A stretch of DNA of 64,000 nt from Bacillota bacterium (lineage in GTDB: Bacteria > Bacillota > SHA-98 > UBA4971): positions 124,001 to 188,000 of the forward strand of contig JANLFY010000005.1 of the NCBI GenBank assembly GCA_024653485.1. Reading direction: 5' to 3'. The position numbers and the translations under genes are program-made. Positions 1 through 64,000 of this stretch are shown here, piece by piece; position 1 is the first letter of the stretch, and the number at the start of each line of letters is the position of its first letter. The notes below the pieces were generated by a model, which saw nothing but the letters and a program-made list of their open reading frames with translations, had not been told where the DNA came from and ran no database searches.

Positions 1-1181
1 ATCACGGGGCGCCAGAAGCGTTCCACGAGACGCGAGGCGACCACTCCGATCACGCCCGGATGCCAGCCTTCGCCCGCCAAGACTATCACGGCGTCCTCCG
101 CTTCGCCGTCCTCAGAGGTCTTCACCATTGATGCGGCCTCGTCCAGTATGGCCTGCTCCAAGGACTGCCTTTCCTGATTCGCCTTGTCCAGGATTGACGC
201 GATGCGCTCCGCGTCGTCCGGAGAGGCGGCGGTGAGCAGGTCCACACAAAGCGAAGCGTCTCCAAGCCTCCCCGCGGCGTTCAGCCGTGGGCCAAGGAAG
301 AAGCCCACGGCGGCGGCCCCGATCTCTCGTCCCGTCAGGCCCGACACCTGGATGAGCGCCTGAATGCCCGGGTTGGGAGCGGTGCTCAGCCTGGCAAGGC
401 CGTGCTTTACAAGGATCCTGTTCTCGCCGGTCAGGGGGGCCACGTCCGCTATCGTGCCCAACGCCACGAGTTCGAGCAGCTCGTCAGAGGGCACGGGCGC
501 GTCAAGGGTGCCCGCGTGAGCCCTCAGGAGCGCCGAGGCCAGCTTGTAGGCGACGCCCACCCCGGCGAGGTCAGGGAACGCGTAGGTCTGGTCCCTTCTC
601 TTGGGGTTCACCAGCGCGTGAGCCCTCGGGAGCACGTGGGAGGGCTCGTGATGGTCGGTGACAATTACGTCGATTCCCCGCTTTGCAGCGAGGTTCACCT
701 CCTCCACCGCTGTGATGCCGCAGTCCACGGTGATGATGAGGGATACGCCGGCGGACGCCGCTCTCTCTACAGCCTCCAGATTCAGCCCGTATCCTTCATG
801 GAGTCTCCCGGGGATGTAGTAATCCACGTTGGCGCCGAGAGTCCTCAACACGTCCAGCAAGACGCACGTGGACGTGATGCCGTCCACATCGTAATCGCCG
901 TAAATCCGGATCCGCTCACCGTTCCTCAGAGCGCGAAGCACCCTGACCACCGCCAGTTCCATGTCCGGCAGGAGGAACGGATCCAAGAGATCCCCCATGT
1001 CCGCCCTCAGGAATTCCTGGGCAGCCGAGGGGCTGGCGTAACCCCGAAGCAGCATTACCCTGGCCACGAGCAGCGGAATCCGGAGCTCCCTTGCAAGCGC
1101 CTTGCTCGTCTCTTCAGAGTCTCTAGAAAGACCCGCGACGCTCCATACGCGACCTGCCAATGCCATCTTCCTCCACATCAT
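1..1181 (-). CDS. recJ: Single-stranded-DNA exonuclease RecJ, C-terminus missing at window edge
   Basis: RecJ degrades single-stranded DNA 5' to 3' in recombination and repair. The reading frame shows the DHH phosphoesterase signature: a DYDVDGITS block about 85 residues from the start, then TVDCGI, then DHHEPSHVLP. A DHHA1-type region follows, including VGFFLGPRLNAAGRLGD. The gene runs off the left edge, so its 3' end is not seen. ATG 1181 is preferred because the N-terminus then matches the family; ATG 1166 and an upstream GTG are alternatives, and none has a strong ribosome site. A TATAAT-like hexamer lies at 1306-1311, next to the terminator of the gene before it. Confidence 0.93.
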   Translation of the reverse strand, partial: MMWRKMALAGRVWSVAGLSRDSEETSKALARELRIPLLVARVMLLRGYASPSAAQEFLRADMGDLLDPFLLPDMELAVVRVLRALRNGERIRIYGDYDVDGITSTCVLLDVLRTLGANVDYYIPGRLHEGYGLNLEAVERAASAGVSLIITVDCGITAVEEVNLAAKRGIDVIVTDHHEPSHVLPRAHALVNPKRRDQTYAFPDLAGVGVAYKLASALLRAHAGTLDAPVPSDELLELVALGTIADVAPLTGENRILVKHGLARLSTAPNPGIQALIQVSGLTGREIGAAAVGFFLGPRLNAAGRLGDASLCVDLLTAASPDDAERIASILDKANQERQSLEQAILDEAASMVKTSEDGEAEDAVIVLAGEGWHPGVIGVVASRLVERFWRPV

Positions 1182-1310
1182 CTCGCGCCGCCGCTCTCCG
1201 GCCCGCTGCGGTCGGCTCTTGGAGCGCTCGGCAGTCTTCCACGGCCATCCGCGAGGAGCTGCCACGCTAAGCCGGACTTGCCCACCGATTACGCCCACCT
1301 ACTGCATTAT

Positions 1311-1352
1311 AAGCAAGAAAGGCACTTCCTGGCTAGTCCAGGGCAGTGCCTT
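1311..1352 (-). terminator. Rho-independent terminator after the LapA-like gene
   Basis: Read on the minus strand, AAGGCACT and CCTGG pair with CCAGG and AGTGCCTT around a short loop, followed by a T-rich tail (TTTCTTGCTT). It lies about 95 bases after the stop of the LapA-like gene and before recJ, so recJ probably has its own promoter. Confidence 0.75.
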
Positions 1353-1448
1353 CTGTGCGGCGACACGAGTCCTTCGGTTGGTGGCATCGCCCCCGGCTCG
1401 CTGAGGTGGGGTCTCGTCCGGGTGCGGTTTCACTCCCGTCGCATACTC

Positions 1449-1961
1449 TCAGGCGCCGGATTTCCGTTCAACGTGGTCGGCTGCGTGGCTTGCCAGCGCG
1501 TCGGGCTCGGCTCCGACCCCAGGGTCGACGCCTCCCTGGGGCGGCGGAAGAACCTCCATAACCTGTGTAGCCTCCAGTTCGACTTCGAGATCCTCCATCC
1601 GCTTCCTGGCGCTCTCTAGCTCATGCGTTCTCGCGCGCACCTCGTTCTCCAGTCTCGCGACCTCGTCTTCCAAGTTCGCGGCCTTGCCTCTAGTCGTCTC
1701 GAGTTCGTGAGTAAGCCGCTCGGCCCTTCCGCGGAGCGACCTCAGACTGAGCCTGAGGCCGATTTCTCGCACGGCGCCCAGTAGAGCGATGACCAAGGCT
1801 CCAGCAGCGGCGGAACCGAGAATGACGAGCGCGAGAGAAACATCGGTAAGGCGCCACCTGAGGAACGTGACTGTAACCGGCATGGAGTTCTGGATGGCGA
1901 ACACCGCTACGAGGAGAGCAAACGCAAGTCCGATGACCGTTACTACCTGCAAAGAGCTCAT
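1449..1961 (-). CDS. LapA-domain membrane protein with cytoplasmic coiled coil
   Basis: This small membrane protein resembles the LapA/DUF1049 family. The first 60 residues hold two hydrophobic segments separated by the family's typical N-S-x-P-V-x-V stretch. A long heptad-like coiled coil rich in Glu, Arg and Leu follows, and the tail is disordered. LapA in Proteobacteria takes part in lipopolysaccharide assembly; that role cannot be carried over to a Gram-positive lineage, so the function here is unknown. ATG 1961 puts the first membrane helix at the N-terminus. A GTG at 2036, overlapping the stop of the VWA gene, would add 25 polar residues. It is the last gene of the AAA-VWA-LapA run, closed by the terminator at 1311-1352. 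Confidence 0.72.
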   Translation of the reverse strand: MSSLQVVTVIGLAFALLVAVFAIQNSMPVTVTFLRWRLTDVSLALVILGSAAAGALVIALLGAVREIGLRLSLRSLRGRAERLTHELETTRGKAANLEDEVARLENEVRARTHELESARKRMEDLEVELEATQVMEVLPPPQGGVDPGVGAEPDALASHAADHVERKSGA

Positions 1962-2025
1962 CTCCCGCGCCGAAGCAGGCGACCGACCCGAAAGGGGGTT
2001 CATTCGCTTGGCGGATCTTGTTGGG

Positions 2026-3867
2026 CTATTCGGCACGGAAAGGTGAGAATCCTCCCTTCGCGCTTTCTTTCCTGCCGTACCTGACCAGGCTTATGAGGAC
2101 GTCCTTATCGAATTCGTCGACCACGTACAGCTTGCCGCCCGCCGTGTCCACGAGCTTCCTGAGGAAGTCCCTGTTCGGCTGGAGTCCAACGCACATGAAC
2201 GGCACCTTGTCCTCTGCTATGCGTTTCGCCGCGGTGAGAGCGTCCCGTGCGGGATCCGCGGTCCAGCGGTTCATCGTGGGTATTCCATCGGTGATCAAGA
2301 CCAGGAGCACGTCCTTGAGCTTCTTCGACCGGATGAAGTCCAGCGCCTCCGTGATTCCGGCGGCAAGCGGTGTGAGGCCCGCGGGTTCGATGCGCCGAAC
2401 CCCTTCCTCAATGACCTTCCTGCTCCTCGTGGAGGCTATCTGGAGTCGAACGTCCCGTTCTTGAAAGGTGAGGACCGTCACCTTCACCTGACACGCGGTA
2501 GCGAGATGACGAATGAGGTACTTGGCCGCGCGGATCCGCCTTCCGACCATGCTGGCGCTTGCGTCGATGAGCAAGCAGACTTCAGGCGGCCTGGCAGGGC
2601 GCTTTCGGTACAGTCTTATGTCTTCACGCGTGAGGCGCGGCGCAAGAGTAGGCGCAATGGCGTTCTCCCCGGCGCTGGAGGAGGAAGACTGTCTGGAACA
2701 GCCCCTTTCGAGGTGTTCCCTGGAGAGCGCGGCAAGCACGGTCTCGGGCACCGCGATCTCGTCGCACCATTCTCCCTCCTTCGGCGCTCTCACGCTCTTC
2801 GACACCTTGGGCCTCTCGTGGTTGGCCTTCCGTCCAAAACGCCCTTCCTCGTGCCGGGGAATCCGCGGCACAAGCGGCATCTTCCTTATGAGTCTCCTTA
2901 TACCCGCCTCGACCTCCGATGCACACGTCGCAAGAATGTCACGCACCTCCCTCCCTTTCGCGGTGAGCGTGAGCTGCCCGCGCTCACGAGCCACAAGGTC
3001 GAAGGCGGACAGGCGTTCGAGGACCTCGTCGAGATCACCGGTATCAGATCGAATGTCCGGCGGGATGGCGCCCGACGCAGGAAGAAGGTCGAGAAGACGC
3101 GCCATGTTCGCCCTTCCCCCGAATTCCTCGGCCATGCAGGACACCGCCTCAATCCTCGCCTCCCGAGGCAGCCTCTCCCAATCTTGACCATGACCCGCGG
3201 TCCCCGACTCGTTGAGGTAGGAATCAAACATGCTAGAGTATGGCGAGAGATCGCTCTTCCCAGTGCCCTCTTGGTGAGTAAGCCTCTCCACCTTTCGGAT
3301 CTCCACGCCCTGCCCGGTTATCTCCTCCTCAAGAGCCAGCACCAAGTAGAACAACGCGAGGAGGCAGTTGTCGGGAAGCATCGCCGCGATGTGCACGTGG
3401 TTGCAGTGAGCCCTGCGCAGCGAGAGCTTCCTTCCGTAATTGAGAGCGCCCCCTATCCTGCCGCCGCCAGTGCCCGTCTGAATGTCCATGAGGTCTATGA
3501 GTTCCCTGGGCTGAGGGAGGAAGAGGCCCCGCGCCCGGTCGAGGAGGAGATCGCCGTAGAATCTATGGACAGCGCGCTTCACGGCTTCAGCTGCCCTGCG
3601 GTGGTCCACCTCAGCGACCTCGTGGAACACATCTATGTGCAGGATCTCATCCTTCCGACGCCTGGCGTAGAATGCCACCCCCGCGTCCTGGTTCACGATG
3701 ACCTTGATCTCTCCCGGATTAGCGGGGTGGATGACATGGACCCGCCTGCTCACGACCGTCGTCTCGCCGACCCTGATGCCCCTTCCCATCCGGAACTCGC
3801 TTTGCATCACTCGGACGAGACGAGGGGCGTCGTATCGAAGGACGGGAATATGGTCGAAGGAGGTCAT
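2026..3867 (-). CDS. VWA-domain protein, Mg-chelatase subunit D-like
   Basis: The C-terminal third is a von Willebrand A domain with a complete MIDAS start, LLIDASASM, and the later TPLAAG and LITDG elements. This arrangement is typical of chelatase D subunits and of VWA partners of MoxR-type ATPases. The N-terminal 350 residues match no domain I can name. The start ATG overlaps the stop of the upstream AAA+ gene (ATGA), so the two are translationally coupled and probably form one complex in which the ATPase remodels the VWA protein or its substrate. No large chelatase subunit (ChlH/CobN type) is present, so the target is unknown. True metal chelation is only one option. Confidence 0.85.
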   Translation of the reverse strand: MTSFDHIPVLRYDAPRLVRVMQSEFRMGRGIRVGETTVVSRRVHVIHPANPGEIKVIVNQDAGVAFYARRRKDEILHIDVFHEVAEVDHRRAAEAVKRAVHRFYGDLLLDRARGLFLPQPRELIDLMDIQTGTGGGRIGGALNYGRKLSLRRAHCNHVHIAAMLPDNCLLALFYLVLALEEEITGQGVEIRKVERLTHQEGTGKSDLSPYSSMFDSYLNESGTAGHGQDWERLPREARIEAVSCMAEEFGGRANMARLLDLLPASGAIPPDIRSDTGDLDEVLERLSAFDLVARERGQLTLTAKGREVRDILATCASEVEAGIRRLIRKMPLVPRIPRHEEGRFGRKANHERPKVSKSVRAPKEGEWCDEIAVPETVLAALSREHLERGCSRQSSSSSAGENAIAPTLAPRLTREDIRLYRKRPARPPEVCLLIDASASMVGRRIRAAKYLIRHLATACQVKVTVLTFQERDVRLQIASTRSRKVIEEGVRRIEPAGLTPLAAGITEALDFIRSKKLKDVLLVLITDGIPTMNRWTADPARDALTAAKRIAEDKVPFMCVGLQPNRDFLRKLVDTAGGKLYVVDEFDKDVLISLVRYGRKESAKGGFSPFRAE

Positions 3868-5375
3868 CGGAGCCTGAGATCCTCCTCCGTGAACACTACC
3901 TCACCGCCGGCCAGTTGAGCAAGGCTTCTAGCTTTCATGGGAGGTGCCACGAGGGGGAAGTCGGTCGGATCGGATATGGCGCTCGCGCGACTCTCGTGGC
4001 TCGTCTCCTGGGGACTCCCGCAATCCGCGCCCCCGCCGCCCGTGGGACCTGCGCCCGCCGCGGACGCCCTAGGGGAGGCCTGGCCCGACCCTGAACGACC
4101 GCCCCCTGTCGGCCCGCCCTTGGGCGCGTCCGGCCTCGTGAAGCCCATGCCCTTCATGAGTCTCTCCCAGAGAGTGTCCGGACGCGAGCCTTGCTCGCCT
4201 ATCGCGGCTCCTAGGTCCCTGTCCTTGTATCGCGCTTCATCTGCGGAAGCGTCCCGCGTTCCTTCGGACGTCTCGTCCTTGGGCGGGTCCACCTCCCGAC
4301 GCCTACCGCACCTGGATTCGTACTCATCGAAGAACTTCCCGATGCTTATGAGAGTGGAGGCGTCCACCCTGTGTCGGAGGGCAAAGGGGAGCACCGTCCT
4401 CACGTCCTCGATGGAAGCGTGCGGTCTCGCGCATAGCGCAGCGCGCACGCGAGCTCCGAGCGAGATGGCCTCCACAGCTCGAAGGCTCTCCATGCCGAAG
4501 CTCACGTACACCTCCGCGAGGAGAGAGGCTAGGTCATCGGGCAGGGTCACGTCGGGCAACGCCGCTGCCCGCCCCAGCATTCTCTCTCTAACCACTTCTA
4601 GACACCTCGACGAAGCCCCGCCCCGTCCAGGGATGGAGGATGGCTGCAGACTGAGCCGGTCCTCGCCGTCGAGGAGGATGCGTTTTACCGTGGATTGGTC
4701 CTGAGGTCTCGCCATGTTCACCGTGAAGTCGAATCTGTCGGAGAGCTGCCTCCGTATGTCCTCCAGCGCGCCGGGCTCCTCGTCGGGATTGCTTGCGGCC
4801 CACACGGCGCACGTGATGGGGATCTCGAACGTGGGCAAGCCGGTTTCCTCCACCTGGAGACGGCCGGGCTTGGTGCCCATGACATCCAAGAGCACGTCCG
4901 TGAGCTCAGGAGAGGTATCGGCGAGCCTGTTGATCTCGTCGATGAAGACGACCCCCCTGTGTGCCCGGGGGAGCACGCCAGGCAGAAGCGCAGCCTCCGG
5001 CATTGAAGGGTCCACGATCCGTGCGAGGTCGATGCTTCCCACCACAGTGCCGATCTTCGCGGCATGAGATATCTCAAGGAAAGGGACGGGCACCTCCTCC
5101 GTTCCTATAGCTTCGATGGCTTCGCGGCAGAGGCCCCGATGCTCGGGGCAGTGAGGGCTCTCGGGGTCGCAGTTGTACGGGCAACCTTTGATCCTCCGCA
5201 TGCTCGGAAGCACATCCCTCATGGCGCGAATGATCGTGGTCTTCCCGGTGCCTCGAAGTCCCTCCACGTGAACGTGGAGGGGCCGCCCGGCAAGGAGCGA
5301 CACGACTGAAGCCTCGAGTGCTTCCATGAGTGGACGATTGCCGTCATGGACGACAAGATCCAGGTATCCCTTCAT
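3864..5375 (-). CDS. MoxR/Mg-chelatase subunit I-like AAA+ ATPase
   Basis: An AAA+ ATPase with Walker A (GLRGTGKTT, about residue 40), Walker B (VVFIDEINRL), a sensor-1 Asn in WAASNPDEE, and an arginine-finger candidate in QLSDRFD. Between Walker A and B is a cysteine cluster (GCPYNC, then two further Cys) like that of ChlI/BchI relatives, suggesting metal or Fe-S binding. The last 150 residues are low-complexity Gly/Ser/Ala and end in a conserved-looking tail. The start at 5375 has GGGAGG eight bases upstream; an upstream start at 5402 is less likely. It leads the operon with the VWA gene. Confidence 0.87.
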   Translation of the reverse strand: MKGYLDLVVHDGNRPLMEALEASVVSLLAGRPLHVHVEGLRGTGKTTIIRAMRDVLPSMRRIKGCPYNCDPESPHCPEHRGLCREAIEAIGTEEVPVPFLEISHAAKIGTVVGSIDLARIVDPSMPEAALLPGVLPRAHRGVVFIDEINRLADTSPELTDVLLDVMGTKPGRLQVEETGLPTFEIPITCAVWAASNPDEEPGALEDIRRQLSDRFDFTVNMARPQDQSTVKRILLDGEDRLSLQPSSIPGRGGASSRCLEVVRERMLGRAAALPDVTLPDDLASLLAEVYVSFGMESLRAVEAISLGARVRAALCARPHASIEDVRTVLPFALRHRVDASTLISIGKFFDEYESRCGRRREVDPPKDETSEGTRDASADEARYKDRDLGAAIGEQGSRPDTLWERLMKGMGFTRPDAPKGGPTGGGRSGSGQASPRASAAGAGPTGGGGADCGSPQETSHESRASAISDPTDFPLVAPPMKARSLAQLAGGEVVFTEEDLRLR

Positions 5376-5678
5376 GACGCGCACCTCCCGCCGTTCCTCC
5401 ACGGTCTACAGGTATTATGGCCGTGCCAAAATGGGTGCATACTGCGGCGTTGGTGCCCCTGTTTCCCAGACGTTCCATCGCCTTACCGCGCAGCCAACCT
5501 CAAGGAAACCCTGCGAAAACCGCGCGCGGTTCCCTCGCGCTCAGGTCCGGTGGTTTCATGATCCTCTTAGCCCGTAGGAACGCAGGATGCTGCCGCAGAC
5601 GCAGGCACGACACTGTGTCGTTGGGAGGGACCTAGCTTGGGAGGGACCTAGCACAGGAGTCTGGCTGCTCGCGTTGGT
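5376..5678. other. Intergenic gap between sigma-54 activator and AAA+ gene
   Basis: No coding sequence is convincing here. It should hold the AAA-VWA promoter. A sigma-54 -24-like element, TTGGCACG on the minus strand (5422-5429), lacks the -12 GC and is not accepted. A perfect tandem duplication sits near the end of the activator gene (5621-5652). Confidence 0.5.
5621..5652. repeat. Tandem duplication of 16 bp
   Basis: TTGGGAGGGACCTAGC occurs twice with no gap (5621-5636 and 5637-5652), just after the stop of the sigma-54 activator gene. It could be a replication-slippage product or a pair of protein sites. It has no coding role. Confidence 0.85.
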
Positions 5679-7217
5679 TCACAGCGGGGCCGGATCGGGA
5701 GCCTGAATCGCTTTCGGGTCTATGCCTAGCTTCTTTAGTCTGTACTGAAGAGTCTGACGTGGGATGCCGAGAGCCCGTGCGGCTTTGGAGATGTTCCCGC
5801 CTGCCTCGATCAAAGCCTTTCTCACGAGGGAGTTCTCCACGTCCGCCACCGCCAGGCGGAAATTCCCCTGGAACTCGAGGGCAACTCGACGAGCGGCGTC
5901 GGCCGCACTCCGACCGGCGGCGGTGGGAATGGCGGTGGGAAGGCTCCTCTCGCCGTCTTTGCGTATCTCAAGGTTTCGGAGGTTATCCGGGAGGTGCTCG
6001 AGCATTATGACGTCCCCGTCGAGGAGGTGCATGGCCCCCTCGACCGCGTGCTCGAGCTCGCGCACGTTTCCTGGCCAGGCGTACGCGAAGAAGATCCTCA
6101 AAACCTCGTCGGAAACCCCTCTCACACTCATCATGAGACGCTCGTTGAGTCTGGCGATGAAGTGGGCGACGAGGAGAGGGATGTCCTCGCGTCTCTCTCG
6201 CAAAGGCGGTATTCCGAAGGAGATCACGTTCAAACGGTAATACAAGTCCTCGCGAAGCACGCCCTGGGCCACAGCGTCGAGCGGAGGCCGGGACATGGCG
6301 GCCATCACGCGGACGTCTATCCTTCGCACCTTCGTGTCGCCGACCCTTCTGACGCACTTCTCCGAAAGCACTCTGAGGAGTTTCGCCTGAAGGCTCGCGG
6401 GCATCGAGTCTATCTCGTCAAGGAAAATGCTTCCTCCATCGGCAAGCTCGAACAGCCCCGGTCTGTCCTGGGCCCCGGTGAAGCTGCCTCTCGTGGTGCC
6501 AAAGAGGATTCCCTCCAGGAGCCCTTCGGGAAACGCCGCGCAGTTCTGGGCGACGAACGGGCCGTGCGCGCGCGGGCTCGCGTTGTGAACAGCCTGCACG
6601 AACAGCTCCTTGCCGGTGCCGGTCTCACCGTACACGAGGACTGATGACGAGCTTGCGGCCGCCCGTGCCGCCCTGCGCTTGAGCTCGAGGATGCTCTCGC
6701 TTTCGCCCACTATGTCCCTGAATGTGTATCGCGCTCCCTCCGACTCTGTCTCACGTCTTCCCTCGCGGCGACCGAACAGCTCTACCTGAAGGTCGACTAT
6801 TCGGTGGGCCATCTCTCTCATGAGGGTGATATTGCGAGAGACTTCCACGGCTCCCACGAGTTTCCCGTCGACTTTTACGGGCAGCGTGGAGTTTAGAGTG
6901 GTTATCTCATCTCCCTTGTAAGTGGTGAATGTCTGCTCCCTGTTGCATATGGGCTGACCTGTTCGCAGAACCTGAAGTAGAGTGCTCGTCTCCCTCGAAA
7001 GAGACGGGAAGACTTCCAGGATGTGCTTGCCCACCACTTCGTCTTCTCTGAGGTTGTCCAGTTGGGCCGCGACCCTGTTGTAGAGAACAGTGACTCCGTT
7101 CCTATCGACAACGTGAATGCCTTCGTCGATGGAATCGAGGATCACGCGCAGATTCTCCAAGAGCTCCCTGGAGCTGCCCTCGTCGCTAGCCCGGTTCGCA
7201 GCCCTCTCGATGTTCAC
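5679..7217 (-). CDS. PAS-domain sigma-54-dependent transcriptional activator
   Basis: An enhancer-binding protein of RocR/BkdR-like layout. An N-terminal PAS domain (about residues 20-140) probably senses a small ligand. The central AAA+ domain carries Walker A (GETGTGKE), the sigma-54 contact loop GSFTGA (a common form of GAFTGA) and Walker B (GGSIFLDEID). The C-terminal Fis-type helix-turn-helix includes GGNISKAARALGIPRQTLQ. It implies a sigma-54 (SigL) gene elsewhere in the genome. Such proteins often control amino-acid catabolism or transport next to them, but the flanking genes here are a chelatase-like pair and a 3D-domain protein, so the target is not evident. The ribosome site at 7217 is weak. 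Confidence 0.93.
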   Translation of the reverse strand: MNIERAANRASDEGSSRELLENLRVILDSIDEGIHVVDRNGVTVLYNRVAAQLDNLREDEVVGKHILEVFPSLSRETSTLLQVLRTGQPICNREQTFTTYKGDEITTLNSTLPVKVDGKLVGAVEVSRNITLMREMAHRIVDLQVELFGRREGRRETESEGARYTFRDIVGESESILELKRRAARAAASSSSVLVYGETGTGKELFVQAVHNASPRAHGPFVAQNCAAFPEGLLEGILFGTTRGSFTGAQDRPGLFELADGGSIFLDEIDSMPASLQAKLLRVLSEKCVRRVGDTKVRRIDVRVMAAMSRPPLDAVAQGVLREDLYYRLNVISFGIPPLRERREDIPLLVAHFIARLNERLMMSVRGVSDEVLRIFFAYAWPGNVRELEHAVEGAMHLLDGDVIMLEHLPDNLRNLEIRKDGERSLPTAIPTAAGRSAADAARRVALEFQGNFRLAVADVENSLVRKALIEAGGNISKAARALGIPRQTLQYRLKKLGIDPKAIQAPDPAPL

Positions 7218-7538
7218 GAAACCACTTCCCGCCCCAGCCAGGCTCCGCCAAGCGAACTCGAGAATCGCTCAGCGACGTAGACACGAAGGAACCGCGGATG
7301 CTCGCACCTCCTGCGCCCACGTTTGGATGCCTCATTTGTACTTCTCCCCAGATAGTGCATTTCCTCCAGGCAAGCGACTGAATACTCGTGCAATGATCAA
7401 GACGTGCACGTATCGTGACGTGCAGGAAACGCTTCAGCGAGTTCCCTGTGTCGTTCGAGAAGGAGCCGGGGATCATATCTGTGAGACGACTTCTTTTACA
7501 GCGTACGGAGGTGTGGACCGCGTAGGAGTGCCGTCCAG
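7218..7538. other. Divergent intergenic region upstream of the sigma-54 activator
   Basis: No gene is visible in these 321 bases. The region separates the minus-strand activator from the plus-strand 3D-domain gene and contains one clear dyad (7405-7424). I saw no well-matched sigma-70 or sigma-54 promoter in it. Confidence 0.5.
7405..7424. promoter_or_regulatory. Operator-like dyad in divergent promoter region
   Basis: TGCACGT and ACGTGCA form a perfect 7-bp inverted repeat with a 6-base centre. It lies between two divergently transcribed genes, about 190 bases before the sigma-54 activator start. It may be a regulator site; no cognate protein can be named. Confidence 0.4.
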
Positions 7539-8042
7539 ATGGTGGCGGGCGGCGTCCAGCGCGAGAAGCCGATGCCCATCTTCAAGAAAATCATTTCGAG
7601 CGCACTGTCCTGGACCATGTCTTTTGCGCTCTGAACCGGAATGATGCTCACGGCCCACCGCCCGGCCTTCGCCGCCGAGGCGGCGGCTCAAGACCCGAAG
7701 CCCTCAGCATATCTCACGACGGAAACGAAGGGTAGGTTGCGCGTGACTGCCACGGCGTACGACAACTGCCCTCTCTGCACCGGCAAGACCAGGGATCACC
7801 CAGCCTTCGGCATCACGAGCTCCGGGCTCACAGCTACACCCTATCGCACCATAGCTGTCGATCCCGAGGTCATCCCCATAGGCACGTGGGTGTACATCGA
7901 CGGTCTTGGCGTATACAGGGCCGAGGACACCGGAGGTGCCATAAGAGGAAACCGCATCGACGTTTTCATGTCCACCCACGACGAGGCACTGGCGTTCGGT
8001 GTCAGGGAGCTCGACGTCTTCTTCCTGGAGGAAACGTTCTGA
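7539..8042 (+). pseudogene. Exported 3D-domain protein with an in-frame TGA in the signal peptide
   Basis: The C-terminal 90 residues form a 3D domain (named for three conserved Asp), as in YabE/YocH-type cell-wall proteins and MltA-like folds: AVDPEVIPIGTWVYI, then AEDTGGAIRGNRIDVFM. The reading frame from ATG 7539 (TAGGAG ten bases upstream) or ATG 7572 gives a typical signal peptide (FKK, then a hydrophobic core), but a TGA stop at 7632-7634 cuts it. The same frame continues through the end of the signal peptide (AFA/AE cleavage) into the intact 3D domain. Restart at ATG 7641 would give a protein without a hydrophobic core. Either the gene is broken, the base is a sequencing error, or restart occurs. 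TGA is an ordinary stop for other genes here. Confidence 0.7.
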
Positions 8043-8046
8043 TCAT

Positions 8047-8091
8047 GAGAGGGTGCCCCGGCCGCGAGTGTCGCAGCCGAGGTACCCTCTC
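8047..8091. terminator. Hairpin between convergent genes
   Basis: GAGAGGGT (8047-8054) pairs with ACCCTCTC (8084-8091), with further GC pairing inside. It lies directly after the 3D-domain gene stop and before the 3' end of the convergent secreted-protein gene, as expected of a two-way terminator. No T-run follows. Confidence 0.45.
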
Positions 8092-8150
8092 GTCGCGTCC
8101 CGGTTCGGACCTCGTGTCGCTTGGACACTGCCGCTGCCGCGGCCATGACC

Positions 8151-9002
8151 TCAAGACCCCGCTTTGCCTTGGCTACCGGGGCTCCCCGGGCCATCGCCGT
8201 TGCCACCCGGCCCCTTGCCTTTCCCCTGGTCCTCGGGATGGCCCTTGCCCTTTCCCATGTTGGTCCTGTCGCCTGACCAGACTCGCTCTCTTATCATCGC
8301 CTTGAGCGCGTTCTGGAATTCGACGCGATTCCTAACATGTACACCCTGCCTGATCACCGCGTCCCCGGCCACTCCAACCGCCTCGGCGATTTTGACCCAG
8401 TTCTCCTGCCTTGCACGAAGCTCAAGGACCAGGGAGACTCTCGACGCGTCGCCGACTGCCGCAGCGATGCTCACCGCACACAAGACGTCCTGTGCGTCCA
8501 TGCCCGCCGAGAAGAGAGCCTCGACGTCAGACTCTCGGAGGCCGAACCTCTCGCACACGACGTCCATCGCCACGGCGTCGTCGAGTTGTTTGCGCCCGCG
8601 TCGCTCCTTCGCCTTCGGACCACCCTTGCCCATGATGCCCCTCACGTAGTGTCCAAATGCCGTTTCTGGGACACCGAGCTGTTTCGCTATCTCGCCCCAT
8701 CCTGCGCCCTCGTTCGCAAGAGCTATCACGCTGTCGAGAGTCTGGCCTGAGTTGACTGCGATACCGCACGCGATCACAATCTCGCCCCAGCCGTAATCCG
8801 CGTCCCTCAGCGCTTGAACCATCTCGACCGTGAGGGCGAGCTCCGGAAACCCCGCTATGATGTTCGCCGTGAACACATCGGCCGCAAAGGCCTCATCATC
8901 GGGATTCTCCGCGTCTATCGCGTATGCAGTGCCCCCCATGATGAGGGCGGCTACCAAGGCGGCTACCACGAGCAACAAGGCCGCCGTTTTCCTGATGGTC
9001 AT
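8151..9002 (-). CDS. Secreted protein with two helical W-x-x-IA repeats and a Gly/Lys-rich tail
   Basis: I do not recognise a characterised family. Residues 1-28 are a clear signal peptide ending in TAYA. Two similar helical units follow, at roughly residues 55-115 and 155-215. Each contains a Gly-x-x-x-x-x-[IV]-x-Cys/Ala stretch, then IA..G, then a conserved W-x-x-IA-x-x-x-GV (GWGEIAKQLGV and NWVKIAEAVGV). The last 40 residues are a Gly/Lys/Pro low-complexity tail. The start has GGAGG seven bases upstream. It is monocistronic, preceded by a -10 element (9046-9051) and a perfect CRP/FNR-type palindrome (9073-9088), so expression probably responds to a Crp/Fnr regulator. Confidence 0.75.
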   Translation of the reverse strand: MTIRKTAALLLVVAALVAALIMGGTAYAIDAENPDDEAFAADVFTANIIAGFPELALTVEMVQALRDADYGWGEIVIACGIAVNSGQTLDSVIALANEGAGWGEIAKQLGVPETAFGHYVRGIMGKGGPKAKERRGRKQLDDAVAMDVVCERFGLRESDVEALFSAGMDAQDVLCAVSIAAAVGDASRVSLVLELRARQENWVKIAEAVGVAGDAVIRQGVHVRNRVEFQNALKAMIRERVWSGDRTNMGKGKGHPEDQGKGKGPGGNGDGPGSPGSQGKAGS

Positions 9003-9045
9003 CTCGATCCCTCCTGTCCCGTGTTCAGGGTGTTTCCTACTTGCG

Positions 9046-9051
9046 ATGATA
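9046..9051 (-). promoter_or_regulatory. -10 element for the secreted repeat protein
   Basis: TATCAT on the minus strand, predicting a transcription start near 9039. There is no good -35 hexamer, which fits an activator-dependent promoter with the palindrome at 9073-9088. Confidence 0.5.
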
Positions 9052-9072
9052 GACGCCGGGACATCTTCGTGA

Positions 9073-9088
9073 TGTGACCGGCGTCACA
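9073..9088. promoter_or_regulatory. CRP/FNR-family binding site
   Basis: TGTGA-CCGGCG-TCACA is a perfect match to the CRP-type consensus. Its centre is 41.5 bases upstream of the start predicted from the TATCAT -10, the standard class II activator position. Confidence 0.65.
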
Positions 9089-9116
9089 GGCGTGAAAGAA
9101 TCTGCTGGAGGCATCC

Positions 9117-10772
9117 TCAAGCCAACCTCTGGATCTCGCCAAGCACCTCCCGAGCGAGTCTCGACTGCTCCTCTGCCGATCTCGCTTGTCCGGCTATGCC
9201 GTCCACCAGGGCTTCACTTGCTCCTATGGCTTCCTTGGCACTCCCGGCGAGATCTTGCATCTCGCCGGCCAGATCGCCTGCCTGTCGCGCCACGTGGCGT
9301 GCCGATCCCAGTATCTCAGCCATGGCCTCCTGCACGAGCCTGGCCTCCCTTGCGCCCATGCCCGCCGCGTCTTCCACCTCACCCATCAAACCAAGGATCT
9401 CGTCGAAGGACGCCTTTATCGCCCGGAACACCTCTTCTACGCGCGACGACTGGCGAGAGAGCCCCCTCACACGCTCGATAGAGGCTCCCAGCGACTTCGC
9501 CACCTCGAGCGTTGAGGCCTTTATCTCACTCATCAGCTTCTTGACCTCTTCTACCGCGCTCGCGCTCATCTCCGCGAGACTGCCGATCTCCTCCGCCACT
9601 CTCCCGAAGTCGCGACCGAGGTTGCCCGACCTAGCGGAGGCTATACGCGCGTCGAGAGCTATCAACCCCACCTGATCCGCGATGTTCGTTATCCCTTGCA
9701 GCACGGCGTCGATCCGGTCCATCTGTTCTTGGAGCGCGTCCACGTGGCAGCTGGCTTCTGTCGCCGTTCTAACGTTGGAGTCAACCATGAGAATGGTCTC
9801 TCGTATCACCGCGCTTGCCAGAGCCACCCTGCGACCAAGCGATGACACGGTCGTCTTCGTCCTCTCGGCAGCCCTCGCTGTAACCTGAGTTCTGTCCGCC
9901 AACATGCGCGCGGCGTCGGCCCCGACCTCCATGCGGGCGGCTATGGTTTGCGACGCTTCGCTGCACACTTTGCTGGTCTCCACGACGCCGTGGAAAGCCC
10001 TGAGCACTGCCTCCAAAGCCGTCTGGGCCGTGCCAGCGGACGACCGCATGCCCGCTGAAAGTTGCGCCGACCGTTCGCTCTCGTGGTGTGCCGCCTCCGC
10101 GGCCTTCCGGATCCCGTGGGACACCTCGATGAGGGTCCTGGTGATGACCCCCGAGACAAAGAGACCGAAGATGAATGCGAAGGCGAACGCAAGCGCCACC
10201 CCCGCTTTGAGCAGGGTCGAGAGCCGCTCCACCCTCGTCATCCTCGGACCGATCTGTTCCCATATTCGAAGCTGTACGTGCTCTGCGCGGCTGATGAGCC
10301 ATTCGCCCTTGCCCGACAACGCCCTCAGGAGCATGTAGAGCTTCTCCGGGTCGCGTTCGGCGTGCATGCTCACCAAGACGCTCGTATACTCCCCCGCCGC
10401 GTCCGCGATGTCGTCCAGCATCGGCAGAATCACGCGGACGCTCCGGCTTGGATGCCGCCTGAGAAGCTCGTCAAGGCTGTCTAGAAGCATCCTCACCTCG
10501 TTGAGCTGGTCTTCTGGCCTCGCCACCTTCCCGCCTCCGGCTATGGTCAGGTAGACGTTGCCCGTGGTCTGGTATATCTTCTTTGAGATCTCCCCGCTGA
10601 GCTGGATGGCCGGGACGTCACACGTGTTTATCTGGTGAAGAGCGGCCGTTAGGTGGGATATGGCATAGAAGGTAAGGATGCTCAAGACGAACGTGGACCA
10701 GACGATCGCGGCAAAGCCGAGACGCACACGTTCAGTCACGCGCATGCCCGGTTTCCCTGCACCGACACCCAC
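9117..10772 (-). CDS. Methyl-accepting chemotaxis protein with a divergent signalling tip
   Basis: Transmembrane chemoreceptor. TM1 covers about residues 17-40, an extracytoplasmic helical sensor about 41-185, and TM2 about 187-210, followed by a long cytoplasmic coiled coil. The region at 361-400 (IADQVGLIALDARIASAR... RVAEEIGSLAEMS) corresponds to the MCP tip that contacts CheA and CheW, but the usual QTNLLALNAAIEAARAGE is altered at several positions. No obvious HAMP domain is seen. The GTG start has GGAGG seven bases upstream. It is the last gene of the sugar-uptake cluster, 57 bases after a solute-binding-protein gene, suggesting it senses the sugar through that protein. Confidence 0.9.
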   Translation of the reverse strand: MGVGAGKPGMRVTERVRLGFAAIVWSTFVLSILTFYAISHLTAALHQINTCDVPAIQLSGEISKKIYQTTGNVYLTIAGGGKVARPEDQLNEVRMLLDSLDELLRRHPSRSVRVILPMLDDIADAAGEYTSVLVSMHAERDPEKLYMLLRALSGKGEWLISRAEHVQLRIWEQIGPRMTRVERLSTLLKAGVALAFAFAFIFGLFVSGVITRTLIEVSHGIRKAAEAAHHESERSAQLSAGMRSSAGTAQTALEAVLRAFHGVVETSKVCSEASQTIAARMEVGADAARMLADRTQVTARAAERTKTTVSSLGRRVALASAVIRETILMVDSNVRTATEASCHVDALQEQMDRIDAVLQGITNIADQVGLIALDARIASARSGNLGRDFGRVAEEIGSLAEMSASAVEEVKKLMSEIKASTLEVAKSLGASIERVRGLSRQSSRVEEVFRAIKASFDEILGLMGEVEDAAGMGAREARLVQEAMAEILGSARHVARQAGDLAGEMQDLAGSAKEAIGASEALVDGIAGQARSAEEQSRLAREVLGEIQRLA

Positions 10773-10829
10773 CCTACATCCTCCGTAGCCTGGCTTTGCC
10801 CGACGTCGCGGCTGAACGGGCCTCGTGCC

Positions 10830-12107
10830 TCAGGGCAGTCGGCGTATCCTTTCCGCCGCTTCGTCCAGAGCGTCCTTCGGCGACATCGCGCCCTCGAGCG
10901 CAGCGTGGATGAACCGCTGCATGATCGCGGATATCTCTTGGTACCGAACGAGTTTTGGACGGTGGTGAAGCCACCGCATCTGCTCTAGTTTTAGGTCCAG
11001 GAGCGGATCTTTGGCCCGGGCGGCCGGGCTCATTTGAAGGGAGGTCCACACGGGCACCTCTTCCAAGAACCTGCCCTGAAACGCGGGGCTCGTCATGAAT
11101 TCGACGTACTTCCACGCGTCCTCCTTGCGAGAGGAGTTGGCCATCACGGCAAGCCCTTGGAATCCGCTCACGGACGACGAGAGCCGGCCCGACCCGTCGC
11201 GTACTGCCTTCGCAACTGGCAGGAGCGCCATCTTGGCTTGGCCGGCAATGCGCGAAACAGCTGGATCGTTCATCAGCCCGCACAGAAACGTCCAGTTGGG
11301 AACGAACGCCGCCTTTCCCGCCATGAAGACGTCCTTCGCCACGAGCTCGTCAGCTGTCAGGGCGAGAGGATCCACAAGCCCCTCCCTCACCCATCGCACC
11401 ATTGTGTCCAAAGCGAGAACGCCGGGCCCACGGTTGAAAACCGGCTCGTTCCGCACGTCAAAGATCTCGCCGCCGTACGCCCCCACCAACCAGACGTATT
11501 CGCATACCAGACCTTCCTTCTGATTCCACGAAGCGATCATGGGATAGTCGACTATCCCTCTGCGCTTGATCTCCCGCATCTGAGTCTCCATCTCCTCCAC
11601 TGTCGCCGGCGGCGCTTTGAAGCCCGCACGTTGGAGCATGTCAGAGTTGTAGAAGAGGAAATGGAGGTTCGCCAGAAAAGGCATGGCCCAGATTCGGCCC
11701 CGGTGTTCGAAGGCACTCAGGATGATGGGAGAAACATCTTCTCTCGCCCTTGAGGCAAGTCCCTTGTCCAGCGGCACCACGTAGCTCTTCTCCGCGAATT
11801 CCGCCACCCAGATGAGGTCCAATAGCACGACGTCATAAGTGGCCACGGGCGATGTGGCGGACGTGACTATCTTCTGATACTCCTCGTCGTAGCGGACGAT
11901 GTTCACCGCCACGTCGATCCCGGTTTCCTCCGTGAACTCCCGTGTCATCTCCTCAAACTGCTCTGGTTGGTAACCCGCCTGTGCCATGTATATCACGTTC
12001 AGCCTCATCTCGCGCCCTGCTGACACCCCCCAGGATGAAGCTGTAGCGATCACGAGGACGAGGAAACTGATGAAGCTGCCCTTCGCAAGGCTCTCCATCC
12101 GGGTCAC
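10830..12107 (-). CDS. ABC-type sugar solute-binding protein (second copy)
   Basis: Family 1 extracellular solute-binding protein of carbohydrate importers. An N-terminal hydrophobic export signal is followed by the N-lobe start LNVIYMAQAGYQPEQ and a body clearly paralogous to the protein at 15638-16894; both share a MAQAGYQP stretch, WNQKEGLVCEYVWL and SGFQG. The GTG at 12107 has GGAGG eight bases upstream; other upstream starts lack a ribosome site. It sits 54 bases after the ROK regulator and 57 bases before the chemoreceptor, away from the permeases, so it may feed ligand to the receptor, the transporter, or both. The ligand is not predictable. Confidence 0.9.
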   Translation of the reverse strand: MTRMESLAKGSFISFLVLVIATASSWGVSAGREMRLNVIYMAQAGYQPEQFEEMTREFTEETGIDVAVNIVRYDEEYQKIVTSATSPVATYDVVLLDLIWVAEFAEKSYVVPLDKGLASRAREDVSPIILSAFEHRGRIWAMPFLANLHFLFYNSDMLQRAGFKAPPATVEEMETQMREIKRRGIVDYPMIASWNQKEGLVCEYVWLVGAYGGEIFDVRNEPVFNRGPGVLALDTMVRWVREGLVDPLALTADELVAKDVFMAGKAAFVPNWTFLCGLMNDPAVSRIAGQAKMALLPVAKAVRDGSGRLSSSVSGFQGLAVMANSSRKEDAWKYVEFMTSPAFQGRFLEEVPVWTSLQMSPAARAKDPLLDLKLEQMRWLHHRPKLVRYQEISAIMQRFIHAALEGAMSPKDALDEAAERIRRLP

Positions 12108-12160
12108 CGCAAACCCCTCCTGAGAGTCGGGAGGTCTCTCCATCTCACCTGGAGTCGTCT

Positions 12161-13474
12161 CTATGCGTAAGCCCTGATGCTCGGCGACTCAAACACCTTC
12201 GTCAGCACGAGGCTTGCCGCGCCAATGACACACGCGTCGTGACCGAGCGCCGAGACGACGATCTCAAGATCTTTGCCCAACGCGGGCCAGGCACGCCTTC
12301 TCGCGGTTTCCCTGGCGCTCGTGAAAAACAGGTCGCTGCGTAGCGCGAGCTGGCCCCCGAGGATAATGAGTTCGGGGTTGAAGCAGTTGGTAAGGTTCGC
12401 AAGACCAATACCAACGTACCTGCCGCTCTCCTCGACTATCGCGCGGGCATGGGGGTCTCCGATTTCGGCCGCCTCGAGCACTGTGTCGATCGTGATTGCC
12501 TCTATGTCCCCTCCCACGAGGTCCTTGCACAGCGTCTCGGCGCCGCGCTTTATGTCACTTATCATCTTGCGCACGATGGCCGTGCCCGACGCCATGACGT
12601 CGAGACACCCGAAGTTTCCGCACTTGCACTGCGGACCATCGACATCCACGGTCATGTGACCTATCTCTCCCGCCCCGTCGTTGCGCCCCCTGTAGAGCCT
12701 GTCGTCTATGATTATCCCGCCTCCGAGGCCATAGTCCGCCATAACGTAGAGGAAGCTGGAGTGCCCCTTCCCGGCGCCGAACCACCTTTCGCCCCAGGCT
12801 GCGGCATTCGCGTCATTGTCCACGACCACCTCGTGGTTGAGCTCCCCCTCGAGTGCTGCCCTCAGAGAAAACCCGCCCCACCCTGGCATGTGCGGGGACG
12901 CCTGGATGGCACCTGCCGATGTGTCGACCGGGCCTGGGTACACGACCCCGACCCCAAGCACTTTCTCCGCCGGCACCTTACCAGACTCCACTATCTCGCG
13001 GATTGCGGAGGCAATGGCGGGAAGGCTCTTACGTGGGCCCTCCTGCCACGAGAATGGCCGCTCCACTCTGGCAAGCACTCGCGCGTCAAGGTCCGTGAGG
13101 CACACCCTGACTCGCCCGACCTCTATGGAGGCGCCGCACGCCACGTACACCCCGCGGTTCAGTTCGAGCATCACCGGCTGCCGGCCTCCGGTTGAGTCGC
13201 CCAGCCCAACCTCGCGCACAAATCCCTCCGCAATGAGTTCGTTGACGATGGACGATACCGTGGCGGGGTACAGCTGGCTCATCCGCGCCGCGTCAGCCCG
13301 CGAGATCGGCCCGTGCTGTCTGACGATGTTCAGTACGATGTTGCGATTGATGGTCTTGACTAGCTTCTGGTTGCCCTTCGGAACCGTGCCCGCCCGAAGG
13401 CGCGAGATCTCTGCCAACTTTCCAACGCTCCCTTCTTGCGCAGGCTTCCTGGGCATGCCGGTGTGGCTCGACAT
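12161..13474 (-). CDS. ROK-family transcriptional regulator (NagC/XylR type)
   Basis: Sugar-responsive repressor. A winged helix at about residues 40-100 (GPISRADAARMSQLYPATVS as the recognition part) precedes a ROK sugar-kinase-like domain. That domain has VDNDANAAAWGE, the zinc-binding motif CKCGNFGCLD, and GEIGHMTV just before it. It lies between the permease genes and the second binding protein and probably represses the cluster until its sugar binds. The exact start is unclear: the 13474 ATG has only a weak GGCGGG upstream, and a TTG farther in, after GGGAG, is possible. Confidence 0.92.
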   Translation of the reverse strand: MSSHTGMPRKPAQEGSVGKLAEISRLRAGTVPKGNQKLVKTINRNIVLNIVRQHGPISRADAARMSQLYPATVSSIVNELIAEGFVREVGLGDSTGGRQPVMLELNRGVYVACGASIEVGRVRVCLTDLDARVLARVERPFSWQEGPRKSLPAIASAIREIVESGKVPAEKVLGVGVVYPGPVDTSAGAIQASPHMPGWGGFSLRAALEGELNHEVVVDNDANAAAWGERWFGAGKGHSSFLYVMADYGLGGGIIIDDRLYRGRNDGAGEIGHMTVDVDGPQCKCGNFGCLDVMASGTAIVRKMISDIKRGAETLCKDLVGGDIEAITIDTVLEAAEIGDPHARAIVEESGRYVGIGLANLTNCFNPELIILGGQLALRSDLFFTSARETARRRAWPALGKDLEIVVSALGHDACVIGAASLVLTKVFESPSIRAYA

Positions 13475-13603
13475 CCGACCCGCCGCTTCGACGGTCTTCG
13501 GCGACCACTGGATGACAACAAAACGGCTATGGTACTTTCTTCGCGCAGACGTAAAAGTCCTTCTGACGGAGCGGTTGAGGCGCGACGCGTGTGGCTCGGA
13601 AGC

Positions 13604-14521
13604 CTATCCCTTTACGCTGCCCGATGTCAATCCTTGCACGATGAACCTTTGGAAGAGCAGGGCGAGGAGCACCGGAGGAATGGCGGCCATGACTCCTGCG
13701 GCAGATATCTGGTCATAGGCGGTTATGTACTGGCTTCCCAGCTCCGCTATGAAGAGGGGCAACGTGATGGCGTTGTTGGATCTCGTGAATATCAGCGCGA
13801 GCAGAAACTCGTCCCACGCCAAGAGAAACGAGAGTATACCCGTGGCGACCAAGCCTGGCGAGGACAATGGAAGCACGACGTGACGCAGGACCTGAAGCCG
13901 CGTGCATCCGTCGATGCGCGCCGCCTCTTCCAGCTCGGTAGGGATCGTGAGGAAGAAGCCCCGCATGATCCAGATAACGAATCCCAAGATGAAAGTGGTG
14001 TAAAGGGTGACGAGGACCAGCTTCGTGTCGAAGAGGTGGAAAGACGAGCCGATGTTCATGAAGCCGTAGTCGATGTATGACACCAAGACGAAGAACGGGA
14101 TCACGAGGGTGATGGTCGGAAGCATCCTTATTGACATGAGGGACAGAACGAGGGCCTTCTTCCCGCGCACGCGCAGACGCGCCAGCGCGTACGCCGCGAG
14201 GGAACCCGCGACGAGACATATGGCCGTCACGGAGCTCGCGACAATCATGCTGTTGCGGATGGCGAACACGAACCGCTCGCCCACCTCGCTCGAAAGGTCG
14301 AACATGACCTGAAAGTTTGCGAGAGTGGGATGTCTGGGGAACCAGTGGGTCGCCCGGTCTGATATGAGTTCGTTGTAAGGCGTGACGCTGGAGATGACAA
14401 GCCACGTAACAGGCGCCAGGGTCCACGCCACGATCACCGCGACTCCAAGGTAAACCCCTGCTCGCCTCAGCCAGACCACCGTCCTGCCCTTTCTCCTGCC
14501 CCTCAATGGTGGAAACCTCAC
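13604..14521 (-). CDS. ABC sugar permease, MalG-like
   Basis: Inner-membrane permease of a carbohydrate ABC importer with six predicted membrane helices. The cytoplasmic EAA loop that docks the ATPase is visible (EAARIDGCTRLQVLRHVVLP). The GTG start at 14521 is chosen because GGAGG lies seven bases upstream. A TTG at 14593, overlapping the stop of the partner permease, would add a polar stretch of 24 residues. It pairs with the MalF-like gene. No ATP-binding subunit is encoded nearby, so a shared MsmX-like ATPase elsewhere is likely. Confidence 0.92.
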   Translation of the reverse strand: MRFPPLRGRRKGRTVVWLRRAGVYLGVAVIVAWTLAPVTWLVISSVTPYNELISDRATHWFPRHPTLANFQVMFDLSSEVGERFVFAIRNSMIVASSVTAICLVAGSLAAYALARLRVRGKKALVLSLMSIRMLPTITLVIPFFVLVSYIDYGFMNIGSSFHLFDTKLVLVTLYTTFILGFVIWIMRGFFLTIPTELEEAARIDGCTRLQVLRHVVLPLSSPGLVATGILSFLLAWDEFLLALIFTRSNNAITLPLFIAELGSQYITAYDQISAAGVMAAIPPVLLALLFQRFIVQGLTSGSVKG

Positions 14522-14589
14522 ACTGATCCCTCCAAGCTTCCTCCTGAGCCCGTGGCAAGAGCCGTCCCCGACCAATTGATCAGAAGCCT

Positions 14590-15540
14590 TCAATAGCCGT
14601 CTTCCGTGTAGAAGAGCCGAATGTATACAAGCGCGAGCCCGAGTATGAACAAGGCCACCAGGAACGAAAGAGCCGCTCCGCTCCCGAAGTGCAGGAACTT
14701 CATTCCCACCTCATACGTGAGCACTCCCAGCACTCTGATGGAATACTGCATGATGATGTAGATGATGTCGAACACGCGGAAGAGCTCCATGGTGCGCAGC
14801 ACCAGGATGACGAGGAGCACCGGCTTGAGGAGCGGCAGCGTGATGTGGGTAAGCTTCCGCCAAAAGCCCGCTCCGTCCACAGTAGCCGCCTCGTACAGAC
14901 TGCTGGGAATCGTCTGAAGCCCTGCGAGCACGAGAAAGGCCACAAGAGGCGTCACTTTCCACGTGTCGGCGACTATGATCATGTTCAACGCCCGCGTTAC
15001 GCCCATCCACTTGAAAAGGGATCCCAGCACGGGGACGGCCTCGAATGGTACGTCAAATCCCAGCCACACTTGGTCGTGCGTTGGAGGGAACACGCGAAGC
15101 ACCTTCATGAGCCCGTTCAACGCGCCGAACTTGGATCCAGCGAAGATCCACTCCCACATTCTGGCGTTGACCACGGTGGGAACGGCCCACGGTAACAAGA
15201 TCATAGCTCGCACCACAGATCTTCCCCAGAACCTCTCATTCAGAACCAGCGCTATCGCGATGCCCAGGATCAGCTCCACGCCGAGAGAAACCAGGGTAAA
15301 GTACACTGTCACCCGCACGGCCATCCAGAAAAGGTCAGACTGGACGAGGTGGTGGACGTAATTGGCGAGTCCAACGAACCTCATGCTTATTCCGCCAACC
15401 GTCGGCTCGGCGTCTTGGAAGCTGAGGTACAGCGCGAACAGCAGAGGACCGATCACCACCAGCACGATCAGGGCTACGCTGGGTGCAAGGAGCCACCACG
15501 CCAACCTTCGCTCGCTAGCATCATGAGCTCTCAACAACAT
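14590..15540 (-). CDS. ABC sugar permease, MalF-like
   Basis: Inner-membrane partner of the MalG-like permease, with six predicted helices and an EAA loop near the C-terminus (EAATVDGAGFWRKLTHITLP). The ATG at 15540 follows GGAGG by eight bases; the in-frame upstream extension is Gly/Pro-rich and unlikely to be translated. It is co-transcribed with the upstream binding-protein gene (97-base gap) and the downstream permease gene. Confidence 0.92.
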   Translation of the reverse strand: MLLRAHDASERRLAWWLLAPSVALIVLVVIGPLLFALYLSFQDAEPTVGGISMRFVGLANYVHHLVQSDLFWMAVRVTVYFTLVSLGVELILGIAIALVLNERFWGRSVVRAMILLPWAVPTVVNARMWEWIFAGSKFGALNGLMKVLRVFPPTHDQVWLGFDVPFEAVPVLGSLFKWMGVTRALNMIIVADTWKVTPLVAFLVLAGLQTIPSSLYEAATVDGAGFWRKLTHITLPLLKPVLLVILVLRTMELFRVFDIIYIIMQYSIRVLGVLTYEVGMKFLHFGSGAALSFLVALFILGLALVYIRLFYTEDGY

Positions 15541-15637
15541 GTCGCCGACCTCCGTTACCAGCCCCTCGGAGGAGGACGCGGGGCCGACCGGCCACCCGGC
15601 TGGCGGCCCCGCGCAGAGCACGGACGGTGCAGCCCGA

Positions 15638-16894
15638 CTACTTCTTCGCTAGAACCGCCTTTATCTCCTCCGCCGCTTTGTCCAGCGCCGCCTTGGGTTC
15701 CATCTTCATCTGCAGTGCCTGGTGGATGTACCGCTGCAGAATGGACGACACTTCAGGATAGGGCGGCACCTTCGGCCTGTGGTGCACCGCTGCTATCTGC
15801 TCGCTCTTGACTGCCATCGTCTGGTCCATCATGTTGGCGTATGCGCTCTTCTGCACGGAGGTCCACACGGGCATCTCCTGCAGGTAGGACCTCTGCACCA
15901 ATGGGCTGGTTATGAACTTCACGTACTTCCAGGCTAGATCCTTCTTGCGGGAGTTCGCCATGATCGCAGCTCCCTGGAATCCGCTGACCGACGCCGTTTT
16001 CTTCTTGTCGGCTATGGCCTTCGAGACCGGAATGAGCCCCATCTCGCCGGACCCAACTACTTTTGATACCGCCGGGTCGTTCATCAAGGCGTACTGGAAC
16101 GTCCAGTTCGTCGTGAAAGCGGCGTTGCCCGATATGAAATCGTCCTTCGCCGCCGTCTCGTCGTTGGTCAGGCACTTGGGGTTGGCGAGCCCCTCTTTGA
16201 GCAGGCTCACCATGAACTCGAGAGCCTTCACGCCGGGGCCTTCGTTGAAGATGGGCTTTCCGGAGGCGTCGAACGTGTCACCGCCGAACGCCCCAGTGAG
16301 CCACACGTACTCGCACACGAGGCCCTCTTTTTGGTTCCATGAGTCGGTCCAGGGGTACTTCACGATGTTCTTGGCCTTCATGGCCTTCATCTGTTCTACC
16401 ATTTCCTCGAGCGTCTTCGGGGGACCGGCGAAACCCGCCTTCTTGATCATGTCCTTGTTGTAGAAGAACAACTGGAAGTTGGCGAGGAACGGCATCGCCC
16501 ACGTCTTTCCGTCGAAGACGAAGGCGTCCATGATAGCCGGGGCTATGTCTTTGCGCATTTCCGCCGTGATCTGGTCGTCAAGCGGCACGACCATCTTCTT
16601 TGAGGCGAACTCCGCGGTCCAGATGAGGTCCAGGAGTATGACGTCGTAGGTAGCCACCGGAGCTACGGCCGAAGCAACGATCTTCTCGTGCTGTTCGTCA
16701 TACTTGACGAAGGTTATATTGACCTTCGTGTCGGTCAAGAACTCGAACAGATCGGCCATATCACGGATGTCATCCGGCTGGTATCCCGCTTGGGCCATGT
16801 AGATGACGTTCAGCGTCTCCGCTGCCGACGCCCCGAGACAGCCGACCGCGACGAGCGCCACCATGCACAACGCGATGACAATAGCTTTTCGCAC
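15638..16894 (-). CDS. ABC-type sugar solute-binding protein (first copy)
   Basis: First gene of the sugar operon and the likely main ligand-capture subunit. The export signal (residues 1-23) contains VAVGC, a plausible lipobox, followed by the mature N-lobe. The sequence is paralogous to the protein at 10830-12107 along its whole length. The GTG at 16894 is chosen for its GGAGG eight bases upstream. It binds an unknown carbohydrate outside the membrane and delivers it to the two permeases encoded directly downstream. Confidence 0.92.
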   Translation of the reverse strand: MRKAIVIALCMVALVAVGCLGASAAETLNVIYMAQAGYQPDDIRDMADLFEFLTDTKVNITFVKYDEQHEKIVASAVAPVATYDVILLDLIWTAEFASKKMVVPLDDQITAEMRKDIAPAIMDAFVFDGKTWAMPFLANFQLFFYNKDMIKKAGFAGPPKTLEEMVEQMKAMKAKNIVKYPWTDSWNQKEGLVCEYVWLTGAFGGDTFDASGKPIFNEGPGVKALEFMVSLLKEGLANPKCLTNDETAAKDDFISGNAAFTTNWTFQYALMNDPAVSKVVGSGEMGLIPVSKAIADKKKTASVSGFQGAAIMANSRKKDLAWKYVKFITSPLVQRSYLQEMPVWTSVQKSAYANMMDQTMAVKSEQIAAVHHRPKVPPYPEVSSILQRYIHQALQMKMEPKAALDKAAEEIKAVLAKK

Positions 16895-17584
16895 CTCGAG
16901 ACCCTCCTTCGGAACTATTGTTCGCACGGACGTTGATCCCCGGGAACCTTCGAAACCCTGACCGCCTACACATCGCTAGGTTGCCGAGCACTCCCGTCGG
17001 CCACTTGCTTCGCGGGCCGGCTTTGCGACAACCTCCGCCCACAGGGCGGTTCTCTCGCCAGAGCTCACCTCCCCTCGTCTCCCCCGGTCCCCGCTCGCCA
17101 GGAACCTTGCTGTCCACCGGACCCCACGATCTAATGCTCCTCGCACCGCGCAGGCAGTGCGGGGCCATGGAGCTAGGCGGGCAGCGGGCCTTCCTTTCTT
17201 GTCTGCTTGAAGGAACTAGCCAACAAACGCCCCGCTGGACGACCCTTGCGCAGGTCGACCGCCGCGGCGACGACGATGGTCGCTGAGAAGCACACCAGGA
17301 CTCGACGTTGACGAGAGCACGACGCCAAAACCGCTTCTACTCCCGCGCAGATCCGGCGCCACGGCGTTCCACGGCGTCGGAGAGCCGCCGGACAGGCGGC
17401 AGCCGAGCGAGACCGCCAGACACGCCCGCCCGGCCGAGGAGCTTTCTACGCTATCTAAACAAAGAGCTTCTTCGACGCGTCTTTGGGATCTCCTGCTGGA
17501 AACGGAGAATGGGGCCCAGTTTTTTCATCGGGCCCCATTTGAGGGTCAGGAAGGATGAGAGGGCACAACCTCCGATGTAGCTTC
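16895..17584. other. Long intergenic region upstream of the sugar operon
   Basis: About 690 bases without a convincing gene. It should hold the sugar-operon promoter and ROK operators; I could not identify them. Two ACGGCGT direct copies occur near 17363-17379. The hairpin at 17509-17538 belongs to the end of the ddl transcript. Confidence 0.5.
17509..17538 (-). terminator. Terminator-like hairpin after ddl
   Basis: ATGGGGCCC (17509-17517) and GGGCCCCAT (17530-17538) form a perfect 9-bp stem with a 12-base loop, 47 bases after the ddl stop. The tail on the minus strand (TCTCCGTTTCC) is only partly T-rich. Confidence 0.6.
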
Positions 17585-18553
17585 TCAGAAACGAACCCCG
17601 ACGGGCGGTTCGCCTTTCGGTGTCTCGAGGGCGAGCTCTATGAGCATGTCGACGAGCTCGGGAAAGTCGATTCCCGCTGCTCTGGCCGCGTCTGGAAGAA
17701 GGCTCGTCTCGGTCATGCCGGGGATGGTATTCACCTCAAGGATATACGGGACTCCTCCAGGATCGACCATGAAGTCCGCGCGGGACATGCCGCGACAGCC
17801 CATGGCTTTGTGGGCTCTCACGGCGGCGTCCTGCGCTGCAGCGTATGCGTCATCCGGAATACGCGCGGGAATGATGTGCTCGCTCAGCCCCTTTGTATAC
17901 TTGGCCTCGTAGTCGTAGAGACCGGTCGCCGACACTATCTCTATCACCGGAAGCGCCCGAGGTTCGCGATTGCCCAGCACTCCCACTGTGATCTCCGTTC
18001 CCTTGACGTACTCTTCCACCAGGACGTCTGAGTCGTACTCGAAAGCGTGCTCGAGGGCTCCATGAAGGCTGCCTGGCTCCTTTACGAGGGAGAGTCCTAT
18101 GGTCGACCCTTCTCTGCAGGGCTTCACTATCACGGGGAACCCTAAGGTCTCCTGAACCTCCTGCGCGAGCCCATATTCGCCAGTTCTTCTCATATCGTCT
18201 CTCGTCACGGCGATGCCGCGCGGGCAAGTGAGGCCCTCAAGTCGAAAGAGCTTCTTGGACATTATCTTGTCCATGGCTAACGCACTGGCGAGGACGCCGG
18301 ATCCTACGTACGGAATGCCCATTATCTCGAGCAGACCCTGCAGGCACCCGTCCTCACCGTACCTGCCATGCAACGCGATGAAAACCACATCGGGCTTCTC
18401 TCTCTGAAGAGCCGGGACGAGCCCGTCATCGAGGTCGAGAGAGATGACTTCATGTCCTTTGCGCTTCAGCGCGACCCCGACTTGCTCCCCTGTGCGCAAA
18501 GATATCTCTCTCTCCGCGGATTTCCCGCCCAGCACCAGGGCTACCTTCCTCAT
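17585..18553 (-). CDS. ddl: D-alanine--D-alanine ligase
   Basis: Cytoplasmic ATP-grasp ligase that joins two D-Ala for peptidoglycan precursors. Visible features: N-terminal VALVGGKSAEREIS-type block (as VALVLGGKSAEREISL), ALHGRYGEDG, PVIVKPCREGST, EEYVKGTEITVGVL, and the metal- and phosphate-binding end ILEVNTIPGMTETSLLP. Starting at 18553 the length (322 residues) fits the family. A GTG at 18586 would add 11 residues and has no better ribosome site. Neighbours are a small membrane protein gene and surE. Confidence 0.95.
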   Translation of the reverse strand: MRKVALVLGGKSAEREISLRTGEQVGVALKRKGHEVISLDLDDGLVPALQREKPDVVFIALHGRYGEDGCLQGLLEIMGIPYVGSGVLASALAMDKIMSKKLFRLEGLTCPRGIAVTRDDMRRTGEYGLAQEVQETLGFPVIVKPCREGSTIGLSLVKEPGSLHGALEHAFEYDSDVLVEEYVKGTEITVGVLGNREPRALPVIEIVSATGLYDYEAKYTKGLSEHIIPARIPDDAYAAAQDAAVRAHKAMGCRGMSRADFMVDPGGVPYILEVNTIPGMTETSLLPDAARAAGIDFPELVDMLIELALETPKGEPPVGVRF

Positions 18554-18646
18554 GGACTTGACAAGCGCACGCTGGCGGCCCTCCACGCCGGAGTGCGAGG
18601 GCAGGCGCGCTTCCCCTCCTTTCCGCGCGGGACTGCGACCCCGCGC

Positions 18647-18868
18647 TCATAAGCCGTATATGAGAGGAGCCATGACACGCACTGCAATGACCGAGAGCAG
18701 CGCAGCGTATAGCACGGCGGTCGCCGCCACGACGCCCACTGCGAATGAGATGACCTGGCGCGACAGCGCTTGAGACCTGTGAGCATATATCACCCAAGCC
18801 ATCTCGAGGATGATGACTAGGGATAGAACGGCCGCGCACCTCAACATCCAGGCGAGACCCACGGTCAT
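18647..18868 (-). CDS. Small two-helix membrane protein, unknown
   Basis: A 73-residue protein with two hydrophobic segments (about residues 7-27 and 42-69) and a short basic loop. No family is recognised. It sits between surE (24 bases upstream) and ddl (93 bases downstream) on the same strand and fills the gap, which supports it being real. Confidence 0.55.
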   Translation of the reverse strand: MTVGLAWMLRCAAVLSLVIILEMAWVIYAHRSQALSRQVISFAVGVVAATAVLYAALLSVIAVRVMAPLIYGL

Positions 18869-18892
18869 ACCCCCGGTCCGAAAGCGAGTCTT

Positions 18893-19696
18893 CTATATAC
18901 TATGCCTCCCGCCCGGAAAATGCGAAGCCGCCGCGCCGATCCCCCATCGCCTCAACTCGTCTATGAGGTCGTACCTCGTGAGATCGAGGTGAATCGGGGT
19001 GATCGAGACGAGGTTGTTTCGTATGGCCACTGAATCGGTGTCCTCGTCCTCATCGCAGTCGATCACGTCTCCCGCCATCCAGTAGTACGTCCTCCCCCTC
19101 GGGTCTATTCTCCGGTCGAACACGTCCTTCCACTTGCGAGCCCCGAGCCTGGTAATGGCCACGCCGGCTATGTCCTCCTCATCCACGGAAGGGACGTTTA
19201 TGTTAAGGAGCGTATCTGGGGGAAGGCCCTTTTCGAGTACTTTCGACACCATCCTCGCGCCGAACTTCGCCGCATAGTCGTAATTGCAGTTCTCGAAGGC
19301 GGCCACCGACAGTGCCATGGCTGGCAGTCCGCAGATGGCGCCCTCCACTGCCGCGGAGACCGTACCGGAGTAAAGCACGTCCGTGCCCAGGTTGGGTCCG
19401 CGGTTGATCCCCGAGACAACCACGTCGGGTTTCCTTTCGAGCAGAGCCTCGACTGCCAGCTTCACGCAGTCGGACGGCGTCCCGTCCACAGCCCACGCCT
19501 CAGCGTCTAGTCCGGGAACGGTGACCTTCTCCACCCTCAAGGGGCGAAGCACGGTTATGGCGTGGCCCGTGGCGCTTCTCTCCCTGTCGGGGGCGACCAC
19601 CACGACCTCTCCGAGAGTCCCGAGCTCAGCGGCGAGGATGCGAACGCCGTCCGCCAGGATCCCGTCGTCATTCGTCACGAGTATCCTCACAGCCAT
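18893..19696 (-). CDS. surE: 5'/3'-nucleotidase SurE
   Basis: Survival protein E, a metal-dependent nucleoside-monophosphate phosphatase. The N-terminus ILVTNDDGILADGV carries the metal-binding DD pair. VVVVAPDRERSATGHAIT and VSGINRGPNLGTDVLYSGTV are family signatures, the latter with the metal-binding Asn and the Gly-rich active-site loop. ATG 19696 has GGAG seven bases upstream; an earlier in-frame start lacks one. The start lies just inside the end of the MgtC-like gene, whose stop is at 19701, so the two are probably co-transcribed. Confidence 0.96.
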   Translation of the reverse strand: MAVRILVTNDDGILADGVRILAAELGTLGEVVVVAPDRERSATGHAITVLRPLRVEKVTVPGLDAEAWAVDGTPSDCVKLAVEALLERKPDVVVSGINRGPNLGTDVLYSGTVSAAVEGAICGLPAMALSVAAFENCNYDYAAKFGARMVSKVLEKGLPPDTLLNINVPSVDEEDIAGVAITRLGARKWKDVFDRRIDPRGRTYYWMAGDVIDCDEDEDTDSVAIRNNLVSITPIHLDLTRYDLIDELRRWGIGAAASHFPGGRHSI

Positions 19697-19700
19697 GCCT

Positions 19701-20366
19701 TCACTCCTCGTAACCGACCCGGTACACTCCCTCAACAGCGGCTATCTCATCTAGGAGCCTGTCCTTGCGCACTGAGAATGGAACTTCGAGCGCAAGATGA
19801 AGGGACGCCTCGTGTCCTGTCTCAATTGTCTCCATTTCCACGTCCTTGATGCTCACTCCGTACTTGCCTAGCACGGTGGCGATGGCGCCGAGCTGCCCGG
19901 GCCTGTCCTGCATCTGGACGAAGAGGGTGTCCCGCTTCGTATAGATGAACCTGCGTTCGAACCGATCCAAGACGATGAGCACCACCACCACTATGCCAGT
20001 GGTGAGAGCGCCCGCGAGGTAGAAGCCCGTGCCCACTGCGAGCCCAATGCCCGCCACCACCCACAGGCTCGCTGCCGTCGTCAGACCTTTGATCGTGGCG
20101 CCTTCCCTGAGAATCGTTCCCGCCCCTAAGAACCCTATGCCGCTCACTACCTGGGCCGCGATCCGACCTGGGTCGTACTGGATCACCCTTGTGAAACCGA
20201 CGAAAGCATACTGGGAGATCATCATGATCAGGGCGGAGCCGACGCACACGAGGATGTGTGTCCTAAACCCGGCGGGGCGCTTGTGGCTCTCCCGTTCAAG
20301 GCCGATGAGCCCTCCGAACAGCACCGCCAAACCTAGGCGCACGATCATATCAGTCTGAGAAATCAT
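19701..20366 (-). CDS. MgtC/SapB-family membrane protein with C-terminal ACT-like domain
   Basis: The N-terminal 140 residues contain four to five membrane helices and the MgtC signature: GLIGLERE, then FRTHILVCVGSALIMM, and SGIGFLGAGTI. A cytoplasmic ACT-like domain follows (QDRPGQLGAIATVLGKYGVSI). MgtC proteins help survival at low magnesium and modulate other membrane proteins; the exact role here is inferred. ATG 20366 has GGGGGTGA just upstream. An extended -10 promoter lies at 20481-20489. Confidence 0.9.
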   Translation of the reverse strand: MISQTDMIVRLGLAVLFGGLIGLERESHKRPAGFRTHILVCVGSALIMMISQYAFVGFTRVIQYDPGRIAAQVVSGIGFLGAGTILREGATIKGLTTAASLWVVAGIGLAVGTGFYLAGALTTGIVVVVLIVLDRFERRFIYTKRDTLFVQMQDRPGQLGAIATVLGKYGVSIKDVEMETIETGHEASLHLALEVPFSVRKDRLLDEIAAVEGVYRVGYEE

Positions 20367-20480
20367 TCCGTCACCCCCTGACGCGCCCGGTGGCCTGACT
20401 CGAGCGATTCGCTCTGGGCGATTATCGCCACGCAGGCTCCGAGCCGCAGCGTGCACCGGTCCCCATGCCGGTTGCACTGA

Positions 20481-20489
20481 ATTATAGCA
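20481..20489 (-). promoter_or_regulatory. Extended -10 promoter for the MgtC-like gene
   Basis: TGC-TATAAT on the minus strand, a perfect extended -10. The -35 region is poor, as is usual for this promoter type. It lies about 115 bases before ATG 20366. Confidence 0.6.
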
Positions 20490-20650
20490 CACCATTCCGC
20501 TCCCGGAAAGGGAGCGCAAAGAGAAGCGGCGGCGTATCCCGGTCTCGCTCCCACGCTGCCGGAACCACCAGCCGCCGCACAGCCCTCAAACCTGCCCTCT
20601 GACGGTCGGTCGGCCCTCGAGCCTCTTTGGCGGACGCCCCGCTCGCCCGC

Positions 20651-21547
20651 TCAACCACTCGCCCTTTGGACGCCTTGGTCTCGTTCGTTCAGCACTCGTA
20701 TGGCCACCGCGTGCGCGACGCTCCTGAGGTGATCGAGCGCTTCGAGAACAGGCCTCACCGCGTCCTCTCCGCAGAGCTCCTTCAATGCCTGCAACGCATA
20801 GAAACGGAGATCCTCGTTCTCCATGCACACTCTGACGAGGGGTTCCACGGCCCTTCGATCCCCAAGCGCCCGCAAAGCCTGAATGGCTCCGTACCGCACA
20901 TCCGTAGACTCGTCGGCAAGCGCGGCTATCAGGTGTTCAAGAGCCCTGATGTCCCCCACCTTGCGAAGAGCCTCGGTGGCCTCATACCTCACTTGCGGGT
21001 CAGCGTCGCTCAGCATCGTCGCAAGACGAGGAACCGCCTTCTTGTACTTGAGCTCTCCGAGCAGCTTCGCCGCCCTCCGGCGCACGTTCCTGTCGGCGCT
21101 GTCGGAAGCGGCCATGACCGCCCGCGCCACCTCATTCTTGGGGAACTTCATTATCGCGTGGGTGATGCTGTAAGCAACATAAGGGTTCTCTTCCTTGAGG
21201 GATCTCACGAGGGGCCCGAGAGCCCGCTCGTCTCCTATGGACCCGAGCGCTTCCGCCGCCCAGCTTCGGACCGAGTCGTCCGGGTCTTCCAGGGCGTATA
21301 TCAGCACGTCCACCGCACGCGCCTCGGGGAGCTTGCTGAGGCCGTACGCCGCGCCTCGCCGCGCGAACACGTCTCCTTCCCGAAGAGCTGCCATGAGGAC
21401 GTCCACGATTTGACCCCGAACGGCCGCAACCTCGGCCCTGGTCTGATCGCGGCCCTCCCCGTCGAGCTTGTCGAGGTCCTCTTCAAGGCGAGTCAGCTGG
21501 TGGATGAGGACGTCGATCCTGTCTGTTTTCTCGAGCACCCGCATCAC
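20651..21547 (-). CDS. HEAT-repeat protein
   Basis: A soluble all-helical protein built of about seven HEAT/PBS-lyase-like repeats after an N-terminal coiled-coil segment. Typical units are VRSWAAEALGSIGDERALGPL, VRRRAAKLLGELKYKKAVPRL and VRYEATEALRKVGDIRALEHL (each given here in part of its full repeat). Such proteins are scaffolds or lyase relatives; no catalytic residues can be assigned. It appears to be transcribed alone. Confidence 0.85.
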   Translation of the reverse strand: MMRVLEKTDRIDVLIHQLTRLEEDLDKLDGEGRDQTRAEVAAVRGQIVDVLMAALREGDVFARRGAAYGLSKLPEARAVDVLIYALEDPDDSVRSWAAEALGSIGDERALGPLVRSLKEENPYVAYSITHAIMKFPKNEVARAVMAASDSADRNVRRRAAKLLGELKYKKAVPRLATMLSDADPQVRYEATEALRKVGDIRALEHLIAALADESTDVRYGAIQALRALGDRRAVEPLVRVCMENEDLRFYALQALKELCGEDAVRPVLEALDHLRSVAHAVAIRVLNERDQGVQRASG

Positions 21548-21790
21548 CCCCGCACCTCACCGAAAGGCCTGCCCTGGACTCTATCGACGCACACGTGACC
21601 GGCACGTCAAGGAGAACCCTTCCGTTTGCACCGCGGCCGACCAGCCGCGACTTCTCGCACGGCGCCTCCGAGACATACCGACCGTGCCACCAGGAAGCAC
21701 CGGCAAGGTCGAGCACCTTGGGACGAACACGAATGGGGGTGCCTTAATGTTTCGACGCCCTGTGGATGATTCCTCCCGCCGCGGCGAAAC

Positions 21791-22159
21791 TTAGAGGGCC
21801 TTCATCCCGCAGTGAGGACACTTGTCCGCGTCGAGCGGCATCGTGTCGTGACACCGCAGGCACTCCTTCTTGACTGGTTTCGCGCAGTGCGGACAGAAAG
21901 CCAGATTGTGAATGTACCTTCGCTTGCAATGAGGGCATACAAGGAGCGCACCCCGCGGCCTAAGGAGCAAGTATCCTCCGAAGATGGCTGGGACAGCGAC
22001 ATATCCCACCATCAGCGCACCTATCACGATCGCCGCCGCCCAGAGCAGGGGATTGGCATCCCGCCCGCGCGCGTCCCGAAACGTCCACCACGCCGCCACG
22101 GCAGCCACCACAAGGGTGGCTATGGTCACAGGCCAGCTCACACCAACACCCGATCCCAT
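21791..22159 (-). CDS. Membrane protein with double zinc ribbon
   Basis: A 122-residue protein. Two or three hydrophobic helices occupy residues 8-68. The C-terminus holds four CxxC knuckles (CPHC, CPHC, CLRC, CPHC), forming two zinc ribbons on the cytoplasmic side. The function is unknown. It is encoded 67 bases upstream of the end of gpsA's neighbour region and on the same strand as the phospholipid genes. Confidence 0.75.
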   Translation of the reverse strand: MGSGVGVSWPVTIATLVVAAVAAWWTFRDARGRDANPLLWAAAIVIGALMVGYVAVPAIFGGYLLLRPRGALLVCPHCKRRYIHNLAFCPHCAKPVKKECLRCHDTMPLDADKCPHCGMKAL

Positions 22160-22226
22160 GTCCGATTGGACCGGCCTCCCTCAGGCTCTCTCGACACCCG
22201 ACGGCCGGCCTCCCCTCCCCCCTGTT

Positions 22227-23279
22227 TCAGATCCCGTCCAGGATGTTCAAGCCCTTTCGAAACACAGGCGAGGTTTCCGCCTGTGGATCTCGAGTCATCA
22301 GATCCACCACCGCCTGCATCGGGTCTAGCCCTGAGAAGAGGATCTCGTACAGCTTCTCCGCGACGGGCATTTGCACTCCCGCGCGACGACCAAGCTCAAC
22401 CGCGGCACGCGTTGTGGGAATTCCCTCCACGACCATGGGTGTGGAAGCCAGGACGTCTTTGACCTTCCGGCCCCGCCCTATCTCTATTCCCGCCCGCCTG
22501 TTGCGCGAATGCATGCTCATGCATGTCACGACGAGATCCCCCATCCCGGAAAGACCCGCAAAGGTGAGCGGGTTGGCTCCCAGAGCGATCCCGAGGCGCG
22601 CGATCTCCGCGAGGCCCCGCGTCATCAGGGCTGCCCTCGTGTTGTCCCCAAACCCGAGTCCGTCCGCAATTCCGGTGGCTACGGCGATCACGTTCTTCAG
22701 GGCGCCGCCGAGCTCCACTCCTATGACGTCGTGGCTCGTATACACCCGCATGGTCGGACACATCAGAGTGTCCTGCGCGAGCTTCGCTACATCGTCATTG
22801 ACAGACGCGGCGACGAGGGCGGTAGGCACTTCGCGGGCGACCTCTTCGGCGTGGCTTGGGCCGGATATCACCCCTATGTTGCCGTGAAGCTCCCGTGGGA
22901 GCTCCTCCGCAAGCACTTGAGACAGGCGCAGGAGAGTTCCCTCCTCGATGCCCTTGCCTGCGTGAATCACAACTTGATCCTGCCTTAGGTACGGCCTGGC
23001 AGCCCGGATGACGGCCCGCATATGCTGCGCCGGGACAGGCACGAAGAGGAGGGGGGCGTCGTGCACCACCTCATCCAGAGCGGTCCGAGCGGTTACACCC
23101 TCTGGGACCACGACCCCCGGTAGAAAAGTCTCATTCGTGCGCGAGGTTGAGATCTCACGCGCTACTGCTTCCTCACGCGCCCAGAGGTCGACCCTGAACC
23201 CCTTTCTTGCGAGGAGTATGGAGAGAGCCGTCCCCCATCCTCCCGCGCCGATGACGCCCACACGCGTTGGCGAAGACAC
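22227..23279 (-). CDS. gpsA: Glycerol-3-phosphate dehydrogenase [NAD(P)+]
   Basis: Makes sn-glycerol-3-phosphate from dihydroxyacetone phosphate for phospholipid synthesis. It shows the N-terminal Rossmann motif GAGGWGTALS, HAGKGIE, the SGPSHAEEV block, the catalytic-Lys segment ELGGALKNVIAVATGI, and the GLSGMGDLVVTC and NR elements of the C-terminal domain. The length of 350 is a little above the norm because of the C-terminal tail. The next upstream gene, plsY, uses its product, so the two form a phospholipid-precursor pair. Confidence 0.96.
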   Translation of the reverse strand: MSSPTRVGVIGAGGWGTALSILLARKGFRVDLWAREEAVAREISTSRTNETFLPGVVVPEGVTARTALDEVVHDAPLLFVPVPAQHMRAVIRAARPYLRQDQVVIHAGKGIEEGTLLRLSQVLAEELPRELHGNIGVISGPSHAEEVAREVPTALVAASVNDDVAKLAQDTLMCPTMRVYTSHDVIGVELGGALKNVIAVATGIADGLGFGDNTRAALMTRGLAEIARLGIALGANPLTFAGLSGMGDLVVTCMSMHSRNRRAGIEIGRGRKVKDVLASTPMVVEGIPTTRAAVELGRRAGVQMPVAEKLYEILFSGLDPMQAVVDLMTRDPQAETSPVFRKGLNILDGI

Positions 23280-23489
23280 GCTCCGACCCCCCTAAGCCGC
23301 CGCCAGGCAATCGTTCCCGAATCAGCGTCAGATTCTTACGCGCCCAATCCCACACGTCAGGTCCCGCCACGATCCACTCTGCCTCGCCGATGGCTCGTCC
23401 GTCCGATCGCCGCTGCGGTCCCGCCGCGCCCGGACGGTCGATCACGACCCGTGTCTTCGCGGGAGAGAGTCCCCCAGCGCTCCAGAACT

Positions 23490-24089
23490 CTAGTCGGCCG
23501 GATCCCCCAGTCTCCGTTCCGTGCCAGTGATGAGCCGCTTGATGTTGGAGAAGTGCTTCACTATGGCGATCCCGCCGACTGCCGCAGCGAGCACCACATA
23601 TCCCTCAGGCACCCCCATGACGTACGCCACCGCCGGCGCGAGCGCCGCGATCACGACAGACCCAAGTGAGACGTAGCGCGTCAACGCAACGAGCCCAGCC
23701 CATATTGGAGCCAGCACGCACGCCACCGCGGGCATGGTCGCGAGGATGATTCCGCTGCCGACACCCATGCCCTTGCCCCCACCGAACCCGAGAAAGAGCG
23801 ACCACGCTCCTCCGACAGCCGCTGCGATGCCACACGCCGCAGCGCCGACAGGGCCGGCCACTTCTCGACCGAGGTACACGCTGAGCGCCCCTTTTCCCAT
23901 GTCGCCCGCGAGGACCAAGAGAGCGGGTCCCGGACCCAGCACTCGCAACACGTTCGTGGCCCCGATGTTCCCGCTCCCACGTCGCCTTACGTCCACTCCC
24001 CGCAGGAGTCTCCCAACCAAGTAGCCAAAAGGGATTGAACCGAGAAGATAACTAAGCACTACTGCTGGAACCATCCTTTGCCAGACCAC
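23490..24089 (-). CDS. plsY: Acyl-phosphate:glycerol-3-phosphate acyltransferase
   Basis: Integral membrane enzyme that acylates glycerol-3-phosphate with acyl-phosphate. Signatures are SYLLGSIPFGYLVG, the active-site RRRGSGNIGATNVLR, and the Gly-rich FGGGKGMG, with about five membrane helices. It is 199 residues, the usual size. It sits between der and gpsA; the 210-base gap to gpsA holds no convincing gene. Confidence 0.96.
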   Translation of the reverse strand: MVWQRMVPAVVLSYLLGSIPFGYLVGRLLRGVDVRRRGSGNIGATNVLRVLGPGPALLVLAGDMGKGALSVYLGREVAGPVGAAACGIAAAVGGAWSLFLGFGGGKGMGVGSGIILATMPAVACVLAPIWAGLVALTRYVSLGSVVIAALAPAVAYVMGVPEGYVVLAAAVGGIAIVKHFSNIKRLITGTERRLGDPAD

Positions 24090-24110
24090 GACCTCTCCTC
24101 CGATCCATTG

Positions 24111-25430
24111 CTAGCCTCTCCGGCGGAACCTGAGCCTCACCGGGGTGCCCTCGAAATCGAAGGCCTCACGAAGCCTGTTCTCGAGGTAACGCTCATACGA
24201 GAAGTGGACCAAATCGGGATCGTTCACGAACAACGAGAACTCAGGCGGCCTGGTCCCCACCTGGGTTCCATAGAAGATCTTGAGCTGACGCCCTCTATCG
24301 TGCGGTGGCTCGACCCTCATCTGCGCTTCCTCGATCACCTCGTTCAGCGCGGACGTAGCAACCCTGCGGGCATGGGCGGCCGCAGCCTTCTCAACGGCAA
24401 GCATCAGCCGTTGGATCCCCGCGCCAGTCAGAGCGGACACAAACACTCGGTAGGCGTACGAAAGGAAAGCGAGATCCGAGTCGATAGCCCTCTCCAGTCT
24501 GGCCCTCGCTCCCTCCTCCTTGCTCACGAGGTCCCACTTGTTGAGGACGATCACCGAGGCGCGTCCTGCTTCGTCCGCCAGACCAGCTATCCTCACGTCC
24601 TGGGCGGCCGGCCCCTCCGACGCATCCAGTACGACGAGCGCCACGTCGCATCCGCGGATCGCTCTTTCCGCCCGAAGGGCGCTGTAGCGCTCGATCGCGC
24701 TGTGCACTCTCGTCTTCCTGCGCAACCCCGCGGTATCTATGATGACGAACCTGCGGCCGCGCCACTCAAATGGCGTATCCACTGCGTCCCTCGTCGTCCC
24801 GGGCTCGGCGCTCACGATGGACCTCTCCGTCCCGAGGATGGCGTTGACCAGCGAGGACTTGCCCACATTGGGCCTGCCTACCACGGCGATCCTCACCGCT
24901 TCCTCGGTTTCCAGGTCCTCGCCCCTATCTTGGCTTTCGCCCAAATGCACGAGGACCGCATCGAGGAGGTCTCCTATCCCCGTGCCGTGTACTGACGAGA
25001 TCGGCACGGGACATCCAAATCCAAGGGCGAAGAATTCCAGATAGTCCTCGCGACGTGCTCCTTCCGCCTTGCTTGCCACCAGGATCACGGGACGACCGGA
25101 TCGCCTGAGCAAGTCGGCTATCTCCGCGTCTTGCGGAATCAAGCCGGACTTGGTATCGACTAGGAACAGGACGAGATCCGCCTCTTCGATGGCCACCCTG
25201 GCCTGCGCAGTAGTCATGTCCTGAATCGGATCTCCACTCTCCGAGGGCTCTATGCCACCCGTGTCTACCAAGATGAACTTGCGCCCGCGCCACTCGACGT
25301 CGGCGCATATGCGGTCACGCGTCACTCCCGGAGTCTCCTCGACTATCGCGTGCTGTGTCCCGACGATCCTGTTGAAGAGAGCGGACTTCCCCACGTTCGG
25401 CCGGCCGACGATGGCGACTACTGGGGCTCC
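24111..25430 (-). CDS. der: Ribosome-biogenesis GTPase Der (EngA)
   Basis: A tandem-GTPase protein needed for 50S assembly. The first G domain has GRPNVGKSALFNRI and DTGGIE; the second has GRPNVGKSSLVNAI, DTAGLRRK and NKWD. A KH-like domain forms the C-terminus. ATG 25430 begins the protein directly with the first G domain and overlaps the stop of the upstream DUF512 gene by 13 bases. An upstream in-frame start lacks a ribosome site. Confidence 0.97.
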   Translation of the reverse strand, partial: GAPVVAIVGRPNVGKSALFNRIVGTQHAIVEETPGVTRDRICADVEWRGRKFILVDTGGIEPSESGDPIQDMTTAQARVAIEEADLVLFLVDTKSGLIPQDAEIADLLRRSGRPVILVASKAEGARREDYLEFFALGFGCPVPISSVHGTGIGDLLDAVLVHLGESQDRGEDLETEEAVRIAVVGRPNVGKSSLVNAILGTERSIVSAEPGTTRDAVDTPFEWRGRRFVIIDTAGLRRKTRVHSAIERYSALRAERAIRGCDVALVVLDASEGPAAQDVRIAGLADEAGRASVIVLNKWDLVSKEEGARARLERAIDSDLAFLSYAYRVFVSALTGAGIQRLMLAVEKAAAAHARRVATSALNEVIEEAQMRVEPPHDRGRQLKIFYGTQVGTRPPEFSLFVNDPDLVHFSYERYLENRLREAFDFEGTPVRLRFRRRG

Positions 25431-26866
25431 CATGCGCAGCCACCTCTCCTCAACGCGCACACTGCGAGTGAAGCAGGATCTGGCGAAACGACTTCAACGG
25501 GCACTCCGCACTCACGTTGCAGCTCGTTGACTGTCATGTCGTCCAGAAACCTGGGTTCGTCGGCCTTCAGGGACACGCTCGGGATCACCACGGCGTCACA
25601 CTTTCCTCGGCCGACCGCCAGAAGATAGGTTCTTGCGATGTCGCGTCCGGTCAATAGGCCTGCTGCCCTCACGCCCGGCCCGAAAAACGCGTTCTTGACG
25701 AGAAGCGTTCGGCAAGATAGACCCCTCACGCGCTCAAGGAGTCTGCATGCCTCACCCACCACCGCGTATGCGTCTTCACCCGTCACGACGACCAGCCTCG
25801 TCGGAGTATTGACCTCTTCAGGCAGCCGTCCGCTCGCTTTCAGCGCGTCGAGATGGTCGATGAACTCCCGCAACAGGCCAACTCCGTTCTCTATTTGCGG
25901 AAAGTCCTCATAAGCCTCGCGTCCTGGTACGGCGCGTCCGGCGCGGAGATAGAGCTCGTCGGAGGCGAACACGAACCTGTAGGAGCACACTTCCAGCGAT
26001 TCCCTCTGCCACCTCTCCACGTCCGCGATCACCCGGGCGGCGTCTTCCTTCAGGACCGGAGCGACTCTGGGAAGCCCTCGCCTGTGTCTCGTAAGCCCCA
26101 CCGGAACCACTGCACACGACCTCACGCCCGGGAAAAGGGACCGAAGATCGCGTACGGTCCCCTCGAGATCAGAGCCATCGTTCAGCCCTGGGCAGAGGAC
26201 CACTTGGGTATGGATTACGATCCCCGCTTCCACCAGCCTTGCCAGGCTTCTCATGACGTCACACTGTCTCTTCCTACCGAGGAGCCGCCCGCGCGTGGCG
26301 GGGTTCGTGGAGTGTACGGACACGTAGAGTGGAGACAACCTCATTGAGGCCACGCGGGCGTAATCTTCCTCAGTGAAGTTCGTCAGCGTAATGTAGCTTC
26401 CAGTCATGAATGAAAGCCTGAAGTCGTCGTCCTTCAGCCGAAGAGTCCTGCGCACCCCGCGAGGAAGCTGGTCCACGAAACAGAAGACGCAACGATTACG
26501 ACACCGCCGCACCCCATCGAAGATGGCGTCGGTGAACTCGAGTCCGCAGGACTCATCGAAGTCCTTCGCCACCTCGACCACGAGCACTTCGCCGTCGGAC
26601 TTCTCGAACTCCAACGAAAGCTCCTCATCAGCGCAAAGGAACCTGTACTCGAGCACGTCCCGCACCTGTCTGCCGTTCACGGCTACGAGCCTGTCACCTG
26701 GCACGATGCCAGCCTCATCGGCAATGCTTCCCGCCTCTACTCGGGAGACAACGGCACCACGCGACGAGCTCGCCGGCATGGTCCTGCGGCGTGTTTTCAG
26801 AGAAGAGCTACAAGAAGAGGAGGGACTCATGCCCTCCTCGAACGACGCTCTCGAGACAGCGATCAC
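25418..26866 (-). CDS. DUF512 / PDZ-containing radical-SAM-like iron-sulfur protein
   Basis: A protein family commonly found beside der in clostridia, of unproved function. After an N-terminal PDZ-like region (AGIVPGDRLVAVNGRQV) comes the cysteine motif CRNRCVFCFVDQLPRG, arranged as a CxxxCxxC radical-SAM-type cluster. Next are SVHSTNP, TQVVLCPGLNDG, and the C-terminal DUF512 domain with VVVTGEDAY. The GTG at 26866 has AGGGGT eight bases upstream; internal starts exist but have badly spaced ribosome sites. Its stop overlaps the der start. Confidence 0.88.
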   Translation of the reverse strand: MIAVSRASFEEGMSPSSSCSSSLKTRRRTMPASSSRGAVVSRVEAGSIADEAGIVPGDRLVAVNGRQVRDVLEYRFLCADEELSLEFEKSDGEVLVVEVAKDFDESCGLEFTDAIFDGVRRCRNRCVFCFVDQLPRGVRRTLRLKDDDFRLSFMTGSYITLTNFTEEDYARVASMRLSPLYVSVHSTNPATRGRLLGRKRQCDVMRSLARLVEAGIVIHTQVVLCPGLNDGSDLEGTVRDLRSLFPGVRSCAVVPVGLTRHRRGLPRVAPVLKEDAARVIADVERWQRESLEVCSYRFVFASDELYLRAGRAVPGREAYEDFPQIENGVGLLREFIDHLDALKASGRLPEEVNTPTRLVVVTGEDAYAVVGEACRLLERVRGLSCRTLLVKNAFFGPGVRAAGLLTGRDIARTYLLAVGRGKCDAVVIPSVSLKADEPRFLDDMTVNELQRECGVPVEVVSPDPASLAVCALRRGGCAWEPQ

Positions 26867-26887
26867 AACCTACCCCTCTACTTCAGC

Positions 26888-27793
26888 CTAGTATACGACT
26901 TCGTACAAGGCATCCTGGAGAGCCTTGTCATTTATCTTGATCTGCGCCGCGTCCTTGAGCTCGCTGATCACCGTCGACGCAGGCTTCGCTTTCTCTCGCG
27001 TGACCTGCTTCACGACCTCGTCGCGGACTTCCTCGAGTGAGGGAACACGCTCAGGCTTCTTGTCCTCGACCCTTATGATGTGATACCCGAAGGAGGACTT
27101 CACTGGACCGCTCGTCTCACCTATCTTCAGCTCAAAAGCCACCTTCTCGAACGCAGGATCCATGGCTCCCCTCTGGAAGTAGCCAAGGTCTCCGCCTTTG
27201 TCCTTGGAGCCAGGATCCTCCGACTTCGCCTTGGCGAGCTCCGCGAAGTCCGCGCCACCAGCCAGTTCCTTCCGTATCTCGTTCGCGGTCTTCTCGTCCT
27301 TGACCAGGATGTGCCGGGCCTTCACCTCTTCGGGCTCCTTGAAATCCTCTTTGTGTTCGTCGTAGTACTTCTTCACCTCATCGTCGCCCACCGTCACGTC
27401 CTTCGACGCGATCGCCTCGAGCAAGAGGTTGATCTTGATCTGGTGTCGCAGGTCGTCCATGGTCATCCCATACTGTGACAGTGCCTGCTCCAGACTCGCG
27501 TCCGAGCCAAACTGCGCCTTGAGATCGTCGATCTCGGCAGCCACGTCCTCATCAGTCACCTGGATGCCGTACTTGGCAGCTCCCTGCGTGATGAGCTCCT
27601 CCCTGATCATTTGAGCGAGAAGCTGCCTACCCGATTGCTTTTCCAGCGCCGAATGAAACTCCTTCCAAGTAATGGCTGCAGAGTTGACTTTCGCGACGGC
27701 CCTGAGATCGGAGTATGTCCACGCGGCGCCGATGGCCACGAGGCCAACGACCACAACGGCAATCACGACGGTTAGCGGTCTCTTGCTCTTCAC
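26888..27793 (-). CDS. PrsA/SurA-like parvulin foldase, membrane-anchored
   Basis: An extracytoplasmic peptidyl-prolyl isomerase that helps exported proteins fold. A signal anchor near the N-terminus (VVIAVVVVGLVAIGAAW) is followed by a SurA-N-like helical part and a parvulin domain with ARHILVKDEKTA, GGDLGYFQRGAM and FGYHIIRVEDK. No lipobox Cys is present, so it is probably not a lipoprotein. The GTG at 27793 (AGAGGA seven bases upstream) is chosen because the promoter at 27848-27876 starts transcription near 27841, which excludes the longer frame from 27859. Confidence 0.9.
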   Translation of the reverse strand: MKSKRPLTVVIAVVVVGLVAIGAAWTYSDLRAVAKVNSAAITWKEFHSALEKQSGRQLLAQMIREELITQGAAKYGIQVTDEDVAAEIDDLKAQFGSDASLEQALSQYGMTMDDLRHQIKINLLLEAIASKDVTVGDDEVKKYYDEHKEDFKEPEEVKARHILVKDEKTANEIRKELAGGADFAELAKAKSEDPGSKDKGGDLGYFQRGAMDPAFEKVAFELKIGETSGPVKSSFGYHIIRVEDKKPERVPSLEEVRDEVVKQVTREKAKPASTVISELKDAAQIKINDKALQDALYEVVY

Positions 27794-27847
27794 CCCTGGT
27801 TCCTCTCCTTTCGGCTCGCCCTCTCCGGGCATCACAAGGACGAAATC

Positions 27848-27876
27848 AGTGTACCACACCCCCTTTGGGGTGTCAA
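27848..27876 (-). promoter_or_regulatory. Sigma-A promoter of the prsA-like gene with palindromic spacer
   Basis: On the minus strand: TTGACA (27871-27876), a 17-base spacer, then TACACT (27848-27853). A perfect inverted repeat ACACCCC-CTTT-GGGGTGT covers most of the spacer and could be an operator. Confidence 0.75.
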
Positions 27877-27878
27877 CT

Positions 27879-27929
27879 GCAGTGGGACGCGGCTGCAGTG
27901 GGACGCGGGCCGCGCGCAGTGGGATGCGG
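27879..27929. repeat. Three direct repeats upstream of the prsA-like promoter
   Basis: GCAGTGGGACGCGG at 27879-27892 and 27895-27908, and the one-mismatch copy GCAGTGGGATGCGG at 27916-27929, spaced 16 and 21 bases apart directly upstream of the -35. Confidence 0.75.
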
Positions 27930-27970
27930 AGGGCCTGGAGAGGCGCGCTTCGTCGAACGTCACTCTGGGG

Positions 27971-28441
27971 TCACTGTCCGGAGATACCGGAAAGACGCCG
28001 CTTGACATCTTGCACTAGCCGCACGAACTTCGGGTACGAACGCCTCATCCCCCAAATGGTGAGGGGGCGTCCCACCCCTATCAGCCCCACAGCTCTCGAC
28101 AGGACGCCGCCGATCCTGGTAACGAGTCCGACCTCCGGCAAGGTGTCCACCAGGAGGTATTCGTCCCGTGATACTCCGCAGATACGGAAGATGCTCTCCA
28201 CCGCCCGCTTCACCACGCCTTTGGCCGCGCCCATTCCGATGATGTACACTTCCCTTCCTGCCTCGTCAATCCCCATCAAGAAGCAAGTGCCGATCTGGTC
28301 CGGAGTGGTCTTGTCGTAGTGCGGCAACGCCAGCATCTCGCACGGCTCGGGTACTCTATCAGAAGGCAGCCACCCGAGGTGAATGGCTGCCGCTACGACG
28401 GACGAGTGTGAGCTTCCATAACAATGGTAGATGACTTTCAT
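27971..28441 (-). CDS. DUF3189 family protein
   Basis: A cytoplasmic protein of 156 residues beginning MKVIYHCYGSSHSSVVAAAI, the hallmark of the DUF3189 family of clostridia. The early Cys-x-x-x-x-His pattern and a GMG-A-KGVVKRAVE stretch suggest a fold with a nucleotide- or metal-binding site, but no activity is known. It lies between spoIIP and the prsA-like gene. The direct repeats and promoter at 27848-27929 separate it from the latter. Confidence 0.8.
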   Translation of the reverse strand: MKVIYHCYGSSHSSVVAAAIHLGWLPSDRVPEPCEMLALPHYDKTTPDQIGTCFLMGIDEAGREVYIIGMGAAKGVVKRAVESIFRICGVSRDEYLLVDTLPEVGLVTRIGGVLSRAVGLIGVGRPLTIWGMRRSYPKFVRLVQDVKRRLSGISGQ

Positions 28442-28578
28442 CCGGGGGCATCCTCCGTCATCGGCCGGGCGGGGCTGGCGTCACATGGAAGGTCCCGGAC
28501 CGAGGTAGACCGCGCTAGCGTGCGGGCGACTTGCACACGGCCTGCGGGCGGAACCGAGCACTACGAGACGGGGGAAGA

Positions 28579-29754
28579 TCATGGCTTCCTCTTCCGGCGA
28601 AGGCCTATGAGGTTGAGCAACCCTCGCGCCCCCACCCCCGCGAGCCGGGTCCTGATCTTCCTCCAGTTATCGGAGTTTGCGACGAGGTAGGCTCCCCCAC
28701 CCACGACCACAAGGCCAACCATCCAGATTAGGGCGCGCCCCACGCCGCCCCTCACGGCCCCGACCCCGGGCGCCGCGACGCCCAGCACCTGGCCCACGGA
28801 CGAAGCAAACAGGTTGACCGCTCTCTCGGCTTGGTCAAGTCTGTTGGTGTGCGCGCCGACCTCAATGATCACGGAGCGACCCAGCATGTCCTGGTTATAG
28901 TCGCCTTGCGCCCACAATATGCCCTTGATGAGTCCAGGCGCTCGGCGGTCGGCTTCGGCCTTGAGCGTCTTGGCGAATTGGATGTTCTGGCCCCTCGTTT
29001 GGTTCTGCTGGCCAACCACAAGTGTGATCTTGGTGACGTCCTCGCCCGCCACGGTCGCCCTGTACGCCTGCGGAGGCACAGCGTCCCTGTGGATGTCGAA
29101 GGCCGCTATAGGATTCTCCTTCATGAGCTGGGCCAATGTTCTCCTGGACCTGGCGTACGCGCCCCCGTCGTGAGGGTTATGGTTGTCCGTCGACCTTACC
29201 ACCCGAAAGCCTTGCTTCTCAAGAGCCCGCTCGAACGCGGCCGCGACCTTGTACACATCGCCCCAGTCCTTGGTGGGCGTCCCGCTCGTTGGCTCGTACG
29301 ACTCGTCGCTGTGCGTGTTGTACAGCACGACCGTCCTGCCCCGGCCCTGCTCGCCCTGGGCCAGGAACACGCTGCGCAGTGCGGAAACGGCCGTTGAAAA
29401 CGCGCGCTCCAGCAGCCCCTGAGCTCCACTGCCGCGCTCCTCGTCAAGCCCCAGGGTTCCTACGAGCACAGCGTGGGCGATGTCCCCTTGAACGAGGGTG
29501 ATCTCGTACGCTCGATCGTCCTCGGCGATGAAGATGTCGCCTGGAGCGACCATGATGGCAGTCATGAAGATCTCCCGCTTCTCTTCGTCCACCACCGTGT
29601 AGTAACCCTCGCCGCGTTCCTCGTGAGCCAGTGCGGGAAGCGAGAGGGTCACCATGGCCACGGCGACTGCGCTCGCCAGCATCGCAATTGCCGCCGCGAG
29701 TCTTCGTCGTCGGCTGGCTCCGTGAGCATTCAGACCCACGTCAGACCTGGTCAC
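28579..29754 (-). CDS. spoIIP: Stage II sporulation protein P
   Basis: A membrane-anchored peptidoglycan amidase/endopeptidase that, with SpoIID and SpoIIM, thins septal wall and drives engulfment of the forespore. The N-terminal hydrophobic signal anchor is followed by the catalytic domain: VVLYNTHSDESY with the zinc-ligand His, FDIHRDAV, and VIIEVGAHTN. A second hydrophobic segment is near the C-terminus. The GTG at 29754 has GGAGG seven bases upstream and overlaps the stop of the DUF1614 gene; the ATG at 29760 has the ribosome site too close. Confidence 0.93.
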   Translation of the reverse strand: MTRSDVGLNAHGASRRRRLAAAIAMLASAVAVAMVTLSLPALAHEERGEGYYTVVDEEKREIFMTAIMVAPGDIFIAEDDRAYEITLVQGDIAHAVLVGTLGLDEERGSGAQGLLERAFSTAVSALRSVFLAQGEQGRGRTVVLYNTHSDESYEPTSGTPTKDWGDVYKVAAAFERALEKQGFRVVRSTDNHNPHDGGAYARSRRTLAQLMKENPIAAFDIHRDAVPPQAYRATVAGEDVTKITLVVGQQNQTRGQNIQFAKTLKAEADRRAPGLIKGILWAQGDYNQDMLGRSVIIEVGAHTNRLDQAERAVNLFASSVGQVLGVAAPGVGAVRGGVGRALIWMVGLVVVGGGAYLVANSDNWRKIRTRLAGVGARGLLNLIGLRRKRKP

Positions 29755-30490
29755 TCTCATCCCTCCCTGAGTCGTCCGCGCGCGCGAGCGTACCCTTGGA
29801 GCGCTCCTCGTCCGCTCGCGGTTGCGGACCTTCCGAAGGCAGGGGCGAATCCACCCGCATTCTTCGGCGGACGTTGGGGACAGGTCCACCCTGAACCCTC
29901 TCCATGGCCTCTCCGAATACCTCAGCGAGGCCCACCGCCACCACCGCCGCGATCACCACAGCGTCGAACACTCCCGCTCCACCCAAGTGCACGGTGGCCG
30001 GCATGCGTCTGGACGTCACCTCCACGAGATGAGCCACATCGAGAAGCACCACGCCCAACACCGCCCCGGCAAACGCCGCCCTTCTCGATCTCCCCGCAAG
30101 ATACGCGACGACACCCGCCACTAGCCCGAATGCGTACAGAGGGTCTATAATGGCGCGGCCCTCCTCGAAGGAGAAGACCTTGGTGAGGGCGAAAAGCGCG
30201 ACACCTGTTATGACGGTCGCGGCTATACCCCTCCCTGTCTCCGTGGGAGTGTCGGCACGCGCCAGAACGTACACAGCAAGCACGATGGGTACAACCGCCC
30301 CCCCAAGGCTGATGGTCACGGACTGGACACCGCGCCAAACAGGCACGTCAACGAAACTCCCGACGAGCATCAGCCCGAGTGCCGCGAGGGCTTGCCTGTC
30401 AGTGAGGTGCATTCTGTCCAGGACTCGGTGGGTCACCCCGAGGAAGATCAAGATGCTGGTGCCAAGCAAGAGGACGAGTCCTACGGTCAT
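29741..30490 (-). CDS. DUF1614-like membrane protein
   Basis: Seven or so hydrophobic helices in the first 200 residues, then a charged cytoplasmic tail of 50. The N-terminal pattern (HRVLDRMHLTDRQAL, then GSFVDVPVW) fits the DUF1614 family, whose function is unknown. Its 3' end overlaps the start of spoIIP by 14 bases, so the two are translationally coupled. That hints at a role in sporulation or wall remodelling, by context only. Confidence 0.8.
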   Translation of the reverse strand: MTVGLVLLLGTSILIFLGVTHRVLDRMHLTDRQALAALGLMLVGSFVDVPVWRGVQSVTISLGGAVVPIVLAVYVLARADTPTETGRGIAATVITGVALFALTKVFSFEEGRAIIDPLYAFGLVAGVVAYLAGRSRRAAFAGAVLGVVLLDVAHLVEVTSRRMPATVHLGGAGVFDAVVIAAVVAVGLAEVFGEAMERVQGGPVPNVRRRMRVDSPLPSEGPQPRADEERSKGTLARADDSGRDESDQV

Positions 30491-30636
30491 GTCCTGCCGC
30501 CGCCTCCCTTCCCGGTGCGCAACTTTCTCGCCGTCCTACGTTCACGCGCCGTCGTACGCGCACGAACCTGCGGCCACTCTGCCACACTCTGGAAGGTAGC
30601 GTAACCTGAAACTCCGAGGCTTATTCGCAACGAAAG

Positions 30637-30664
30637 GGCCGGCGGCTTCATCCTGCCGCCGGCC
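30637..30664 (-). terminator. GC-rich hairpin after ispH-rpsA
   Basis: GGCCGGCGGC (30637-30646) and GCCGCCGGCC (30655-30664) form a perfect 10-bp stem with an 8-base loop, 100 bases after the ispH-rpsA stop. The minus-strand tail CTTTCGTT is moderately T-rich. Confidence 0.65.
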
Positions 30665-30764
30665 ATGCGTCCAATCGATGGCCACCTGCTCGTGGTCGCC
30701 TGGTGACCTTCCGCTCTTGCGATACGTCACCGACTTCCCTGAGATGAACAAGACGGAGAGTCGG

Positions 30765-33137
30765 CTATTCCTCCCTCGAGTTCTTCAGCAGATCCCCGAA
30801 CACGTCTCCGAGGGTTGGCCCGGACTCCTCCTCCTTGTCGGCGTATTTCTTGAACGCCTGCCTGTCTCCCTCAGCCTGCGCCTCTCTCAGGCTCAGACCG
30901 ATGCGATGATCCCGCGGCCTCACGCTTATGACCTTAACGGACACTTCATCCCCGGGTTTCACGACCTCGTCAGGACGTGACACCCGTCTCTCTGCAAGCT
31001 GGGATATATGGATGAGTCCCTCGATCCCGGGTTCGAGCTCCACGAAAGCGCCGAAATCTGCCAGCTTCGTGACCTTGCCGGTCACAATGCTTCCGACGGG
31101 ATAGCGCGAGGTTATGTCCTCCCACGGATCCTGCAGGGTCTGTTTGAGCCCCAGCGAAATCCTCTCGCGTTCCCTGTCCACCGAGAGAACCTTCACCCTT
31201 ATGTGATCGCCTTCATGCACCACGTCACGGGGATCGGTCGTCCTCGTCCATGCCATGTCGGACACATGCAGCAGCCCTTCGACGCCTTCTCCAATGTCCA
31301 CGAAGGCCCCGAAGTTCACGACTCGCCTGACGATGCCGTCCACGATCTCGCCTTCTTGAAGCGAATCGAGCACCCTCGCTTTCGCCTCCGCCGCCTCCTG
31401 CTCCTGCACTAGACGGGCGGAAAGCACGACGTTCCTCTTTGCCCGGTCGGCCTCGAGCACCTTCATACGCAGGGTCTGACCCACGAGGGGTGAAAGGTCC
31501 GCCATGGGACGGCGGCTCGCGTGCGACGCCGGGACAAAGCCCCTCAGACCGACATCCACCACTACACCGCCCTTGACGACGTCAGTGACCTCGCCCTCCA
31601 AGATCTCACCGCTGTCGAGCGCTCTCTGCACCGTCTCCCAGGCCCGCTCGGTGTCGGCCTTCCTCTTGGATAGACGCGGCCTGCCTTCCTTGTCCTCAAG
31701 CCTCTCAACGAGAACGTCTATCTCCTGCCCCTCCCGAACGACCTCAAGGCAGGACTGAACCGGTCTCCTCGATATCTCCGACCTCGGCACAACCCCTTCG
31801 GACTTCAAACCGATATTCACAAGGACCTCGTCGGGGTGTACTGCCACGACCGTGCCCCTGACGATGTCTCCCTCGGATATCTCTGATCCCTCGGGCATCT
31901 GCTCGCCGTCCGCATGGGCCGTCTCTCTCGACGTTCCGCGGGGCTCCCCCTCACCCCGGGCCTCACCACCGGACTGCTCCCTCGCCGGTCGGGAAGCATG
32001 CGGAGCCGACTCAGTCCCCGACTCTGTCGCCGCCCCCGCCGAACCAGCCGGCCCGTTCGGTTCTTCGGCTGCGCCTGACATAGCACGTGAGCTCTCTGGA
32101 GCCGCGGACGCATCATCGGGAGCGTTCTGCGCTCTCTGCTCCCCCCCGAGGGCGGCTTCCCCCTCGCCGCCTCCGGTGCAGCAATCGCGCCCCTGGCAGC
32201 AGCCGTCTTCGCCCTCGCAGCCGCCCGTCCTCGGGCCTTTCTCGTCACCTTGTGCGACCATTGGTTCCTCCCGTTCATTCTTCTTGTCTTCGCCCAGTAC
32301 GCTCATCCTCTCCATGACCTCCTCGATAACCCAATTCGGCGTCGATGCCCCCGCCGCAATCCCCACCGATCTCACGCCGGAGAGATCCAGAGAGTCCACA
32401 TCGGGCACGGCCTCTATCCAATACACCTTCGCCCCTTCGGCCTCACAGATCTCAGCGAGTCTACGCGTGTTCGCGCTGGCTCGCCCGCCCACCACGATCA
32501 TGGCATCCACTGACCGTGCAAGCTCGCGCGCAGCCTGTTGCCTCTCCTCTGTCGCGTTGCAGATTGTATTGTAGGCCACGAGTTCCTTCGCCCGCAAAGC
32601 TAGGGCGGCAAGCACCTGGCGAAACGCCTCAATCGTTTGGGTGGTCTGACAGACGACACCTACCCTGGGTCTCACAGGGCCGGAGAGGACATCCTCGGCA
32701 GATCTCACGACGCGGGCGTCGCCTCCCGCGAACCCGACGAGGCCTGCGACCTCTGAATGTCCATCGTCTCCGACGATAAAAACCTGGTAACCATCACGCT
32801 TCAAGTCCGCAACGAGCCGCTGAGTGCGGCCGACATTGGGACACGTCGCGTGGACTACCTCGAGTCCACGTCTCTCCGCCTCTTTCAGCAGATCCGGCGG
32901 CAGCCCGTGAGACGGTACTATGAGGATCCCTTCTTTGATCTCATCGAGCCCCGCGACCGGCGCAACGCCCTTCTCCCTCAACTTCTCCACCACGAGCGGG
33001 TTGTGGACGAGTGGTCCGATCGTGAACGCCCGTCCCTTCGAGCCCGCTTCTTCTGCTATTCCCACTGCGCGGCGGACCCCGTAACAGAACCCCGTCCGCT
33101 TGCTCAGGGCGATGCGAAGCCCGTCATTTCCTTCCAT
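30765..33137 (-). CDS. ispH-rpsA: IspH-ribosomal protein S1 fusion
   Basis: The N-terminal 285 residues are 4-hydroxy-3-methylbut-2-enyl diphosphate reductase, the last step of the MEP isoprenoid pathway. Its three cluster ligands are Cys18 (GFCYGV), Cys99 (ATCPN) and Cys193 (ICNATEERQ). From about residue 421 come four S1 RNA-binding domains (IVRGTVVAV, ILEGEVTDV, IVDGIVRRV and IVTGKVTKL starts), as in ribosomal protein S1. The fusion is known in many clostridia. The linker (about residues 300-420) is acidic and carries an unusual Cys cluster at 307, 313, 314, 319 and 320. GGGAG precedes ATG 33137 by eight bases. Confidence 0.95.
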   Translation of the reverse strand: MEGNDGLRIALSKRTGFCYGVRRAVGIAEEAGSKGRAFTIGPLVHNPLVVEKLREKGVAPVAGLDEIKEGILIVPSHGLPPDLLKEAERRGLEVVHATCPNVGRTQRLVADLKRDGYQVFIVGDDGHSEVAGLVGFAGGDARVVRSAEDVLSGPVRPRVGVVCQTTQTIEAFRQVLAALALRAKELVAYNTICNATEERQQAARELARSVDAMIVVGGRASANTRRLAEICEAEGAKVYWIEAVPDVDSLDLSGVRSVGIAAGASTPNWVIEEVMERMSVLGEDKKNEREEPMVAQGDEKGPRTGGCEGEDGCCQGRDCCTGGGEGEAALGGEQRAQNAPDDASAAPESSRAMSGAAEEPNGPAGSAGAATESGTESAPHASRPAREQSGGEARGEGEPRGTSRETAHADGEQMPEGSEISEGDIVRGTVVAVHPDEVLVNIGLKSEGVVPRSEISRRPVQSCLEVVREGQEIDVLVERLEDKEGRPRLSKRKADTERAWETVQRALDSGEILEGEVTDVVKGGVVVDVGLRGFVPASHASRRPMADLSPLVGQTLRMKVLEADRAKRNVVLSARLVQEQEAAEAKARVLDSLQEGEIVDGIVRRVVNFGAFVDIGEGVEGLLHVSDMAWTRTTDPRDVVHEGDHIRVKVLSVDRERERISLGLKQTLQDPWEDITSRYPVGSIVTGKVTKLADFGAFVELEPGIEGLIHISQLAERRVSRPDEVVKPGDEVSVKVISVRPRDHRIGLSLREAQAEGDRQAFKKYADKEEESGPTLGDVFGDLLKNSREE

Positions 33138-33164
33138 TTAGTATCTCCCGCAGAAGGACCAACA

Positions 33165-33797
33165 TTATCTCGCCGCCTGCGCGCCTCCCGCGATGAGCTC
33201 CGCTATGTGCTGCATCATGAGGCTCTTCAGGTCGACGCTCTCTCTCCCTGCCTCCCGTCCCTGTCCTTGACAGCAGCTAGGCGGGAATATCGGCTTGCCC
33301 ACCCTCACCGATATCCTCCCTGGCCTCGGCAGCACAGCTCCCTTTCGAAGGATCTTATCCGTGCCGACGATACCGACGGGGACGATTGGGGCGCCCACCT
33401 TCTCCGCAAGCACCACCGCCCCAGAGTACGGCGCCTGAAGGCGTCCCGTGAGGCTTCGGGTGCCCTCAGGAAACACGCCAAGCACCTGCCCCTTGAGGAG
33501 GATCTCGACAGCCCTGTGGAACGCCTCCTTGTCAGCCTGCCCACGCCTTACGGGAAACGCGCCCAAGCTGGACAGGATCCACGCAAAGAACCGGTTCGAG
33601 AAAAGCTCGTGCTTAGCCATGAACCTGACTGGTCTCGCTATCGCGCACCCTAGGACTATTGGGTCAAGCATGCTCAGGTGGTTGGCCACCAGTATCACTG
33701 GCCCTTCCGAGGGTACGTTGTCGTCACCATCGACCCGCGTCTGAAAAGCGATCTTGAGGACCACCCGCAAGATCGCCCGAACTATCACGTAGAACAA
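33165..33797 (-). CDS. plsC: 1-acyl-sn-glycerol-3-phosphate acyltransferase
   Basis: Adds the second acyl chain to make phosphatidic acid. It has an N-terminal hydrophobic segment, the catalytic NHLSMLDP (NHx4D), FMAKHELF, FPEGTRS and VPVGIVG blocks. TTG 33797 is chosen because AAGGAGG lies seven bases upstream and the membrane segment then begins the protein; the longer open frame upstream is the cmk gene in another frame. The overlap with cmk is 13 bases, so the two genes are coupled. Confidence 0.94.
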   Translation of the reverse strand: MFYVIVRAILRVVLKIAFQTRVDGDDNVPSEGPVILVANHLSMLDPIVLGCAIARPVRFMAKHELFSNRFFAWILSSLGAFPVRRGQADKEAFHRAVEILLKGQVLGVFPEGTRSLTGRLQAPYSGAVVLAEKVGAPIVPVGIVGTDKILRKGAVLPRPGRISVRVGKPIFPPSCCQGQGREAGRESVDLKSLMMQHIAELIAGGAQAAR

Positions 33798-34540
33798 GCT
33801 CGCTCCTCCTTGGCACGCGACGAAGCCGGCGAGTGCATGCGTTGACCTGTCGCGCTCTCGACCAGCCGAGCGACTTCGGCGATCGTCTCCTCGGGGGTCT
33901 TGCCGGTGGTGTCGATGACCACCGCGTCGGGCGCAGGGCACAGCGGCGCTATTTCACGCTCGCTGTCCAACCGGTCGCGATGCGCAACCCCTTCCGCCAC
34001 AGCCACGCGACTGCTCCTACATCCGCGTTCTCGAGCCTGGGCGACCCGTCGCCGGACCCTTTCCTCGAGCGTGGCAACGAGGAATACCTTCACGTCGGCG
34101 TCGGGCGCCACGACCGTGCCGATATCCCTCCCATCCATGACTACGCCACCCTCGCGCGAAAGCGACCTTTGCCGCTCGAGCAGCGCCAGCCTCACCCCTG
34201 GGACAAGCGCCACTTCGGACACACACGCGTCAACTTCTGAAGACATGAGGCTTTCGGTGACGTCCTCGCCGTCGAGGAGCGTGCGCGACTCACCGAGAGC
34301 ATTCACGCGTATGGCAATGTCGCATGACTTTGCAAGCGTCGTTAGGGCTTCGCTCGATCTTACGTCCACCCCGAGACGCAAAGCCTTGAGCGCGACGGCC
34401 CGATAGAAATGGCCGGTGCTGACGTAGCGGAGCCCGAACATGGCGGCGATAGCCCTCGCCACAGTGCTCTTCCCCGCGCCGGCCGGGCCGTCGATGGCGA
34501 TCACAGGGCGCTTCATTCTAGCTTCTGCCTTATTCGACAT
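33785..34540 (-). CDS. cmk: Cytidylate kinase
   Basis: Phosphorylates CMP and dCMP. Visible motifs are the P-loop DGPAGAGKSTVAR, YVSTGHFYRA (the usual YxDTGAxYRA altered at two positions), DGRDIGTVV, and the lid RDRLDSEREIAPL. The start at 34540 has AAGGA five bases upstream. The order cmk-plsC-ispH/rpsA matches the common Bacillota arrangement. The C-terminal 20 residues beyond the kinase fold are charged and variable. Confidence 0.95.
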   Translation of the reverse strand: MSNKAEARMKRPVIAIDGPAGAGKSTVARAIAAMFGLRYVSTGHFYRAVALKALRLGVDVRSSEALTTLAKSCDIAIRVNALGESRTLLDGEDVTESLMSSEVDACVSEVALVPGVRLALLERQRSLSREGGVVMDGRDIGTVVAPDADVKVFLVATLEERVRRRVAQARERGCRSSRVAVAEGVAHRDRLDSEREIAPLCPAPDAVVIDTTGKTPEETIAEVARLVESATGQRMHSPASSRAKEERACST

Positions 34541-34584
34541 GCGTTCCTTTATTCCTCTTCTTCCACACTGAATTGCCACCTAAT

Positions 34585-34785
34585 TCATCGCGCGACCTCG
34601 TGTATCCGCAGCGCTACCCCCTCGAGACGATCCGCTCGGCTGATTCGGCCCCTTCCCCGCTCCGTGAGCAGAGCAGCCTGTGCGACGACGACAAGCGTCA
34701 AGAGCACCAGGAAAGCTAGCCAGAAGGCCCGCTCGAGGCGGACCAGGAGACTCTCATCCCGTGAGGAAGAGCCGCTACCGGACAT
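34585..34785 (-). CDS. Small single-pass membrane protein, unknown
   Basis: A 66-residue protein with one membrane helix (about residues 20-42) flanked by charged ends. It lies between the flavoprotein gene, whose stop it overlaps by 11 bases, and cmk. In Bacillus subtilis a small membrane protein gene (ypfB) sits beside cmk, so it may be an equivalent, but similarity is too weak to name it. Confidence 0.5.
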   Translation of the reverse strand: MSGSGSSSRDESLLVRLERAFWLAFLVLLTLVVVAQAALLTERGRGRISRADRLEGVALRIHEVAR

Positions 34786-36067
34786 CGCGAAACACCGCCT
34801 CTCCCATGGCGGCGGACAGCCCTGCCAGGAAACCCGTGGAGAACGCTGCTTGGAGGTTGAAACCGCCTGTGGTGCCGTCTACGTCCATCACTTCCCCAGC
34901 GAAATACAGCCCCGACACCAGCTTGGATCCCATGGTGTGCGGGTCTATCTCGTTCACGCTCACTCCTCCCGCTGTGACCATCGCTTCCTCAATCGGCCGC
35001 GTTCCTTTGATAGTGAGGACGAGTCCTTTGATGACGCGCCCCAGTGCAAGCCTTTCTTCGCGCGTCACCTGCGAAACCGGCTTCGTCCCGTCTATGTGCG
35101 CCTCGCGGACCAGCACGGAGATGAGCCTCGCCGGCATGAACTCGACAAGTGAGTTCGGAACCCGGCGACGAAAGTGACGGTCAAAAGCCTCAAGCAGCTC
35201 CCTGTCTATCTCAGCCAGGGTAAGCCCCGGCTTGAGGTCTATCACGAGACGCGCGGGGCCTTCCCCGCGCTCGAGGGCCAGAGCTATGTCCCTTGACAGA
35301 GCATGGACCACCGGCCCGGACACCCCGAAATGCGTGAAGAGCATGCCCCCGAATTCCGCGCCCAAAGACTGCTCCGCCACAAACGACTCCACCCTGACGT
35401 CTCTCAGCGCGAGACCGGCAAGGCTCGCGACCCACGGCTCCTCTGTCTCAAGAGGAACCAAGGACGCTCTGGGCTCCACTATCGTGTGGCCGAGCTCTCT
35501 CGCCATGCGGTAGCCGTCGCCGGTGGACCCAGTCATCGGGTGCGTCACCCCGCCCGTTGCGACCACCACCGCATCGCACGACACGAGCCCGGGGCTCATC
35601 GGCACCCTGCCCGCGACGACTCCCAGAACTCGACCGTCATCCGCCAAGATTCGGTCCGCCTCCCAGAGGCATCTCATCTCGACGCCCTTCTTTCGGGCGC
35701 ACGTCACCAAGGCGGTCAAAACGTCCCTTCCCACCCCAGAGAATGGGAAGACTCTCCCATCCCCTTCCACCACGCTCTCGACGCCCAAGTCTGAGAAGAA
35801 TCTCCTCAGTCTTGACGAGTCCAGCGCGGAGAAGGCGGAGTAGAGGAACTCGCCGTTGCCCGGCATCCCGGCCACAAGGCCCTGAACATCGGTGTCGTGA
35901 GTGAAGTTACACCTGCCCCCACCGGTGAGGAGGAGTTTGCGCCCAACCTCTGGGTTCCGTTCGAGCAACGTAACCCTCGCGCCCTTTCCTGCCGCCGCAA
36001 TCGCGGCCATGAGCCCGGCAGGCCCGCCTCCTATCACGACCACGCGTCGTCCTCCGCCAGACTTCAT
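34775..36067 (-). CDS. HI0933/BaiN-like FAD-dependent oxidoreductase
   Basis: A flavoprotein of the HI0933/YhiN family. Residues near the start form the FAD-binding GGGPAGLMAA, followed by GRKLLLTGGGRCNFTH, the family signature. Other blocks are VVATGGVTHPMTGSTGDGY, and near the C-terminus VTAGGVSVNEI and LYFAGEVMDVDG, which complete the FAD site. The substrate is unknown in most members; BaiN acts on bile-acid intermediates, but that should not be inferred here. ATG 36067 follows a short upstream in-frame ATG (36073). Confidence 0.9.
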   Translation of the reverse strand: MKSGGGRRVVVIGGGPAGLMAAIAAAGKGARVTLLERNPEVGRKLLLTGGGRCNFTHDTDVQGLVAGMPGNGEFLYSAFSALDSSRLRRFFSDLGVESVVEGDGRVFPFSGVGRDVLTALVTCARKKGVEMRCLWEADRILADDGRVLGVVAGRVPMSPGLVSCDAVVVATGGVTHPMTGSTGDGYRMARELGHTIVEPRASLVPLETEEPWVASLAGLALRDVRVESFVAEQSLGAEFGGMLFTHFGVSGPVVHALSRDIALALERGEGPARLVIDLKPGLTLAEIDRELLEAFDRHFRRRVPNSLVEFMPARLISVLVREAHIDGTKPVSQVTREERLALGRVIKGLVLTIKGTRPIEEAMVTAGGVSVNEIDPHTMGSKLVSGLYFAGEVMDVDGTTGGFNLQAAFSTGFLAGLSAAMGEAVFRDVR

Positions 36068-36159
36068 GCTCAACTCTCAGCAGACCTCGCACTCTATCTT
36101 TGGGGCCCTCGGTCGCCTGGGGCCCTGGTTTCGCACGCCACACTATTCTGCACAAAGCG

Positions 36160-36981
36160 TCAATATCCTTCCCACTCAGTTCCATCTTCATCCTCTGCCG
36201 CCACCGGCGCCTGGCGCTGGTCGCCGCTGCCAGGGCCTTTGGAACGCCCTGCGCGTCCCGCCGCTTTCGCCGCAAGGGTCTGCACCCATCGAACCTCGTC
36301 AGGGGTTAGCCGCCTCCACGACCCGACTTTCAGGTCGCCCAAGACGAGCCTCCCGAGGCGGGTCCTTCTCAAGTGCAGCACCGGGTGGCCCACGGCGGCG
36401 AGCATGTTCCGAACCTCGCGCTTCCTACCTTCGTGAATCTCGACCTCTATCACGGCTGACGTGGAGTCGCTTCTCAGCAACCTAACTCGCGCGGGCGATG
36501 TAACCACGTCTCCAAGCCTCACCCCGCCTCTGAGCGCCTCGAGCGCACGTTCGCCCGGCACGCCCCGCACTTGCGCTATGTAAGTCTTGGGCACCTCGAA
36601 CGCGGGATGAGTAAGGGCGTACGCCGCGTCTCCGTCATTCGTAAGAAGGATAAGGCCTTCGGTGTCGAAGTCCAGCCGGCCCACGGGGAAGAGTCTGTGA
36701 CGGTCGCGCGGGACGAGGTCGAGCACGGTTGGGCGACCTTGAGGATCCCGAGCCGTGCTGATGTAGCCGGCAGGTTTATTGAGCAGATAGTACACTCTGG
36801 AGTCATCGATGGTGATGGGTCTTCCGTCGACACTGACCTTGGCGCGGGACGGGTCCACCCTCGCCCCCGGCTCGCGAATCACCACGCCGTCCACTTGCAC
36901 GCGGCCCTGCCTGATGATGTCGGCACTGTGCCTTCTTGAAGCAACTCCCGCCCGCGCGAGCACCCTCTGAAGCCTCTCCAT
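36160..36981 (-). CDS. rluB: 23S rRNA pseudouridine synthase, RluB/RsuA family
   Basis: An N-terminal S4 RNA-binding domain (RLQRVLARAGVASRR) precedes the synthase domain with the catalytic-Asp block VGRLDFDTEGLILLTND, LNKPAGYISTA, and HEGRKREVRNMLAAVGHPV. It most resembles RluB, which modifies helix 89 of 23S rRNA, but the exact target is inferred. ATG 36981 is preferred over 36993 by family alignment. The C-terminal 30 residues are disordered and acidic. Confidence 0.9.
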   Translation of the reverse strand: MERLQRVLARAGVASRRHSADIIRQGRVQVDGVVIREPGARVDPSRAKVSVDGRPITIDDSRVYYLLNKPAGYISTARDPQGRPTVLDLVPRDRHRLFPVGRLDFDTEGLILLTNDGDAAYALTHPAFEVPKTYIAQVRGVPGERALEALRGGVRLGDVVTSPARVRLLRSDSTSAVIEVEIHEGRKREVRNMLAAVGHPVLHLRRTRLGRLVLGDLKVGSWRRLTPDEVRWVQTLAAKAAGRAGRSKGPGSGDQRQAPVAAEDEDGTEWEGY

Positions 36982-37002
36982 GGCAAGACCCACCGGCCGT
37001 GG

Positions 37003-37653
37003 TTACCTCATCTTCTTCAGCCTATCCAGGCTCTCGACTGAGCCGAGGATCACGAGAACGTCCCCCTCGCGGACCCGGTCATCCGCTCCCGGGGAGACCT
37101 TCACGGTGTCGCCGCTGCGAATGGCCACCACGTTTGCTCCGAAGCGAGTTCGAAGGTTCAGCTCTCTCAGGGTCTTGTCCTCGAATTCCTCGGTCGCCAC
37201 GATCTCCGCCACTCCGTAGTCAGGAGACAGCTCGATGTATTCCAGGATATTGGATGAACCCAGGCTGTTGGCCAGTCTGACTCCCATGTCCCGCTCTGGG
37301 TACACCACGCGATCAACGCCCAGTTTCTCGAGCAGTCTCCCGTGAAGCTCGTCTGTGGCCTTGGCGACCACCTGCCCGACTCCGATCTCCTTCAGTATCA
37401 TGCACGCTAGTATGCTCGACCTGATGTCGTGGCCCACCGTCACGACCGCGACGTCCACGTTGCGGATCCCCAGCGCCCGGAGAGCCTCTTCATCGGTGGC
37501 ATCTGCCTGTACCGCGTGGGTCACGTCATCGGCGACGTGTTGCACCTTGTCAGGGTCTACATCGATGGCAAGAACCTCGTGACCCATCTTGCTGAGAGCC
37601 CTGGCCACGCTCGTGCCGAATTTCCCAAGACCGATCACTGCGAATTGACGCAC
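37003..37653 (-). CDS. KtrA/TrkA-like potassium-channel regulatory protein
   Basis: A cytoplasmic RCK protein. The N-terminal Rossmann domain has IGLGKFGTSVARAL and the Asp after it (IDVDP) that binds NAD(H) or ADP/ATP. The C-terminal TrkA-C domain ends near LVILGSVESLD. It would gate a KtrB/TrkH-type potassium transporter, yet none is encoded near it. GTG 37653 has GGAG nine bases upstream, whereas ATG 37662 directly abuts the ribosome site. Confidence 0.9.
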   Translation of the reverse strand: MRQFAVIGLGKFGTSVARALSKMGHEVLAIDVDPDKVQHVADDVTHAVQADATDEEALRALGIRNVDVAVVTVGHDIRSSILACMILKEIGVGQVVAKATDELHGRLLEKLGVDRVVYPERDMGVRLANSLGSSNILEYIELSPDYGVAEIVATEEFEDKTLRELNLRTRFGANVVAIRSGDTVKVSPGADDRVREGDVLVILGSVESLDRLKKMR

Positions 37654-37812
37654 AGATATCATCTCCGTTCAGGCTGTACAGTAATCGGCGGGCAGGCGAA
37701 GCACACGGAGCAGCGGTGCGCCCGCCAACCCTCCAGCGGAAAGGTTCCCTGCCTTCAGGAAGATTCTACTGCACAGCCAAGGAGAATGCAAGTTGAGGAA
37801 AAGGAGGAGGGC

Positions 37813-38274
37813 TCACTGGACCCCGCCCTGAACGTTCGGCCTCTGCGCGGAGACCTCAGAGGCAGGTGGGCTCTGGCGCCTTCTTGCGGACATTTGTCCC
37901 AAGAGGGAGGGCACGACGTCGATGAGCCTGTCGATGATGGCTCCCCCGTCAACAGGCAACGCGCGGATCTGTCCCTGCCCTACCACGAGGAAGGCCACTG
38001 GCTGCACGGTTATCCCGGCTCCCGCCCCGCCGCCGAACGGAAGGGCCTCCTCTCCATTCTCCGTGGCCCCCTTGGCATGGCCCAAGGCGCCGCCGCCTGC
38101 CGCTTGAAACTCGCTACCGCCTGCGGCAAACCCAAAGGTCACTCGCGATACCGGCAGGATGACCGTCCCGTCCGGGGTTTCCACGGGATCCCCCAGGATG
38201 GTGTTGACGTCGACCATCTCCTTTATGCTGTCCATGGTCGTCTTCATGAGCGCCTCTATCGGGTGGTCGGGCAT
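37813..38274 (-). CDS. gerW: GerW-family sporulation protein (YtfJ)
   Basis: A forespore protein needed in Bacillus subtilis for germination with alanine. The N-terminus HPIEALMKTTMDSIKEMVDVN is followed by GDPVETPDGTVILPVS, a Gly-rich GGGAGAGITVQPVAFLVV, and a C-terminal variable tail. It forms the last gene of the scpA-scpB-DUF2953-gerW run; in B. subtilis ytfI/ytfJ have the same neighbourhood. Its ATG lies inside the DUF2953 gene's last 19 bases. GGAGG is 11 bases upstream. Confidence 0.9.
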   Translation of the reverse strand: MPDHPIEALMKTTMDSIKEMVDVNTILGDPVETPDGTVILPVSRVTFGFAAGGSEFQAAGGGALGHAKGATENGEEALPFGGGAGAGITVQPVAFLVVGQGQIRALPVDGGAIIDRLIDVVPSLLGQMSARRRQSPPASEVSAQRPNVQGGVQ

Positions 38275-38939
38275 GACACACGTCGCCTCCTGCGCCTGTT
38301 CTGTATACCCTGTAGGATAATATAACCTGGCGTGAGAGCCACTATGCAGTCCACGGCGACGTCGAGCCCAGCGCGGTCGTAGCGAGGCGTGATCGCTATC
38401 TCGGGTTTTCCCGCAGCGAACCTGAGAGGCACGGGACATGCGGCGAGGCAGGCATTGACGAGCGCGTAAGTCAGTCCCACGCCGATGGCGCTCGTCGCGG
38501 CCTCCCCGGACCCGAGCTCCACACGGATTCGAAGCATCTTGACGTCCAGGCCCGTAGACCTCAACGCAGAGAAAAGGAAGCGCCCTATGCGCCCTCTCAC
38601 ATCACGCCAGCGGCGCGGCCCTTGTTGGACGCGGGCGCCGCCCGACCCCCCAAGGGCCCGGGAGCGCGCCCACAAACGCGACACCCATTCCGCCAAGACC
38701 GACGTCAGGTCTTCGCCTACCCCTGTCACCTCCCCGCCGCTCGTGTCCTCGACGCGTGAAGCACTCCGATAGACACTAAGCCACACGAGGCCCGACAGGA
38801 CGCCCACCCACACGCGGATGATGTTGCGACCAGCAGTTCTGACGAAACGGACCGACACCTTCAGCGGAAGCATTGCGAGGATGAGTATGAGCGCGGCGAT
38901 GCCCGGGATAAAGGCTAAGACGATGACAGCCCAGCGCAA
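38256..38939 (-). CDS. DUF2953 membrane-associated protein
   Basis: One N-terminal membrane helix, then a mainly soluble part. Similar to YtfI-type DUF2953 proteins that precede gerW/ytfJ in spore formers; function unknown. TTG 38939 is chosen because GGAGG lies eight bases upstream and the helix then begins at once; longer upstream starts run into scpB in another frame. The C-terminal VNACLAACPVPLRFA, then FAAGKPEIAITPRYD, is the most family-like part. Confidence 0.8.
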   Translation of the reverse strand: MRWAVIVLAFIPGIAALILILAMLPLKVSVRFVRTAGRNIIRVWVGVLSGLVWLSVYRSASRVEDTSGGEVTGVGEDLTSVLAEWVSRLWARSRALGGSGGARVQQGPRRWRDVRGRIGRFLFSALRSTGLDVKMLRIRVELGSGEAATSAIGVGLTYALVNACLAACPVPLRFAAGKPEIAITPRYDRAGLDVAVDCIVALTPGYIILQGIQNRRRRRRVSCPTTR

Positions 38940-39045
38940 CTCGGTCGCCTCCGCCCTCGCATCTGCGCGGCAGGTTGAAGTATCGGAAAGGTCACGGGCG
39001 CTCCGGCCGTCCTCCCAGACCGCAATCCATTGCGCCCAAACGCTA

Positions 39046-39639
39046 TTATTCCCTGGAAGCCCGTCGGAGAACCCTTTGATCAGGCGACCGCCTGGCTGTG
39101 GACCTGAGCCCGAAGCCCGGGAGCGTTGCCACGTCTCCTTCGATCGGTGGGAGGTCGTCAAGGGATGCCAGGCCGAACCAGCGAAGGAACTCCGGAGTGG
39201 TTCCGTACAAGACCGGCCGTCCAGGCGCCTTCTTGCGGCCGACCGGTCGCACCAACCCGCGCTCGATCAACGTGTTGAGCACGCCGTCGACTCTCACGCC
39301 GCGGATGGCTTCCAGCTCGGCCCTGGTGATGGGCTGCTTATAGGCTATCATGGCCACCGTCTCGAGAGCAGGTTTGGAAAGCGCCTGCCGGGTCCCGACG
39401 TTCAGCCTGGCTATGTAGTCGGCGTGCGCGGGCCTGGTCGCCATCTGATAACCGCCCGCCACGAATACGATCTGCATCCCGCGATTCTTCTCGTCATACT
39501 CCCTCCTGAGGTCGTCCACGATGGCGTCAGCCGTACGAACGTCGATCCCGAGTATTTCCCCCATCTCACGCGCGGTGACCGGACGAGGCGACGCGAACAC
39601 CATCGCCTCGATGGCGGCTCTGGCTTCCCTATACTCCAT
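39046..39639 (-). CDS. scpB: Segregation and condensation protein B
   Basis: Subunit of the SMC-ScpAB condensin that compacts and segregates the chromosome. Two winged-helix domains are visible, with the typical AIEAMVFASPRPVTAREM start and LETVAMIAYKQPITRAELEAIRGV, then YGTTPEFLRWFGL. It overlaps the end of scpA by 11 bases and is translated with it. Confidence 0.95.
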   Translation of the reverse strand: MEYREARAAIEAMVFASPRPVTAREMGEILGIDVRTADAIVDDLRREYDEKNRGMQIVFVAGGYQMATRPAHADYIARLNVGTRQALSKPALETVAMIAYKQPITRAELEAIRGVRVDGVLNTLIERGLVRPVGRKKAPGRPVLYGTTPEFLRWFGLASLDDLPPIEGDVATLPGFGLRSTARRSPDQRVLRRASRE

Positions 39640-40423
39640 GATCAGAGCCTCCGGTCGCTGGCATTATCAGGATGTCCCCGAAATGAGCATCCTGCCGCAC
39701 AACCGCCTTGGCAAGCCTTATTAGCTCCAAGAGCGCAAGGAATACCGCTATCACCTCGGAACGGGTTATGGCTGCGCCTTCGAAGAGCTCGCGGAACACG
39801 AGCCTGCCGTTGCGATGGAGCCGGGCGAGGATGGCGTCCATCTTGTCCTCTATCGAGAGGTCGTCCTCAGGTAGTGCGGTGAACTCGTCCTCCGAGACTC
39901 CTTCGAGCACCCTTCGGAGCGCTTGAACGAGGTCGGAAAGGCTTACTCCCCCGCTAAGGCGCGCGCTGCATGCTTCGGACGGGAGAGAGTCGCGAAGGTA
40001 CACCAGGCGCCACGCTTCATCGCGCCTAGCAAGCTCCTCGACCGCTTCTTTGAAAACGCGGTACTCCATCAGGTGTGCTATGAGTGCGGTATCTCCGTCC
40101 TCCCGGCCCCCCTCTGCTCCACCACTGTCGGTATCCCAGGCAGCCCCCTCGTTTTCGCCGGACTCTGCTTGCGATTCGCCTGCCTGCGGCTCCGGTGGTA
40201 GGAGGGCTTTCGCCTTCGCGGCGATCAGGTTGCTCGCCGCCGCAAGCAGCCCGCCCACATCTTCTAGACCAGGCTTTCCCGAGCGCTCGAGTTCCTCAAA
40301 GCAGGTTTGGATGACCTCGTAAACCGAAACTGACAGGGCGTCGACGTCCCCTCTCTCCACTGCCCTGGCAAGATCCTCGAGCGTGCCTGAAAAGCCTGGG
40401 ATGTTCACCTGCATGGTGGTCAA
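39629..40423 (-). CDS. scpA: Segregation and condensation protein A
   Basis: The kleisin subunit of SMC-ScpAB. It begins near FSGTLEDLARAVERGDVD, the N-terminal helical domain that binds the SMC neck, has a central acidic variable region (about residues 90-120), and ends in a winged helix (FLALLELIRLAKAVVRQD). The N-terminal part is more divergent than usual: the common FDGPLDLLLHLI is altered to FSGTLEDLARAV. A TTG overlaps the trpS stop, and ATG 40414 is an alternative start. Confidence 0.9.
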   Translation of the reverse strand: MTTMQVNIPGFSGTLEDLARAVERGDVDALSVSVYEVIQTCFEELERSGKPGLEDVGGLLAAASNLIAAKAKALLPPEPQAGESQAESGENEGAAWDTDSGGAEGGREDGDTALIAHLMEYRVFKEAVEELARRDEAWRLVYLRDSLPSEACSARLSGGVSLSDLVQALRRVLEGVSEDEFTALPEDDLSIEDKMDAILARLHRNGRLVFRELFEGAAITRSEVIAVFLALLELIRLAKAVVRQDAHFGDILIMPATGGSDHGV

Positions 40424-41400
40424 ATCCGCATCGCCTTCCTGACTTCCTCCAGGGTCGCCTCGGCGATCGCACGCGCCCGCCTCGCCCCATCAGATAGAAT
40501 GTCGTCCACCAGACTTGGATCTCTTTCCAACACGCGTCTGCGTTCCCGGATGGGCTCGAGGAACTCGTTCACCGCGTCCGCCAGTCGCCTCTTGCACTCC
40601 ACGCACCCTATGCCTGCGTTCTCACACTCCCGGGTTATGTGGTCTATCATCGTGCGCGAGAACACCCTGTGGAGCGCGTGCACTGAGCACACACCGGGAT
40701 GCCCAGGATCTTGCCGCCGTATCCTGGCAGGATCCGTGATCATGTTCTCTATGGCCTTGCGCACCTCGCCAGCGCTGGCCGACATCTCTATGACATTGTT
40801 GTAGCTCTTGCTCATTTTCCGTCCGTCGGTGCCCGGAAGTAGGACGACCTCGTTCAGCTTGGCCTGCGGCTCAGGGAACACGGGACCATACAGGAAGTTG
40901 AACCGCCTGGCGATCTCCCGAGCAAGCTCCAAATGAGGCAGCTGATCCTCGCCGACCGGCACCGCGTCGGCCTTGTACACGAGGATGTCTGCCGCCATCA
41001 AGACTGGGTACCCCAGGAACCCGTGGGTCATTATCTCCCGTCCCTCGAGCTCGCGAAGCTGATCCTTGTACGTGGGGCAACGCTCAAGCCAAGACAGCGG
41101 CGTGATCATTGAGAACAGCAAAGATAGCTCGGCGTGCTGTTTGACGTCGGACTGCCGCATGATTACGCTCTTCTCCGGGTCTATCCCGGCAGCGAGGTAA
41201 TCCATCACGATTTCCCTGGTATTCGACTTGATCTCGCTCGTGTCCTCGTATGCCGTGGTCAATGCGTGCCAGTCCACGACTCCGTACACGCAATCGTACT
41301 CATCTTGAAGCCTGACCCAATTCACGAGGGCACCGAAGAGGTTTCCCAAGTGCAACTTCCCGGTGGGTCGCATGCCACTGAATATCCTTGGTTTCGCCAT
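40420..41400 (-). CDS. trpS: Tryptophanyl-tRNA synthetase
   Basis: Class I aminoacyl-tRNA synthetase charging tRNA-Trp. The HIGH equivalent is PTGKLHLGN and the KMSKS loop is GRKMSKSYNN. ADILVYKADAVPVGEDQ forms part of the Trp pocket. ATG 41400 has GGAGGGG eight bases upstream; a longer open frame to 41454 is unlikely. The C-terminal helical anticodon-binding region is intact. No T-box leader is visible upstream. Confidence 0.96.
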   Translation of the reverse strand: MAKPRIFSGMRPTGKLHLGNLFGALVNWVRLQDEYDCVYGVVDWHALTTAYEDTSEIKSNTREIVMDYLAAGIDPEKSVIMRQSDVKQHAELSLLFSMITPLSWLERCPTYKDQLRELEGREIMTHGFLGYPVLMAADILVYKADAVPVGEDQLPHLELAREIARRFNFLYGPVFPEPQAKLNEVVLLPGTDGRKMSKSYNNVIEMSASAGEVRKAIENMITDPARIRRQDPGHPGVCSVHALHRVFSRTMIDHITRECENAGIGCVECKRRLADAVNEFLEPIRERRRVLERDPSLVDDILSDGARRARAIAEATLEEVRKAMRI

Positions 41401-41460
41401 ACACGCATCCCCTCCATCATCCCTCGTCCGCCGCCGTGCCGCGCCTGCCGTCAACCGGAC

Positions 41461-42042
41461 TCAAAACAGCCTCTGTCCGAGCACCAGCAGCGCCAGTAGA
41501 CTCATTATCGGAGCCACGATTATCCTCGTCGCGCCGCTGAATACGAGAAGCAGGAGAATGAATGGACCATAAGACTCTAGTTGATGGTAAACATAGAGAT
41601 TCCTGCCGCGGAGCACCCCAAGCAACAGCCTCGAGCCATCCAGCGGAGGAACGGGTATCAAGTTAAACGCCGCTAGACCAAGGTTTATGATGATCCCCGA
41701 GACGACCAGCCGCCCCAGGGCATAGGGCATTGCGATCCCCATTCTCAAAGGTATCGCCAACAGGAAAGCCAGGGCCACGTTGGCGAGGGGCCCAGCCACG
41801 CCAACCAGCATCATCCCGCGTCTCCAGTCCTTGAAATACGCGGGATTGACCGGGACAGGCTTGGCCCACCCGAATCGTTGGGTGAGGATGAGCGTGAGGG
41901 TCCCGAATACGTCCAGGTGGGCCAGGGGATTGAGCGTCAGCCTCCCTTGCCACCTCGCGGTCGGGTCGCCCAGAGCGTTCGCCATCGCGGCATGGGCGCA
42001 TTCGTGAACGGTCAGGGACAAGAGTATTATCGGCAGCGTCAC
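41461..42042 (-). CDS. Site-2-protease-like M50 family membrane metalloprotease
   Basis: An intramembrane zinc protease of the short, cytoplasmic-topology M50 group. The zinc site is HECAH in the first helix (HExxH) with the later NLIPVPPLDGSRLL carrying the third ligand Asp. GPLANVALAFL is the usual second element. Four to five membrane helices are predicted. GTG 42042 is the only start found; the next upstream codons have no start, and an in-frame TGA lies before them. Substrate unknown. Confidence 0.9.
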   Translation of the reverse strand: MTLPIILLSLTVHECAHAAMANALGDPTARWQGRLTLNPLAHLDVFGTLTLILTQRFGWAKPVPVNPAYFKDWRRGMMLVGVAGPLANVALAFLLAIPLRMGIAMPYALGRLVVSGIIINLGLAAFNLIPVPPLDGSRLLLGVLRGRNLYVYHQLESYGPFILLLLVFSGATRIIVAPIMSLLALLVLGQRLF

Positions 42043-42191
42043 CAGGATGGCAGCGAGATCCAGCGTCCATTCCCCCCGCGCGTATCATGATTGGGCAATA
42101 CTCCGGCTGGTCGCCGGTTTCCTGCCGGGCAGAACCGGTGGCCTCCGCTTCTCTTGAGGGTCTCTCTTGGGGGCCGCTCACTCGGGGCCGC

Positions 42192-43550
42192 TCAAGCGGT
42201 ACCCACACTGCTCAGGTACGGTGAGGCATCGTCTGCTAGCTCCAGCCTGGCCGGGATTCGATCGCGCGCAGCCACGTCCTGGTATGCCTCTCTCGCGACC
42301 ACTACGTCAGCCACTCCTGCCCTCACGAAGACGACCGCGGGCCTGGGGTATCTGTTGTAGTTGCTCGACATTGAGTAGTTGTACGCCCCCGTGCTCAGCA
42401 CAGCCAGGATATCGCCCGTCTTGAGGCGCGGAAGGAATATGTCTCGTATGAGCATGTCCCCCGATTCGCAGTGTCTGCCCGCAATTGAGACTCTTTCCTC
42501 AGGAGGCGAGAGCGGTCTCGTCACCGAGACTGCCTCGTAACACGCCTTATATAGCGCCACTCTGGGGTTATCGGCAAGTCCGCCGTCCACTGTCACGTAC
42601 TTGCGAACACCGGGGATCTCTTTCACGGAGCCCACCGTGTAGAGCGTCGTGCCCGCCTCGCCCACGATGTAGCGTCCGGGCTCCACCATCAACCGAGGTG
42701 GCTCCAACCCGTGCGCGAGGCACTTCTCCCGAACGACCTTGGAGATCACGGAGGCGTACTTCCCAAGCGGAACCCTCTCATCCCCGGAGGTGTACCTCAC
42801 CCCGAGCCCACCCCCGAGGTTCACCTCTCGAACTGAGTAGCCCGTGGCCTTCTTCACTTCAGCGGCAAAGTCCATGACGATCGCAGCCGCCATCGCGAAG
42901 GGCTTCACGGACAGTATCTGCGAGCCGATGTGACAGTGCAGGCCCTCGAGGATCAGGAACTCGCTCGCGTGCGCCCTTTTCACGGCCGCCATGGCCTGGC
43001 CGTTCTCAATTCCCAGACCGAATTTCGAGTCGAGCTGCCCCGTGCGTATGTAGTCGTGAGTGTGAGCATCGATGCCGGGTGTGAGGCGGATCTGAACGTG
43101 TACCCTCCTCATGAACCTGCGCGCAACGTCCTCGATGAGGTCCAGCTCCGACAAGTTGTCCACCACGAATCTCAAAACACCTGCGCGGACGCCCATCTCA
43201 ATCTCGTCAAGGGACTTGTTGTTTCCGTGAAAGAGGACGCGCGCGGGAGGAAACCCCGCCTGGAGCGCCGTGTACAGCTCGCCCCCTGACGCCACGTCCA
43301 GCCCCAAACCCTCCTGGTGGACGAGCCTGCACATGGCCAGCGTGGAAAACGCCTTGCTCGCGTATGCCACGAACGTATTCGGATACGCGCGGGCAAGCAC
43401 CCCCGCCATCTCGCGGCACCTCGCCCGGATCTCGTCTTCATCCATGACGTACAACGGGGTGCCGAAGTCCTTCGCCAGCCGGTCACAAGCGCACCCGCCG
43501 ATCTCCAGTCTTCCGTCGTCGGTGATCCTCATCGTCCCACGCAAATCCAC
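42192..43550 (-). CDS. lysA: Diaminopimelate decarboxylase
   Basis: PLP enzyme for the last step of lysine synthesis. The PLP-Lys is in FVAYASKAFSTLAM, with the Gly-rich VNLGGGLGVRYT, EPGRYIVGEAG, and the CESGDML active-site Cys near the end. The start is GTG 43550 (GGAG five bases upstream) or ATG 43532. The upstream ATG 43607 lies inside the -10 box of the promoter at 43606-43634 and cannot be used from it. Confidence 0.95.
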   Translation of the reverse strand: MDLRGTMRITDDGRLEIGGCACDRLAKDFGTPLYVMDEDEIRARCREMAGVLARAYPNTFVAYASKAFSTLAMCRLVHQEGLGLDVASGGELYTALQAGFPPARVLFHGNNKSLDEIEMGVRAGVLRFVVDNLSELDLIEDVARRFMRRVHVQIRLTPGIDAHTHDYIRTGQLDSKFGLGIENGQAMAAVKRAHASEFLILEGLHCHIGSQILSVKPFAMAAAIVMDFAAEVKKATGYSVREVNLGGGLGVRYTSGDERVPLGKYASVISKVVREKCLAHGLEPPRLMVEPGRYIVGEAGTTLYTVGSVKEIPGVRKYVTVDGGLADNPRVALYKACYEAVSVTRPLSPPEERVSIAGRHCESGDMLIRDIFLPRLKTGDILAVLSTGAYNYSMSSNYNRYPRPAVVFVRAGVADVVVAREAYQDVAARDRIPARLELADDASPYLSSVGTA

Positions 43551-43605
43551 TCGTTCTCCGCTCCCATTCGCACACAGGTTGAGTCGACGGGCCGTGGTTT
43601 TCTCC

Positions 43606-43634
43606 ATAATAGCACGCACGCTGGGACGGGTCAA
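43606..43634 (-). promoter_or_regulatory. Sigma-A promoter of lysA
   Basis: On the minus strand, TTGACC (43629-43634), a 17-base spacer and TATTAT (43606-43611), with an extended -10 TGC in front. It excludes lysA starts upstream of about 43600. Confidence 0.75.
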
Positions 43635-43744
43635 GAAAACGAGAAGCGGCCTCCGAGCGGGCGCGGCGAGAAGGATCAGAGCCTGAAGCACACCCCCTCC
43701 CACGATGCAAGCTTATGCTTGCGGCGCGCTCCTTGTTCCGACTC

Positions 43745-44704
43745 CTAGAGACAGTCCCATCGCCCGCAGCGGGAGCCCCACCTTGCGATGACTTCGCGGC
43801 CCATCTTGATGTTCACTACCTCACAGAGGTTGGGACAGCCCCTACACTCGAAGCTGGAGGCTGAGTAGTCCATGTCGAGAGCCTGGAGGCCGCGGAAACG
43901 AGACGGCTCGTTCCGGCACTCCATTTCCTCCATCGCCAACAAAGCGGCCCCGATGGCGCCCATTACGTTGTAGTGTTCTGGCACGGCCACAGCTGTCCCG
44001 AGGGCCTTCTCGAAAGCCGCTCTCATCCCTGCGTTCGCGGCGACCCCGCCCTGGAACACGACAGGTGGGCGGATGTCCTTGCCCTTCCCCACGTTGCTGA
44101 GGTAATTGCGCACCAGGGCTTCGCAAAGGCCGGCGACGATGTCTTCTATCCTGTGGCCCATCTGCTGCTTGTGAATCATGTCCGACTCCGCGAACACAGC
44201 GCACCTTCCCGCTATCCTTACGGGTGTCTTTGACGTGAGAGCGAGCTCCCCGAACCTCTCGATGGGCACCCCGAGCCTCGCAGCCTGCTGGTCCAGGAAC
44301 GAGCCTGTGCCGGCCGCGCACACCGTGTTCATGGCGAAGTCGAGCACCATGCCGTCGCGCAAGATGATGATCTTGGAATCCTGCCCTCCGATCTCGATGA
44401 CCGTGCGCACCTCCGGGACGAACCGTGCGGAGGCGACCGCGTGCGCCGTTATCTCGTTCTTGACGCAATCAGCCCCCAGGATCACCGCCGCAAGCCTCCT
44501 GCCGCTCCCCGTGGTCCCGACACCCGCGACGTCCACACCCGAGAACGCCGTGGCCAGCATTCTCATTCCTCTCTGAATGACCGCGATGGGCTCTCCCCTG
44601 GTACGGAGGTACAGTTTCTCGATCACTTCACCCTCTTCGCTCAGGAGGACAAGGTTCGTGCTGACCGATCCGACGTCGACTCCCAGGTACGCCTTTCGTG
44701 CCAC
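43745..44704 (-). CDS. 2-hydroxyacyl-CoA dehydratase activase-like ATPase with Cys-rich tail
   Basis: A BadF/HgdC-type ATPase (ASKHA fold). The N-terminal phosphate loop is GVDVGSVSTNLVLL. Cys in NTVCAAGTGSF and AGRCAVFAESD match the two that hold the bridging [4Fe-4S] cluster in HgdC. GGVAANAG closes the adenosine site. Beyond the usual end is an extra Cys-rich tail with FECRGCPNLC and CGRWDC, as in the large fused activase-related proteins. The GTG at 44704 has GGAGG 11 bases upstream; a GTG at 44734 overlaps the preceding stop. It follows two CoA-dehydratase-like genes. Confidence 0.85.
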   Translation of the reverse strand: MARKAYLGVDVGSVSTNLVLLSEEGEVIEKLYLRTRGEPIAVIQRGMRMLATAFSGVDVAGVGTTGSGRRLAAVILGADCVKNEITAHAVASARFVPEVRTVIEIGGQDSKIIILRDGMVLDFAMNTVCAAGTGSFLDQQAARLGVPIERFGELALTSKTPVRIAGRCAVFAESDMIHKQQMGHRIEDIVAGLCEALVRNYLSNVGKGKDIRPPVVFQGGVAANAGMRAAFEKALGTAVAVPEHYNVMGAIGAALLAMEEMECRNEPSRFRGLQALDMDYSASSFECRGCPNLCEVVNIKMGREVIARWGSRCGRWDCL

Positions 44705-44730
44705 GAGCGAACTCACCTCCCCACCATGGC

Positions 44731-45828
44731 TCACATGGCGTCACGCCGGCTCCGCGATCTCTCGACGAGATCCACGAACGCCTCGAGGCGCGTGAGCACC
44801 CCGGCATCCGAGGAATGCTCGTCGAAGATCAGTGTCATCACTGGAATGCCCATGTCTCGAGAGACGGACGGGAGCACGTCCTGCGCAACTATCTCGGGCA
44901 TGCACGTGAACGGCGCGAGCTGGATTACCCCGTCGAACCTCCGGTGGGCGTACTCGACGGTGTGTCCCACGGTTTCGATTCCGTGTCCCCCCACGAAGTG
45001 ACAGAGGTACGGCTTCGCGAGGTCATACGGCCTCCTGCCCTTTCGCAGCCGGAGCAAGTCCTTGAAGACATGCTCTCTGACCCAATCGCCTATGTATATG
45101 GACCTCTCCACTAGAACCCCCATCTCTCCGAGCCTGCGCTCGACATCGAAGTTGACGAAGGGCTCGAGGACGACGTACACTTCGCCCACTACACCTATCC
45201 TCGGAGCGCTGTGAGCACCGCCTCCAGGTGCCTTCACGTCTAGGAGCGCCTCCCGCCCGTCTTCGAGAGCTCCTTTCACGCCAGCGATGCTCGACGCCTC
45301 ATCGACCAGCCTCAGCGCACGCTCGAGCGCGGCGCTCGCCTCACCACGCCGGCTCTCGAACGGCCGGACGCGCTGCGCCAGCTTCTCGAGTTCGTCCACC
45401 GCGGTCATCTTGGCCCAAGCCAGCCTTACGGCTCGCAGGTACCTGCCCACGGAGTTCCGCCCCACGAGCCGCCCGACCTGCTGCAGGACTCGTCGTAACC
45501 TTCCTTGGGGAGGGTCGATGATGACCATGTCGAACTCGTACCCAAGACCTTTCAGAATCTCCCTCTGCACCTCCCCGTACAAGCCGAACCTGCAAGGCCC
45601 CACGCCCCCCGCCATAGCGATGGTGTCGGCCCCGAGCTCCAGGGCTTCTATGTAGTTCCCGATGTTCACCTTGAGTGGCAGGCACGCGAATTCGGGCGAG
45701 TGGCGCGAGCCTATGGAGAGAGTGCGCTTGCTCGGCATGGGAGGCACCACCACCTCCACCCCGAGGTCTTCCAGCAGCGCTTTTACAGTGATGTACAAGT
45801 TGCCCATGTGCGCGAAGGTGACCTTCAT
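44731..45828 (-). CDS. 2-hydroxyacyl-CoA dehydratase-like subunit (DUF2229/HgdB-related)
   Basis: Resembles the D-component/DUF2229 parts of activase-related proteins. It contains FACLPLKVNIGNYIEALE, a GGVGPCRFGLYGE stretch, QLAPFTCMPEIVAQ, and LIFDEHSSDAGVLTRLEAF at the C-terminus, the same ending as its downstream partner family. Conserved Cys in these blocks could hold a [4Fe-4S] cluster. The start follows the stop of the upstream gene by only four bases with GGTGA ahead of it. Substrate unknown; split into separate genes here whereas in many bacteria these parts are one long chain. Confidence 0.75.
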   Translation of the reverse strand: MKVTFAHMGNLYITVKALLEDLGVEVVVPPMPSKRTLSIGSRHSPEFACLPLKVNIGNYIEALELGADTIAMAGGVGPCRFGLYGEVQREILKGLGYEFDMVIIDPPQGRLRRVLQQVGRLVGRNSVGRYLRAVRLAWAKMTAVDELEKLAQRVRPFESRRGEASAALERALRLVDEASSIAGVKGALEDGREALLDVKAPGGGAHSAPRIGVVGEVYVVLEPFVNFDVERRLGEMGVLVERSIYIGDWVREHVFKDLLRLRKGRRPYDLAKPYLCHFVGGHGIETVGHTVEYAHRRFDGVIQLAPFTCMPEIVAQDVLPSVSRDMGIPVMTLIFDEHSSDAGVLTRLEAFVDLVERSRSRRDAM

Positions 45829-45832
45829 GGAT

Positions 45833-46867
45833 TCACCGCTTCTTCCTGCGCGTGACCACGTCGAAGAACGCCTCCAGTCTCGTGAGGACTCCGGCTTCTC
45901 CCGTGTGCTCATCAACGGTGATGGTCGCAAATGGCACGTCCCTGTGCCGCGCCGCCTCCCGCTCCAGGATCTCACCGATGAGCGACTCCGGACCGCACGC
46001 GAACGCCCTCATGTGGAGGCACCCATGGACCGCTCCAGACCCCAGGAAGTAAAACCCCGCGCCGAGGAGCCTTCTGCCGAGCGTCCAGAACACTCTCCTC
46101 GGAAATCTCGAGGCCTCACTCTCGATCGTGGACGCCGGAACCATGTCCGACGTCACGACGATCGCCCCCATCTCTCGGAGTCTCCGAATGACACCCATGC
46201 TTACGAACGGGTCGTAGACGACGTAGGGGTGCCCGACGAGCCCGATCGCCACGCCATCCTGCCCTTTGCCCGGGTTCCGTGCCGCCCCTAGCGGGGAGGA
46301 CGCCGCGGCCACGCCCCCACGCGCAGACGCGTCGCGCGAGTTCGTCATGCCCATGAGAGCGAGCGCCTCGTCCGGAGTCATGCCGCTCTCGAGGTACCGC
46401 GTGTATGTCGCCAACGCAGCCTTCGCCTTGGTGTGCGCGGCCAAGATCCTGAGCGTGTTCCCGGTGAACACACGGCCCGCGGAGTACACGGCGCGAACGT
46501 ACCCCCTGGTGCTCTTGCTCAGATTCACGCACGAGTCGATGAGATTGGGGATGCCGGGGCAGTTGCAGCGCACCATATCGGGCAGGCCCATGAACTTCGG
46601 GCAAATGAAGGCCCGTCTCTCCACCGACACGAGCCTGGGGACGAACACGTAGTCGCAGTTGCCGGCGAGGGCGAGCACGTGCCCATGGAACACCTTGATG
46701 GGCAGGCAAGCTTCGTCCACCGCGACCCTCGCGCCGGCGTCCAGTACCGCTCTGGTGGTCTCACCGGAGGTAACGACGCTAGCCCCCAACGACTCGAAGA
46801 AGACCTTCCACATGGGGTAGTAATGGTAGTAGAGAAGGGCACGGGGGATCCCCACTACCTCTCCCAC
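45833..46867 (-). CDS. 2-hydroxyacyl-CoA dehydratase-like subunit (DUF2229-related, second)
   Basis: A relative of the preceding protein, with VGIPRALLYYHYYPMWKVFF at the start, EACLPIKVFHGH, RCNCPGIPNL, and FACGPESLIG, then VDEHTGEAGVLTRLEAFFD at the end. The Cys residues in these blocks are likely Fe-S ligands. It is the first gene of the three-gene operon ending with the activase. Location just downstream of spoVAEA does not by itself imply a spore role. Start GTG 46867, with AGGTGG nine bases upstream. Confidence 0.75.
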   Translation of the reverse strand: MGEVVGIPRALLYYHYYPMWKVFFESLGASVVTSGETTRAVLDAGARVAVDEACLPIKVFHGHVLALAGNCDYVFVPRLVSVERRAFICPKFMGLPDMVRCNCPGIPNLIDSCVNLSKSTRGYVRAVYSAGRVFTGNTLRILAAHTKAKAALATYTRYLESGMTPDEALALMGMTNSRDASARGGVAAASSPLGAARNPGKGQDGVAIGLVGHPYVVYDPFVSMGVIRRLREMGAIVVTSDMVPASTIESEASRFPRRVFWTLGRRLLGAGFYFLGSGAVHGCLHMRAFACGPESLIGEILEREAARHRDVPFATITVDEHTGEAGVLTRLEAFFDVVTRRKKR

Positions 46868-46891
46868 AGCGACATGCCACCTGCCTTCACC

Positions 46892-46945
46892 AGCCTTCTC
46901 TCCTTTGACAAATCACTGCGGTCTCCTTCAGAGGCCGAGAAGGCT
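46892..46945. repeat. Inverted repeat between spoVAEA and the CoA-dehydratase-like operon
   Basis: AGCCTTCTC (46892-46900) and GAGAAGGCT (46937-46945) are perfect 9-bp arms with a 36-base loop, filling the gap directly after the spoVAEA stop. No T-run follows on either strand. Confidence 0.5.
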
Positions 46946-47512
46946 TCATACCATCCCCTGGTGCTCGAGGATCTCTCGGATGGCTCTTGTCGTGATGAGG
47001 GCACCCTTCTCCACCGCATCCTGGGTATCCATCTTGCCGAGGTCGCCTATGCCTACGATCTTCGGGATCTGAAGGCGGGACAGGATCCCGACCGTGTCTC
47101 CTTCCAGCTGCTCGTGGCCGGGAGGTTCGGGCGCACCGGATTTCCCCACCGGCCCTGCGGTCACCTCCCCCTCTTTCGTGACTGATTCGTCCACCGTGAC
47201 CGACTTGTCGGCCTTTGTGTTGGACGCCACCGCGACTGCGCCCACTATCTCGATCCCCGCGTCGCGCGCGAAGTCCTCGAGCGCCTTTTCACCGGGACCC
47301 TTGCCCCTCTTCCCTCGGTCGTCGAACATGACTATCACCGGCTCCACTGGAGCCTGTTTCGCCATGGCTGCAAGCTCTCGGCCGCCTGCATGCGTGGGAG
47401 TCCCGGCGGACCTCTCGATGCAGTGCAAGCCGAGGTTGCGGGCAGCTTGTCGCACAGCTGCTTTCGCCCTGCCGTCTCCGTCAGTCACCACGATCACTTT
47501 CTTCCTCGCCAA
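46946..47512 (-). CDS. spoVAEA: Stage V sporulation protein AEA
   Basis: A soluble SpoVA protein, located on the spore inner membrane's outer face in Bacillus. It begins VIVVTDGDGRAKAAVRQAAR, contains VIVMFDDRGKRGKGPGEKAL, and ends KIVGIGDLGKMDTQDAVEKG, as in the family. The middle (about residues 105-135) is a low-complexity Thr/Lys/Glu insert. It is the last of the spoVA genes and follows spoVAEB by 15 bases. Confidence 0.92.
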   Translation of the reverse strand: MARKKVIVVTDGDGRAKAAVRQAARNLGLHCIERSAGTPTHAGGRELAAMAKQAPVEPVIVMFDDRGKRGKGPGEKALEDFARDAGIEIVGAVAVASNTKADKSVTVDESVTKEGEVTAGPVGKSGAPEPPGHEQLEGDTVGILSRLQIPKIVGIGDLGKMDTQDAVEKGALITTRAIREILEHQGMV

Positions 47513-47527
47513 TCAGCCATCACATCC

Positions 47528-47878
47528 TCACGTTTTCGGACTGGCGACGAGCGCAACCAGCGCGCCGAAGAACACCGCCACGGCTATGCCCATCCCTGTG
47601 TACTCGAACACTCCGGTGAAGAGCCCGATGAGCCCCGTCCTCTTAGCCTCCATCAAAGCCCCTCTAGCGATGGACGCGCCGAACCCGGAAACCGGAGTGA
47701 TGGCGCCCGCTCCCGCGAACTTGATCAACGGCTGGTACAGGTCGAGCCCCCCGGCTATCGCCCCCGCAACCGTCAAGATGACCAACATGTGACCGGGGGT
47801 GAGGTTCGTAAAATCCAGGATGAGCTGGCCTATCGCGCATATCGCGCCTCCCACGAGAAAAGCGTACAGGTAGGTCAC
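47528..47878 (-). CDS. spoVAE: Stage V sporulation protein AEB
   Basis: A 116-residue integral membrane SpoVA subunit, part of the channel that moves dipicolinic acid into the spore and out at germination. Three to four helices and the signature AGAGAITPVSGFGASIARG are visible; SpoVAC shares a similar GAGAAVPITGFANT block. GTG 47878 has GGAGG seven bases upstream. The open frame extends back to 47962 into spoVAD but is not expected to be translated there. Confidence 0.92.
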   Translation of the reverse strand: MTYLYAFLVGGAICAIGQLILDFTNLTPGHMLVILTVAGAIAGGLDLYQPLIKFAGAGAITPVSGFGASIARGALMEAKRTGLIGLFTGVFEYTGMGIAVAVFFGALVALVASPKT

Positions 47879-47928
47879 AGCTTCACCTCCGTTCTCGAAT
47901 CCTACGTGCCGCGGATCGACCCCCCTCT

Positions 47929-48939
47929 TCACGCCTCGATCACGACGGCATGCGCGACGCAAGGTATGGACTCACCCTGCTGACAACTGAGCGGGCTCAT
48001 GAGAGCCCCCGTCGCGATGAGGAGCACGTTCTTGTACGTGCCCCTCTGCATTTCCCTCAGGACGTGGCCGAACGTCACCACAGCCGAACACGCGCACCCG
48101 CTGCCTCCGGCCCCGACTTTCTGGGTCCTCGTGTCGAACAGCATGAGTCCGCAGTCCACATAGTTGCCCCCCAGCTCGACACCGTTATCCTTAACTAGCT
48201 CCTTGAGCATCTCGCTTCCAAATGACCCGAGATCGCCCGTGAGGATGAGATCGTAATCCCTAGGACTGAGACCGGTATCAGCCAGATGTGTCAGGAGCGT
48301 GTCAGCGGCAGCCGGCGCCATGGCGCCGCCCATGTTGTTCACGTCCTTCAGTCCGAGGTCCACCACCCTACCGACGGTCGCCCGGGTCACCTTCGGTCCG
48401 GTGCCGGCGGATGCAAGCAAGGCCGCTCCCGCGCCCGTCACGGTATACTGCGATGTCGTCTTGCGTTGGACGTTCAGCTCTATGGGGTACCTATACTGAC
48501 GTTCGGCCGTCTGGTAATGGCTGGAGCATGCGACCAGAACGTAGTCTGCAAACCCGCCGTCCAGCACCATTCCCGCGAGGGCCAGGCTCATCGCACACGT
48601 GGAACAGGCGCCGTAAAGGCCGAAGTACGGGATGGAGAGCTGCCTTGCGGAGTATCCTGCGGAGATTATCTGGTTGAGGAGGTCGCCGGCCATGTAGAAG
48701 TCCACCATGTTCCTGTCGATCTTCGCTCGTTCGATGGCTGTTTTCGCGGCCTGCTCCAAGATCTTTGTCTCACTCTTCTCGGGAGTCTTCTCGCCGTACG
48801 TGTGGTCCGGCAGGACCACGTCGAAATCCGAGGCCAGCGGCCCCTTGCCCTCCACAGGACCAACGACCGTCCCGGTTCCCACGATGACGGGAGGGTTTGC
48901 GAAGCCAACGGTGCTTTTCCCGAGCTTCTTCACCGCCAC
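47929..48939 (-). CDS. spoVAD: Stage V sporulation protein AD
   Basis: Peripheral SpoVA protein with a thiolase/KAS-III-like fold that binds dipicolinic acid in Bacillus. It has VIVGTGTVVGPVEGKGPLA, YGACSTCAMSLALAGMV (where thiolases carry the nucleophile Cys), GDLGSFGSEMLK, and GGSGCACSAVVTFGHVL. The length, 336, is standard. GTG 48939 has GGGGGG about 11 bases upstream. It lies 20 bases after spoVAC. Confidence 0.95.
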   Translation of the reverse strand: MAVKKLGKSTVGFANPPVIVGTGTVVGPVEGKGPLASDFDVVLPDHTYGEKTPEKSETKILEQAAKTAIERAKIDRNMVDFYMAGDLLNQIISAGYSARQLSIPYFGLYGACSTCAMSLALAGMVLDGGFADYVLVACSSHYQTAERQYRYPIELNVQRKTTSQYTVTGAGAALLASAGTGPKVTRATVGRVVDLGLKDVNNMGGAMAPAAADTLLTHLADTGLSPRDYDLILTGDLGSFGSEMLKELVKDNGVELGGNYVDCGLMLFDTRTQKVGAGGSGCACSAVVTFGHVLREMQRGTYKNVLLIATGALMSPLSCQQGESIPCVAHAVVIEA

Positions 48940-48959
48940 GGCTCAAGGCTTCCCCCCAA

Positions 48960-49466
48960 TTACGACGTGGCCACGAACTTGATGAGCGCAACCGCGACTC
49001 CAGCAAGCGTGGCGTAGACAATGACTGGACCGGCTATTATGAACATTTTCGCGCCCATGCCGAGAACCCACCCCTCGCGTTTGAAATCGATGGCCGCGGC
49101 GACTATGGTGTTGGCAAACCCGGTAATTGGCACCGCGGCCCCCGCTCCCGCGAACTCACCAAGCTCATCGTAGACGCCGAGCCCTGTAGCAACCACTCCC
49201 ACCAGGATCATCACCGCGAGCGTGGGAGCGGACGCTGAATCGAGGTCAAGGCCCCGGGACATGAAGAACGTCAAGACCACCTGTCCGATAACGGCTATAG
49301 CGCCGCCCACCACGAAAGCCACCAGCAAGTTCCGCAGGTAGCGCGGCCTCGGCTTTCTCCTCTGCACGAGCTCTTTGTACGCAAGCTGCCGCCTCTTCTC
49401 CTCCTGCGATGCTTGGGTCATGTGGGGCAGGTTCGCCACCTGCTTCTTTGCTTTCTGGGATGTCAA
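48960..49466 (-). CDS. spoVAC: Stage V sporulation protein AC
   Basis: Integral membrane SpoVA subunit; in Bacillus it forms a mechanosensitive channel in the spore inner membrane. A charged N-terminus of 45 residues is followed by about four helices with EFAGAGAAVPITGFANTIVA. TTG 49466 has GGGGAGA eight bases upstream. No spoVAA, spoVAB or spoVAF is present next to it, the reduced set found in many clostridia. Confidence 0.94.
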   Translation of the reverse strand: MTSQKAKKQVANLPHMTQASQEEKRRQLAYKELVQRRKPRPRYLRNLLVAFVVGGAIAVIGQVVLTFFMSRGLDLDSASAPTLAVMILVGVVATGLGVYDELGEFAGAGAAVPITGFANTIVAAAIDFKREGWVLGMGAKMFIIAGPVIVYATLAGVAVALIKFVATS

Positions 49467-49492
49467 TGCGCATCTCTCCCCAGGGCTGTCCG

Positions 49493-49699
49493 TCAGGTAC
49501 CGTCCACCGCGAAGGCAACGTGGACATCCGCCTTGTACCTGACTATCTTGCCGTTGTCCACTGAGGCGGTCATGTTGGTCACCTCAACCCCGGTGATATT
49601 CCTGAGGGTCTGAGATGCGGCACGAACGGCCTGGTTCACGGCATCTTCCCAGCTCGTTGAGGACTCGCCCATCAGCTCCACTATCTTGACCACTGTCAC
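49493..49699 (-). CDS. Dodecin
   Basis: A 68-residue flavin-binding dodecin, which forms hollow dodecamers that store or buffer flavins. It reads VVKIVELMGESSTSWEDAV, then ASQTLRNITGVEVTNM and VRYKADVHVAFAV; the Trp stacks against flavin in the family. GTG 49699 has AAGGAGG nine bases upstream. Its stop is only 26 bases before spoVAC, and a sigma-G-like promoter precedes it, so it is probably made in the forespore with the SpoVA proteins. Confidence 0.92.
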   Translation of the reverse strand: MTVVKIVELMGESSTSWEDAVNQAVRAASQTLRNITGVEVTNMTASVDNGKIVRYKADVHVAFAVDGT

Positions 49700-49724
49700 G
49701 TGAAACAACCTCCTTTCTCTCGGT

Positions 49725-49755
49725 TAATTATGCTCACGGCTCATGGCTTTAATTC
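49725..49755 (-). promoter_or_regulatory. Sigma-G-like promoter of the dodecin-spoVA operon
   Basis: On the minus strand GAATT (49751-49755), an 18-base spacer and CATAATTA (49725-49732), near the sigma-G consensus (GHATR and CATnnTA). It is about 25 bases before GTG 49699. Confidence 0.55.
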
Positions 49756-49821
49756 CCCGGTGGCGTGTTGCGTTGGGCCGGAAGGAAGGCCGCGAAAGTC
49801 GCCAGCTCAAGCGATCGAGAA

Positions 49822-49857
49822 CGCCCCGCCGTGTGTCAGAGACCACAGTACGGGGCG
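49822..49857 (-). terminator. Hairpin after sigF
   Basis: CGCCCCG (49822-49828) and CGGGGCG (49851-49857), with CGTGTG pairing partly inside, form an imperfect stem 50 bases after the sigF stop. The minus-strand tail is TTCTCG. Confidence 0.5.
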
Positions 49858-49906
49858 CTGCTTCGCCTTCCACGACTATTGCCGCGCGGTCGGTTTCGGC
49901 CAACGT

Positions 49907-50668
49907 CTAGACCAGCTCCTGCCTGAGGCGGCGCAAAGCCTTCTGCTCGATCTTCGAGACTTGGGGCTGGGATATGCCGAGCGCCCGAGCGACCTCCACT
50001 TGCGTCAACTCGCGGAAGAAGCGCAGCTGCAGAACGGCTCGCTCCGAAGCGCTAAGCCGTGTCATGGCTTGTTGGAGCGCGATGGACTCGACGCTCTTGT
50101 CGGCGAAAGACTCGCCCACCGCGAGCTGCTCCTCAAAGGGCGCGGGACACTCGCCGGAAGACGGCTCCGAGAGGGACGCGACGGGTTGGAATGCCTCTTG
50201 GGTCTCAACCACCTCCTCGCGCGCGAGACCCGTTGCGGAAGCCACTTCCTCAACTGTGGGTTCTCTGCCGCAAGTGGCCCGTAGCTGCTCTCTCGCCATC
50301 TCGACTTTGACCGCACGCTCCCGCAGAGTCCTCCCGATTTTCATCCCCCCCGCGCTCCTAAGGTGCCGCCTTATTTCCCCTAGGATCACGGGAACGGCGT
50401 ACGTGGAGAACCGAGTGCCCACAGAAGCGTCGAACCTGTCAGCGGCCCGCAAGAGGCCCACGCACCCCACCTGGAACAGGTCTTCGGAATCGTCAGTTCT
50501 CTGCAAGAAGCGGTTCACTATGCTCATCACGAGGCGCAAGTTCCTCGAGACCAGCTCCTCGCGGGCTTTATCGTCTCCAGCGCGGATTCGCGCGGCGAGC
50601 TCGCGAACCTCCTCGTCGGAGAGAACGGGTGTCTGGGGAAACCGAACGCGCTCAAGACCGTCGTTCAT
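49907..50668 (-). CDS. sigF: RNA polymerase sigma-F factor
   Basis: The first forespore-specific sigma factor. Regions 2 to 4 are all visible: NRLVMSIVNRF-like VSRNLRLVMSIVNRF, DLFQVGCVGLLRAADRFD, TFSTYAVPVILGEIRR-type RFSTYAVPVILGEIRRHLR, and the region-4 helix-turn-helix LTQVEVARALGISQPQVSKIEQ. It is the third gene of spoIIAA-spoIIAB-sigF; its ATG overlaps the end of spoIIAB by 17 bases. It is held inactive by SpoIIAB until SpoIIAA is dephosphorylated. Confidence 0.96.
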   Translation of the reverse strand: MNDGLERVRFPQTPVLSDEEVRELAARIRAGDDKAREELVSRNLRLVMSIVNRFLQRTDDSEDLFQVGCVGLLRAADRFDASVGTRFSTYAVPVILGEIRRHLRSAGGMKIGRTLRERAVKVEMAREQLRATCGREPTVEEVASATGLAREEVVETQEAFQPVASLSEPSSGECPAPFEEQLAVGESFADKSVESIALQQAMTRLSASERAVLQLRFFRELTQVEVARALGISQPQVSKIEQKALRRLRQELV

Positions 50669-51104
50669 TCTCCTCGCTCCCTGCCATGCGTGGAGCCTTT
50701 GTCATGGTGACCCGCACCCCGGCCCCAGGCCTGGACGAGACGTCGAGGCTGTCTGCGAGAGCTTCCATTATGGTGAAACCCATCCCCATGCGATCCGGAG
50801 ACGTGGTGAACGCTGGACGGAGGGCTTGCTCTATATCTGCTATCCCACGGCCCGTATCTTCCACCGTTATGGTGAGGACGTTGCCCTCGATGACCGCCCG
50901 AACCCTCACGAGTCCGCCGGGAGTGTCGTACCCGTGGAGCACTACGTTGGACACAGCTTCGGAGACTATGAGCTTGATGTCGTCTATCTCTTCCATGGTG
51001 AAAGATGCGATCTGCGACGCGAAACAGGCAACCGCCACCCTGGCGAATTCCACGTTCTGAGCGGTTGCCGGAAACTCAAGGGTTACATGGTTAGTCACGC
51101 TCAT
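50652..51104 (-). CDS. spoIIAB: Anti-sigma-F factor SpoIIAB
   Basis: A GHKL-type kinase that binds sigma-F and phosphorylates SpoIIAA. The N box is IVSEAVSNVVLHGY, the G1 box VEDTGRGI, and the G2-like GMGFTIMEALAD. ATG 51104 matches the family; the open frame upstream to 51152 is over the spoIIAA end. The four-base gap after spoIIAA implies co-translation. Confidence 0.96.
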   Translation of the reverse strand: MSVTNHVTLEFPATAQNVEFARVAVACFASQIASFTMEEIDDIKLIVSEAVSNVVLHGYDTPGGLVRVRAVIEGNVLTITVEDTGRGIADIEQALRPAFTTSPDRMGMGFTIMEALADSLDVSSRPGAGVRVTMTKAPRMAGSEENERRS

Positions 51105-51108
51105 CCCC

Positions 51109-51456
51109 CTACCCCCCCGACGCTCGCATCCAGGCCTCGTCCTCTGTTTCACACACAGGGATGATGTTCACGAGGCCTGAGAGCTCAAAGACCTTGCGAA
51201 CCTGCGGGGACGGCGACACCGCCACCACGCGTCCTCCGTGCGCGCGCAGCCTCTTGTACCTCCCGAGGATGGCTCCCAAGCCCGAACTGTCGATGAACGT
51301 GACGTCGCGCAGCATCAAGAGCATGTTGGTGACTTCAGGCCTCGCGCCGAGCTCCTCCTCTACCTTCGCGCGGAAGTCGGGAGCGGTGCCTAGATCCAGC
51401 TCTCCCGAAAGGCGCACAACGAGAACGTCTCCAATAGCCCTGGTTTCGATTCTCAT
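51109..51456 (-). CDS. spoIIAA: Anti-sigma-F factor antagonist SpoIIAA
   Basis: A STAS-domain protein of 115 residues. It holds VVRLSGELDLGTAPDF and FIDSSGLGAILGRYK; the first Ser of the DSSG block is the phosphorylation site for SpoIIAB. When unphosphorylated it frees sigma-F. ATG 51456 has GGAGG about seven bases upstream, and a sigma-H-type promoter lies 51-77 bases before it. Confidence 0.96.
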   Translation of the reverse strand: MRIETRAIGDVLVVRLSGELDLGTAPDFRAKVEEELGARPEVTNMLLMLRDVTFIDSSGLGAILGRYKRLRAHGGRVVAVSPSPQVRKVFELSGLVNIIPVCETEDEAWMRASGG

Positions 51457-51506
51457 GCGAAGCCCTCCTACCGTGTCATGCCGGTCGGGCGCTCCCGACG
51501 GTTTGT

Positions 51507-51533
51507 ATTCTACGGCCCTCCTATGAGTCCTCC
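51507..51533 (-). promoter_or_regulatory. Sigma-H promoter of the spoIIA operon
   Basis: On the minus strand GGAGGACTC (51525-51533), an 11-base spacer and GTAGAAT (51507-51513). This matches the sigma-H consensus RnAGGAwWW / RnnGAAT, with only the AT-rich positions poor. In Bacillus the spoIIA operon is sigma-H dependent. Confidence 0.65.
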
Positions 51534-51545
51534 CGGGGACGACGA

Positions 51546-51569
51546 AAATGCCCCGTCGCCGGGGCATTT
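51546..51569 (-). terminator. Terminator between dacF and spoIIAA
   Basis: AAATGCCCCG (51546-51555) pairs with CGGGGCATTT (51560-51569) around a four-base loop, with a T-run on the minus strand. It lies 80 bases after dacF and ends its transcript before the spoIIA promoter. Confidence 0.75.
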
Positions 51570-51648
51570 CGGGGCATCCTACCTCACTGTCTCACGCGCC
51601 TGCGTTGTCGAGATGCTACTCCGACCGAGGGCCGTCACGCTTTCCCAT

Positions 51649-52860
51649 TCAGTCCTGTCCGACCCGGAAGAGGGTCCGCAAGAGGTTTCGGGTGGCACGC
51701 AGCACGACCCTCAACACGTTCCCCCTTTTCACCTCCTCTGCCGCCACAAGGTCAACTCGCGCAACCTCCGTTCCATCTTCCAGTAGGGCGATGAGATCCC
51801 CGATCTTCTGCCCTTTCTGCACCGGGGCGGTGATCCTTTCGGGAAGGACCATCTCGCTCCTCACCTTGCCCTCCTCGCCCCGGCGCACTACGGCCACGAG
51901 ATGGTCCCTGGCGACGACGTCCACCTTCTCAATGACGCCGCGGGCCACGTCCAGTTGCGCCATGACCTGCCCTTTGGACGCTATCTCCACGCCGGAGTAG
52001 TACCTGAAACCGAAGTCGAGGAGGGAGGAAGCCTCCTTGAACCGTAGCTGCGAGTCGGCCACGTTCAACACGACTGCTATCAGCCTAAGGCCTCCTCTCT
52101 TGGCCGTGGCGGCGAGGCAGTACCCCGCCGCCTCTGTGAATCCGGTCTTGAGTCCGTCCGCTCCCTCGTATGACTTGACGAGCCTGTTTGTGTTGACGAG
52201 GATGTTCTTACCGCCCCGCACATAGTCGATCCATATGGTGAACCACTCGTGGACCTTGGGATAACGAAGAAGCGCTCGAGACATGATGGCGATGTCCCTA
52301 GCAGTCGTGTAGTGGTCCTGGTGAGGGAGGCCATGGCAGTTCGCAAAGTGGGTTCCTGTCATCCCGAGCTCCCGCGCTCGCTCGTTCATCATGTCTACGA
52401 AGGCCTCTTCGCTCCCGGCGATGTGCTCTGCCACGGCGACGCTGGCATCATTGGCCGAGACGACTGCGATGGCTTTCATGAGGTCTGAGAGAGGCATCTC
52501 CTCCCCCACCTCGAGCCAAATCTGCGACCCTCCCATCTCCATGGCGCGCTCACTCGTGGGCACCATGTCATCAAGGCTTGCCTTTCCCTGCTCGATCGCC
52601 TCCATGGCCAGCAGCATGGTCATGATCTTCGTGATGCTGGCTGGAGCCATACGCTTGTCGGGATCCTTCTCGAACAGCACCCGGCCAGAGGAGGCTTCCA
52701 TGAGAATCGCGGAACCCGCGGTGATCGGCACGCTTGGGGCAGGACCGGGCTGCTTCTCTTGCGCTGACGCGCCGGCTGGGGCGCCGGCGTTCCACATGGA
52801 CACCGCGGTGATCAGGAAGACTGCGAGAGCGACGCCCGCCGCTACCCTCCGAGCATTCAT
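51649..52860 (-). CDS. dacF: D-alanyl-D-alanine carboxypeptidase DacF
   Basis: A penicillin-binding protein that trims pentapeptides in spore peptidoglycan. A signal peptide (about residues 1-33) precedes the catalytic domain with SITK (nucleophile Ser in MAPASITKIMT), SAND, and KTGF. The C-terminal domain has the usual beta-rich region and ends with an amphipathic helix (LRATRNLLRTLF) that may hold it on the membrane. The order dacF-spoIIAA-spoIIAB-sigF matches Bacillus, where dacF is forespore-expressed. Confidence 0.94.
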   Translation of the reverse strand: MNARRVAAGVALAVFLITAVSMWNAGAPAGASAQEKQPGPAPSVPITAGSAILMEASSGRVLFEKDPDKRMAPASITKIMTMLLAMEAIEQGKASLDDMVPTSERAMEMGGSQIWLEVGEEMPLSDLMKAIAVVSANDASVAVAEHIAGSEEAFVDMMNERARELGMTGTHFANCHGLPHQDHYTTARDIAIMSRALLRYPKVHEWFTIWIDYVRGGKNILVNTNRLVKSYEGADGLKTGFTEAAGYCLAATAKRGGLRLIAVVLNVADSQLRFKEASSLLDFGFRYYSGVEIASKGQVMAQLDVARGVIEKVDVVARDHLVAVVRRGEEGKVRSEMVLPERITAPVQKGQKIGDLIALLEDGTEVARVDLVAAEEVKRGNVLRVVLRATRNLLRTLFRVGQD

Positions 52861-52930
52861 CCTCCATCCCCTCCCGTACCCTGAGGAACCGTCGCAGACG
52901 GAACCGTCCGAGACCTTCAGTCAGGTACAT

Positions 52931-52967
52931 ATTCGGGCGGACGCAGGCATATACCCGAATCCGCCCG
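52931..52967. promoter_or_regulatory. Mutually exclusive hairpins in the dacF leader
   Basis: ATTCGGG (52931-52937) can pair with CCCGAAT (52954-52960), while the overlapping CGGGCGGA (52934-52941) can pair with TCCGCCCG (52960-52967). The two stems cannot form together. They lie between the pdp stop and the dacF start and could be a pdp terminator or an attenuator. Confidence 0.45.
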
Positions 52968-53003
52968 GAGGGGACGCGCCAGGATCGATTAGTTGGGGCG
53001 ATG

Positions 53004-54311
53004 TCAGTAGTCTATGACGCTCCTGATGAGACGGGGCGGCAGCACGGGCGCCTCGGAGAGGGAGTACGCGGAAGCCACGAGCCGAGAGGCCTCGTCGACG
53101 GCCGCGCGATCGTTGGTGTGAAGGACAGCGAGAGGCTCGTCCGCCGACACCCAGTCTCCGAGCTTCTTCCGAACAACGAGCCCCGCGGCCGGGTCCACCG
53201 GTTCGTCTTTCACACGGCGCCCCGCTCCCAGCAGCATGGCCGCGACGCCCACCGCCTCAGTGTCGATGGCCGCCACGTAACCCGCGCCTGGGCTGGGTAC
53301 ATCCGCTACGTGGTCCGCGCTCGGAAGCACGTCCAAGCGTTCCACAACGCTCGCGTCTCCGCCCTGCGCCCTCACGAACTCGGAGAACTTGGCGAGGGCC
53401 GCGCCGCTCCTCAATAGACCGGCCAAGGCCTCCCGAGCCCGACCGGTGTCGGAGGCGGCCTCCCCCAGCACGAGCATCACCGAACCCAGAGTCAAACAGA
53501 GCTCCACGAGGTCGGGCGGGCCTTCGCCTCGGAGCGTCTCAATGGCCTCCCTTACCTCGAGCGCGTTCCCGACGGCGCGGCCCAGCGGCTGGTTCATGTC
53601 GCTCACAACCGCGGCCGCCTTGCGCCCTGCGCCCTTCATGATGTCCACCATGAGGCGCGCGAGAGCGTGCGCGTCGCTCTCGGACTTCATGAACGCCCCG
53701 CTGCCCGTCTTTACGTCGAACACGATGGCGTCCGAACCGCACGCCAGCTTCTTACTGCACACGCTGCTAGCGATGAGAGGAATGCTGTCGACGGTGGCCG
53801 TAACGTCACGCAGCGCGTACAGCTTTTTGTCAGCGGGCGCTATCTCCGCCGTCTGCCCCACCACGGCCAGCCCGACCGAATTCACGTTCCTCACGAACGC
53901 TTCCCTGGGCAGGTCTACGCGGAACCCCGGAATCGACTCGAGCTTGTCAAGAGTTCCCCCGGTGTGACCCAGCCCTCGACCGGACATCTTCGCGACGGGC
54001 ACACCAGATGCGGCCACGAGCGGTGCCAGCACGAGTGTGGTCTTGTCCCCCACTCCGCCCGTGCTGTGCTTGTCCACCTTGATGCCGCGAATCTGGGAGA
54101 GGTCCACCTCGTCCCCAGACTTTGCCATGGCGATTGTGAGATCCCGTGTCTCTCTCGCGCTCATCCCCTGGAAGAACACGGCCATGCACCATGCTGCCAT
54201 TTGGTAGTCGGGGATCTTGTCCCGTGTGAATCCATCCACAAGAAAGGCGATCTCGTCTGGAGACAGCTCCTCTCCACGCCTCTTCTTGAGGATGACGTCG
54301 TAGGCCCTCAT
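53004..54311 (-). CDS. pdp: Pyrimidine-nucleoside (thymidine) phosphorylase
   Basis: Splits pyrimidine nucleosides with phosphate for salvage. It starts MRAYDVILKKRRGEELSPDE and has the phosphate-binding KVDKHSTGGVGDKTTLVLAP, MSGRGLGHTGGTLDKLES, and the C-terminal PYNP domain with GYVAAIDTEAVG. ATG 54311 has GAAGG ten bases upstream, two bases downstream of the end of xerD at 54313. Between xerD and pdp the deoB and punA genes often found there are absent. Confidence 0.95.
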   Translation of the reverse strand: MRAYDVILKKRRGEELSPDEIAFLVDGFTRDKIPDYQMAAWCMAVFFQGMSARETRDLTIAMAKSGDEVDLSQIRGIKVDKHSTGGVGDKTTLVLAPLVAASGVPVAKMSGRGLGHTGGTLDKLESIPGFRVDLPREAFVRNVNSVGLAVVGQTAEIAPADKKLYALRDVTATVDSIPLIASSVCSKKLACGSDAIVFDVKTGSGAFMKSESDAHALARLMVDIMKGAGRKAAAVVSDMNQPLGRAVGNALEVREAIETLRGEGPPDLVELCLTLGSVMLVLGEAASDTGRAREALAGLLRSGAALAKFSEFVRAQGGDASVVERLDVLPSADHVADVPSPGAGYVAAIDTEAVGVAAMLLGAGRRVKDEPVDPAAGLVVRKKLGDWVSADEPLAVLHTNDRAAVDEASRLVASAYSLSEAPVLPPRLIRSVIDY

Positions 54312-54312
54312 G

Positions 54313-55323
54313 TCACGCCTTCCCCCCTGTCTTGGCGCTGGCGACCGGAGAATGGTCGGCCGCGCCTGAATTTGAAGGCGAAGTCGGTTCCATGGCAGGG
54401 GCACCTCCCGAGACGCGAGCACGCTTCGCTCTCGGATGGGCGGCGTCATATATCTCCTTCAGCTTGCCCCTGGCAAGATGGGTGTAAATCTGGGTAGTCG
54501 CGATATCAGCGTGGCCCAACATCTCCTGAACGGAGCGCAGGTCGGCGCCGTTCTCGAGGAGGTGAGTCGCGAAGCAGTGACGCAGCGTGTGAGGGGTCAC
54601 GTGCTTCTGGAGCCCTGCCTTGGCTGCGTACGCCCTTATTATCTTCCAAAACCCCTGCCTGGTCATCCTCTTGCCTCGGGCGTTCACAAATAGGGCGTTC
54701 TCAGTACGGCTTCTCACCAACCTCGGCCTGGCCGTTCGAAGGTATACCTCCGTCCACCGCGAAGCCACGCTGCCGACAGGGACTATCCTCTCCTTGGATC
54801 CCTTTCCGACGCACCTGACGTAGCCCATCCCCACGTTCAGATCGCCGACGTTGAGCGACACGAGTTCGGAAACACGCATGCCGGTGGCGTAAAGCACCTC
54901 CAACATAGCCCGGTCCCTCACGCCCGAGGGGGTTCCGATAGCAGGCATTTCCAAGAGCCTCGCTACTTCTTCCGACCCGAGCACCCCGGGCAAGCGCCGT
55001 TCCAATCTCGGAGACCCCAGGTTCACCGTGGGATCGTGCTGGACCTTGCCTTCGCGGTCCAGGAACTTGTAGAGGCCCCTTATTGCAGCCAGCTGTCTGC
55101 ATATGCTCGACGTGGCCCTTCCTTGCCTCCTGAGGTGGGCAAGGTACGCCATTATGGTATCCTGAGTGACGCCGTCGAGTCCGCCTCCGCCAAGCTCCTC
55201 CACATACTCCGCGAACTGGTTGAGGTCTCTCGCGTACGATTCCAGGCTGTTCTGCGCGAGCCCCCGCTCTACGCTCAGGTACGCCAGGAACTCGTCCAGT
55301 AGCAACCCGTCCAACAGGGCCAC
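54313..55323 (-). CDS. xerD: Site-specific tyrosine recombinase XerD
   Basis: With XerC it resolves chromosome dimers at dif. The N-terminal core-binding domain starts [18 protein letters not shown]; the catalytic domain holds [11 protein letters not shown] (Arg), [17 protein letters not shown] (HxxR), and [14 protein letters not shown] (His and nucleophile Tyr). GTG 55323 has GGAGG six bases upstream; the long open frame beyond it is non-coding. A sigma-A-like promoter lies at 55382-55410. The C-terminus has about 35 extra, disordered residues. Confidence 0.95.
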
Positions 55324-55381
55324 GCCGCTCCTCCTCCACCGCCGGACGAATCCAGACGTGCCATGTCGTCCCGCTGTTTCC

Positions 55382-55410
55382 AGTATATCATGGGGGGAGA
55401 GCGCCCGCAA
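55382..55410 (-). promoter_or_regulatory. Sigma-A-like promoter of xerD
   Basis: On the minus strand TTGCGG (55405-55410), a 17-base spacer and TATACT (55382-55387), about 60 bases before the GTG start. Confidence 0.6.
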
Positions 55411-55469
55411 TTTCCCTCGCCTCCGGTATAGTGTTCCCACTGCATCTGTCCGACCAAGCCTTCTGAAGT

Positions 55470-56117
55470 CTAGAGCAGGTACCTTGAGACGAGCCTGATG
55501 AACGTGGGCGCAACGTAAGTCTCGACAGCGCTCCCTGCGACGAGGAGCACTACCGCCCCGAGGCACACGACCGCCGTAAAGAACAGCTGAGGGTAGATCG
55601 GGACGCGTTTGTGACTCAGCCTGTCCAGGGCAAGGGTAACCGCGAACGCGAGCGACGCCTCGCATCCGGCCAGTATCGCAGGGATGATGAAGATGTTCTG
55701 CGGGAGCACCGACGCTGCGGCAAGAACCACCCCTTTCGCCGCCATCTCGTCGACGAGGAATCCCACGGTGAAGCCTATGACGAAGCCCCTCAGGAAGAGG
55801 AGAACCAACACGCCCGGGGCTCCTATCACCGAGAGCCCCAGGAGGAACGCGAGGAGGATCGTCTTGACGTTGTTGTAAAGCGCTTGCCTCGGAGCTGCGC
55901 CTGCGCCCGCCTCGTTTTGGCCGGACCCACCGAAACCCCTGAAGAACACCATGAGGTCCTCGGCGAGCTCGGCCTTCTGGCTTCCGGGAAGCGCCCTGAC
56001 CGAGAGTGAGCCGAATATGACGCCCATCAAGAACATGAAGGTCACTAGGACTAGGACGGGCAGATGCCTCCTCAGGGATACACCGGCAAAGACCGGGGAC
56101 CGTGAATCGTCCAGCAT
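55470..56117 (-). CDS. spoIIM: Stage II sporulation protein M
   Basis: Mother-cell membrane protein that recruits SpoIIP and SpoIID to the septum during engulfment. Five hydrophobic helices are visible, with [12 protein letters not shown], the [16 protein letters not shown] block and [13 protein letters not shown], all family features. GGAGG is eight bases before ATG 56117, and a sigma-E-type promoter lies at 56150-56178. It is followed by xerD, as in other spore formers. Confidence 0.95.
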
Positions 56118-56149
56118 CGCGCGATCCTCCTTCGGACCACCTCCTTAGA

Positions 56150-56178
56150 TGTGTATGTCCACGCTCGCCGCGATATTC
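56150..56178 (-). promoter_or_regulatory. Sigma-E promoter of spoIIM
   Basis: On the minus strand GAATATC (56172-56178), a 14-base spacer and CATACACA (56150-56157), close to the sigma-E consensus (KMATATT, CATACAMT). spoIIM is sigma-E dependent in Bacillus. Confidence 0.65.
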
Positions 56179-56228
56179 ACGGTTCCAGCACCGCTCTTGC
56201 GCCTATCCGACGCTGCGGGGGCTCGTGC

Positions 56229-56405
56229 TCAATCGTCGTCCGACATACCCCCGAGGGACTTGCCACAGCGTCCGCCCCCACCGGCGATAAGAGGCGGAGT
56301 ACCGTCAAAGGTGAGATTCCTGGCAGCGGACACCCTGACAGGACGCTCGCGGCCGTCCCGTCCGATGTGCACGTGAAGGTCGACGAAAGACCGCTCCAGC
56401 TCCAC
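56229..56405 (-). pseudogene. Remnant of an endonuclease Q/PHP-like gene (YqxK type)
   Basis: A 58-codon frame starting at GTG 56405, immediately after the nudF stop, with AAGGGG nine bases upstream. Its first 30 residues, ELERSFVDLHVHIGRDG then PVRVSAARNLTFDG, look like the N-terminus of a PHP-like metal-binding domain (DLHxHIGR) of the long YqxK/endonuclease Q-like proteins found near nudF in Bacillota. After that the frame turns into a Gly-rich tail and ends at TGA 56229. About 350 codons expected in the family are missing, since spoIIM's promoter starts 50 bases farther on. It is probably a deletion remnant; a functional small protein is less likely. Confidence 0.5.
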
Positions 56406-56984
56406 CTATATTAGCCCCTTGGACATCGCGGCGAGCAGCCCGAGGACGGTCTTGCCGTCGCGGATCTCTCCCCTTGCCAGCATCGCCTCCACCTCTTCGC
56501 GGCGCACACGCCTCGTCTCTATGAGCTCGTCCTCCTCCGGTCTGTCCTGCCCGGCCACGAGCTCCTTCGCGAAGAAAAGGTGCAGCACTTCGTCGCAAAA
56601 CCCAGGAGACGTATAGAAGGGCAAGATCTCTTCGAGTCTCTTTGCTCGGTAGCCGGTTTCTTCCTCAAGCTCGCGAGCGGCACACTCGCTCGGGCTCTCG
56701 CCCGGGTCCAGCTTCCCGGCGGGGATCTCCCAGAGGGTCGAGCGAATTGGGTACCGGTACTGGCGCACGAGGATCACCGAACCGTCCCGGTCGACGGCCA
56801 CAATCGCCACGCCGCCGGGGTGTTCCACAACCTCACGCGTCGACCGCCTTCCCGACGGCAGCTCGACTTCGTCCACGCGCAGGGTGAGGATGGCCCCCCG
56901 GTACACCGACCTCGAACCGACCTGTCTCTCCGCAAACTGCGCCTCTTCCAACGCGAGTCCCTCCAATTCGTGGGCACGTAGCAT
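56406..56984 (-). CDS. nudF: Nudix ADP-ribose pyrophosphatase
   Basis: Hydrolyses ADP-ribose and related nucleoside diphosphate sugars. The Nudix box is complete (GKLDPGESPSECAARELEEE then TGY; pattern Gx5Ex7REUxEExGU), preceded by VRQYRYPIRSTLWEIPAG, typical of the NudF group. The N-terminal residues QVGSRSVYRGAILTLRVDEV are also characteristic. The ribosome site at 56984 is weak. The gene stands at the edge of the spoIIM neighbourhood, where nudF is often found. Confidence 0.93.
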   Translation of the reverse strand: MLRAHELEGLALEEAQFAERQVGSRSVYRGAILTLRVDEVELPSGRRSTREVVEHPGGVAIVAVDRDGSVILVRQYRYPIRSTLWEIPAGKLDPGESPSECAARELEEETGYRAKRLEEILPFYTSPGFCDEVLHLFFAKELVAGQDRPEEDELIETRRVRREEVEAMLARGEIRDGKTVLGLLAAMSKGLI

Positions 56985-57243
56985 GAAACGGCCCGATAGT
57001 GCGTATCCTCTTATCAGATCCGAGGGGTATGTCCCCTAGGTTCGCCGTGGCAGCCGAGCCTCCCAGCCGCCGCGTGATCGGGATCCGGGACCGCCTGCCG
57101 CAAGAACCCGGCGGGCATGTGGCCGGAGCTCACGGGGCGGCGGAAGGTGGTCGAAATGCGCATCGGTGGCGACCGTGGAGAATGAGCCTACGTCACAAAG
57201 CCCACGTGACCCATGAGACGCTCACAAGGAGGCACTTTCAGGC

Positions 57244-57375
57244 ATGACCATAGTGGTTCACAAGGAAGCCCTTTGGATCGCGGGAAAGCCCTCGGAGATC
57301 CTCCGCGCTCTCGCCATCCTCTGCAAAGGCCACGTCACCTTGGCCGAGCTTCTCTCCTCCCCCCGTGGCTCCTAG
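57244..57375 (+). CDS. mciZ: Small MciZ-like protein, candidate inhibitor of FtsZ
   Basis: A 43-residue frame on the plus strand with AAGGAGG about ten bases before its ATG. The core, LWIAGKPSEILRALAILCKG, follows the pattern of Bacillus subtilis MciZ (VVLVGKAWEIRAKLKEYGR): a hydrophobic strand, GKxxEI, then a basic helix and a hydrophobic one, ending Ser-x-Pro, with no gap in the aligned 25 residues after GK. MciZ is made in the mother cell and blocks FtsZ polymerisation. The gene overlaps the end of the convergent DUF3866 gene by four bases and stands next to nudF and spoIIM, as I recall for Bacillus. Similarity is short, so this remains a candidate. Confidence 0.5.
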   Translation: MTIVVHKEALWIAGKPSEILRALAILCKGHVTLAELLSSPRGS

Positions 57376-58478
57376 GATTCGGCGCGGCGCGTGGCGCACG
57401 CGATCTTGCCGGCCAACACACCCGCGGCGCCCGCGGCCAGGAAGAAGGCGGGATCCTCGTCCGGGCCCCGCCCCATCGTCCTGACACGAACGTTCGTGCG
57501 CTTGAGCCTCTCCACGGCTGGACGCCCGTCTTCCACCAGGACGACGTGGCGCCGGTCCACGCCTTCCCGGGCAAGCTGAAGCCTCAGCCGGCGCAGTTCC
57601 TCTCTGCCCAGTTCCGGCACGACCACAATACACCTCGCCAGCGCGACGCGGGACAGGATCGTGAGAGTGTGATGGCTCACACCGTAGTGTCTTGCCCGCG
57701 CGTCAGAGAAGCTCACTCTCGGAGCCACGACCGGCGTCCCTCCCAGAGAATACGCCGCGTTGGCCACTTCTCCCTGCTGAATCCCGGAGAACCCATACTT
57801 GGTGGCAGTTCCGGCCTGTCCCGGACCCATTGAGACGATCACCGCATCGCCCCGAGCGCACGCGCGCGCTGCGGCGAGGGCAGAGTGGAGGCTCACCGCC
57901 TCGAGATCGCCGCCGAAAGCGTGGCCGCACGTGATCGCCAAGTCGATGAGTCCCTTTTCGCGCAGCTCCCGCACGAGCGAGCTGTACGGTAGGGGTAGCG
58001 CTCCGCCATCCGTCATCACGTACACAACCCGCGTCTCGTCACCAGCTGTTTCCTTTATTCCCGCTGCTACCGGCGCTATCATGCTGTGGAGTTCGCAAGC
58101 CACCACCGGAGTGCCCTCCAGCGACGAGAAGGACTCCAACGCCGGACGGTACGGGCTCGTCTCTTCCTCCACGGCCAGGCACCTCACCTGCATCGGAGTG
58201 TAGCGTACCTTCATTATGTGACCTGTCCCGGGCCCCACGTCAAGGTCGAGGCGGTCCCTCCCGACCACCCACATGACGAAGTGGTGTCCCCCGGTGCCCA
58301 GACCGAGTTCCACCGCAGTAGTGTTGAGAACGACTTCGTCTCCCACCGAGCACGGCCCGGTCAAATCCTCGTAGCACAGTGCTTCCGCCGTCACACCTTC
58401 GCACTGTACTTCGGCCTTCACGACCCCTCGCCCGAACCGTGCCACGGACTTCACTACGCCTACTCGTGCTCCTATCAT
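57372..58478 (-). CDS. DUF3866 family protein
   Basis: A 368-residue cytoplasmic protein. The start (ARVGVVKSVARFGRGVVKA) looks like a small beta-rich domain; the rest has HFVMWVVGRDRLDLD, VVACELHSMIAPVAAGIK, GHAFGGDLEAVSLHSALAAA and SMGPGQAGTATKYGFSG. These are DUF3866 family signatures, found in spore-forming Bacillota near nudF and spoIIM; the function is unknown. ATG 58478 has no close ribosome site; GGAGG lies 17 bases before it, ahead of a tiny GTG-GCG-CTG-TGA leader whose stop overlaps the ATG. It is divergent from gerM. Confidence 0.82.
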   Translation of the reverse strand: MIGARVGVVKSVARFGRGVVKAEVQCEGVTAEALCYEDLTGPCSVGDEVVLNTTAVELGLGTGGHHFVMWVVGRDRLDLDVGPGTGHIMKVRYTPMQVRCLAVEEETSPYRPALESFSSLEGTPVVACELHSMIAPVAAGIKETAGDETRVVYVMTDGGALPLPYSSLVRELREKGLIDLAITCGHAFGGDLEAVSLHSALAAARACARGDAVIVSMGPGQAGTATKYGFSGIQQGEVANAAYSLGGTPVVAPRVSFSDARARHYGVSHHTLTILSRVALARCIVVVPELGREELRRLRLQLAREGVDRRHVVLVEDGRPAVERLKRTNVRVRTMGRGPDEDPAFFLAAGAAGVLAGKIACATRRAES

Positions 58479-58544
58479 CACAGCGCCACGGCGAAGCCTC
58501 CTTGCAGGGATGTGCCGATCTCCGTCGTATTCCGCATTAGAATA

Positions 58545-58564
58545 TGTTCCCCGCGCCGGGGACA
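58545..58564. promoter_or_regulatory. Inverted repeat between DUF3866 and gerM genes
   Basis: TGT-x-CCCCG-CGC-CGGGG-x-ACA, a near-perfect 20-base dyad in the 126-base divergent promoter region. It could be an operator for one or both genes. An AATATG upstream of it and CATACT downstream resemble sigma-E elements but are 19 bases apart, which is too far. Confidence 0.4.
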
Positions 58565-58604
58565 GCATACTCAGTGGTGACTGCATGGGAACGGAGGAGT
58601 CAGC

Positions 58605-59216
58605 GTGAGCAGATGGCAGTTCTGGGTGGCTATCTTCATCGCCCTTGCGCTTGCGGGATGGGGAATGGGCGCTTCCATGAGGCTCGCACGCGACCTCCAA
58701 CGCGTCGAGAAAGACCTTGACCGCGCCTTCGCCGACCTCTCGGCGCTCTCCAAGCGCGTCAACGAGATGACGGCTGCCGTCCAGACTCGTCCCGCCACCG
58801 AGGTCACCGTGTACTTCGGCCGTACCACACTTACCGATTCCTACCTCGTGCCTGTCAAGGCCACGGTCCCTGCCGGAACCGACGCGATGCGGGGAGCGCT
58901 AGAGCTGCTAGCAAGAGGCCCGGCGCCTGAAACCGGGCTCGAAAGGCTCGTCCCAGAGGGGACAAAGGTGTTGGGAGTGAGCGCAAGCGGAGATCTCGCC
59001 ACGGCCGACTTCTCGAGCGAGATCCGCACTAGATTCCCCGGAGGCAGCCGCACGGAGGAGCTCCTCGCCTGGTCCATCGTGAACACGCTCACTGAGTTCC
59101 CAGGGATAGCAAGGGTTCAGATCCTCATTGAAGGCAAGAAAGAGGAGAGCATCGGCGGCCACGTGGGCATCGACGCTCCCCTCGAGAGGAACCCGTCTCT
59201 GATAAGGCCCCAATAG
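58605..59216 (+). CDS. gerM: GerMN-domain sporulation/germination protein
   Basis: A single-pass membrane protein (helix at about residues 7-23) with a coiled coil and then one GerMN domain: VTVYFGRTTLTDSYLVPV, AMRGALELLARGP, and FPGIARVQILIEGK. Bacillus GerM has two GerMN domains and is made in the mother cell, where it supports the SpoIIIAH/SpoIIQ assembly. This one has a single copy, so it could be a GerM-like relative. GTG 58605 has GGAGG close by. It is one of the few plus-strand genes here. Confidence 0.8.
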   Translation: MSRWQFWVAIFIALALAGWGMGASMRLARDLQRVEKDLDRAFADLSALSKRVNEMTAAVQTRPATEVTVYFGRTTLTDSYLVPVKATVPAGTDAMRGALELLARGPAPETGLERLVPEGTKVLGVSASGDLATADFSSEIRTRFPGGSRTEELLAWSIVNTLTEFPGIARVQILIEGKKEESIGGHVGIDAPLERNPSLIRPQ

Positions 59217-59236
59217 TTCCTGCGAACGCCCGAGCG

Positions 59237-59791
59237 CTACCCCACCCGGCCAGACGCCGCCGCTAGGTCCCTGCCCCGCGCGATGGCCTGTTCGTTGAGG
59301 GGGATGAGCCCGTGGCGGCGCTCAGGAAGGACCTTCTTCATCGCCGCAAGCACGGTCTCCACGCTGACGACGCCTGTGGCGGCGAGGTACGCCCCTAGAG
59401 CGACCATGTTCGCTACCCTCATGTCGCCTATCTCGTTGGCGATCTCGTTAGCCGGCACGGCGAGCACCCTGACGTCGCTTCTCGACGGCCTGGTGTCGAC
59501 GAGCGAGCTATTGTATATGACAAGCCCGCCGGGCCTTACCATCCCCTGGAACTTCTCCAGAGACGGCCTGTTCATCGCCACCACGCTCGTGGGCTCGTTC
59601 ACTAGCGGAGACGCGATCTCTCTTTCAGACACGACGACACCGCAGTTCGCCGTGCCTCCGCGCATCTCCGGGCCGTAGGACGGCATCCATGTCACGTTGC
59701 GACCTTCCATCATCCCTGCGTAGGTGACCAGCTGCCCCATGAGGAGCACTCCCTGCCCACCGAATCCCGCGAAGATGACCTCCTCGTGCAT
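59237..59791 (-). CDS. 2-oxoacid:ferredoxin oxidoreductase, gamma subunit
   Basis: Gamma subunit (PorC/KorC/VorC family). It begins VIFAGFGGQGVLLMGQLVTYAG, has the family's SYGPEMRGGTANCGVVVS and AMNRPSLEKF, and ends IARGRDLAA. It binds the alpha-beta core that splits 2-oxoacids. It is the last gene of the operon delta-alpha-beta-gamma and converges on gerM with a 20-base gap. Confidence 0.92.
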   Translation of the reverse strand: MHEEVIFAGFGGQGVLLMGQLVTYAGMMEGRNVTWMPSYGPEMRGGTANCGVVVSEREIASPLVNEPTSVVAMNRPSLEKFQGMVRPGGLVIYNSSLVDTRPSRSDVRVLAVPANEIANEIGDMRVANMVALGAYLAATGVVSVETVLAAMKKVLPERRHGLIPLNEQAIARGRDLAAASGRVG

Positions 59792-59793
59792 GC

Positions 59794-60540
59794 TCAGCCC
59801 ACCTCCGGAACCTTGGTGTACTCCCCGAGCGGGTAGTACACGGCCATCTTGTCATCGACCCACTTGAGGGCATCGACGGGGGACAGACCCCAGTTCGTGG
59901 GGCACGTGGACAGGAACTCCACAAGGCTGAACCCCTTTCCGTCCAGCTGTGTCTCAAATGCCTTCTTCACGGTGCGCCTGGCCTTAGCCACGTTGGCCGG
60001 ATTCGTAACGGAGACCCTGGCAATGTACGCAGGCCCCGAGAGCGACGATAGGAGCTCGCAAACCTTTATCGGATGGCCCGCCACCTCGGGGTCCCGACCT
60101 CTTGGAGACGTGGTCGTTCTCTGCCCTGGGAGGGTCGTTGGAGCCATCTGGCCACCGGTCATGCCGTAGATGGCGTTGTTCACGAAGATGACCGTTATCT
60201 TCTCTCCCCTCGAAGCCGCGTGGACTATCTCGCCGGCTCCTATGGAGGCAAGGTCGCCGTCGCCTTGATAGGTGAACACGACCGTGTTCGGCGACGCACG
60301 CTTGATCCCGGTCGCCACGGCCGGGGCCCTCCCGTGGGAAGCCTCAACGAAATCGCAGTTGAAGTAATCATAAGCGAGCACCGCGCAACCCACCGGCGAT
60401 ATCCCCACGGCACGCTCGCGCACCCCGAGCTCGTCGATGACCTCGGCAATGAGCCGGTGAATGATCCCGTGAGTGCACCCCGGGCAGTAGTGCGTAGGCA
60501 CGTCCGCGAGCGCCTCAGGCCGCCCGAATACCTTCTGCAT
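59794..60540 (-). CDS. 2-oxoacid:ferredoxin oxidoreductase, beta subunit (TPP-binding)
   Basis: Holds thiamine pyrophosphate and passes electrons to ferredoxin. It starts near [18 protein letters not shown] (the first Cys belongs to a cluster in some members), [20 protein letters not shown], and the TPP motif [14 protein letters not shown] ... [12 protein letters not shown]. The downstream gamma gene begins two bases after its stop. The length, 248, fits VOR/KOR-type short beta subunits. Confidence 0.94.
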
Positions 60541-60543
60541 TCC

Positions 60544-61608
60544 TCACGCCCCCTTTTCCACGATCTTCACGATCTCATCCAGTATCTCCCTGGGCGAGGG
60601 GCTCATGCCTCCGGTCCTCCCGTAGAAGTGCACAGGCTTTGTATCGCCGCAAGCCAGCCTTACGTCTTCCACCATTTGGCCGAGGCTCATCTCCACTACC
60701 AGCACTCGCGAAGCGCCCGCGGTCGCGGCCGCCAGCGCCTCGTATGGAAACGGCCATAGGCTGATCGGCCTGAACAAGCCGACTCGCAACCCGCGCTCCC
60801 TGGCCCTTTCGAGCGCAGCACGGGCTATGCGTGCGGTCGTGCCGTACGCCACGAGCACCACATCGGCGTCCTCCGTCATGTGCGTGGCGTAACGCACCTG
60901 CTCTGCGGCCATCCGTCGGTACTTGTCAGCCAGGCGCAAGTTATGCCGCTCCAACTTCGCGGGGTCGAGGTACAAGGACGTTATGACGTTCTTCGGTCGG
61001 CCCATCGCGCCCGTCGTCGCCCAGGTCTTCGGCGGAAGGTCGGCCCTCGGCTGCCGCTCGCGCATTTCCACAGGCTCCATCATCTGGCCGAGGATCGCGT
61101 CACCAAGGAGCATGACGGGGTTGCGGTACAACTCGGCGAGGTCGAACGCCTCCATCGTGAGGTCCACTAGCTCCTGCACGGTGGAAGGGCCGAGCACCAA
61201 GAGGCGATAGTCACCGTGGCCGCCACCCTTGGTGGCCTGAAAGTAATCGGACTGCGCACCCTGTATCCCCCCGAGGCCCGGGCCTCCGCGCACTATGTTC
61301 ACGATGACGCAAGGAAGCTCCGCGCCGGCCATGTACGAGATGGCCTCCTGCATGAGGCTGATCCCCGGGCTAGACGAGGTGGTCATCACCCGAGCCCCCG
61401 TGCATGCGGCCCCGTATACCATATTGCTCCCGGCGACCTCGCTTTCCGCCTGCAGGAACACCCCTCCGACTTCAGGCATACGCCTCGACATGTACTCGGG
61501 TATCTCGTTCTGGGGGGTTATGGGGTATCCAAAGAAACACCTGCATCCCGCTATTATGGCAGCCTCTGCCACAGCCTCATTGCCTTTCATCAAGATCCTC
61601 TCGGCCAT
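60544..61608 (-). CDS. 2-oxoacid:ferredoxin oxidoreductase, alpha subunit (VorB-like)
   Basis: The alpha subunit with the substrate-binding face. It has the start [20 protein letters not shown], then [14 protein letters not shown], and [18 protein letters not shown], typical of VorB (3-methyl-2-oxobutanoate) and its relatives. A C-terminal transketolase-like domain holds [13 protein letters not shown] Nudix-free, ordinary 354-residue chain. GGAGGG lies five bases before its ATG. Specificity for branched-chain 2-oxoacids is inferred from the neighbouring leucine dehydrogenase. Confidence 0.94.
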
Positions 61609-61626
61609 GCGCGCCCTCCCTCCTCC

Positions 61627-61830
61627 CTATCTGTACACTTCGATGGCCACTTCGGGGCACATCCGGGCGCAAGCGGTACAGGAGTTGCACCGTTCCTCGT
61701 CGATGAGCGTCGCCGGGTGAAACCCCTTGCTGTTGAAGTGCTCAGCCATTGCCAACGCTTTCCTCGGACAGAAGGTGACGCACAGCTCGCACCCTTTGCA
61801 CCGTTCCTCGTTGAACACGACCTTCGGCAT
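61627..61830 (-). CDS. 2-oxoacid:ferredoxin oxidoreductase, delta subunit (2[4Fe-4S] ferredoxin)
   Basis: A 67-residue ferredoxin-like subunit with two complete cluster motifs, CKGCELCVTFCP and CNSCTACARMCP. It relays electrons from the beta subunit to free ferredoxin. GGAGG lies nine bases upstream of its ATG. It opens the VOR genes, 13 bases after butyrate kinase. Confidence 0.95.
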   Translation of the reverse strand: MPKVVFNEERCKGCELCVTFCPRKALAMAEHFNSKGFHPATLIDEERCNSCTACARMCPEVAIEVYR

Positions 61831-61843
61831 CTAACCAAACCTC

Positions 61844-62962
61844 CTACCTGTACACCTTGGCCTCTTCCTCGCCACGCAGGACGCGGAGGCAGGCTTGAGC
61901 GAGCGCCTGCATCTCGTTTTCGCCAGGGTACACCATTACGGGAGCTATGAAGCTGACCCTGTCCCTGATCCACTCCACCATGCGGCGCGAGTGGGCTAGA
62001 CCCCCCGTGAGGATGATCGCGTCGACATCCCCCGAAAGCACTGCGGCATACGCTCCTATTTCCTTAGCTACCTGATAGGCCATGGCCTCGAAAATGATTT
62101 CGGCGCGCTCATCGCCCGCGCCGATGCGCCTCTCTACTTCCGAAGCGTCGCTTGTCCCAAGGTAGGCCACGAGGCCGCCGGCGCCGACCAGTTTCCTCAT
62201 GACTTGGTCTTCGGAGTACTTACCCGAAAAGCAAAGGTCCACCACGCCGAGGGCGGGAACGGCGCCCGCTCGCTCTGGCGTGAAGGGGCCTTCGCCATCC
62301 AGGCCGTTGCTTACGTCGACCACCCGCCCCTTGAGATGCGCACCAACGGTTATGCCGCCTCCCAGATGCGCTACGACGAGGTTCAGGTCTTCGTACCGCA
62401 TGCCCAAGTCTCTCGCCGCCTGCCTCGCGACCGCTTTGTGGTTGAGGGCGTGGAAAACGCTGCGTCGTGGGATCTCGGGAAGCCCTGAGAGCCTCGCAAC
62501 GTCCCACAGCTCGTCCACGACCACGGGGTCCGCGATGAACGCCCGTGCCCGCGCGCGTGCCGCTATCTCGCGGGCAAGGGGAGCACCGAGGTTCGAAGCG
62601 TGCGGCACCGACCCCGCTCCGGTGAGGTCGCGCACCATCTCCTCGTTTACCTCGTACACTCCACTCTCCACGGGCTTGAGCAGCCCTCCTCGCCCCACGA
62701 CCGCGTCAAAGTCGGTCACGGACTCTCCGTGTTTCCCGAGAGCACCGAGGATGGCGTCAAGCCTCATCTGATACTGCTTGCTCACGCCACCGATCTTCGC
62801 CAGTTCGGCGCTTTCATGGGATACAGTCTCTTGGAAGAGCATGTGCTCGTCAACGTACACAGCTATCTTAGTCGAGGTGGACCCCGGGTTGATCACCAGG
62901 ATCCGAAAGCCGCGGCCGTGGTCTGACCCGGGCTTGGTTGCAGAGTTCTCTGTACAAGCCAT
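61844..62962 (-). CDS. buk: Butyrate kinase (branched-chain acyl kinase)
   Basis: Makes ATP from acyl phosphate and ADP. It has the acetokinase-family motifs: ILVINPGSTSTKIAVY, the Gly-rich VAHLGGGITVGAHLKGRV, and GGLAHSRRMVEW. Length and layout fit butyrate/branched-chain fatty-acid kinases rather than acetate kinase (no Ala-Gly pattern of AckA). In this operon its substrate is probably isobutyryl- or isovaleryl-phosphate. The gene for the phosphotransacylase is not seen. GAGGGG precedes the ATG. Confidence 0.94.
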   Translation of the reverse strand: MACTENSATKPGSDHGRGFRILVINPGSTSTKIAVYVDEHMLFQETVSHESAELAKIGGVSKQYQMRLDAILGALGKHGESVTDFDAVVGRGGLLKPVESGVYEVNEEMVRDLTGAGSVPHASNLGAPLAREIAARARARAFIADPVVVDELWDVARLSGLPEIPRRSVFHALNHKAVARQAARDLGMRYEDLNLVVAHLGGGITVGAHLKGRVVDVSNGLDGEGPFTPERAGAVPALGVVDLCFSGKYSEDQVMRKLVGAGGLVAYLGTSDASEVERRIGAGDERAEIIFEAMAYQVAKEIGAYAAVLSGDVDAIILTGGLAHSRRMVEWIRDRVSFIAPVMVYPGENEMQALAQACLRVLRGEEEAKVYR

Positions 62963-63113
62963 GATCGTGTCCCCTCTTCGTGCTCTTCGTTCAGCCCGCC
63001 GGGGAAGCCCTCATAACGCCGGGGAGCGCCCATGGCCTCGGCGAGCGCCTCGTCACCCAGGCTCGCCTCACGCCGGGCGCGCCCCCGTGTTCTCTCATGT
63101 CGCGCCAGCCACC

Positions 63114-64000
63114 CTACGCCGGCACGTATACCTTGCGAATCTTCCCAAGTTTCTCTATTCTCTCCTCGGCAAGCCTAGCCGCCGCCTTGTAAGTAGGGAT
63201 CTTCTCCCTCTTCGCTATCTCGATGACCTTCAGCACGTTTTCGTATATGCCCGACGCCTTGCGAAGCGCCCTCTCCCTGTTGTAACCGTAGAATTCGTCA
63301 GCTACGTTTATTACTCCTCCCGCGTTGATGATGTAGTCCGGAGCGTAGAGTATTCCCATGTCTTCCAGGGCGTCGCCGTGCCGCTCCTCCTTGAGTTGGT
63401 TGTTCGCGGCCCCTGCCACGATCTTGCACTTGAGTTTCGGAAGCGTCTCGTCGTTTATGACGGAACCCAGGGCACAGGGGCAGAACACGTCGCACGTGAC
63501 GTCGAACACCTCGCTCGGAGCGATCTGCTTGGCCCCAAAATCCTTGGCCGCCTGGCTCGCCCGGTCTTCATAGATGTCGGTCACGTACACCTTCGCGCCT
63601 TCCTCGGAAAGGTATCTCACCACGTTGTAACCCACGTGGCCCGCGCCCTGGACGACGACTGTCTTGCCCTTGAGGGAATCGCTCCCAAAGACCTCCTTCG
63701 CACATGCCTTCATGCCCCTAACCACCCCGAACGCGGTCACGGGCGAGGGATCGCCGCTCGAGCCGGTCATCGCGGACAGGCCCAGGACGTGGTCGGTCTC
63801 GGCATGGACGATCTCCATGTCCTCCACGCTCACTCCCACGTCCTCCGCGGTGAGATACCGGCCTCCGAGGGTATCGACGAACCTCCCGAACGCCCGGAAG
63901 AGCGCCTCGGACTTGTCCTTGCGCGGGTCGCCGATGATGACGGACTTGCCCCCACCGAAATCGAGCCCGGCGGCAGCGTTCTTGTACGTCATCCCACGGG
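63114..64000 (-). CDS. Leucine/branched-chain amino-acid dehydrogenase, N-terminus missing at window edge
   Basis: NAD-dependent oxidative deaminase of leucine and similar amino acids. Visible: [18 protein letters not shown] with the catalytic Lys in the GGGK block, [25 protein letters not shown], and the NAD-binding [10 protein letters not shown]. The end reads [11 protein letters not shown]. The gene runs off the right edge, and about 70 N-terminal residues are missing. It begins the pathway whose later steps (oxidoreductase and kinase) are encoded next. Confidence 0.92.

Follow-up and report, generated by a model that had tools for sequence, protein, structure and literature searches.

Genes and signals at the dodecin locus

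The window, which is the whole 64,000-nucleotide stretch of DNA analysed here, carries a dodecin gene between a spoIIAA-spoIIAB-sigF-like block (49907-51567) and spoVAC (Table 1). The GTG start of the dodecin lies 9 nt after its ribosome-binding site, and 207 nt separate the gene from the end of the sigF-like gene, which we call SigF from its position behind spoIIAA-AB. A slightly longer version of the dodecin frame (49493-49708) matched PF07311 with 91.4 bits (cut-off 22.5), and in a genome-wide profile search this dodecin was the sole match. The genes that follow are spoVAC, spoVAD, spoVAEb and spoVAEa, with the spoVAC-spoVAD-spoVAEb core present in order. The original prediction that the dodecin heads the spoVA genes 26 bases before spoVAC was confirmed by the distance from the dodecin stop codon to the TTG start of spoVAC.

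Table 1. Features of the dodecin-spoVA locus, in window coordinates.
Feature	Position	Strand	Details
spoVAEa	46946..47512	-	PF14097 214.8 bits; NF052647 185.3 bits, under its cut-off of 200
spoVAEb	47528..47878	-	GTG start inferred; TIGR02839 134.8 bits, cut-off 131.1
spoVAD	47929..48939	-	PF07451 484 bits; TIGR02845 482 bits
spoVAC	48960..49466	-	TTG start; TIGR02838 164.2 bits, cut-off 164
Dodecin without flavin-binding Trp/Gln	49493..49699	-	68 aa, GTG start; PF07311
Ribosome-binding site	49709..49716	-	AAAGGAGG
Forespore-type promoter element (sigma-G/F-like)	49726..49755	-	GAATT-N18-CATAATT; genome-unique, family-conserved
sigF-like sporulation sigma factor	49907..50668	-	SigF/SigG family 246.6 bits, under cut-off 311
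spoIIAB	50652..51152	-	TIGR01925 162.5 bits, cut-off 135
spoIIAA	51109..51567	-	STAS domain PF01740; named by position; true start probably further in
dacF-like D-Ala-D-Ala carboxypeptidase	51649..52860	-	PF00768 260 bits; named by position

In the available text of a review, the Bacillus subtilis operon is given as spoVAA-AB-AC-AD-AEb-AEa-AF (PMC11841064). The window locus shares the spoVAC, AD, AEb, AEa order, but has an extra dodecin before spoVAC, and SpoVAA (PF12164) had no match in the window genome.

Linkage of dodecin to sporulation genes

We surveyed 249 genomes drawn evenly from the phylum, 144 of which encode a dodecin. In 112 of the 144, spoVAC/spoVAD follows the dodecin in the same orientation at a distance of no more than 1.5 kb, and 98 of these 112 additionally have sigF upstream. 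The linkage predicted from the window thus recurs in other genomes, and its absence from relatives did not occur. Among the remaining carriers, 11 have the dodecin just downstream of sigF with spoVAC/AD elsewhere, 7 have it beside spoVAF- or spoVS/dipeptidase-like genes (neighbour names assigned by eye, without a profile), and 14 have it away from all these sporulation genes; 8 of the 14 come from a single family, to which Moorella belongs. As neighbours were counted within 1.5 kb, these 14 include one genome (G173, locus L154) with spoVAC/AD 3.3 kb downstream of the dodecin, and three (G028, G073 and G144) with sigF in the opposite orientation no more than 1.2 kb away. Among the SpoVAD matches listed, dodecin-spoVAD linkage was found in 86 of 111 dodecin genomes; 33 dodecin genomes lay beyond the listed SpoVAD positions, and all 144 were then settled by reading the dodecin loci.

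A second count used 80 named loci out of 151 matching ones, collected with one peptide pattern that favours the dodecin type of the window. Among loci with 1.2 kb or more of sequence on the side concerned, spoVAC/AD is downstream in 69 of 79 and sigF upstream in 58 of 74. The median gap between the dodecin and spoVAC profile hits in the named loci is ~50 bp. Carboxydocella thermautotrophica and Fervidicola ferrireducens also have a spoVA-linked dodecin.

SpoVAA is present in 11 of the 249 genomes, and four of these also have a dodecin. In all four, spoVAA lies 271-819 bp upstream of the dodecin on the same strand, so the dodecin is inside the operon. We considered the dodecin as a stand-in for SpoVAA/AB and rejected this, since the two are not mutually exclusive. 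Membership of the dodecin in the operon is well supported by these arrangements, and it is almost certainly a component of the spoVA operon.

Dodecin was found in 142 of 209 genomes with SpoVAD and in 2 of 40 without it (Fisher p = 1.9e-14, uncorrected for relatedness and with three weak SpoVAD matches scored as negative). One of the two SpoVAD-negative carriers (G126) has its dodecin adjoining a spoVAC cut by the contig end, and the other (G195) has a dodecin of the calcium type (L134). Within the 249-genome sample, dodecin is therefore nearly restricted to SpoVAD-positive genomes. The converse does not hold: 67 of the 209 SpoVAD-positive genomes are without dodecin, and the B. subtilis control genome has SpoVAD and no dodecin profile match. 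SpoVA function in general therefore does not depend on dodecin.

Forespore-type promoter motifs upstream of dodecin

The GAATT-N18 element predicted before the dodecin was found and is completed by CATAATT. Allowing at most one mismatch, GAATT-N18-CATAATT has this one site in the 3.0 Mb genome, and a reversed control pattern has none. Every one of the 12 distinct regions upstream of dodecin in the window's family keeps the form GAATTAAA-N15-CATAATT (a 13th locus, L011, was left out as a duplicate of L010). Across these 12 regions the -35 and -10 are 100% identical, compared with 53% for the spacer and 31% for the 40 nt upstream. The exact element is absent from all loci outside the window's family among the 167 scanned.

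For scoring, we used general sigma consensus strings. The window element scores 10/12 against the sigma-G string, a score that shuffled 150-bp upstream regions attain in 29% of cases, so the motif by itself is weak evidence for a sigma-G promoter; it becomes credible because it is conserved across the window's family. In 117 non-redundant regions upstream of dodecin, sigma-G-like matches of at least 11/12 occurred in 32 (3.3% of shuffles) and sigma-F-like matches of at least 14/15 in 30 (1.9% of shuffles), whereas sigma-A matches of at least 11/12 occurred in one (0.2% of shuffles). The reverse strands of the same regions, used as a control, gave 7 sigma-G-like and 3 sigma-F-like matches. None of the sigma-A, sigma-E and sigma-K consensus patterns was enriched upstream of dodecin. 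As judged from these motif scores, it is forespore-type (sigma-F/G) and not sigma-A motifs that are enriched upstream of dodecin generally. The original prediction of a sigma-G-like promoter is therefore credible in the form of a forespore-type one, given the 12/12 family conservation and the sigma-F/G enrichment.

A looser sigma-G-like pattern gave 3 matches genome-wide and 4 in the reversed control, from which no regulon can be drawn. A scan of 46800-50000 found three sigma-70-like sites (0.7 in shuffles), none of them upstream of the dodecin start on the dodecin's strand, and one terminator-like site (2.2 in shuffles), on the opposite strand.

The widely shared gene order might also be expected of a passenger gene with a vegetative role, kept beside sigF and spoVA by ancestry. 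Against this are the association of dodecin with SpoVAD (again uncorrected for relatedness), its relocation beside other sporulation genes in some genomes and the forespore-type motifs upstream of it, and we consider such a passenger highly improbable.

Loss of the flavin site

In the available text of PMC7414021, the flavins of dodecins sit between symmetry-related tryptophans. We read the dodecins of 152 genomes (the 144 carriers and 8 further relatives, leaving out a second dodecin of G005). At the position of the flavin-stacking tryptophan (W38 in the Thermus thermophilus dodecin), 150 have Gly, including the window dodecin, one has Glu, one has Val and none has Trp. The Gln that lies beside the flavin in flavin dodecins is replaced by Lys or Arg in each of the 152, and by Lys in the window type. 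Position 17 is Trp in 148 and Phe in 4. The window dodecin also reaches neither dodecin equivalog cut-off of NCBIfam, with 56 of 75 bits for NF043052 and 52.6 of 100 bits for NF041389.

The original prediction had proposed flavin storage in the spore or light protection. Family and fold agree with such a role. The flavin-binding residues and equivalog scores do not, nor did an Rfam scan of 44000-54000 at gathering thresholds give any match, hence no FMN riboswitch. We accordingly dropped the flavin store on the missing binding residues and the unmet cut-offs: as far as residues can tell, the window dodecin is very probably not one, and a spore function in flavin storage or light protection is now very unlikely. 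Because the flavin-binding residues are lost, the protein probably binds something other than flavin.

Fold and relatives

The predicted monomer (pLDDT 96.1; E2-13, H17-29, E35-48, E51-66) has the beta-alpha-beta-beta dodecin fold, and dodecin entries top both of its structure-comparison lists. By sequence profile and predicted fold, the nearest solved structures are flavin dodecins: 2vxa ranks first by phmmer and by profile, 2ux9 is first in one structure list, and 2cz8 and 2vxa are closest in the other. The flavin dodecins of H. halophila (2vxa), T. thermophilus (2cz8/2ux9) and S. coelicolor (6r1e) have the same length and fold, and the predicted monomer matches them with a VIA Z of ~12 and an rmsd of 0.8-1.3 over 66-68 residues. 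Unlike them, the window type has Gly for the stacking Trp and Lys/Arg at the Gln position, a Trp at position 17 and the spoVA/sigF neighbourhood.

The calcium dodecin Rv0379/SecE2 of Mycobacterium tuberculosis (3onr), compared by PDB titles and alignments, shares Trp17 (TSWE) with the window type; it, too, has no Trp at the flavin-stacking position and is basic at the position of the Gln. On these aligned residues, the dodecins of the survey are of a tryptophan-17 type that includes the mycobacterial calcium dodecin. Rv0379 differs in having Val rather than Gly at the Trp position, is 28-29% identical to the window dodecin, comes from a non-spore organism and is not the nearest to the window type by profile, fold or tree. 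While 3onr is the second-best PDB match by phmmer, it is fifth in the profile list and last among the dodecin entries in one structure list. In a weakly supported tree (~68 columns; 104 distinct sequences less any under 56 residues), 3onr pairs with the calcium-type L134 of SpoVAD-negative G195 (support 0.947), not with spore-type sequences.

The spore-type grouping of this tree, at a node with support 0.0, also takes in six dodecins from haloarchaeal plasmids. Trp17 dodecins from plasmids of Haladaptatus, Natronococcus and Halobaculum share 51-60% identity with that of L002, a relative of the window, have Trp17 and lack the flavin Trp as in the spore type, occur in organisms without spores and, where annotated, have stress, CBS or unrelated neighbour genes. 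Trp17 dodecins thus occur in organisms that form no spores as well. We considered a spore-only protein type and ruled it out, as haloarchaea, Allomeiothermus and Microvirga have similar Trp17, flavin-Trp-less dodecins on their plasmids.

Possible role in the SpoVA system

We conclude that the dodecin probably belongs to the forespore SpoVA system as a conserved accessory and acts on Ca2+, Ca-dipicolinate (Ca-DPA) or the channel itself. Going by motif and gene order, sigma-G (or sigma-F) would transcribe dodecin-spoVAC-spoVAD-spoVAEb-spoVAEa in the forespore, where, as is usual for the family, the 68-residue chains would form a hollow dodecamer in the cytosol. At the inner end of the SpoVA channel, through which calcium dipicolinate is loaded into the spore, this cage may bind the channel's cargo or counter-ion, Ca2+ or Ca-dipicolinate. 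It could buffer or nucleate Ca2+ or Ca-dipicolinate in the core or help to hold the channel closed. We give this reading as a whole, an accessory SpoVA dodecin cage that binds Ca2+/Ca-dipicolinate at the channel mouth, a probability of roughly 0.4. The Ca2+/DPA-linked role named in the original prediction is thus possible, and Ca2+ or Ca-DPA is put forward as the ligand only tentatively.

The dodecamer might instead be a channel partner without a small-molecule ligand, a scaffold or plug on SpoVAD or SpoVAC that sets channel assembly or gating. The short gap directly before spoVAC fits this, as do the residues invariant in 60 dodecin sequences (e.g., K5, E8, S13, W17, G37, E39, N42, T44 and K56), which could make up a surface. 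In its available text, the 2025 review presents SpoVAD as a plug on the cytoplasmic side and notes that earlier work had placed it on the outer surface (PMC11841064). A strict partnership sits less well with the 11 of 144 genomes in which the dodecin stays after sigF with spoVAC/AD elsewhere, and with the related haloarchaeal dodecins that are without SpoVA neighbours where annotated; overall we find it rather unlikely.

More unlikely again is that the protein serves dormancy or stress resistance in general: it would be a stable cage, plentiful in the spore core, that keeps some other metabolite or shields the core and takes only its forespore timing from the spoVA promoter. Such a protein would account for the linkage to several sporulation genes (sigF, spoVS-like and spoVAF-like), not spoVA alone, and for a haloarchaeal relative that adjoins universal stress protein genes, but the co-occurrence with spoVAC/AD in 112 of 144 genomes is more specific than timing alone requires.

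The available text of the open-licence literature, including PMC2602986, PMC3533761, PMC7414021 and PMC11841064, contained no link between dodecins and spores. An accessory dodecin cage in the SpoVA system, if true, would have gone unnoticed because B. subtilis is without dodecin.

Ca-DPA uptake, retention and release lie at the heart of the heat resistance and germination of spores, and what is known of Ca-DPA handling comes mostly from Bacillus and some clostridia. It is conceivable, though somewhat doubtful, that many spore-forming Bacillota lineages have a dedicated Ca2+- or Ca-dipicolinate-binding dodecin cage in their SpoVA system, which would accept the cargo inside the forespore core or else gate the channel, and that its former flavin pocket (Gly for Trp, Lys for Gln) takes dipicolinate or a similar small aromatic di-acid, or the Ca2+ complex of dipicolinate. 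Being small, soluble and conserved next to the channel genes in many families, the protein offers a ready starting point for biochemistry, and a non-flavin dodecin type would gain a physiological setting.

Genomic context of the dodecin gene

Profile search of the whole genome returned a single dodecin, the gene between sigF and spoVAC, whose frame begins at a GTG preceded by AAAGGAGG. As originally observed, only 26 bases separate its stop from spoVAC, and a GAATT-N18-CATAATT element lies upstream. The three genes directly after spoVAEa encode a DUF2229 protein, a protein of 414 aa that matches no NCBIfam model, and an acyl-CoA dehydratase activase (TIGR00241, 190.6 bits).

Coordinates of the features (window numbering unless a locus or contig is named)
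Feature	Position	Strand
dacF-like, spoIIAA, spoIIAB, sigF-like, dodecin, spoVAC, spoVAD, spoVAEb, spoVAEa	52860 down to 46946	-
Dodecin gene (GTG start at 49699)	49493-49699	-
GAATT-N18-CATAATT element	49726-49755	
DUF2229 protein, 414-aa protein, acyl-CoA dehydratase activase	43745-46867	-
Sigma-G-like site before AAA-type ATPase gene (named by eye)	5413-5442	-
Sigma-G-like site before ClpP-like gene resembling tepA (named by eye)	L224, G000:C5:44092-44121	-
Haladaptatus plasmid dodecin	L227, 2501-2710	

Linkage across genomes

Among the window's own genome and 60 relatives, 44 of 61 encode a dodecin, and 40 of these 44 have the gene 508-1113 bp ahead of spoVAD in the same orientation. In an even draw of 249 genomes from the phylum, dodecin was found in 144 and SpoVAD (counted when over cut-off) in 209; the two coincide in 142 genomes, 2 have dodecin without SpoVAD, 67 have SpoVAD without dodecin and 38 lack both (Fisher p = 1.9e-14, not corrected for relatedness). 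In this sample dodecin is almost confined to SpoVAD-positive genomes. Of the two exceptions, G126 has its dodecin beside a truncated spoVAC where the contig ends, and G195 has a dodecin of calcium type.

The dodecin loci of all 144 carriers were read for same-strand neighbours within 1.5 kb. Linkage to spoVA recurs in other genomes: sigF lies upstream and spoVAC/AD downstream in 98 carriers, and 14 have spoVAC/AD without sigF, though some of these may sit at contig ends. Eleven carriers have sigF without spoVAC/AD (4 of them with spoVAEa), and in seven the dodecin is next to spoVAF- or spoVS/dipeptidase-like genes. None of these neighbours was found within the limit in 14 carriers from five families, including eight in Moorella's family; among the eight, spoVAC/AD are found 3.3 kb downstream in G173, and in three others sigF is nearby but on the opposite strand. 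Named carriers include Carboxydocella, Fervidicola, Thermosediminibacter, Thermovorax and Tepidanaerobacter; Moorella carries the gene, but unlinked. In the four genomes where SpoVAA and dodecin occur together, SpoVAA is upstream on the same strand.

Some loci show another order (names by eye), with spoVS-like (L090, L114, L120) and membrane dipeptidase-like genes before dodecin. A spoVAF-like gene follows dodecin in L084, L090, L120 (with a small gene between) and L140/L208, and spoVAC-AD-AEb follows it in L114. Two dodecin matches each occur in G005, G135, G159 and G224; the G135 pair may stem from a single locus broken up in the assembly.

A forespore-type promoter motif

The element occurs once in the 3.0 Mb genome at up to one mismatch, and a reversed control pattern has zero matches. 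All 12 distinct upstream regions from the window's family keep GAATTAAA-N15-CATAATT intact at -55 to -57, with the spacer 53% identical and the 40 nt upstream of the element 31%. The exact element was found in 13 of the 167 loci scanned, all within this family and none outside it.

Sites were scored against sigma consensus strings in 117 upstream regions, non-redundant and drawn from all carriers. Of these, 32 hold a sigma-G-like site (>=11/12) against a shuffle rate of 3.3%, 30 a sigma-F-like site (>=14/15) against 1.9%, and 55 one or the other against 4.6%; the reverse strand gives 7 sigma-G-like and 3 sigma-F-like. Sigma-A sites were not enriched in these regions. The window's own site matches just 10/12 of the sigma-G consensus. 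Genome-wide, the count of sigma-G-like sites, including those before the ATPase and ClpP-like genes, is no higher than the control.

The dodecin gene is a conserved part of the sigF-spoVA region and is preceded by a promoter motif of forespore type.

Protein type and relatives

The model has a dodecin fold (pLDDT 96.1; TM about 0.93 to the T. thermophilus dodecin), and the protein falls under both NCBIfam dodecin equivalog cut-offs. In flavin dodecins, symmetry-related tryptophans sandwich two flavins (PMC7414021); PDB entry 2vyx is titled as a W38F mutant. In dodecins read from 152 genomes, the flavin Trp position holds Gly in 150, Glu in 1 and Val in 1, the Gln position is Lys or Arg in all 152, and position 17 is Trp in 148 and Phe in 4.

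The second-ranked phmmer match, calcium dodecin Rv0379 (3onr), likewise has Trp17 and lacks the flavin Trp. However, it ranks fifth by profile and last among dodecins by fold, and in a weakly supported tree it does not cluster with the spore type. The calcium-dodecin-like protein of G195 (L134) groups with 3onr (0.947) and has an unrelated neighbourhood.

Plasmids of haloarchaea, Allomeiothermus and Microvirga encode Trp17 dodecins as well, and SpoVA genes are absent among the annotated neighbours there, so the type is not made for spores alone. The Haladaptatus plasmid dodecin is 60% identical to a spore-type one and adjoins two universal stress protein genes. The protein type itself is known, since its plasmid relatives already carry the annotation 'dodecin family protein'. 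The gene table of a 2012 sporulation gene survey (PMC3533761) includes spoVAC, spoVAD and spoVAEB, and the main text does not use the term 'dodecin'. We found no dodecin-spore connection in the open-licence literature as visible in listings; within that literature, the place of dodecin in the SpoVA system appears unreported.

A possible role in the SpoVA system

Dodecin would be produced in the forespore, where its chains may assemble as a dodecamer whose target would be Ca2+, Ca-DPA or the channel. Likeness to calcium dodecin and the gene's place lead us to guess at Ca2+ or Ca-DPA as the ligand. DPA itself is a mother-cell product. Given that site of synthesis and what PMC11841064 describes for B. 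subtilis, dodecin more probably has a receiving or gating role than one in making DPA.
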